NCBI GenBank assembly: GCA_014376915.1
Contig: JACMQP010000287.1
Coordinates: 1 to 26,588, forward strand
DNA length: 26,588 nucleotides
From: Ramlibacter sp.
Lineage (GTDB): Bacteria > Pseudomonadota > Gammaproteobacteria > Burkholderiales > Burkholderiaceae
Direction of reading: 5' to 3'
Position 1 is the stretch's first letter. Each line of letters starts with the position of its first letter. Both the position numbers and the translations under genes were made by a program. Shown here in pieces: positions 1 to 26,588 of the stretch. The notes beneath the pieces are model-generated. The model did no database searches. It saw only the letters and a program-made list of their open reading frames with translations, and had not been told where the DNA came from.

Positions 1-1
1 T

Positions 2-1004
<1,003 letters not shown>

Positions 1005-1036
1005 GCACTGCGCCGAAGGGCGTGTGAATAACCGGG

Positions 1037-1042
1037 GATAAT
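1037..1042 (+). promoter_or_regulatory. Candidate -10 element for gatCAB
   Basis: GATAAT matches the sigma-70 -10 consensus at five of six positions and would give a leader of about 60 nt before gatC. The -35 region 16-18 bp upstream is poor, so the assignment rests on the -10 box and its position alone. Confidence 0.4.
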
Positions 1043-1109
1043 ACCGCAAGCCCTGCAGCACCTGACCTGCCGCAACCCTCACAAAACGTAAATACACGCC
1101 CGCAACTTG

Positions 1110-1409
1110 ATGGCCCTGACCCTGGAAGACGTGAGCCGGATCGCCCATCTGGCGCGGCTCGAACTCGAACCCGTCGAAGCTGCCGCGATGCTCACCCAGT
1201 TGAACGGGTTCTTCGGCATCGTCGAGCAGATGAGTGCCGTCGACACGAGCGGCGTCGAGCCGCTCTACACGCCGCTGTCGGCGATTCAGGAAGTGCATCT
1301 GCGCCTGCGCGAAGACGCCGTCACCGAGACCAACCACCGCGAGCTGAACCAGCGCAGCGCACCCGCCGTGGAAGATGGCCTGTTCCTGGTTCCGAAGGTG
1401 ATCGGTTGA
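1110..1409 (+). CDS. gatC: Glutamyl/aspartyl-tRNA amidotransferase subunit C
   Basis: Small subunit of the GatCAB amidotransferase, which converts Glu-tRNA(Gln) and/or Asp-tRNA(Asn) to the amidated forms. GatC wraps around the GatA-GatB interface and stabilises the complex. The 99-residue protein starts with [19 protein letters not shown], the usual GatC N-terminus, and has the family's normal length of about 95-100 residues. ATG 1110 is preferred. A TTG directly before it (1107) would add one residue. It is the first gene of a gatC-gatA-gatB cluster, with 109 bp before gatA. Presence of the operon implies that the host makes at least one of Gln-tRNA or Asn-tRNA indirectly. Confidence 0.96.
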
Positions 1410-1518
1410 TGAGCCGCCGCACAGGCCCTCTCGGGGCAAGGCTCGTCCCAGGGCCACGAAGCGGCCCCTTCGTGGCAATGGCGGACCGGCCGAATTTCCC
1501 GTCGGGCGAGGGGCTGTC

Positions 1519-3006
1519 ATGAAAGCATTGCACGACATGGGCGTGGCCGAACTGGGCCGCGCGCTGGACGAGAAGCGCGTCTCCAGCGTCGAGGTCACGA
1601 CGCATCTGCTCGCACGCGTTGCCGCCCACGAGCAACTCGGCGCGCTGCTGGCCAGCGACGCTGGCCTCGCACTCGGCCAGGCGCGCGCCGCCGACGCACG
1701 GCGCGCGGCCGGTGAAAGCGGTGCCCTGCTTGGCGTGCCGCTCGCGCACAAAGACATCTTCGTGACCAATGACCTGCCGACCACGGCCGGCTCGAAGATG
1801 CTGGCCGGCTACCGCAGCCCTTTCGATGCGACCGTCGTCGCGCGCCTCGGCGCGGCGGGCACCGTGACCCTGGGCAAGCTCAATTGCGACGAGTTCGCGA
1901 TGGGTTCGGGCAACGAGAACTCGGCCTTTGGCGCAGTGAAGAACCCGTGGGACACCAGCCGCGTGCCGGGTGGCTCGTCGGGCGGTTCGGCGGCCGCTGT
2001 GGCGGCCCGGATGATGCCGGCGGCCACCGGCACCGACACCGGCGGCTCGATCCGTCAGCCGGCCAGCTTCACCGGCATCACCGGCATCAAGCCCACCTAC
2101 GGCGTGTGTTCGCGCTACGGCATGATCGCCTTCGCCTCCAGCCTCGATCAGGCCGGCCCGCTGGCGCGCAGCGCCGAGGACTGTGCGCTGCTCCTCGGCG
2201 CGATGAGCGGTTTCGACGAACGCGATTCAACCAGCGCCCCACGCCCGCCGCAAGACTTCCGTGCCGCGATGCGCCGTCCCCGCGCCGGAGCCACCGATGC
2301 GCAGCCCTTGGAAGGCCTGCGCATCGGGCTGCCGGCCGAATTCTTCCCGGCCGCGCTCGCCACCGACGTCGATGGCGCGGTGCGCGCGGCGTTGCGCGAG
2401 TTCGGGCGCCTGGGGGCCACGCTGGTGGACGTGAGCCTGCCGCGCACCGAGCTGTCGATCCCGGTCTACTACATCATCGCGCCGGCCGAGGCCTCGTCGA
2501 ACCTGAGCCGCTTCGACGGCGTGCGCTACGGGCACCGCGCGGCCAAGTACGCCGACCTCCAAGACATGTACAAGAAGAGCCGGAGCGAAGGCTTCGGCAG
2601 CGAGGTCAAACGCCGCATCATGATCGGCGCCTACGTGCTGTCCCACGGCTACTACGACGCCTACTACCTCCAGGCACAAAAGCTGCGCCGCATGATCGCC
2701 GACGACTTCCAGGCCTGCTTCCAGCAATGCGACGTGATCGCCGGGCCGGTGGCCCCCACCGTGGCCTGGAAGCTCGGCGAGAACCGCGACGACCCGGTGG
2801 CGAGCTACCTGGCCGACATCTTCACCTTGCCCGCCAGCCTGGCCGGCCTGCCCGGCATGAGCCTGCCGGCCGGCTTCGGCGAAGGCGACATGCCGGTCGG
2901 CCTGCAGCTCATCGGCAACTACTTCGACGAAGCCACGCTGCTGCAGGCTGCCCATGCCTTCCAGCAAGCCACCGACTGGCACACCCGCAAGCCGGCCGGC
3001 GCCTGA
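1519..3006 (+). CDS. gatA: Glutamyl/aspartyl-tRNA amidotransferase subunit A
   Basis: Glutaminase subunit of GatCAB. It hydrolyses glutamine and sends ammonia through a channel to GatB. It is a 495-residue amidase-signature protein with the full Ser-cisSer-Lys triad: K78 in the AHKDIF segment, cis-Ser S153 in GGSSGGS and the nucleophile S177 in DTGGSIRQP. The 75- and 24-residue spacings equal those of the well-studied S. aureus enzyme. ATG 1519 follows a GAGG Shine-Dalgarno-like sequence. The stop is 5 bp before the gatB start, so the two are almost certainly cotranslated. Length is normal and no damage is seen. Confidence 0.97.
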
Positions 3007-3011
3007 ACACC

Positions 3012-4538
3012 ATGAGCCACCCTTCCCCCCTCGTTCGCGGCTTCGAGGTCGTCATCGGCATCGAGACGCACGCGCAGCTGTCCACCCACAGCAAGATCTT
3101 CAGCGGCTCTTCAACCGCCTTCGGTGCGGCGCCGAACACGCAGGCGTCACCGGTCGATCTGGCGCTGCCCGGCACGCTGCCGGTGATGAACCGCGGCGCA
3201 GTCGAGCGGGCGATCCGCTTCGGGCTGGCGGTGAACGCCACGGTCGCGCCGGTTTCGATCTTCGCGCGCAAGAACTACTTCTACCCCGACCTGCCCAAGG
3301 GTTACCAGATCAGCCAGTACGAAACCCCTGTGGTGCAGGGCGGACGCGTCGAATTCTTCGTCGGCGAGCATCGCTGCAGCGTCAACCTGACGCGTGCGCA
3401 CCTCGAAGAAGACGCCGGCAAGTCATTGCACGAAGACTATCAAGGCCAGACCGGCATCGACCTGAACCGGGCCGGCACGCCGCTGCTCGAAATCGTCACC
3501 GAGCCCGACATGCGCGGCAGCCGCGAGGCGGTGGAATACGCCAAGGAACTGCACAGACTCGTGACCTGGATCGGCATCTGCGACGGCAACATGCAGGAAG
3601 GCTCATTCCGCTGCGACGCCAACGTGTCGGTGCGCCGACCCGGCGCGCCCTACGGTACGCGGCGCGAGATCAAGAACCTGAACAGCTTCAAGTTCATGCA
3701 ACAGGCCATCGACTACGAAGTGCAGTGGCAGATCGACCTGATCGAAGACGGCGGCACCGTGCACCAGGCCACCGTGCTGTTCGATCCCGACAGCGGCGAA
3801 ACCCGCGCCATGCGCAGCAAGGAAGACGCGAACGACTACCGCTACTTCCCCGACCCCGACCTCCCACCGCTGGTGATCGCGCCCGAATGGGTGGAATCGG
3901 TGCGCACGCAAATGCCCGAGCTGCCGGCCTTGGTGGCGGGTCGCTTCCAGCGCGACTACGGGCTGCCGGCCTCCGACGCTGCGCTGATGACGCAGGGCAA
4001 GGCTTTCGCGGCCTACTTCGAAGCCGCGGCAAAGGCCAGCGGGCAACCCAAGCTGGTGGCGAATTGGTTGATGGGCGAGGTGTCGCGCCGGCTGAATGCC
4101 GAAGACCGCGACATCGAATCCAGTCCGGTCAGCGCGCAGACACTGGCCACGCTCATCATGCGGATCCACGAGGGCGTGATTTCAAACAGTGGCGCCCGGC
4201 AAGGCTTTGACGCACTCTGGCTGGGTGGCATGACTCCAGGTGCTGAAATGAGCGTTGGCGGCTCCGTCAGTGCAAGCGGGAACGCGAAGCTGACAGTCGA
4301 CGATGTCATCGAATCGATGGGCCTGAAGCAGATGAGCGACAGCGGCGAGCTTTCCGCCATCATCGACGCGGTGATCGCGGCGAATGCCAAGTCGGTCGAG
4401 GAATACCGCGCCGGCAAGGAAAAGGCATTCAACGCACTCGTCGGTCAGGCGATGAAAGTGACCCAAGGCAAAGGCAACCCGGCCTTGGTGGGCGAGTTGC
4501 TGAAGCAAAAACTGGGGCAGAGCGCGCCCGGCGGCTGA
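3012..4538 (+). CDS. gatB: Aspartyl/glutamyl-tRNA amidotransferase subunit B
   Basis: Kinase/transamidase subunit. It phosphorylates the misacylated Glu or Asp on the tRNA and amidates it with ammonia delivered from GatA. The 508-residue protein shows the GatB signatures in order: GIETHAQL near residue 18, [14 protein letters not shown] near 95, [53 protein letters not shown] and [14 protein letters not shown]. The C-terminal YqeY-like helical tail that binds tRNA is present. The same frame stays open upstream into gatA, but ATG 3012, 5 bp after the gatA stop, gives the family N-terminus. It is the last gene of the operon and converges on the DUF4124 gene across 25 bp. Confidence 0.97.
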
Positions 4539-4559
4539 ACCGCCGCCGCAGGCTGCGGC
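4529..4559. terminator. Stem-loops between convergent gatB and DUF4124 gene
   Basis: The 25-bp convergent gap and its edge hold two short GC hairpins. CGGCGG/CCGCCG (4529-4534 with 4540-4545) has a 5-nt loop, and GCCGC/GCGGC (4545-4549 with 4555-4559) follows it. There is no T-tract on either strand, so this is at best a weak bidirectional terminator or RNA-stabilising structure. Confidence 0.35.
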
Positions 4560-4563
4560 CAAC

Positions 4564-5295
4564 CTACTTGCGGTGCGAAGAAGCTGGCCCGGCCGCCGCA
4601 ACCGGGGCCACCGGCCCACCCAATGAGCCCGGTTGCGCACCCGCCCAGAGCTTCCTCAGGCGTTCCAGCTCGGCGTCGTAGAGCCGGTTGACGCGGACGA
4701 TTTCAAGCTGCTGATTTTGCCCCAGGGTGCGCTGCGCTTCGGTGGACGCATCGTTCGCGTCGAGCTGTGTTCTGAGCTTGCCCGGCAGCGGCTTGCCCAC
4801 ATAGAACTCGGCTTCGTCCATCAGCGGCTTGCGCTCGGCCGTGAGCAGCGCCACACGCTCTTCAGAGAGCTGCAAGGCCTTGCGCACATCGTCGAGCGCG
4901 GCGGCGCGGGCCTTGCGATGCGCCGCCCCATCCGGGAAGCGCGCCAGCAGGTTGCGGTCGCGCCGGATCGCCTCCTGCCTGCGGGCGCGCTCCGCCAGGG
5001 CTTCACGTTCGCGCGCTTCGATCTCGGCGCGCTCGTCGGAAGTGGGTGTCGGCGGCACGATGCGGCGCACCGATCCATCGGCATTCAACTCGCGCTGCTC
5101 GCGCGAAGTGCAGGCGTCGATCGGGCGGTCAGAGGTGAGCTTCCTGCCCGTTGCGTCGGTGCAGGTGTAGATCTGGTTCGACCCGGTGGCGCCATGGGTT
5201 TCACCCAGTGCCGACAAAGCGATCGCGAAGGCGGTGACCGCCGCGCGCACTCCCGCCCGGCGTGAGCAGTGGGTGCGGCCCGGCGGCATGCGCAT
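4564..5295 (-). CDS. DUF4124-containing exported protein
   Basis: A 243-residue protein of unknown function. The N-terminus has an arginine-rich start and a hydrophobic run (about residues 14-30), consistent with a Sec signal peptide, followed at about 41-58 by the IYTCTDATGRKLTSDRP segment typical of the DUF4124 domain, common in exported betaproteobacterial proteins. Residues about 85-145 are rich in Glu/Arg/Ala and probably form a long helix or coiled coil. The C-terminus is Pro/Ala/Gly-rich. The start ATG overlaps the pyrE stop by one base (TGATG), which implies translational coupling. ATG 5289 is an alternative start. No enzymatic motif is visible, and a link with pyrimidine synthesis is not implied by the overlap alone. 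Confidence 0.85.
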   Translation of the reverse strand: MRMPPGRTHCSRRAGVRAAVTAFAIALSALGETHGATGSNQIYTCTDATGRKLTSDRPIDACTSREQRELNADGSVRRIVPPTPTSDERAEIEAREREALAERARRQEAIRRDRNLLARFPDGAAHRKARAAALDDVRKALQLSEERVALLTAERKPLMDEAEFYVGKPLPGKLRTQLDANDASTEAQRTLGQNQQLEIVRVNRLYDAELERLRKLWAGAQPGSLGGPVAPVAAAGPASSHRK

Positions 5296-5972
5296 CAGAC
5301 GCCGTAACGCTGCCGGTATGCCGCTACCCCGGCGAAATGGGCGTTCAGCTGGGGGTCGGCGTTCGATTGCAGGTAGCGCATCAGGTCATCGAGGGTCGCG
5401 ATGGCGACCACCGGCATGCCGTAGTCGCGCTCGAACTCCTCGACGGCCGAGTGCGTCGACAGCTGGTCATCGGTTCCGCCGCGCTCCATCCGATCGAGCG
5501 CGATCAGCACCGCTGTTGGTTCGGCCGCTGCCGCGCGGATCATGTCGACCGACTCGCGCTTGGAGGCGCCGTCGGTGATCACGTCGTCGACGACCACGAC
5601 GCGACCGCGCAGGGTTGCGCCGACCAACGTACCGCCCTCGCCGTGCGCCTTCGCTTCCTTGCGGTTGAACGCGAACGGCACGTTGCGGCCGAGTTGCGCA
5701 AGTGCCATGGCAGAGGCCGCCGCGAGCGTGATCCCCTTGTAGGCCGGGCCGAACAGCATGTCGAACGGCACGCCCGAAGCGAGCAGGCGGCGCGCATAGA
5801 ATTCTGCGAGACGCGTCAGCTTGGCGCCGTCGTCGAACAGGGCCGAGTTGAAGAAGTACGGCGACAGCCGGCCGGCCTTGGTCTTGAACTCACCGAACCG
5901 CAGCACGCCGGACTCGACCGCGAACTTCACGAAGTCTTGGGCGAGGGCATCGCTTTGCGCGGGTCGGCTCAT
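5295..5972 (-). CDS. pyrE: Orotate phosphoribosyltransferase
   Basis: Joins orotate to PRPP to make orotidine 5'-phosphate, the fifth step of de novo pyrimidine synthesis, in the cytosol. The 225-residue length is normal. The PRPP-binding motif VVVVDDVITDGAS lies at residues 125-137 and the flexible catalytic loop KEAKAHGEGG at 105-114. The early KTKAGRLSPYFFN segment is the usual substrate-binding part. An AGGA Shine-Dalgarno-like sequence precedes the ATG. The gene is divergent from the exonuclease gene with only 14 bp between start codons, so its promoter must lie inside the opposite coding region. Confidence 0.97.
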   Translation of the reverse strand: MSRPAQSDALAQDFVKFAVESGVLRFGEFKTKAGRLSPYFFNSALFDDGAKLTRLAEFYARRLLASGVPFDMLFGPAYKGITLAAASAMALAQLGRNVPFAFNRKEAKAHGEGGTLVGATLRGRVVVVDDVITDGASKRESVDMIRAAAAEPTAVLIALDRMERGGTDDQLSTHSAVEEFERDYGMPVVAIATLDDLMRYLQSNADPQLNAHFAGVAAYRQRYGV

Positions 5973-5986
5973 CGGGAAGTCCTGTC

Positions 5987-6796
5987 GTGTTCCGTCTTGT
6001 CTCGTTGAATCTGAACGGCATCCGCTCCGCGGCCACCAAGGGCTTCGAGGCCTGGGCCGAAGGTGTGGGGGCCGATTGTATGGGCGTGCAAGAGGTCAAG
6101 GCACAGGCCGACACGGTGGTCGGTCGCTTCGATGCGGTGGCGGGGATGCAGGGGCATTTTCACTACGCCGAGAAGAAGGGTTACTCGGGCGTGGGCCTCT
6201 ACACGCGCCAGACGCCGAGCCGCATGATCCTGGGCATCGGCGACCCTGAATTCGATGCCGAAGGCCGGTACGTAGAGGCCCGCTTTGACGCCGCGAAAGG
6301 CTCGACCGGCAGCGCCACGTTCCGGAAGCTCAGCGTCATCAGCTGCTACTTCCCGAGCGGCTCCAGTGGCGAAGCGCGGCAGGAGGCGAAGTACCGCTTT
6401 CTTGCGCTGATGGCGCCGCGCCTGAAGGCGCTGGCCGCCGAGCGCGAGATCATTCTGGTGGGTGACATCAACATCGCCCACAAAGAAATCGACCTGAAGA
6501 ACTGGAAGGGCAACCGCAAGAACAGCGGCTTCCTGCCGGAAGAGCGCGCCTGGCTCACCACGCTGTTCGACGAGATCGGTTTCGTCGACGTGTTCCGCAC
6601 CCTGAACCCGCACCCCGAGCAATACACCTGGTGGAGCAACCGGGGCCAGGCCCGGGCCAACAACGTCGGGTGGCGGCTCGACTACCACCTGGCCACGCCG
6701 AAGGTGGCAAGCCGCGCACGCGCCGAACACATCTACCTCGAACAGCGCTTCAGCGACCATGCGCCGCTGGTGATCGACTACGACCTCAGTCTCTGA
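5987..6796 (+). CDS. xth: Exodeoxyribonuclease III (AP endonuclease)
   Basis: Mg-dependent 3'-5' exonuclease and apurinic/apyrimidinic endonuclease of base-excision repair, from the exonuclease-endonuclease-phosphatase fold. The 269-residue length is typical. Visible catalytic residues are N8 and N10 in SLNLNGIRS, metal-binding E36 in GVQEVKAQ, D160 and N162 in LVGDINIAH, and the terminal D257-H258 pair in SDHAPL. The W-rich WWSNRGQARANNVGWRLDYHL segment is the DNA-binding part. The start is GTG 5987, preceded at 7 nt by GGGAAG. It is divergent from pyrE, an arrangement I know from other Burkholderiales. Confidence 0.95.
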   Translation: MFRLVSLNLNGIRSAATKGFEAWAEGVGADCMGVQEVKAQADTVVGRFDAVAGMQGHFHYAEKKGYSGVGLYTRQTPSRMILGIGDPEFDAEGRYVEARFDAAKGSTGSATFRKLSVISCYFPSGSSGEARQEAKYRFLALMAPRLKALAAEREIILVGDINIAHKEIDLKNWKGNRKNSGFLPEERAWLTTLFDEIGFVDVFRTLNPHPEQYTWWSNRGQARANNVGWRLDYHLATPKVASRARAEHIYLEQRFSDHAPLVIDYDLSL

Positions 6797-6802
6797 AGAG
6801 GA

Positions 6803-6819
6803 CAGGCCCGACTGGCCTG
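6803..6819 (+). terminator. Stem-loop after exonuclease gene
   Basis: CAGGCC and GGCCTG form a 6-bp stem with a 5-nt loop 6 bp after the stop codon. No T-run follows, so it is only terminator-like. Confidence 0.3.
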
Positions 6820-6858
6820 ACCCGCTGCCCGGCCGCCGTGGCGCGCGAAACAGCATCT

Positions 6859-6887
6859 GAGAAGGGTCGCTTCTCCGCCGATGGCGG
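6859..6887 (+). promoter_or_regulatory. Two tandem stem-loops upstream of the small-protein/FtsH-like operon
   Basis: GAGAAG/CTTCTC (6859-6864 with 6870-6875, loop 5 nt) is followed directly by CCGCC/GGCGG (6875-6879 with 6883-6887, loop 3 nt); the two stems share base 6875. If transcription starts upstream, both would sit in the leader of the next operon, about 80 nt before its preferred start. There is no T-tract. Confidence 0.3.
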
Positions 6888-6968
6888 GCGCTGCCGGTTG
6901 CTATGGTGATGAAGCAGAAACTGCGACCGGCCGCACCGGCTGCGGCACCCCTGTATCGGAGCCCTCCC

Positions 6969-7274
6969 GTGACCGTGTCCAAGCAGCAAATCCTCGCCTC
7001 TTTGGCAACGATCGAGAAAGAGGCGCCGCTCTTTTTCGGCGACATGCCGGTGGCCGACGAGGTCGTGCGCGACCTGTTCGCGTCGTCGATGGCCGCCCTG
7101 AATGATTCGTTCGACTTTCAGCGCGCCTCGCCGCAACGGCGGCAGGTGTCGTTGCTGGCGACCCTGACCCATGCGCTGCTCGAAACAGCCGCGCTTCGGC
7201 ACCAGCTCCATCAGCGCGAACAAGACGCCTGCGGTGCGGCAGACCACCTGATCGCCAAGTACGCCACCCGTTGA
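6969..7274 (+). CDS. Small hypothetical protein paired with FtsH-like protease
   Basis: A 101-residue soluble, mostly helical protein that I do not recognise. It has no signal peptide, membrane segment or metal motif. It contains a leucine-rich amphipathic stretch (LASLATIEKEAPLFF, then SLLATLTHALLETAALRHQLHQRE) compatible with a helical bundle or coiled coil. GTG 6969 is chosen because GGAG lies 7 nt upstream. The frame is open further up, to 6903 or ATG 6909, but that extension is Pro/Ala-rich and lacks a ribosome-binding site. The stop overlaps or nearly touches the start of the FtsH-like gene, so the two are surely cotranscribed. It may be an adaptor or regulator of that protease, but this is inferred from position only. 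Confidence 0.75.
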   Translation: MTVSKQQILASLATIEKEAPLFFGDMPVADEVVRDLFASSMAALNDSFDFQRASPQRRQVSLLATLTHALLETAALRHQLHQREQDACGAADHLIAKYATR

Positions 7275-7279
7275 ATCCA

Positions 7280-9172
7280 ATGAAATCGCCGAAGAAACTC
7301 CTCGAGCGCGCCCGCGCCAACCCCCGGATTCCGGCTGCGTTGCTGGTGCTCGCCTTGCTGGGCAGCGCTGTCGTCATGCTGAACGGGCGCGCTACGCAGG
7401 AGGCCGATGCGCGCAAGAGCCTCGAAACCCTGCATTTGGAAAAGAGCCCCGAAGATTGGCTGGCCCACCCGCAAAACGTGTCGGAGTTTCGCAAGGCACT
7501 CGACGCGGGCACGCTGGCGGTGGTCGGCCTCGCAAGCGGCCAGGCGGGCCTGGTCCTGTACACGCTCAAGACCGGCGAGAAGGCCAGTTCGACGGTACCG
7601 GGATGCTCGGCATCAGGCTGCACCGGCACCGTGCTCGACCGGCTCGGCGACATGAGCGCGAAAGCGGGGGAAGCGGGGTTTGCTCTGGTCAGCATCGATG
7701 TCGACCCGCGCACCACGAGCCATCGGATGCTCGACGTCCTGAACAGCCTGTTGTCGCCGCTGCTGCTGGTCGCCACGCTGGTGGGCGCGCTGTTCGTGGG
7801 CGCCAAGGTGCAGGCCGGCGTGGGCGGTGCGGCTTCCAGGCTGTCGACGCGCCCCGAGACGCAATTCGCGGATGCGATCGGCAACGATGAAGCCAAGGCG
7901 GCGTTGAATCGTGTCAAGGCCTTCATGCATGACCCGGCGCAATACGCCCGGCTCGGCGCCGCAGCGCCGCGAGGCGTGCTGCTGGTCGGCCCGCCAGGCA
8001 CCGGCAAGACCCTGCTGGCCAAGGCGCTGGCCGGCGAGAGCAAGGCCAACTTCATTTCAGTGGACGGTTCCTACTTCACCGCCATGTTCTACGGCGCCGG
8101 CGTGAGCAAGGTCAAGGAGCTGTTCAAGCTCGCGCGCAAGAGCGCGCCGTGCGTGCTCTTCATCGACGAGGTCGACGGCATCGGCAAACGCACCCGCGGT
8201 GGCGAAGGCGGCGGTGCCGAGTCGGAGCTGAACCGCATCATCAACCGCGTGCTGGTCGAGATGGACGGCTTCGAGCCGCTCGACAACGTGGTGGTGGTGG
8301 CGGCCACCAACCACGAAGACAACATCGACGAGGCCATGCGCCGACCCGGCCGCTTCGACATGCTGGTTCGCCTTGGGCTGCCGACATTGCCGGAGCGCCA
8401 ACGGCTCTTCGACCTGTACATCGACAAGGTGGCCCACGACGGCCGCGCCGACACCGCGGCGCTGGCGCGAATGACCTCGGGCATGTCGCCGGCCGACATC
8501 GCCAACACCGTGAACAAGGCCGCCTCCACGGCCGCCGAGGTCCACGCCGAAAAGGTCTCGGCCGACCACTTCCTGCGCGCCATCGAGACCCATCAGCTGG
8601 GGGGCGAGGTGTCGTCAGTCAAGGACCTGTTGACCCAGGACACCCGCAACCGCCTGGCCTATCACGAATCGGGCCACGCGCTGGTGGGCCACTGGTTGAA
8701 GGCCGGCCTGGTCGAGCGTGTGACCATCGAGCCGCGCGGCCAGGCCCTGGGCGTGACCTACATCACCCGCGAGACCGAAGACCCGCTCTACAAGCAGGCC
8801 GAACTGACCAGCCGCCTGGCCATGACGCTGGCCGGGCGGGAGACCGAGCTGCTCGTGTTCGACAGCGTCTCGACCGGGGCGTCCGATGACCTGAAGCGCG
8901 CCACCGAGCTGGCCATCAAGATGGTCGGCTCGCTCGGCTTCTGCGAGGCCTTCGGCCTGTTGAGCGTGGCCGGAGTGCCCAAGGAATTGCTCGGCCCCGA
9001 CCTCCAGGGCGCCGTGCTGAAGGAAGCGCGCGCGCTGTTGGAAGCGGGCCAGGCCACATGTCAACAGCTCCTGCGCGCCAACCGGGGGCAACTCGACGCG
9101 CTGGCGCAGCGGCTTCTGGAGCGCGAAGTCCTGTCGGGCGACGAGCTCAAGGGCTTGCTGGCGGCGGCCTGA
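7280..9172 (+). CDS. FtsH-like membrane-anchored AAA+ zinc metalloprotease
   Basis: ATP-dependent membrane protease of the M41/FtsH family, 630 residues from ATG 7280 (a TTG at 7271 would add three). Order of parts: TM1 about 17-35; an extracytoplasmic domain of about 120 residues with two cysteines four apart (C109, C114); TM2 about 156-174; AAA+ module with Walker A GPPGTGKT (237-244), pore segment MFYGAGVSKVKELF, Walker B VLFIDE (292-297) and the RRPGRFD arginine-finger region; then the peptidase with HESGH (462-466) and the distal Asp in STGASDDLKRAT. The C-terminus ends with the normal LLEREVLSGDEL segment. HESGH instead of HEAGH and the MFYGAG pore loop set it apart from housekeeping FtsH, so it is probably a second, specialised copy. 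It follows the small gene by 5 bp. Confidence 0.92.
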   Translation: MKSPKKLLERARANPRIPAALLVLALLGSAVVMLNGRATQEADARKSLETLHLEKSPEDWLAHPQNVSEFRKALDAGTLAVVGLASGQAGLVLYTLKTGEKASSTVPGCSASGCTGTVLDRLGDMSAKAGEAGFALVSIDVDPRTTSHRMLDVLNSLLSPLLLVATLVGALFVGAKVQAGVGGAASRLSTRPETQFADAIGNDEAKAALNRVKAFMHDPAQYARLGAAAPRGVLLVGPPGTGKTLLAKALAGESKANFISVDGSYFTAMFYGAGVSKVKELFKLARKSAPCVLFIDEVDGIGKRTRGGEGGGAESELNRIINRVLVEMDGFEPLDNVVVVAATNHEDNIDEAMRRPGRFDMLVRLGLPTLPERQRLFDLYIDKVAHDGRADTAALARMTSGMSPADIANTVNKAASTAAEVHAEKVSADHFLRAIETHQLGGEVSSVKDLLTQDTRNRLAYHESGHALVGHWLKAGLVERVTIEPRGQALGVTYITRETEDPLYKQAELTSRLAMTLAGRETELLVFDSVSTGASDDLKRATELAIKMVGSLGFCEAFGLLSVAGVPKELLGPDLQGAVLKEARALLEAGQATCQQLLRANRGQLDALAQRLLEREVLSGDELKGLLAAA

Positions 9173-9213
9173 ATCGGGCCCACCGCGCATTGCGAGCGGC
9201 ACGCTGCCGACGC

Positions 9214-9242
9214 CTGACGTGGGTGGCCTGCACAGGCACAAT
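9214..9242 (+). promoter_or_regulatory. Sigma-70-type promoter of the carboxylesterase gene
   Basis: CTGACG (9214-9219) and CACAAT (9237-9242) are separated by exactly 17 bp and each match the consensus at four of six positions. CACAAT is a frequent -10 form in Burkholderiales. Transcription would start near 9249, about 37 nt before the ATG. Confidence 0.5.
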
Positions 9243-9285
9243 CCGTGCTCCTCCCGACGCTGACGCACGCCAAACGGAACCACAC

Positions 9286-9948
9286 ATGTCGCTTGAAGTG
9301 ATCGAATTTGAGTCCGCACCGAATCCCACGGCCAGCATCATCATCCTGCACGGCCTGGGCGCCGACGGCAACGACTTCGTGCCCATCGCGCAAGAACTCG
9401 ACCTCGCCAGCGTGGGCCCGGTGCGCTTCGTATTCCCGAGCGCGCCGACCCGGCCGGTGACGATCAACGGCGGCTACCTGATGCGCGCCTGGTACGACAT
9501 CCTGGGCACCGAGGTGGCCAGGCGCGAAGACGAAGCCGGGCTGCGCGCATCGCAGGCGCAGATCGAAGCGCTGATCGCGAACGAGCGAGCCCGCAGCGTC
9601 AAAGCGAACCGCATCGTGCTCGCCGGCTTCTCGCAGGGCTGCGCGATGACCTTCATGGCCGGCCTGCGCCATGGCGAGCGGCTGGCCGGGCTGCTGGGCA
9701 TGTCGGGCTACCTGCCACTGGCCGACCTCACCGCCACCGAGCGCAGCGCAGCGAACGCCGACGTGCCGATCTTCCAGGCCCACGGCAGCGCTGACCCGAT
9801 GATCACGATGGCCCGCGCCACGGCATCGCGCGATGCGCTGATCGCGCTCGGCTACCCGGTGGAATGGCATGCGTACCCCATGCCGCATTCGGTGTGCCCG
9901 CAAGAGATCGTCGACATGAACCGCTGGCTGCTTCGCGTGCTGGCCTGA
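9286..9948 (+). CDS. Phospholipase/carboxylesterase-family hydrolase
   Basis: A 220-residue alpha/beta hydrolase of the carboxylesterase/acyl-protein thioesterase family (PF02230 type), probably a cytosolic esterase acting on short acyl esters. The full triad is seen: S116 in GFSQG, D170 in HGSADPM and H201 in MPHSVC. The N-terminal LHGLGADGNDF (about 21-31) is the oxyanion segment, and RAWYDI is a family hallmark. ATG 9286 gives the normal N-terminus and has its own promoter about 40 bp upstream. It resembles the Pseudomonas esterases called EstB/carboxylesterase 2, but the natural substrate cannot be read from sequence. Confidence 0.93.
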   Translation: MSLEVIEFESAPNPTASIIILHGLGADGNDFVPIAQELDLASVGPVRFVFPSAPTRPVTINGGYLMRAWYDILGTEVARREDEAGLRASQAQIEALIANERARSVKANRIVLAGFSQGCAMTFMAGLRHGERLAGLLGMSGYLPLADLTATERSAANADVPIFQAHGSADPMITMARATASRDALIALGYPVEWHAYPMPHSVCPQEIVDMNRWLLRVLA

Positions 9949-9969
9949 CGGCATCAGCCGTTGTCGAGC

Positions 9970-9984
9970 CGCCGCAGCGCGGCG
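9970..9984 (+). terminator. GC stem-loop after carboxylesterase gene
   Basis: CGCCGC/GCGGCG (9970-9975 with 9979-9984) makes a 6-bp stem with a 3-nt loop 22 bp after the stop. It lacks a T-tract. Confidence 0.3.
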
Positions 9985-9992
9985 AAGATGAA

Positions 9993-10046
9993 GGTGAATA
10001 AGTCACAAGTTCGCGCGTGCATATTCACCACCTGTTGCACGTGGTG
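9993..10046. promoter_or_regulatory. Nested inverted repeats upstream of the luxR-type gene
   Basis: GGTGAATA (9993-10000) pairs with TATTCACC (10022-10029). CACCAC (10026-10031), which overlaps the second arm, pairs with GTGGTG (10041-10046). GTGCA (10017-10021) also pairs with TGCAC (10036-10040). The first two stems exclude each other. They may be operator half-sites for dimeric regulators or alternative leader hairpins, and lie 65-118 bp before the LuxR-type start. Confidence 0.35.
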
Positions 10047-10110
10047 ATGCCTACGCTTGATTCACCAGGCCGGACCCTGTTTCAGCCTGGCGCTTCAACG
10101 GAGGAATGCC

Positions 10111-10866
10111 ATGTTTGACCTGTCTGTCCAGACCACCCAGCCCACCTCGCCGTCGTTTGCCGACGCAATGATCGGGCGGCCGTCCAACAGCGCCCGGCCC
10201 TATCACGGGCCCGAGCGCCGCACGGCCATGGCCGGCGCGCGGCACTGGCTCGCGGCCACGCTCGACGAGCTTGACTACGGTGTGTTGCTGCTGCACGGCG
10301 ACGCGCAAGTGCTGCATGTCAACCACGCGGCGAACATCGAGCTCGATGCACGACACCCTCTGCAACTGTTCGGTAACCAGTTGCGCGTGCGGCGTGCCCA
10401 AGACGTGGCGCCCCTCCACGACGCACTGTGCAGCGCCGCGCTGCGAGGCCTGCGCAAACTGCTGACGCTGGGCGACGAAGCCCACCGGGTCAGTGTGTCG
10501 GTGGTGCCGCTGCCTTCACAAGGCACTGACGACGCGCCCGTGGTGCTCGTGGTTCTGGGCAAGCGCCAGGTCTGCGAGGTGCTGTCGGTGCAGGGCTTCG
10601 CACGCAGCCACGGCCTGTCTGCGGCGGAAACCCGCGTGCTGGCCCTGCTGTGCCACGGCACACCACCGACCAAGATTGCGGCGCAGTTCGGCGTGGCGAT
10701 CTCGACCGTGCGCTCGCAGATCGGCAACATCCGCATCAAGACCGGCGCCGAAAGCATCCGCGCATTGGTGCGCCAGGTGGCCGTGCTGCCGCCATTGATG
10801 GGCGTGCTGCGCGGCGAGCCCCGCGTGGCCGCCGCCTGGAATGACGCGGGCTTGATCGGCGCCTAG
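10111..10866 (+). CDS. LuxR-family transcriptional regulator with PAS-like sensor region
   Basis: A 251-residue DNA-binding regulator. The C-terminal LuxR/GerE helix-turn-helix spans about 168-216 (LSAAETRVLALLCHG, then KIAAQFGVAISTVRSQIGNI). The central part (about 45-150, LDELDYGVLLLHGDAQVLHVNHAA) reads like a PAS fold, so it may sense a small ligand or redox state. It is not an acyl-homoserine lactone receptor and lacks a receiver domain. ATG 10111 follows a strong GGAGG at 7 nt. It is 113 bp upstream of the Crp/Fnr-type gene on the same strand. Target genes and ligand are unknown, and autoregulation through the upstream inverted repeats is possible. Confidence 0.9.
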   Translation: MFDLSVQTTQPTSPSFADAMIGRPSNSARPYHGPERRTAMAGARHWLAATLDELDYGVLLLHGDAQVLHVNHAANIELDARHPLQLFGNQLRVRRAQDVAPLHDALCSAALRGLRKLLTLGDEAHRVSVSVVPLPSQGTDDAPVVLVVLGKRQVCEVLSVQGFARSHGLSAAETRVLALLCHGTPPTKIAAQFGVAISTVRSQIGNIRIKTGAESIRALVRQVAVLPPLMGVLRGEPRVAAAWNDAGLIGA

Positions 10867-10872
10867 CCGGGC

Positions 10873-10916
10873 GTGCGATCGACGTGCAATCGGCGCGCTT
10901 TCGGCGTGCACGATGC
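10873..10916 (+). repeat. Four 11-bp phased direct repeats upstream of the crp/fnr-type gene
   Basis: Units begin at 10873, 10884, 10895 and 10906, each exactly 11 bp apart: GTGCGATCGAC, GTGCAATCGGC, GCGCTTTCGGC and GTGCACGATGC. The first two agree at 9 of 11 positions; the last is the weakest. The period equals about one helical turn, so all copies would face the same side of the DNA. Confidence 0.5.
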
Positions 10917-10928
10917 GAGCGGGCTCGC
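10915..10928. promoter_or_regulatory. Interrupted palindrome GCGAGC-GG-GCTCGC
   Basis: Two 6-bp arms (10915-10920 and 10923-10928) around a GG spacer lie 52 bp before the Crp/Fnr-type start, directly after the phased repeats. This fits an operator for a dimeric regulator, but its partner is unknown. Confidence 0.3.
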
Positions 10929-10979
10929 TAGCATGCCGCCATCGGACCCGCGCCCCTTCTCGGCCGGGCCTCGCCACCC

Positions 10980-11651
10980 ATGCCGACCGCACGAAAGAAT
11001 GTTGCCGCCCTGCCGCCCGCGATCGACCCCTGCGACGTGCTGCCCGACGCCCTGCGCCAGCTCGCAGTGCGGGGCGACCTGCGACGCTACCGAAAGGGCG
11101 TGACGCTGATCCATGAAGGCGAGCAAGGTGATGTCCTGTACATCCTGCTGGCCGGCCGCGTGCGCGTGTTCGGCAGTGGCGACAACGGCCGCGAGATCAC
11201 CTATGGCACCTACGGCGCGGGCGAATACCTGGGCGAAATCAGCCTCGACGGCGGCCCGCGCTCGGCCAGCGTGACGACGCTGGAGCAAACCGACTGCGCA
11301 CTGGTGACCCGGCAGACCCTGCTGCTGCATATCGCCGAGCACCCCGAGTTCGCCTTCGACCTGCTGGCCAAGGTGATCCGCCGTGCACGTGCCGCCACCC
11401 TGAGCACCAAGCAGTTGGCGCTCAACGATGTGTACGGGCGGCTGGTGCTGCTGCTCAATTCATTGGCCATGCCCCCGGTGGGCGGCATCCGGTTGATCGC
11501 CGAGCGCCTCACGCACCAGGAAGTGGCGAACCGGCTCGGGTGCTCGCGGGAGATGGTGAGCCGGTTGATGAAGGACCTGGAGGGGGGCGCCTATGTTCGC
11601 CCCCAAGACGGAGGCCTGCTGCTCTTGCAACGCCTTCCCGTCAGGTGGTAG
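10980..11651 (+). CDS. Crp/Fnr-family transcriptional regulator
   Basis: A 223-residue regulator with an N-terminal cyclic-nucleotide-binding beta-barrel (about 20-115) and a C-terminal winged helix (about 170-220, recognition part LTHQEVANRLGCSREMVSRLMKDLE at 177-201). The phosphate-binding cassette is recognisable (LGEISLDGGPRSASV, 84-98, with E86, R94 and S95), so binding of cAMP or a related nucleotide is plausible. There are no clustered N-terminal cysteines, so it is not an FNR-type iron-sulfur sensor. ATG 10980 gives a normal-length protein. The next gene on the same strand, 159 bp on, encodes a class III cyclase, which suggests a possible nucleotide source. Upstream DNA has phased repeats and a palindrome that may be its binding sites. 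Confidence 0.93.
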   Translation: MPTARKNVAALPPAIDPCDVLPDALRQLAVRGDLRRYRKGVTLIHEGEQGDVLYILLAGRVRVFGSGDNGREITYGTYGAGEYLGEISLDGGPRSASVTTLEQTDCALVTRQTLLLHIAEHPEFAFDLLAKVIRRARAATLSTKQLALNDVYGRLVLLLNSLAMPPVGGIRLIAERLTHQEVANRLGCSREMVSRLMKDLEGGAYVRPQDGGLLLLQRLPVRW

Positions 11652-11682
11652 GCGCAGCGTCGGGCGCATGAGGCCATCAGCG

Positions 11683-11692
11683 GACGGCCGTC
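11683..11692. repeat. Palindrome GACGGCCGTC in spacer before cyclase gene
   Basis: A 10-bp perfect palindrome, extended to 16 bp (11680-11695) with one G-T pair, lies about 120 bp before the cyclase start. A regulatory role is possible but nothing else supports it. Confidence 0.25.
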
Positions 11693-11810
11693 TGCGCAGG
11701 TCCGGAAACCTCAAGCAACGGCGCAGAAAACGCTCTGGCCGGTAGCAGCGCAGCGGCGATTTGTCTCAGAATGCGTGCCATTCGTCGGCAGCGAGTCGAC
11801 CAAGGCGAAC

Positions 11811-14800
11811 ATGTCAGCCTCAACACAGCCAGCAGCCCCTGACGACGCGAACGCGTCGAGGAGCCGCGTCGTCGAACCCGATGACATCGGCCAACGCCGA
11901 TATTTGACCGTGTTGTTCGCGGACCTGACAGACTCGACGCGCCTCGGCGACGTGATGGAGGCCGAACACTACGCGGCGATGCTTCACGCGCTGCGGCGAC
12001 TGTGCCGCGAAATCATCCCGAAGCACGGCGGCTGCATTGCCAGGCTTCAAGGAGACGGCGCCCTGGCGATCTTTGGCTACCCGCAATCGATGGAAGATGA
12101 CGGCCGCCGCGCCGCCGAGGCGGCACTTGAATTGCACGACGCGGTGACCCGGATTGCGGTCGAAGGGGACCGGTTGGTGGTCGGCCGCCTGTCGATGCAT
12201 TCCGGCATTCATGCGGGCCTGGTGTATGTCGCCGACGGCGACGTGGAGCGCGGTCGATTCGAGGTTCTGGGCAATGTGCCCAACGTGGCCGCGCGCTTGT
12301 CCGACCTGGCCGGTGCCGACGAGATCTATGTCAGCGAAGAGACCCTCGGGCCTGAATCCCGCTTCTTCGCCACCAGCGCGCGTCGGGTCGTCAACGTCAA
12401 GGGCTACGCCCCGCCGCTGGCCGTCTTCAGGATCCTGGGGCGGGCCCCGGTGCAGCGGCGATTCGATGCGAGCTTCTTGCGCGGCTCCGCGCCATTCGCC
12501 GGCCGTGAAATCGAGCGCCGCACACTTCGCAATGCCCTGCAGCAGGTGCTGTCCGGCACGCCAGGTTGCATTGCCATTTCAGGCGGGCCAGGGGTGGGAA
12601 AGACACGCTTGCTGGAGGAACTGGTGCATGACGCCCTCGAAGCGAACTGCATGACGCTGCGCGGTTACTGCGAAGGGTATCTCGGCGCCGAGCCATTGCA
12701 GCCGTTCTTGCAGATGCTGCGCACGCTGCGAGCGGCCCGCGTGGACGCCCGGACGGACCCCGAGGAACCGGCAGTCAGCCTTCTTCGCGCGGCTTTTGGC
12801 CAGTCCATCGACGCCATCCGTTCCGTCTTCGATTCATTGGCGGCGGGCCGGCCCTTGCTGCTGGTGCTCGATGACTGGCAATGGGCCGACAGCGTGAGCC
12901 AGCAAGTCCTCGATGCCATCCTGTCGCTGAAGCGCCCGATCCTGGTGCTGCTCGCCACCCGCCACATCGGCGCCGACGGGGCCGAACCGGCGCACGCAAG
13001 AACCATGGCTCTGGCGCCACTCGATTCGGGTGACGCGGCCCGGACCATGGCGTACCTGCTCCCGGAAGCCGACCCCTTCGTGATCGCGAAGATTCACCGT
13101 TACGCCGGCGGCAACCCGCTCTTCATCGAAGAGTTGTGCCATGCGGCCCGCGCCGAAGGCGGCTCGCGTCCGATCGAAGACATTCAAGGGGGCAGTGCCT
13201 GGCTGAACGCGCTGGTCGAATCGCGCGTGAGCCGTCTGCCGCCGTTGCTGTCTGAAATTGTTCGCGCCGCCGCCGTCATTGGCACCGTCTTTCCGGCCAG
13301 CCTGCTGGAGCGCATCACCGGCCATGGCGAACACGATCCGCTGCTGCGCGAGCTGGCCAGGCAAGACTGGATCTTCCCGGCCGAATCACAGGGCATGTTG
13401 CGGTTCAAGCATGGCATCACCCGCGACGTCATCTACGCAGGCCTTGGTCTGCATCATCGCCAGGTCATGCACCGCCGCATTGCGGCTGCGTTGAATGAAG
13501 CCGGCCAACTCGCCGGCGGTGAGGACGTGCTTGAACGGCTGGCTTACCACTGCGCGGCGGGTGAAATGCCGGTCGAGGCGGCGCGCCATGCGGAGCTTGC
13601 AGGCGACAAGGCGATGGCCGCCTTCGCGCTCGACCGCGCCCGCGCCCAGTTCTCGGCCGCACTGAAGGCCTTGGATGGCCTGCCTTTGAGCGCGCGCGAA
13701 GACCAATTGCAATGGTGCACCGTGGCGCAGAAGTTGGGCATGGCCTGCGTGTTCGACCCGCTGGCACTGGCCGACGGCGTTGCCATCTTCGAACGCGGCG
13801 TTGATTTGGCACGCCAATCCGGCAGCGCCGAGGTCCTCGCGCGGGCGCACTACTGGCTGGGGTACATCTGCTATGCCAAAGGCCGGGCGCGCGAGGCCAC
13901 CGACCATTGCAAGACGGCGCTCCGCCTGGCCGAACAGCTCGGCGACGGGCGCCTCGCGGCCCAGGTTCGCGCCACATTGGGCCAAACGCTGGCAAGCGCC
14001 GGCGACTACGACGCTGCGCTGCTCTTGCTCGACACCGCCATCGACAGCAAGCGGGCCCGCGCCAAGCCCGGTGGCAGCGTCGCCGTCGGGTCCGCCTACG
14101 CGCTGGCGTGCAAGGGCAGCGTGCTCGGCGACCGTGGCCTCTTCGACGACGCCGATGCGTGCTTTGCGCAGGCCCTCGAGTTGCTGGGTGACACGGTTCA
14201 CCAGGTGGCGAGTTCGGTGCGCAACTGGGTCAGCGCCGTCTACCAGTGGCAGGGGCGCTGGGAAGAGGCCGAAGCGATGGCGGCGGGATCGGTGCGGATC
14301 GCCGAGCACGTGAAAAGCCGGCAACTGCTGGCCATGAGCCGCGCCCTGTGGGGCTATGCCAACTGGGTTGTCTCGCAACGGCCCGAGGCCTTGCTGATCG
14401 TGCACGACGCCACCGCCTGGATCGAGGCTCGCAAAGGCGCGCTCGTCACATCGCTCAACTACGGTTGGCTGGTCGATGGGGCCGTGTCGTTGGGGCGCGT
14501 CGATGAAGCACGGCGGCACGCCGCGCGCCTTTTCGTCCGGGCCCGCCAGCACGACCGCATCGGCGAGGCCATGGGCTGCAGGGCGCTGGCCCGCGCGGCG
14601 GCGGCCGCGAACGACGATGTGGGTGTTGAACACTACCTTGGGCTGGCCCAGCGTTCGGCGCAGTTGCGCCACTCGCCGCACGAACAGGCCAAGACGCAAC
14701 TTTGTCGAGCCGGCATAGAGATCGAGCGCGGGCACCCGCGCGAAGCTCGCGCGCCGCTCGACGCCGCGTGCGAAGCCTTTGCACAAATGCGGATGTCATG

Positions 14801-14840
14801 GCACCTGCAACAAGCGCAAGCGCTGCGCTTGCGCCTGTAG
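11811..14840 (+). CDS. Class III nucleotide cyclase - AAA/NACHT-like ATPase - TPR protein
   Basis: A 1009-residue multidomain signalling protein. Residues about 30-210 form a class III adenylate/guanylate cyclase domain, with metal-binding D38 (FADLTDST) and D82 (QGDGALAIFGYP) and transition-state N158 and R162 (NVPNVAARL). The usual adenine-selecting Lys and Asp positions hold R78 and E151. An ATPase domain follows, with Walker A GGPGVGKT (258-265) and Walker B PLLLVLDDWQWAD (348-360). The rest, about 550-1009, is helical and TPR-like. The architecture matches the bacterial AAA-ATPase/cyclase regulator family. ATG 11811 is preferred over GTG 11775. The last 45 bases overlap the end of the opposite-strand peroxidase-fusion gene. 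The protein is probably cytosolic, as no membrane segment is seen. Confidence 0.9.
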   Translation: MSASTQPAAPDDANASRSRVVEPDDIGQRRYLTVLFADLTDSTRLGDVMEAEHYAAMLHALRRLCREIIPKHGGCIARLQGDGALAIFGYPQSMEDDGRRAAEAALELHDAVTRIAVEGDRLVVGRLSMHSGIHAGLVYVADGDVERGRFEVLGNVPNVAARLSDLAGADEIYVSEETLGPESRFFATSARRVVNVKGYAPPLAVFRILGRAPVQRRFDASFLRGSAPFAGREIERRTLRNALQQVLSGTPGCIAISGGPGVGKTRLLEELVHDALEANCMTLRGYCEGYLGAEPLQPFLQMLRTLRAARVDARTDPEEPAVSLLRAAFGQSIDAIRSVFDSLAAGRPLLLVLDDWQWADSVSQQVLDAILSLKRPILVLLATRHIGADGAEPAHARTMALAPLDSGDAARTMAYLLPEADPFVIAKIHRYAGGNPLFIEELCHAARAEGGSRPIEDIQGGSAWLNALVESRVSRLPPLLSEIVRAAAVIGTVFPASLLERITGHGEHDPLLRELARQDWIFPAESQGMLRFKHGITRDVIYAGLGLHHRQVMHRRIAAALNEAGQLAGGEDVLERLAYHCAAGEMPVEAARHAELAGDKAMAAFALDRARAQFSAALKALDGLPLSAREDQLQWCTVAQKLGMACVFDPLALADGVAIFERGVDLARQSGSAEVLARAHYWLGYICYAKGRAREATDHCKTALRLAEQLGDGRLAAQVRATLGQTLASAGDYDAALLLLDTAIDSKRARAKPGGSVAVGSAYALACKGSVLGDRGLFDDADACFAQALELLGDTVHQVASSVRNWVSAVYQWQGRWEEAEAMAAGSVRIAEHVKSRQLLAMSRALWGYANWVVSQRPEALLIVHDATAWIEARKGALVTSLNYGWLVDGAVSLGRVDEARRHAARLFVRARQHDRIGEAMGCRALARAAAAANDDVGVEHYLGLAQRSAQLRHSPHEQAKTQLCRAGIEIERGHPREARAPLDAACEAFAQMRMSWHLQQAQALRLRL

Positions 14841-17800
14841 CACCGGCAGGTTTGCAAGCAGCGCGCCGGCGAACTTCGCGGTGAGCTTCGCGAAGCCGGC
14901 GCGGCTGGCATGCAACTCGTTGTCCCAGTCCCTGGCGTAGCTGGCCGCGGCGTTGGACAGCGTGCCGGTCAGGTTGACATGGAAGACATGCGTCTTGAAT
15001 CGGGGCAACGCCGCCACCCGGGCCTGCATGTCGTTCAGGCGCGAGATCAGCGTGCACATCGGGGCAATGCCGTCGAGCGGGTAGTTCGGGTTCGGCGGGT
15101 AGTCGTAGCCGGCTTCCTTGAAGGCCGGGTACAACCAGGCCAGCAGCGGCGCGGTGACGCCAGCAATGAACCGGCCGTCCGGAACGGGGAAGTCATAGCC
15201 GTGCAGAAACACTGGAATCGGAACGCCCGACGCGAAGATACATTCGGCCGTGATGCGGTCCAGCACGTGTTCGAGCCAGCACTGCATCAAGCCATCCACG
15301 GTCGAGGCGACCGCCGTTTCGTCGAGCACCGGCTGGCCGGCGCCCTGTCGATTCAGCAAACCGGTCAGCCGTTCTTCGACCACATCGTTCCCCGCCACCG
15401 ACAGCAGAATGGCGGCCGGCGGATTGCCGCGAACGACCATGTCCTTCACCTTGGCGCAGAGCCGATCGATCCGGAACGAACTCGCGCTGGCTTGGCTGCA
15501 GGCCAGCGGGGTCAAGTCTCGGCCCGCGTCGCTGTAGAAGTCGAAGAGCCGACTGCCCTTGATGGCCAGGTTGACGAGTTTGAAGCCGTGCTCGGTGGCC
15601 AGACCCTCGGCGAGGTTCTGCGGCCTCCCCAAGGGACCGTAGGTCTTGTAGCAGAGCCAGGAGTCACCATCGGCCACCAGGGTGTGCCCGGCGCCGAGAC
15701 CCGATGAGCCCTTCGGCGTGGCCCGCGGCCGGGCCTTCGAAACCCCGCGCAGCCGGGCCGCAACCAGATCGCCCTCCAGCGTCAGCGCAAGCGGCGCCAC
15801 GCTGGGCCGCACTGACTCCTTGACCTCCAGCAAGGCCGTCACCGTACCGAGCAAGGTGCCCATGGCGGCCTCGTAGGCGGGACAGGCGTGGCTGTGGCCG
15901 GCGGACTTTTTTCGCTCGCCGCCGAAGACCGGGTAGACATCCGGGTCGCCGGCTTCCAGGCATTGGTGGGTGGCCGAGACGATGGACACCACGACCTTGT
16001 CGCCCGGCCGCACCCGCTCGTCGCCGAGTTTGTGGTGGCGCGTGGCGGTACGCCACACCAGCTCTGGCGAGGGCCGCAATTGCATCGCCTTGCGGAGCGC
16101 AGGCTCCAGCAGCTCCTCGGCCATGGCCAACGTGTCAGCGCTGCGGCCAGCCCATGCCGCGCGGAGCGTCCAGAAGCTGCCCTCGCGCAGCCATTCGTCG
16201 ATCGACAGGCGCAGGTTGCCGTCCACCGTCGGCAAGAAGCCCATCAGCACACCGACCATGGTCCGTGCCGCAAGGTCGTCCTGGGTCGGCACGGGCACTG
16301 CGGGGCGTGGAAAGGCGGCAAGGATTGCCTTTGCCAGGGGCGCGCGGGCGTTCAGCACCGGCGTGACGCCGGGGTCGTCCCGATGACGTTTCACCAACTC
16401 GACAAAGGCCTTCTGGAGCGCCTGGCCGTACTGGATGCCGTACGCCTCAGCCGCCTGCCCGGGCCGGGGCTGGAAAATGTAGCGCGACGGTGCAGTGAAA
16501 TGGCCCGGGTAGAACGGTGGCTGCCCCGGCGCCCAGTCCCAGCGCGCGCCGCCGGTCTGGATTTCGCACTTCTCGACCGGCAGGCCGAACCACTCGTGGC
16601 ACAGCGCCGCCAGCGTTTGATCGACCACCTCCTTCACGTCGAGGTTGAGTTCCCAGTGGATCTCGCCGAAATCACGGCTGAGTTCCTGCTCGAACCCGAT
16701 CATGTTCGTGATCGCCTTCGTGGCCGCCTGGCGGGCGCTTGTGAACGCGTCGGTCTTCGTCAACGCGCCGATGGCGGCGTTGATCGCGGTGGCCGGGTCG
16801 TGCCGGGGACAGCCGCCGCGCTGGCCGTCGAGCCCGAGGTAGATTTCCCCGATCGACTGCGTCATGCGCTCGCGGTAGCCGCTCACGGAGTAAAGCCCCT
16901 CGTCGTTCGACAAGACCTGTGCGCCGAGGCGGCGGTCAGCGACGAGCAGGCCGTACGGGGTGCGCAGCACGCCGCCGCAGCGGTAGCGAATGGCGGCCCA
17001 CACCCCGGCACTGTCGAAGGTGCGCTGCGCCTCGGGGTCTTCGAGCACTGCCTTCCAGCCGTCGGCCGCGAGTTCGGCGCCACGCTCGTGTTCGAGCGTG
17101 GTCAGCTCCATGATTCGTTTCCAGCCATCGACCGCCGACCACACCGGTGTGGGCACGGTGCCGGCCAGTTCCCTGCCGGTCTGGGCCATCTTGTGCAGCA
17201 CGCTAATCGACGGCGTGAACAGGTAGGCGCCCCATTCCAGCCGCACGAACGGCCGGGCGTCGCCGAGCAGGTCTGGCGAGCCGTCGAGCGCGATCCGGTG
17301 CACCTTGCCGGCGTGTTCAAAGCGAAAAGACCGCTGCTGCTCGTTTGGCGCCACGCCCAGAAACGGATCGCTCTGGCCGGAATACCCGCCGGCGCTGTTG
17401 CCGCCGCTGACCCAGCGTTGCACGACTTCAAACTGCTCGGCGATGCTGGCGTTGTAGGCCATGAACACCATGCCGCGTGGCTGCGCGCCGGAGCCGGCCT
17501 CCGCAGCGTTGTAGGTGGGCCCGTACGACATGCCTCTGCGCATCAGGCGCGGGGTGCGCCCGCCCGGCGGCGGCAGCAACTCCGGGTCGTCTTTGTGGCG
17601 CGGGTTCGCGCGGCGGATGTGGGCGTGAAATGGGCACACGCTGCCGGGCGGATCTTCGTCAACGTAGTCGAAATCGTTGCCCCGCCCCGGCGCCGCCGCC
17701 AATGCGTCGCCGGCCTGCCAGCGGCCCATCATCTTTGCCAGAATCAGGGGGGCGTCGAGCCGGGTCTCCTTGCTCGCGATGGCCACGGCATGGTTCAAGG

Positions 17801-19475
17801 CCTCGACATCCTGGCTCAGTTTGCGAATCACCAGGAAGCTGCCGTTGTGCAGCCAGCGGTCGCGCTCGCGGATGAGGTCAGGATCGGGCGCCGTGCCAGG
17901 GTTGCGCGGCAGTTCGGCGGCGTTCGCATAGCCGCACAGGAACTCACCGAGCTGCACCTGGTTGCGGTCGTAGATGACGCCGTTCTTGGCGGGGTCGAGC
18001 ACCGGGTCCGAGCCTTCGCCGTCAACAAAGCCGAAGTGTTCCATCGGCTTGCGCTCGTTGCTGAAGTTCCGCACCATCGGTTGCACCGACAGCAACACCA
18101 CACCCGCGTGCCCTTCAAGGAGTTTTGTCACGGGGCCGAACAGTGCATCGCCGGGTTCCAGTGCCGCACCAGCGCTGGCAGGGCCCGCACCCATGCGCAA
18201 TTGCACGATCACATGGACGGCCGACAACTCGACCAGGCCTGCGCCCTGCGTTGCGTTCCAGTTGCGCGCCGGCAGCCGCCAGCGTCGGGGGTGGTTGAGC
18301 CTGAAGTCACCGAGCAGGCTGGCGCGCGCCTCCATGCCCTCCTGGAACTCCTGTGGAAACAACCCGATCTGCGGCTCCGACAACCCCACCGCACGCAAGC
18401 CCTCGCAGGTGAATGCGATGTTCAGGAACGGCTGGCTCGCATCGAGCGGGCGGCCTTCCCGGGTGATGCCGGGATGGATCGCATCGAGAAACTTCGCTGC
18501 GGCCGCCGGGCCGTCGAACGCCAGCAGCAGCAGGCAGCCGTGGGTCACGTCCGGGTAGGCACTCAGGATGCCACCCTGCACGTCTGTCGGGGCATCGGGC
18601 TGCGGGGTGCTCCTGGGCAGCGGCGGCGCGGCACGTTCCTCGACTTCCTTCAACAACCAGTCGATCTGCTCCGAAAACCGGACGCGCCCACCGTGCACCA
18701 CCTGGTCCAGTTCACGCCGCTGGTAAAGGCGGATGAACTCCTGCAGCAGATCACGTGCGGCGCGTTGCAGGAAGTCGCCGTCAGGCGTGCCCGGCAAAAA
18801 GTAGTGGGTCAGGCGATGCACGAGCGTCAACGCACGCAAGCCCTGGCGCCCCAACTCCTTGATGACATGAAAGTCTGCCGGGCCGACGCGCGACCAGGTC
18901 AGTTGTTCGGCGCTTTGCACCGACTGCCTTGTCGCCACCAGGTCAGCGGGCAAACGGCCAGGCACTTGGCGGTGCGCGAGTTCCTCATGGCGCAGGGACT
19001 GAACATCATCGACCGTCAGGCCCGGCATGGCGTAGAAGAAGTCGGTCTCGATCTGGACGCGGCGCACCCATTCGGCCCATTCCTCGAAGCTGTGGCCCCA
19101 GGCACTGACATAGCCCTCGGTGTTGCAGAAGATGATGTCCAGCAAGGTGCCGACGCGCTGCCAGAGCACCCGCAGATACGATTCCCAACCGCCGTCGAAG
19201 GTCACCGACAGCAGCACCTGGTCCGGTTCGACCACGGCCACGCGCACCGACTGGATCTTCCCCACCCGCTCGACACCATCGGAAAACGCGCGCAACAACG
19301 AATACTCGTGCGCCGAGCTTCGGCCGTTGTTCAAGGTCTTGAGCAGGCGCTTGACGCGTGTCTTGTAGGTCAGGGCCTCCAGTGAAGGGACCAGCCCCGG
19401 CTTGAGTCGGGCGAGCAGCGTCAGGTCGCTGGAGCCCACCAGTGTCTTCGTTTTGACGACCAGGTCTTTGCGCAT
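14796..19475 (-). CDS. Giant fusion: DyP-type peroxidase - P450-like domain - SGNH hydrolase
   Basis: A single 1559-codon frame with no internal stop. Residues 1-290 are a domain I do not recognise (FDGGWESYLRVLW at 94-106 is its clearest block). About 296-770 is a DyP-type heme peroxidase with the hallmark GFVDGEGSDP (482-491, catalytic D485), CPFHAHIRRANPR (614-626, proximal heme ligand H619) and RRGMSYG (646-652, distal R647). About 775-1220 looks like a cytochrome P450: RTPYGLLVADRR near 838, YSVSGYRERM near 862, RTATRHHKLGDERVRPGD near 1142 and a heme-Cys-like GHSHACPAYEAAMG (C1198). About 1262-1540 is an SGNH hydrolase: GDSW (S1272), G1307, AGND (G1362, N1363) and DNELH (H1522). There is no signal peptide. 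The start has GGGAGAGG upstream. Substrates are unknown; joint oxidation and ester cleavage of one compound is conceivable. Confidence 0.9.
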   Translation of the reverse strand: MRKDLVVKTKTLVGSSDLTLLARLKPGLVPSLEALTYKTRVKRLLKTLNNGRSSAHEYSLLRAFSDGVERVGKIQSVRVAVVEPDQVLLSVTFDGGWESYLRVLWQRVGTLLDIIFCNTEGYVSAWGHSFEEWAEWVRRVQIETDFFYAMPGLTVDDVQSLRHEELAHRQVPGRLPADLVATRQSVQSAEQLTWSRVGPADFHVIKELGRQGLRALTLVHRLTHYFLPGTPDGDFLQRAARDLLQEFIRLYQRRELDQVVHGGRVRFSEQIDWLLKEVEERAAPPLPRSTPQPDAPTDVQGGILSAYPDVTHGCLLLLAFDGPAAAAKFLDAIHPGITREGRPLDASQPFLNIAFTCEGLRAVGLSEPQIGLFPQEFQEGMEARASLLGDFRLNHPRRWRLPARNWNATQGAGLVELSAVHVIVQLRMGAGPASAGAALEPGDALFGPVTKLLEGHAGVVLLSVQPMVRNFSNERKPMEHFGFVDGEGSDPVLDPAKNGVIYDRNQVQLGEFLCGYANAAELPRNPGTAPDPDLIRERDRWLHNGSFLVIRKLSQDVEALNHAVAIASKETRLDAPLILAKMMGRWQAGDALAAAPGRGNDFDYVDEDPPGSVCPFHAHIRRANPRHKDDPELLPPPGGRTPRLMRRGMSYGPTYNAAEAGSGAQPRGMVFMAYNASIAEQFEVVQRWVSGGNSAGGYSGQSDPFLGVAPNEQQRSFRFEHAGKVHRIALDGSPDLLGDARPFVRLEWGAYLFTPSISVLHKMAQTGRELAGTVPTPVWSAVDGWKRIMELTTLEHERGAELAADGWKAVLEDPEAQRTFDSAGVWAAIRYRCGGVLRTPYGLLVADRRLGAQVLSNDEGLYSVSGYRERMTQSIGEIYLGLDGQRGGCPRHDPATAINAAIGALTKTDAFTSARQAATKAITNMIGFEQELSRDFGEIHWELNLDVKEVVDQTLAALCHEWFGLPVEKCEIQTGGARWDWAPGQPPFYPGHFTAPSRYIFQPRPGQAAEAYGIQYGQALQKAFVELVKRHRDDPGVTPVLNARAPLAKAILAAFPRPAVPVPTQDDLAARTMVGVLMGFLPTVDGNLRLSIDEWLREGSFWTLRAAWAGRSADTLAMAEELLEPALRKAMQLRPSPELVWRTATRHHKLGDERVRPGDKVVVSIVSATHQCLEAGDPDVYPVFGGERKKSAGHSHACPAYEAAMGTLLGTVTALLEVKESVRPSVAPLALTLEGDLVAARLRGVSKARPRATPKGSSGLGAGHTLVADGDSWLCYKTYGPLGRPQNLAEGLATEHGFKLVNLAIKGSRLFDFYSDAGRDLTPLACSQASASSFRIDRLCAKVKDMVVRGNPPAAILLSVAGNDVVEERLTGLLNRQGAGQPVLDETAVASTVDGLMQCWLEHVLDRITAECIFASGVPIPVFLHGYDFPVPDGRFIAGVTAPLLAWLYPAFKEAGYDYPPNPNYPLDGIAPMCTLISRLNDMQARVAALPRFKTHVFHVNLTGTLSNAAASYARDWDNELHASRAGFAKLTAKFAGALLANLPVLQAQAQRLRLLQVP

Positions 19476-19560
19476 CCTGCCTCTCCCATTTCAAGGGCAT
19501 TCATGGTCGCGGCTTTTGCAAGCGGTTTCATCCTCATTCCGGTGGAGTCGAAGCGACAGG

Positions 19561-19587
19561 CTCGCGGGCCGAAGGCCGGGAAGCGAG
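19561..19587. terminator. Imperfect stem-loop between M48 protease and peroxidase-fusion genes
   Basis: CTCGC (19561-19565) pairs with GCGAG (19583-19587) and encloses a GGCC-GAA-GGCC inner stem. It lies 11 bp after the protease stop on the minus strand. Without a T-tract it may attenuate rather than stop transcription into the downstream gene. Confidence 0.3.
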
Positions 19588-19598
19588 GCGTTCGTCGA

Positions 19599-20570
19599 CT
19601 ACCGGGACACGCTGCGTGGCGGCTCGGCTGGCGGGTTCGCCTGCGCGCGAGGCGGCTCGAACCGCTGCGCCGGCCTCGCCGCCCGCGCATAGAGCGGCGC
19701 CACCTTCGGCAGGTTGACCTCGATGTCATGGATGCGCGTCGGGCCCGACGGGTGCGTGCTCAACCACTGCGCCGGTGCCGCCTTGTTCGCGGCGGCCATC
19801 TTCTGCCACAGCGTGACGCCGGCACGCGGGTCATAGCCGGCGCGGGCGGCGAGCTCCAGCCCGACCAGGTCGGCCTCGGACTCGTCTTCACGGCCGAACT
19901 TGAGCGTCAGCAGCTGGCCGCCCATGTCGGCGAGGTAGCGCCCGCCGTTGCCCAGGCCGAGCAGGGCCGAGCCGATCTCGATCGCACCACGCGTGACCAT
20001 GGACTTGCCCATGCGCTCGCGGGCGTGTTCGCGCAGCGCATGGGTCATCTCGTGGCCCATCACCATCGCCACTTCGTCATCGCTGAGCTTCAACTGGTCG
20101 AGGATGCCGTAGAAGAACGCGATCTTGCCGCCCGGCAGGCAGAACGCGTTGATCTGCTTGCCGCCGATCAGATTCACTTCCCAGCGCCACTGACGCGCGC
20201 GGTCGTTCCACTCGAAGGTGTAGGGGATGAGGCGCTGCGCGATGGCGCGCAGCCGCACCACCTGCGGGTGGCCATCGGGCGCCAGCGCGTTTTGCTGCGC
20301 GGCCTTCTGGCGCATCTGCGCGTACTGCTGCACGCCGGCCTGCTCGATCTGCTCGGCCGAGACGAACTGCGCCAGGCTCGACTTCGGGCCGACCTCGACG
20401 CCCTCGCGCGCCCACGCCGGCACGGCCAGAGCGCCGGCGGCGGCAAGCAGGCCGCCGGTGAACAATCGCCGCGCGTGCAGGGCGCAGCCACAGCCCGGCA
20501 CATGCAAGGTGTCGGCGCTGGCCAGGGTCGGGAACACGCGCAGGGGTGCAGGGTTTTTCATGAGGTTCAA
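19599..20570 (-). CDS. M48-family zinc metalloprotease, exported
   Basis: A 323-residue peptidase related to the periplasmic M48 proteases BepA and LoiP, which act in outer-membrane protein quality control. The zinc site HEMTH is at 173-177 and the third ligand is probably E230 in EDESEADLVGLELAARAGYDP. The N-terminus has a twin-arginine-like start (ARRLFTGGLLAAAGALAVPAWA, about 33-54) that predicts export, perhaps folded via TAT. The C-terminal 30 residues are Pro/Arg-rich. Unlike BepA there is no clear TPR domain. It lies 129 bp after ampG and 123 bp before the peroxidase fusion on the same strand, so it may share transcription with either. Confidence 0.92.
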   Translation of the reverse strand: MNLMKNPAPLRVFPTLASADTLHVPGCGCALHARRLFTGGLLAAAGALAVPAWAREGVEVGPKSSLAQFVSAEQIEQAGVQQYAQMRQKAAQQNALAPDGHPQVVRLRAIAQRLIPYTFEWNDRARQWRWEVNLIGGKQINAFCLPGGKIAFFYGILDQLKLSDDEVAMVMGHEMTHALREHARERMGKSMVTRGAIEIGSALLGLGNGGRYLADMGGQLLTLKFGREDESEADLVGLELAARAGYDPRAGVTLWQKMAAANKAAPAQWLSTHPSGPTRIHDIEVNLPKVAPLYARAARPAQRFEPPRAQANPPAEPPRSVSR

Positions 20571-20699
20571 GACCCGGAAATCGGGCCGCAGTTCACGATG
20601 GTGCGGGCGGCGGGCGCTCGCAAGCTTCGACAGACCGAGCGCCGGGCGGCCGTCCCGTTGGGGGACCGTCTGGCGTACCCGCCGGACGAAGGGCTCCGT

Positions 20700-22295
20700 T
20701 CAGGCATCCGCCGCTGCGGCATTCGGGTCGTGTTCCAGCGCCCGAACCGTGGCGCGCATGAACCACAACATCACCAACGCCGGCACAGCCGCGAACGTCG
20801 AGACGATGAAGAACGCCGGCCAGCCGATCGATTCGGCCAGCACCCCGGCCAGCGGGCCGACCCAGACCCGGCCGACCGACGCGAACGCGCTCAGCAGCGC
20901 GAACTGGGTGGCCGTGAAACGCTGGTTGCACAGGCTCATCAGGAACGCGAGGAATGCGGCCGTACCCATGCCGCCAGACAGGTTCTCGCCGGCCACGGCG
21001 AACAACAGCCCGCCGTCGACCTCGGTCGCGTGGGCGAGCTTGACGAAGCCCCAATCGAAGGCGGGAATCGTCAGCCCCGGCAAGGCGCCGCGGCCGCTCA
21101 CGGCCAGCCACCAGAAACACATGATGCCCATCATCTGCAGCACACCGAAAAGCATCAGCGCGCGCCACAGCCCGATGCGCAACATCAACGCGCCGCCGAG
21201 CAGCGCGCCGCCGATCGTCAGCCACAGGCCGATGATCTTGTTGACCACGCCGACCTCGGCAATGCTGAAATGCATGGCCTGCAACAGGAAGGGCGTGACG
21301 AGCGACAGCGAGAACGCATCGCCGAGCTTGTAGAGCACCACGAAGCCGAGAAAGGCCGCCGCGCCGGGCTGGGCGAAGTAACTGTTCAGGCCGCCAAGCA
21401 GCGTCTCGAAGCGCGCGGCACGTGCAGCCCAGGCGGCCAGCGGCAGCGTGAAGGCAATGCCCAGCAGCAGGGCGAAGAGGTCGATCCACTTGCCCTGCAA
21501 CGGGACCGAGAGGCGCCCCGCAGCCAGCAGCGGCGCGAGCAACGCATCGGCAATGCCGCGCCCGAAGCGGTTGCTGAGCGCCACGCCGACGCCAACCGCC
21601 AGCATCACGGCCAGAAACCCCAACACGTCACGCCGCGCCACGCTGGTCGGCAACTCGACGGCCTTCAGCTTCGGCAGCGCCGTGGCCGACAACACCGCCG
21701 CGCCGATCATCAACGCCGCCATGAAGCGATACACCTCGGGCCAGCTCCAGCCACCGCCCTGGGCCGGATCGACCCAGATGAAGGCCACGCCGCCCGACAG
21801 GATCATCGCGACCCGGTAGCCCAGCACCAGCGACGACGAACCCAGGCCGCGCTCGCTCGCCGGCAGCAGGTTGGTGCGGTAGGCGTCGATCACGATGTCT
21901 TGCGAGGCCGAGATGAACGCGACCAGCACCGCAATCACCGCGAAGGCACGCGGTGCGCCGGTCGGCGATGTGCCGGCCATCCACCACAGGCTTGCGGCCA
22001 GGGCGAGCTGGGTCAGCACCAGCCACCCGCGGCGCCGCCCGAGCCAGGGCAGCTCGAAGCGGTCCATCAGCGGCGCCCAGAGGAACTTGAAGGTGTAGGG
22101 CAAGCCGACCAGGCTGAGGAAGCCGATGGTGGCAATGTCGACCCCGGAAATGCTGAGCCAGGCCTGCATCGCCTGCCCGGTCAGCGCCAGCGGCAGCCCG
22201 GAAGCAAAGCCCAGCACCGTGACCACGGCGAGCCGGTGAACGGCTTGCGCGCTGAAACGGGGGTTCAATGCTGCGCGGCCGGCCGGTAAGGTCAT
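20700..22295 (-). CDS. ampG: AmpG-type muropeptide permease (MFS)
   Basis: Inner-membrane transporter of the major facilitator superfamily. AmpG imports GlcNAc-anhydroMurNAc peptides released by cell-wall turnover into the cytosol for recycling, and in many bacteria thereby controls AmpC beta-lactamase induction. The 531-residue protein has the AmpG signature LGFASGLPLALTG (about 28-40), GVDIATIGFLSLVGLPYTFKFLWAPLMDRF (about 51-80) and SQDIVIDAYR, and about 12-14 membrane segments. It is slightly longer than the E. coli protein (491). ATG 22295 is the only start near the family N-terminus. No Shine-Dalgarno sequence is visible, and a TAGAAT lies just 7 nt upstream. It is co-directional with the upstream anti-sigma gene, 85 bp away. 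Confidence 0.93.
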   Translation of the reverse strand: MTLPAGRAALNPRFSAQAVHRLAVVTVLGFASGLPLALTGQAMQAWLSISGVDIATIGFLSLVGLPYTFKFLWAPLMDRFELPWLGRRRGWLVLTQLALAASLWWMAGTSPTGAPRAFAVIAVLVAFISASQDIVIDAYRTNLLPASERGLGSSSLVLGYRVAMILSGGVAFIWVDPAQGGGWSWPEVYRFMAALMIGAAVLSATALPKLKAVELPTSVARRDVLGFLAVMLAVGVGVALSNRFGRGIADALLAPLLAAGRLSVPLQGKWIDLFALLLGIAFTLPLAAWAARAARFETLLGGLNSYFAQPGAAAFLGFVVLYKLGDAFSLSLVTPFLLQAMHFSIAEVGVVNKIIGLWLTIGGALLGGALMLRIGLWRALMLFGVLQMMGIMCFWWLAVSGRGALPGLTIPAFDWGFVKLAHATEVDGGLLFAVAGENLSGGMGTAAFLAFLMSLCNQRFTATQFALLSAFASVGRVWVGPLAGVLAESIGWPAFFIVSTFAAVPALVMLWFMRATVRALEHDPNAAAADA

Positions 22296-22331
22296 GGCGG
22301 CATTCTATGAAGCGCACCGACCGCCACCGGC

Positions 22332-22373
22332 GCCAGTGCCAACGCCAACGCCAGCGCCAGCGCCGACGTCAGC
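22332..22373 (-). repeat. Seven-unit degenerate hexanucleotide repeat (GCCARC) before ampG
   Basis: Plus-strand units GCCAGT, GCCAAC, GCCAAC, GCCAGC, GCCAGC, GCCGAC and GTCAGC run without gaps between the anti-sigma stop and the ampG start. Such arrays can change copy number by slippage. Confidence 0.6.
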
Positions 22374-22380
22374 GCCGGTC

Positions 22381-23223
22381 TCAGGGCGGGTCGCCCGGGC
22401 TCTGCTTGAAGATCGCCTCGGCCAGCGCCAGCAAACGCTCGCGCGGCAGCTCGCCGACCAGCGCGTAGCCGCACGGCCCGCCCTCGGCGCTGCGCCCTTC
22501 GACCCAGTAGAACAACCCCAGCGCGCCCTGTTGCTCGTAGCGGAACGCGGCTGGCGTGGCGCTGTCGGGCTTGCGCAGGTAGACCGTCACGCGGACCGGC
22601 TTGGCATCGGGCGCCGCGCCTGCGGGTTGAAGCGCCTGGTACATCAGCTGCGCGCTGGGCCCGACGGCGTCGGGCAACAACCGGCCGCCGACGAGTTCAA
22701 AACCCTGGGCACGCAAGTCGAACAGCTTCACCGGCACGTCGAGCCGCTTCGTGAGCCAGCGGCTCAGGTGCTCTTCCTGGGCCTTCACCTCGACCGCGTG
22801 GCGCACCTCGGGCACGTACACCGCATGGGCCACTGCCGCACGGTGCACCCAGGCAGGTTCACCGGCATGGGCGGTCAGTTCGGCGCCCTGCGGTTGCAGC
22901 CGCCACATCAGCCCGGCGCCGGCCGCGCCGCCGAGCACGAACACGGCGAACCCCGCCGCCCAGCGGCCCCAGCCGGCAGCGGGAGCAGCGAGCGTGAGCG
23001 GCGCCTTGCGCCAGACCACTTGCGCCAGCGCCTGTGGCACCGGTTCGCCGAGCACGGCATCGAAGCGGACGCGCAGCGCGTCGCGGTCAGCTGCCCAGAG
23101 CCGCACGCGCGCCGCGTCGTCCGGGTGCGCGTGCAGCCAGGCATCCATCTCGGCGCGCCGTTCGGGCAGCAGTTCGCCGTCGAGCCAGGCGTGCAGCAGG
23201 GTGTCGTCGGGGGCGGAACTCAT
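22381..23223 (-). CDS. Membrane-bound anti-sigma factor
   Basis: A 280-residue single-pass protein that should hold the ECF sigma factor encoded just upstream inactive at the membrane. The N-terminal cytosolic part (1-85, LLHAWLDGELLPERRAEMDAWLHAHPDDAARV) looks like an anti-sigma/zinc-finger-type helical domain but has no cysteines, so it is not a zinc-binding ZAS protein. One membrane helix spans about 87-107, and the remaining 170 residues face the periplasm and include a YWVEGRSAEGGPCGYALVGEL segment typical of this protein group. ATG 23223 is preferred; TTG 23235 would add four residues. It lies 56 bp after the sigma gene and is surely cotranscribed with it. Confidence 0.9.
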   Translation of the reverse strand: MSSAPDDTLLHAWLDGELLPERRAEMDAWLHAHPDDAARVRLWAADRDALRVRFDAVLGEPVPQALAQVVWRKAPLTLAAPAAGWGRWAAGFAVFVLGGAAGAGLMWRLQPQGAELTAHAGEPAWVHRAAVAHAVYVPEVRHAVEVKAQEEHLSRWLTKRLDVPVKLFDLRAQGFELVGGRLLPDAVGPSAQLMYQALQPAGAAPDAKPVRVTVYLRKPDSATPAAFRYEQQGALGLFYWVEGRSAEGGPCGYALVGELPRERLLALAEAIFKQSPGDPP

Positions 23224-23241
23224 GGCTTTCTTCAAGGCAAG

Positions 23242-23269
23242 GTGTCGGGAATCAAGCGTCGGGCATCAA
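23242..23269 (-). repeat. 14-bp tandem repeat between sigma and anti-sigma genes
   Basis: GTGTCGGGAATCAA and GCGTCGGGCATCAA are adjacent and identical at 12 of 14 positions, with a third partial and rearranged copy running into the sigma stop codon. It may be a non-coding expansion or a spacer affecting coupled translation. Confidence 0.5.
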
Positions 23270-23279
23270 GAATCAGGCG

Positions 23280-23822
23280 TCAGACCACGCGGCGCAGCGT
23301 GTGCGCAGCGTGCACCGGAACGGCCGCGCCACCGTCGAGCAAGGCCCGCAGCGCGACCCGTCCGCGCGAGATGCGCGACATCACGGTGCCGATCGGGATG
23401 CGCAGCACTTCGGCCACTTCGGCATAGGTAAATTGCTCCAGCCCCACCAGAAGCAGCGGCTCGCGCTGTTCGAGCGGCAACTGGTTCAGCGCAGCCATCA
23501 GGTCGATGCGCAGGCCGACATCGGCACCGCCCGCATCGGCCACGTCGTGCAGCGCATCGGGCTGCGATTCGTGCGGCGTGACGAGGTTGAAGCGGGCGTT
23601 GCGGCGGCGGTCGTCCATGTGCGCGTTGTGGGCGATGCTGATCGTCCACACCAGAATATCTCGGCGCTGATCGAACTGGTGCCAGTGCGCCAACGCGCGT
23701 TCGAGGGCGGTCTGTACCAGGTCGTCGGCAGTGCTGGCGTCGAACACCAGCGAACGCGCGTAGCGTCGCAGGCGCGGAATGGCGCCCAGGAGTTGCTGAC
23801 GGAAGGCAGTGGGTGCGTCCAC
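23280..23822 (-). CDS. ECF-family RNA polymerase sigma factor
   Basis: A 180-residue alternative sigma factor that directs RNA polymerase to stress promoters. It has region 2 (about 10-75, RLRRYARSLVFDASTADDLVQTALERAL) and region 4 (about 112-160, LPLEQREPLLLVGLEQFTYAEVAEVLRIPIGTVMSRISRGR), without regions 1 or 3. The start is GTG 23822: the frame closes upstream at a TAA with no other start codon, and any later start would cut into region 2. No Shine-Dalgarno sequence is visible. A good ECF-type promoter ends only a few bases before the GTG, so the message is probably leaderless or nearly so. Together with the anti-sigma gene it makes a typical autoregulated pair, probably sensing the envelope. 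Confidence 0.94.
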   Translation of the reverse strand: MDAPTAFRQQLLGAIPRLRRYARSLVFDASTADDLVQTALERALAHWHQFDQRRDILVWTISIAHNAHMDDRRRNARFNLVTPHESQPDALHDVADAGGADVGLRIDLMAALNQLPLEQREPLLLVGLEQFTYAEVAEVLRIPIGTVMSRISRGRVALRALLDGGAAVPVHAAHTLRRVV

Positions 23823-23830
23823 GAGAGGTC

Positions 23831-23856
23831 TACGCTTGGCGACGACGCATTATTCC
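23831..23856 (-). promoter_or_regulatory. ECF-type promoter of the sigma/anti-sigma genes
   Basis: On the minus strand GGAATA (23856-23851) and CGTA (23834-23831) are separated by exactly 16 bp. This pattern resembles the GGAAC-N16-CGTT promoters of ECF sigma factors, and autoregulation is usual. The start of transcription would fall at about 23824, next to the GTG. Confidence 0.5.
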
Positions 23857-23920
23857 CGACGCTGCAGGGCTACCTTGACGGGCGCCGCCAGCGCAGACCT
23901 CGATCCGGGACAATGTGCCG

Positions 23921-24430
23921 ATGACGCCCCCGAAACGCGCCCTCGCGCCCAGCTTCTCCGCGCAAGACTTTCGCGCGGCACTCGGCATGTTTGCCACCGG
24001 CGTGACCATCGTGACCGCGCGCGGCGCCGACGGCGCACCAGTGGGCCTGACCGCCAACTCGTTCAACTCGGTGTCGCTGACTCCGCCACTGGTGCTGTGG
24101 AGCCTGGCGCGCAGCGCAGGTTCGATGCCGGCATTCGAGCGCGGTTCGCACTACGCCATCAACATCCTCGCCGCTGACCAGCATGCATTGGCCGAGCGCT
24201 TCGCGAGCAAGTCGGTCGACCGCTTTGCCGACCTGGCGTTCAGCGCCGGTGCGGGTGGCGCACCGGTGATCGAAGGCGCGGCGGCGGTGTTCGAGTGTTT
24301 CAATCGCAGCCGCTACGAAGAGGGCGACCATGTGATCTTCGTCGGCGAAGTGGAGCGCTGCGCCTGGCGTGCCGGGGCCCAGCCGCTGATCTTCCACGGC
24401 GGGCGCTACTTCACCGAATTGCCGCTTTGA
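23921..24430 (+). CDS. Flavin reductase-like (FMN-binding split barrel) protein
   Basis: A 169-residue member of the flavin reductase domain family (PF01613; HpaC-like). Such proteins reduce FMN or FAD with NAD(P)H and pass it to a partner monooxygenase. Evidence is the FRAALGMFATGVTIVTA start (about 17-33), GLTANSFNSVSLTPPLVLWSLAR (about 45-67), the YAINILAADQHALAERFA motif (about 79-96) and GDHVIFVGEV. ATG 23921 is preferred; GTG 23915 would add two residues. It is divergent from the ECF sigma gene across about 98 bp. No monooxygenase partner gene lies beside it, so its acceptor is unknown. Confidence 0.92.
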   Translation: MTPPKRALAPSFSAQDFRAALGMFATGVTIVTARGADGAPVGLTANSFNSVSLTPPLVLWSLARSAGSMPAFERGSHYAINILAADQHALAERFASKSVDRFADLAFSAGAGGAPVIEGAAAVFECFNRSRYEEGDHVIFVGEVERCAWRAGAQPLIFHGGRYFTELPL

Positions 24431-24597
24431 ATGGTGCCCCTCAGACACGGTGTCCCGTGTCTGGTCCCCCTAGCCCGAGTTTGTCACTTGGCCCCGCCAC
24501 CTTCAATGGAATCAACGACTTAGAGCGACATTTCCGCGCGTATGGCACTACGTTTTTGTAGTTGCCGCTGGTTGTTGAGCCGGCCTGAGCGGCTGGC
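24431..24597. other. Spacer between flavin reductase and IS1634-type transposase genes
   Basis: A 167-bp non-coding stretch that holds the strong hairpin at 24442-24463 and the left end of the insertion sequence. It is more AT-rich around 24475-24560 than its surroundings, which fits foreign DNA. No ORF is supported. Confidence 0.6.
24442..24463 (+). terminator. Perfect 9-bp hairpin after flavin reductase gene
   Basis: CAGACACGG (24442-24450) and CCGTGTCTG (24455-24463) pair fully across a 4-nt loop, 11 bp after the stop. There is a C-run, not a T-run, after it. It could be a terminator or a REP-like element. Confidence 0.45.
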
Positions 24598-26565
24598 TCA
24601 GACGAGCACGCGATGGGTGCGGCCGGGATTGGGGTCGAGCTTGAGCAGGGTGCCCAGCGTTTGATGCCGCGGCTTGGGGCGCGTGGCCTTGCGCACATGC
24701 ACGGCGTGACCATCGCGACGCTGCATGGTGACGGTGACCCGGCGCTGCGTGGCCAGCGCCTGACGCAGCGTGTTCCAGCTGTCGTTGACGCCGTGAGCCT
24801 TGAGTTGCAGGCGCAGCGTGTGCACGAAGTGATAGGCCAGCACGCTGATGAACAAATGCCCTTCGACGCGTCGATCAATTCGGTGGAACACCGGGCGCAG
24901 GCCCAGGTCGGTCTTCAGTGAGCGGAACACCGACTCCAGCTCGGTGAGCATGATGTAGGTGCGCCACAGCGTGGCGTTGTCCTGATCTACAAGCGTCGTG
25001 CGCAGACAGTACACGCCCGGATGCGCAGCCGCGCTGCCGGGCTTGATGCGTTTGACCCAGGTGATGGCGGTGACGAGTTTGCCCTCGGGGTCGGTGGCCA
25101 CCGTGATCTCGTAGTGCTGGGCCGCGCGCGCGAAGCGCTGCTTGGCGCGGCCCAGGCGCTGCATGAAGGTGGCCACGTCGGTGCCGCGCGGCTTGCTCAG
25201 GCCGGCCTGCAACTTGGTCAGCGCAGCCTCCAGGCCACTGGCCTTGGCCGTATCGATGGCACGGTCCTTCTCCTCGCGCGCGGGCGAGTGGCAGTACAGC
25301 AGCACATGGCCCTGCGCATCCAGCACGCGTTGCAACTGGATCGTCACCTCGCCGGCCGATTGCACCTCGGTGGCCAGCGCCGGGTCGAACTGGCGCTCGC
25401 GCAGCTTGGAGACGACCACGTAGTGATAGCCCTGCTCGCGCAGCCAGGTCAGATTGGCCTCGGTGGCGATCCCCGCGTCCATCACCACCGTCGCCCCAGG
25501 GGCCGCGTCCAGGCCCGTGAGCATGCCTTGGAGCGTGGTGGGCTCGCTGGCGTTGCCAGCGAAGAACTGCACGCGCCGCACGAAGCCACTGCCGTCCAGT
25601 GCCATCGCCAGCGTCACGAGCGGGCAGTCGCTACGGCACTCCTTGCTGTGGCCGCGTTTGGCCTTGCTCACCCCGGCGGCCACGCCCTCGAAGTAGGTGT
25701 TGGTCAGGTCATACAGGGTGATGGTCTGAGGCCCCAAGCCGAACATCGAGCGCGCTTGGCCGAACAGGTGCTCCTGCAAGGCGTCGCAGTGCTTGTACAG
25801 CGCGTCCGATGCGCGGTACAGGCGGTTCAGGTCCATCTTCTCGAAGTCGTAGTCAATGAGTTCACCCAGCGCCGACGTGTCCTTCAACCAGGCGTGGGTG
25901 GCCCGCTCGCTGCCCGGCTGGGCCATGCGCGCAACGATGTTGCCAACAGCCGCGGCGATCTGCGGGCGGTTCAGGCCCAACTCGCTGAGCTTGTCCTCCA
26001 GGCCGCATTGGCGCATTGCCGACAGCGCAGCGTGCTCCACGCCCACGCTGCGTGGGTCGACCAGTTCAAGCGAGTCGAGATCGACCTCTTGGTAGCGCGC
26101 GAGCTCGCCGGCTTGACTGGCCGGGCTGCGCGGTGGACCGCTGGGTGGCTTGGCGGCCTTGGCAGGCGCTGGGGCGGCGCGATCTGCGCGCACCGTGGGC
26201 GCCGCGCCCAGGCTGGGCACGGCAGGCTTGCGGGCAATGATCTGGGCTGCAAAGCGTTGTGCGAAGGCTTGCACCTCCTCAGGCAGCGTTGCCTCCAGCA
26301 TCGAGGCCTGCCCGTGCACCAGTTCGTCGATGCGCTGAGCCAGCGCGGGCCAATGCACTTGAGGCAGATCGAAGTGGCTACCCAGGTTGAGTAAGGTGGT
26401 CTGCTTGACGGCGCTACCCACTCGCTCGCTGTGCACCAGCCGGAATGTGACATAGGGCTCGCCGGACGTGCGATTGCGGGTTTGGGTGCGCCGGATGAAC
26501 ATCTCTCGATACTGCACGAAACGGCGGCTCGTGGAGCATACGTTACAAACTATTATGGCACTACA
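24541..26565. mobile_element. IS1634-type insertion sequence (ends approximate)
   Basis: One transposase gene between related terminal sequences. The inverted pair TGTAGTTGCC (24557-24566) and GGCACTACA (26557-26565, which reads TGTAGTGCC on the other strand) differs by one inserted T. In addition TATGGCACTAC occurs in direct orientation at 24541-24551 and 26554-26564 and may be a target duplication or part of the ends. Family members are known for long, variable target duplications, so the outer borders cannot be fixed from this window. Confidence 0.6.
24598..26502 (-). CDS. IS1634-family transposase
   Basis: A 634-residue DDE transposase of the IS4/IS1634 group that cuts and inserts the element. 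The catalytic residues are D265 (TLYDLTNTYFEG), D342 (VVMDAGIATEANL) and E523 (LESVFRSLK, with K530 seven residues on, the family's E-6-K spacing). The insert between the second D and the E is long, as usual for this group. The N-terminal 135 residues include an Ala/Pro-rich linker. ATG 26502 is preferred; the frame extends to 26571 but that part overlaps the right end of the element and looks non-coding. The gene is intact, so it is potentially active. Confidence 0.9.
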   Translation of the reverse strand: MFIRRTQTRNRTSGEPYVTFRLVHSERVGSAVKQTTLLNLGSHFDLPQVHWPALAQRIDELVHGQASMLEATLPEEVQAFAQRFAAQIIARKPAVPSLGAAPTVRADRAAPAPAKAAKPPSGPPRSPASQAGELARYQEVDLDSLELVDPRSVGVEHAALSAMRQCGLEDKLSELGLNRPQIAAAVGNIVARMAQPGSERATHAWLKDTSALGELIDYDFEKMDLNRLYRASDALYKHCDALQEHLFGQARSMFGLGPQTITLYDLTNTYFEGVAAGVSKAKRGHSKECRSDCPLVTLAMALDGSGFVRRVQFFAGNASEPTTLQGMLTGLDAAPGATVVMDAGIATEANLTWLREQGYHYVVVSKLRERQFDPALATEVQSAGEVTIQLQRVLDAQGHVLLYCHSPAREEKDRAIDTAKASGLEAALTKLQAGLSKPRGTDVATFMQRLGRAKQRFARAAQHYEITVATDPEGKLVTAITWVKRIKPGSAAAHPGVYCLRTTLVDQDNATLWRTYIMLTELESVFRSLKTDLGLRPVFHRIDRRVEGHLFISVLAYHFVHTLRLQLKAHGVNDSWNTLRQALATQRRVTVTMQRRDGHAVHVRKATRPKPRHQTLGTLLKLDPNPGRTHRVLV

Positions 26566-26588
26566 TTTCACTCTTTGAGCGACCCCCA

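Follow-up and report, generated by a model that had tools for sequence, protein, structure and literature searches.

A DyP peroxidase–P450-fold fusion and its neighboring nucleotidyl cyclase form an apparently undescribed two-gene module in Proteobacteria

Here, we describe a conserved and apparently undescribed two-gene module that occurs in Alpha-, Beta-, and Gammaproteobacteria and in one Myxococcota MAG. Its constant core is a gene encoding an N-terminal domain, a DyP-type peroxidase, and a P450-fold domain in a single chain, accompanied by a nearby and mostly convergent gene for a cyclase–AAA–TPR protein. In the Ramlibacter sp. DNA that we analyzed (a stretch of 26,588 nucleotides, here the window), the chain additionally ends in an SGNH/GDSL hydrolase. 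As a candidate function, to which we give somewhat less than an even chance, we propose that the fusion protein works in the cytoplasm with two hemes, forms or converts lipid hydroperoxides, is fed by a lipase, and is coupled to cyclic-nucleotide signaling; the lipid substrate is the step that we hold least firmly. The features of the window are collected in Table 1.

Table 1. Location of the module and of adjacent regulatory genes in the window
Feature	Position	Strand	Remarks
Whole fusion gene	14796..19475	-	1559 aa, ATG start; purine-rich RBS-like stretch immediately 5'
N-terminal domain, residues 1-290	18606..19475	-	no Pfam family; core, residues 9-168
DyP-type peroxidase domain, residues 291-769	17169..18605	-	D485 / H619 / R647
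P450-fold domain, about residues 785-1235	15771..17123	-	C1198, R1142, H1196, P1082
Codon of C1198, candidate heme thiolate ligand	15882..15884	-	C wherever covered
SGNH/GDSL hydrolase domain, about residues 1263-1559	14799..15689	-	S1272, N1363, H1522
45-bp overlap of the 3' ends of the convergent fusion and cyclase genes	14796..14840	.	
Class III nucleotidyl cyclase–AAA_16–TPR protein, 1021 aa	11775..14840	+	Pfam; conserved neighbor
Crp/Fnr-family regulator, possible cyclic-nucleotide receptor	10980..11651	+	Pfam
LuxR-type HTH protein	10057..10866	+	Pfam

An earlier note, made from the window's letters, had claimed that a DyP peroxidase, a P450-like domain, and an SGNH hydrolase share one open frame. 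We confirmed this claim, and because the identical domain order recurs on many other contigs, an assembly or frameshift artifact is ruled out as the source of the fusion. The same note had missed the N-terminal domain and the convergent cyclase gene, the fusion's most telling feature. The fusion frame is split in loci L022 and L024. No signal peptide is apparent by eye in the fusion protein, so the enzyme should be cytoplasmic; a role as an extracellular polyester or lignin enzyme is accordingly disfavored, and with it polyester as one of the three substrate types that had been suggested.

A search of predicted proteins returned 445 relatives, most of which, among the 120 listed, are either about 1,550 or about 1,250 aa long; those of about 1,250 aa match only the part ahead of the SGNH domain. 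A scan of GTDB genomes yielded 127 relatives, and 80 of these were taken into the locus counts. The 80 loci come from Burkholderiales, Bradyrhizobium and its relatives, Sphingomonas, a few Gammaproteobacteria, and the one MAG of Deltaproteobacteria (Myxococcota). Piscinibacter sakaiensis 201-F6 is found among the fusion loci (L023). By BLAST, 61 of the 80 encode the N-terminal domain, DyP, and P450 without an SGNH domain in frame, and 13 encode all four domains; among the rest, the SGNH domain occupies a separate frame in four, and two cut loci show DyP, P450, and SGNH (L039) or the N-terminal domain and DyP (L075). Homologues with the order described in the window thus exist, and the three-domain chain that had been singled out is one form of a wider family. 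A viral or phage origin was also considered and rejected, as no relative was confirmed in viral contigs.

Six alignments (A1 to A6) were used. A1 used 36, and A2 and A3 used 62, of the 120 homologues listed among the 445; A4 used 40 and A6 used 26 of 79 locus slices each, and A5 used 18 of 18, all with the window added. Loci L035 and L036 are the same sequence.

By profile, fold, and active-site residues, the second domain of the fusion is a DyP-type peroxidase, for which we predict heme binding and H2O2-dependent activity. It matches the DyP family profile and the DyP fold (compared over residues 291-768), and it carries the distal Asp (GxxDG), the proximal His, and the distal Arg. The residues that had been named on first inspection, D485, H619, and R647, are present in 77, 79, and 78 of 79 loci, respectively, and in 118, 119, and 117 of a further 119 homologues.

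The next domain has a P450 fold and heme-ligand residues and is without the marks of an O2-activating monooxygenase. A fold search recovered the expected P450 fold, with CYP152B1 among the 50 Foldseek matches listed. The proposed thiolate, C1198, and H1196 (together HxC) are kept without exception among the sequences that cover them (77 loci and 118 proteins), and so is R1142 (78 loci and 118 proteins); R1142 and H1196 occupy the places of heme-propionate ligands. The ExxR motif, the positions of which were placed by profile alignment with PDB P450s, is not conserved: of 78 loci, only L069 has both E1129 and R1132, and none of 118 proteins does. When any ExxR string in this stretch is counted, whatever its position, the numbers are 2 of 78 loci (L069, where it sits at the expected place, and one other) and 8 of 118 proteins. 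An acid–alcohol pair in the I helix, at a place assigned by eye, is absent from all 78 loci and all 118 proteins covering the site. In the window this helix reads MGFLPTVDGN, and both G1079 and P1082 are nearly invariant, the latter being present in 75 of 78 loci. Pfam family PF00067, which the earlier note had proposed as a check, matched none of 41 members at E 0.01. Since ExxR and the acid–alcohol pair are missing and PF00067 is silent, we do not file the domain as a canonical P450. The loss of ExxR could also mean that heme is bound weakly.

One possibility is that this domain is a non-enzymatic scaffold or regulator, like the P450-derived glycosyltransferase activators, and that only the DyP domain (with the hydrolase) is catalytic. 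The NCBIfam model for such activators, TIGR04515, does match residues 1114-1201 (E 3.8e-5, a score well short of the model's cut-off), and the lost ExxR and the lack of PF00067 matches would fit. We consider this explanation unlikely, because a dead heme site should drift, whereas C1198, H1196, and R1142 are invariant wherever they are covered, and P1082 and G1079 are nearly so. The heme Cys is, moreover, kept here, and we know of no P450-derived glycosyltransferase activator that has one.

The SGNH part is dispensable in this family. Where it occurs, the three residues that had been picked out are kept: S1272 in 15 of 15 loci and 64 of 64 proteins covering the site, N1363 in 14 of 14 loci and 60 of 71 proteins (the remainder may be misaligned), and H1522 in 14 of 14 loci and 65 of 66 proteins. 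The usual Asp three positions before the His is an Asn (N-E-L-H) in 61 of 64 proteins and 12 of 14 loci, and otherwise D; the position that follows is acidic, either Glu or Asp. Pfam PF13472, which had been proposed as a check, matched 14 of 19 SGNH members and gave no match for the window's own copy. A profile search of PDB sequences with the SGNH part returned weak GDSL matches, the best at E 0.0023.

An SGNH domain is fused in 14 of the 80 loci, and in one more (L012) the contig ends inside it. Five loci have a separate adjacent SGNH gene, of which four lie downstream (overlapping the end of the fusion by 4 bp in L004 and L024) and one, found by profile search in L069, lies upstream and ends just 5' of the fusion. 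Nine loci, none of which has an SGNH, have a patatin-like gene nearby; in eight it lies immediately upstream in the same orientation, and in L074 it lies beyond the cyclase. Pfam confirmed patatin in the one copy tested. Altogether, a hydrolase that is fused, adjacent, or of the patatin type is present in 29 of the 80 loci. In the other 51, neither SGNH nor patatin was found fused or adjacent (L025, L053, and L075 stop within the fusion or immediately past it), indicating that the hydrolase is not essential. In L044 and L077, which are among these 51, an SGNH frame lies 5 to 7 kb away. The scheme of peroxide-driven oxidation followed by ester cleavage that had been suggested for the window fits the missing acid–alcohol pair and the hydrolases of these 29 loci, with the reservation that the SGNH domain can be dispensed with.

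On the tree, all 15 rows labeled as having a fused SGNH domain (window included) and four of the five with a separate SGNH gene fall in one clade of 34 rows, and seven of the nine patatin rows fall in its sister clade of 8. The tree was built with FastTree and midpoint rooted, and it has long branches; both the SGNH clade and the patatin clade are starred, and counts of gains and losses are rough. On it, L012 is labeled 'none,' although its cut-off frame begins an SGNH domain.

The strongest conserved neighbor of the fusion is the cyclase gene, which in the window is arranged tail-to-tail with it. A gene of the cyclase cluster lies near the fusion in 71 of 80 loci. In 59 it is convergent within 400 bp, with a median gap of 11 bp and 22 overlaps (the gene calls are mechanical ORFs, so gaps are approximate); in 2 it is in tandem, and in 10 it is elsewhere nearby. 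No cyclase was seen in nine loci, six of which end within 1.4 kb, while L051, L054, and L064 do not.

In one family, 299 genomes were scored; the fusion is present in 26 of them and the cyclase in 30, including all 26 (Fisher p 1.5e-33, with no correction for kinship); the other 4 have a cyclase without a fusion match at the same threshold. For the 27 fusion copies listed there, the cyclase is convergent on the same contig in 26 and within 500 bp in 19, and a whole-genome search found a cyclase for the 27th copy as well. The distribution can be patchy: in another family, the same 2 of 149 genomes carry both genes, on two contigs in one case. Both of these surveys scored 2 to 5 candidates per genome. 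In a set of 11 whole genomes carrying 13 copies of the fusion, every cyclase that scores better than E 1e-80 adjoins a fusion, and the next-ranking ones elsewhere do no better than E 1e-38. In Variovorax sp. WS11, a separate cyclase gene adjoins each of three paralogous fusions. The metal-binding residues D50 and D94 and the P-loop Lys are kept in all 61 adjacent cyclases, the window's included. Distances among fusions and among their cyclases are correlated (Mantel correlation 0.57, with 0 of 1,000 permutations as high and no control for shared species history), and fusion and cyclase have the same nearest neighbor in only 28 of 61 cases. Taken together, this conservation across loci and genomes links the two genes, and the cyclase is its own orthologous type tied to the DyP–P450 gene; the direction of signaling between them is what we infer. 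A Crp/Fnr-like gene and a LuxR-like gene are each near the module in 9 of 80 loci (assigned by cluster and named by eye).

A dedicated cyclase beside a lipase and an oxidase raises the question as to whether the module serves stress or defense signaling, in which the cyclase product would activate the oxidase or lipase as a damaging effector in a Pycsar-like manner. The cyclase domain matches the Pycsar cyclase models of PADLOC (best E 8.3e-18), and the patchy distribution and the presence on a plasmid would suit such a role. However, matches to these models are expected for any class III cyclase, and PADLOC gave no match for the fusion or for the one patatin tested. The viral contigs yielded no relative, no defense genes were recognized among the neighbor-cluster representatives inspected, and the two genes are mostly convergent rather than in an operon. 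We regard a defense role as improbable, the least favored of the readings considered here.

The N-terminal domain had no Pfam match in any of 27 members. Its core is homologous to small stand-alone proteins that adjoin DyP genes (profile match E 3e-23). The idea that it is a diverged half of DyP was rejected, since its profile did not match that of DyP (probability 0.1 of 100). Among 194 genomes of the order of L045 (titled Pseudomonadales), five have a small protein like the N-terminal domain, and it adjoins a DyP gene in all five. Three of these five have a catalase-like gene, one has no catalase-like gene in the stretch read, and one has a DyP–P450 gene convergent with a cyclase. This last form defines a distant lineage, seen in 4 of the 194 genomes, with an N-terminal-like gene, a DyP–P450 gene, and a convergent cyclase, and this layout is kept in all four. 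In the one genome read, its P450 part has an I helix with STDTT, which is an acid–alcohol-like pair, and a sub-threshold Pfam P450 match (E 0.005).

Plasmids carry operons of an N-terminal-like small protein, a DyP gene, and a catalase-like gene, and their small proteins are 28% (E 2e-15) and 27% (E 4e-11) identical to the N-terminal domain. The plasmid search matched 80 records, none over more than 80% of the query and, among the matches listed, mostly plain DyP genes. On an Agrobacterium pusense plasmid, the split operon is near genes for oleate hydratase, 3-hydroxyacyl-CoA dehydrogenase, and a thioesterase on the opposite strand, and on an Acinetobacter lwoffii plasmid it adjoins a 3-hydroxyacyl-CoA dehydrogenase gene; no fatty-acid genes were identified around the remaining split operons. 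A profile of five catalase-like members matched, in the PDB, catalases, 3e4w (which we take to be a mini-catalase), and coral allene oxide synthase; ordinary catalases are nearer to this profile than the synthase is. The Agrobacterium catalase-like protein on its own had no Pfam match, and a PDB search with it gave nothing at E 0.001. Judging from these split and distant relatives, the N-terminal domain and DyP look like an old pair with an exchangeable third partner, which is either a P450 or a catalase-like protein.

Both types of third partner resemble hydroperoxide converters, which, together with the lipase partners and the fatty-acid neighbors, favors lipid-hydroperoxide chemistry. A lipid or fatty-acid substrate, likewise one of those first suggested, is favored by the patatin partner and by the split relatives near fatty-acid genes. 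In the mechanism that we propose, the hydrolase would free an acyl chain or cleave a product ester. The DyP domain would react with peroxide or make the lipid hydroperoxide; we know of no DyP enzyme that makes fatty-acid hydroperoxides. The P450 domain may then rearrange or use the hydroperoxide by isomerase or peroxygenase chemistry, rather than act as an NAD(P)H-dependent monooxygenase, a role suggested by the lack of O2-activation residues and of an evident redox partner nearby. The cyclase would sense the inducing state through its AAA/TPR part and make a cyclic nucleotide, which, where a Crp/Fnr gene is present, could adjust transcription. In sum, this would be a cytoplasmic bacterial enzyme of the oxylipin type under cyclic-nucleotide control.

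In a different scheme, an aromatic or secondary metabolite (an aromatic ester was the third substrate class that had been suggested) would be tailored or broken down in the cytoplasm with the help of peroxide: DyP would oxidize a phenolic, the P450 would act as an H2O2-peroxygenase, and the SGNH domain would deacylate. Phenolics are the classical substrates of DyP enzymes, GDSL enzymes deacylate many substrates, and a single-sequence PDB search gave weak matches that include P450s of the CYP199A4 type, which act on aromatic acids (E 0.05-0.2). Nevertheless, no biosynthetic genes were seen among the recurrent neighbor-cluster representatives inspected by eye, the alternative hydrolase is a patatin, which points to lipids, and the split relatives are near fatty-acid genes. 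We give this scheme a minor chance.

In the open-licence literature, we found neither a DyP–P450 fusion nor such a module with a cyclase, in agreement with the earlier remark that no characterized enzyme has this domain order. Even without the lipid part, the module is a conserved and apparently unnamed one that contains a Pfam-invisible, ExxR-less family of the P450 fold, and its split, swapped, and fused hydrolase forms constitute a natural experiment on substrate class. If our reading is true, the joining of a peroxidase to a P450 for oxidized-lipid chemistry has evolved on more than one occasion, each time from a different, unrelated superfamily of peroxidases, and in bacteria such chemistry is tied to a dedicated cyclase. 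A bolder version, which we think doubtful as yet, is that one gene pair amounts to a bacterial analogue of the eicosanoid cascade, with a lipase, a DyP that forms or uses peroxide, and a self-sufficient ExxR-less P450 in one chain, independently invented and wired to its own cyclase; the oxidized lipid would then be a regulated signal, or a signal-controlled product, of soil Proteobacteria.

Several known proteins resemble parts of the module. By both sequence and fold, the best-scoring solved DyP is that of Deinococcus radiodurans (8re2/8re3), a stand-alone enzyme, whereas the DyP here is fused. In the DyP–PFL fusion (PMC5041501), DyP is likewise joined to another redox domain, although the partner there is of the pyruvate formate-lyase type and here is a P450-fold domain. 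In the CYP152 fatty-acid peroxygenases (OleT and P450SPalpha), an Arg-Pro replaces the acid–alcohol pair (PMC5377825). The absent pair and the Pro at the I-helix place recur in the fusion; unlike in CYP152, the carboxylate-binding Arg before the Pro is absent (that position is mostly P, L, I, or V), ExxR is lost, and the domain is fused. The partner gene has the same cyclase, AAA_16, and TPR domains as other class III cyclase–AAA–TPR proteins, and it differs from these and from Pycsar cyclases as an orthologous type tied to the DyP–P450 gene.

In cyanobacterial catalase–heme dioxygenase and catalase–lipoxygenase proteins and in coral AOS–LOX, a hydroperoxide-forming domain is joined to a converting heme domain (PMC11719350, PMC5617202). 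The catalase-like partner of the split relatives recalls these fusions, with the difference that DyP stands in place of LOX or DOX and, in the fusion family, a P450 fold in place of the catalase-like domain. Conversion of fatty-acid hydroperoxides without a reductase is described for CYP74/DOX-CYP and catalase-related enzymes (PMC11719350, PMC13049297, PMC5617202). Closest in design are the fungal dioxygenase–P450 fusions (PpoA / linoleate diol synthase, or DOX-CYP), which have an N-terminal heme peroxidase-type domain and a C-terminal reductase-free P450 (PMC11719350, PMC13049297); regulation linked to protein kinase A is also reported for LDS (PMC4420034). Their di-heme lipid-hydroperoxide logic (PMC11719350, PMC13049297) is the one that we propose for the bacterial protein. 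Unlike DOX-CYP, the peroxidase of the fusion is not a cyclooxygenase-like domain of the peroxidase–cyclooxygenase superfamily; it is a DyP, of the chlorite-dismutase superfamily, and it comes with an extra N-terminal domain, an optional lipase, and a dedicated bacterial cyclase.

The state of the SGNH hydrolase varies even within a single genome. Variovorax sp. WS11 carries three paralogues of the module, the pairing of a fusion-type gene with a nucleotidyl cyclase gene, and in these (L084, L085 and L002) the SGNH domain is once absent, once fused and once encoded separately, with each of the three modules retaining a convergent cyclase gene of its own. At another locus, L012, the frame reaches the contig end within the SGNH domain, and it was therefore counted as the fifteenth fused case. 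Bradyrhizobium agreste, whose fusion lacks the SGNH domain, has, on a different contig, an orphan gene for a relative of the fused SGNH type. Separately, the MAG contig of locus L065 is titled Bordetella parapertussis, possibly in error.

On the Sphingopyxis plasmid pDB-1 (L082:4944-10394), the end of a Tn3-family transposase gene directly precedes the DyP–P450 gene of the module. This gene lacks the N-terminal domain and is followed by cyclase and Crp/Fnr genes, as in the window. In the window itself, genes for an M48 peptidase and an MFS transporter lie upstream of the fusion and share its orientation, and a transposase gene sits at the window's end.

Locations of flanking, accessory and related features
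Feature	Location	Strand
DDE-type transposase gene	window 24598-26586	-
M48 peptidase gene and MFS transporter gene	window 19599-22295	-
Orphan SGNH gene, B. agreste	L086:9150-10136 (genome of L013)	
~416-aa protein gene, example copy	L050:21332-22582	same as cyclase–AAA–TPR gene
~403-aa conserved gene	L095:605-1816; L105:12230-13441; L106:12660-13871; L107:482-1690	same as cyclase
Distant P450 part	L095:5720-8695	

Additional genes accompany the cyclase in two groups of loci. At 14 loci from Roseateles/Pelomonas-type genomes, the cyclase–AAA–TPR gene is preceded on its own strand by a gene for a protein of ~416 aa; by eye this protein looks cyclase-like, and the one copy checked had no Pfam match. 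In the gammaproteobacterial lineage in which the N-terminal-like protein is a separate gene, a conserved gene of ~403 aa lies past the cyclase (4/4 loci), and the opposite side of all four loci carries genes that appear by eye to be response regulator-like and kinase-like.

The distant P450 part from this split lineage retains an I-helix STDTT motif resembling the acid–alcohol pair with which P450s activate O2, which suggests that the pair was lost later, in the lineage of the window.
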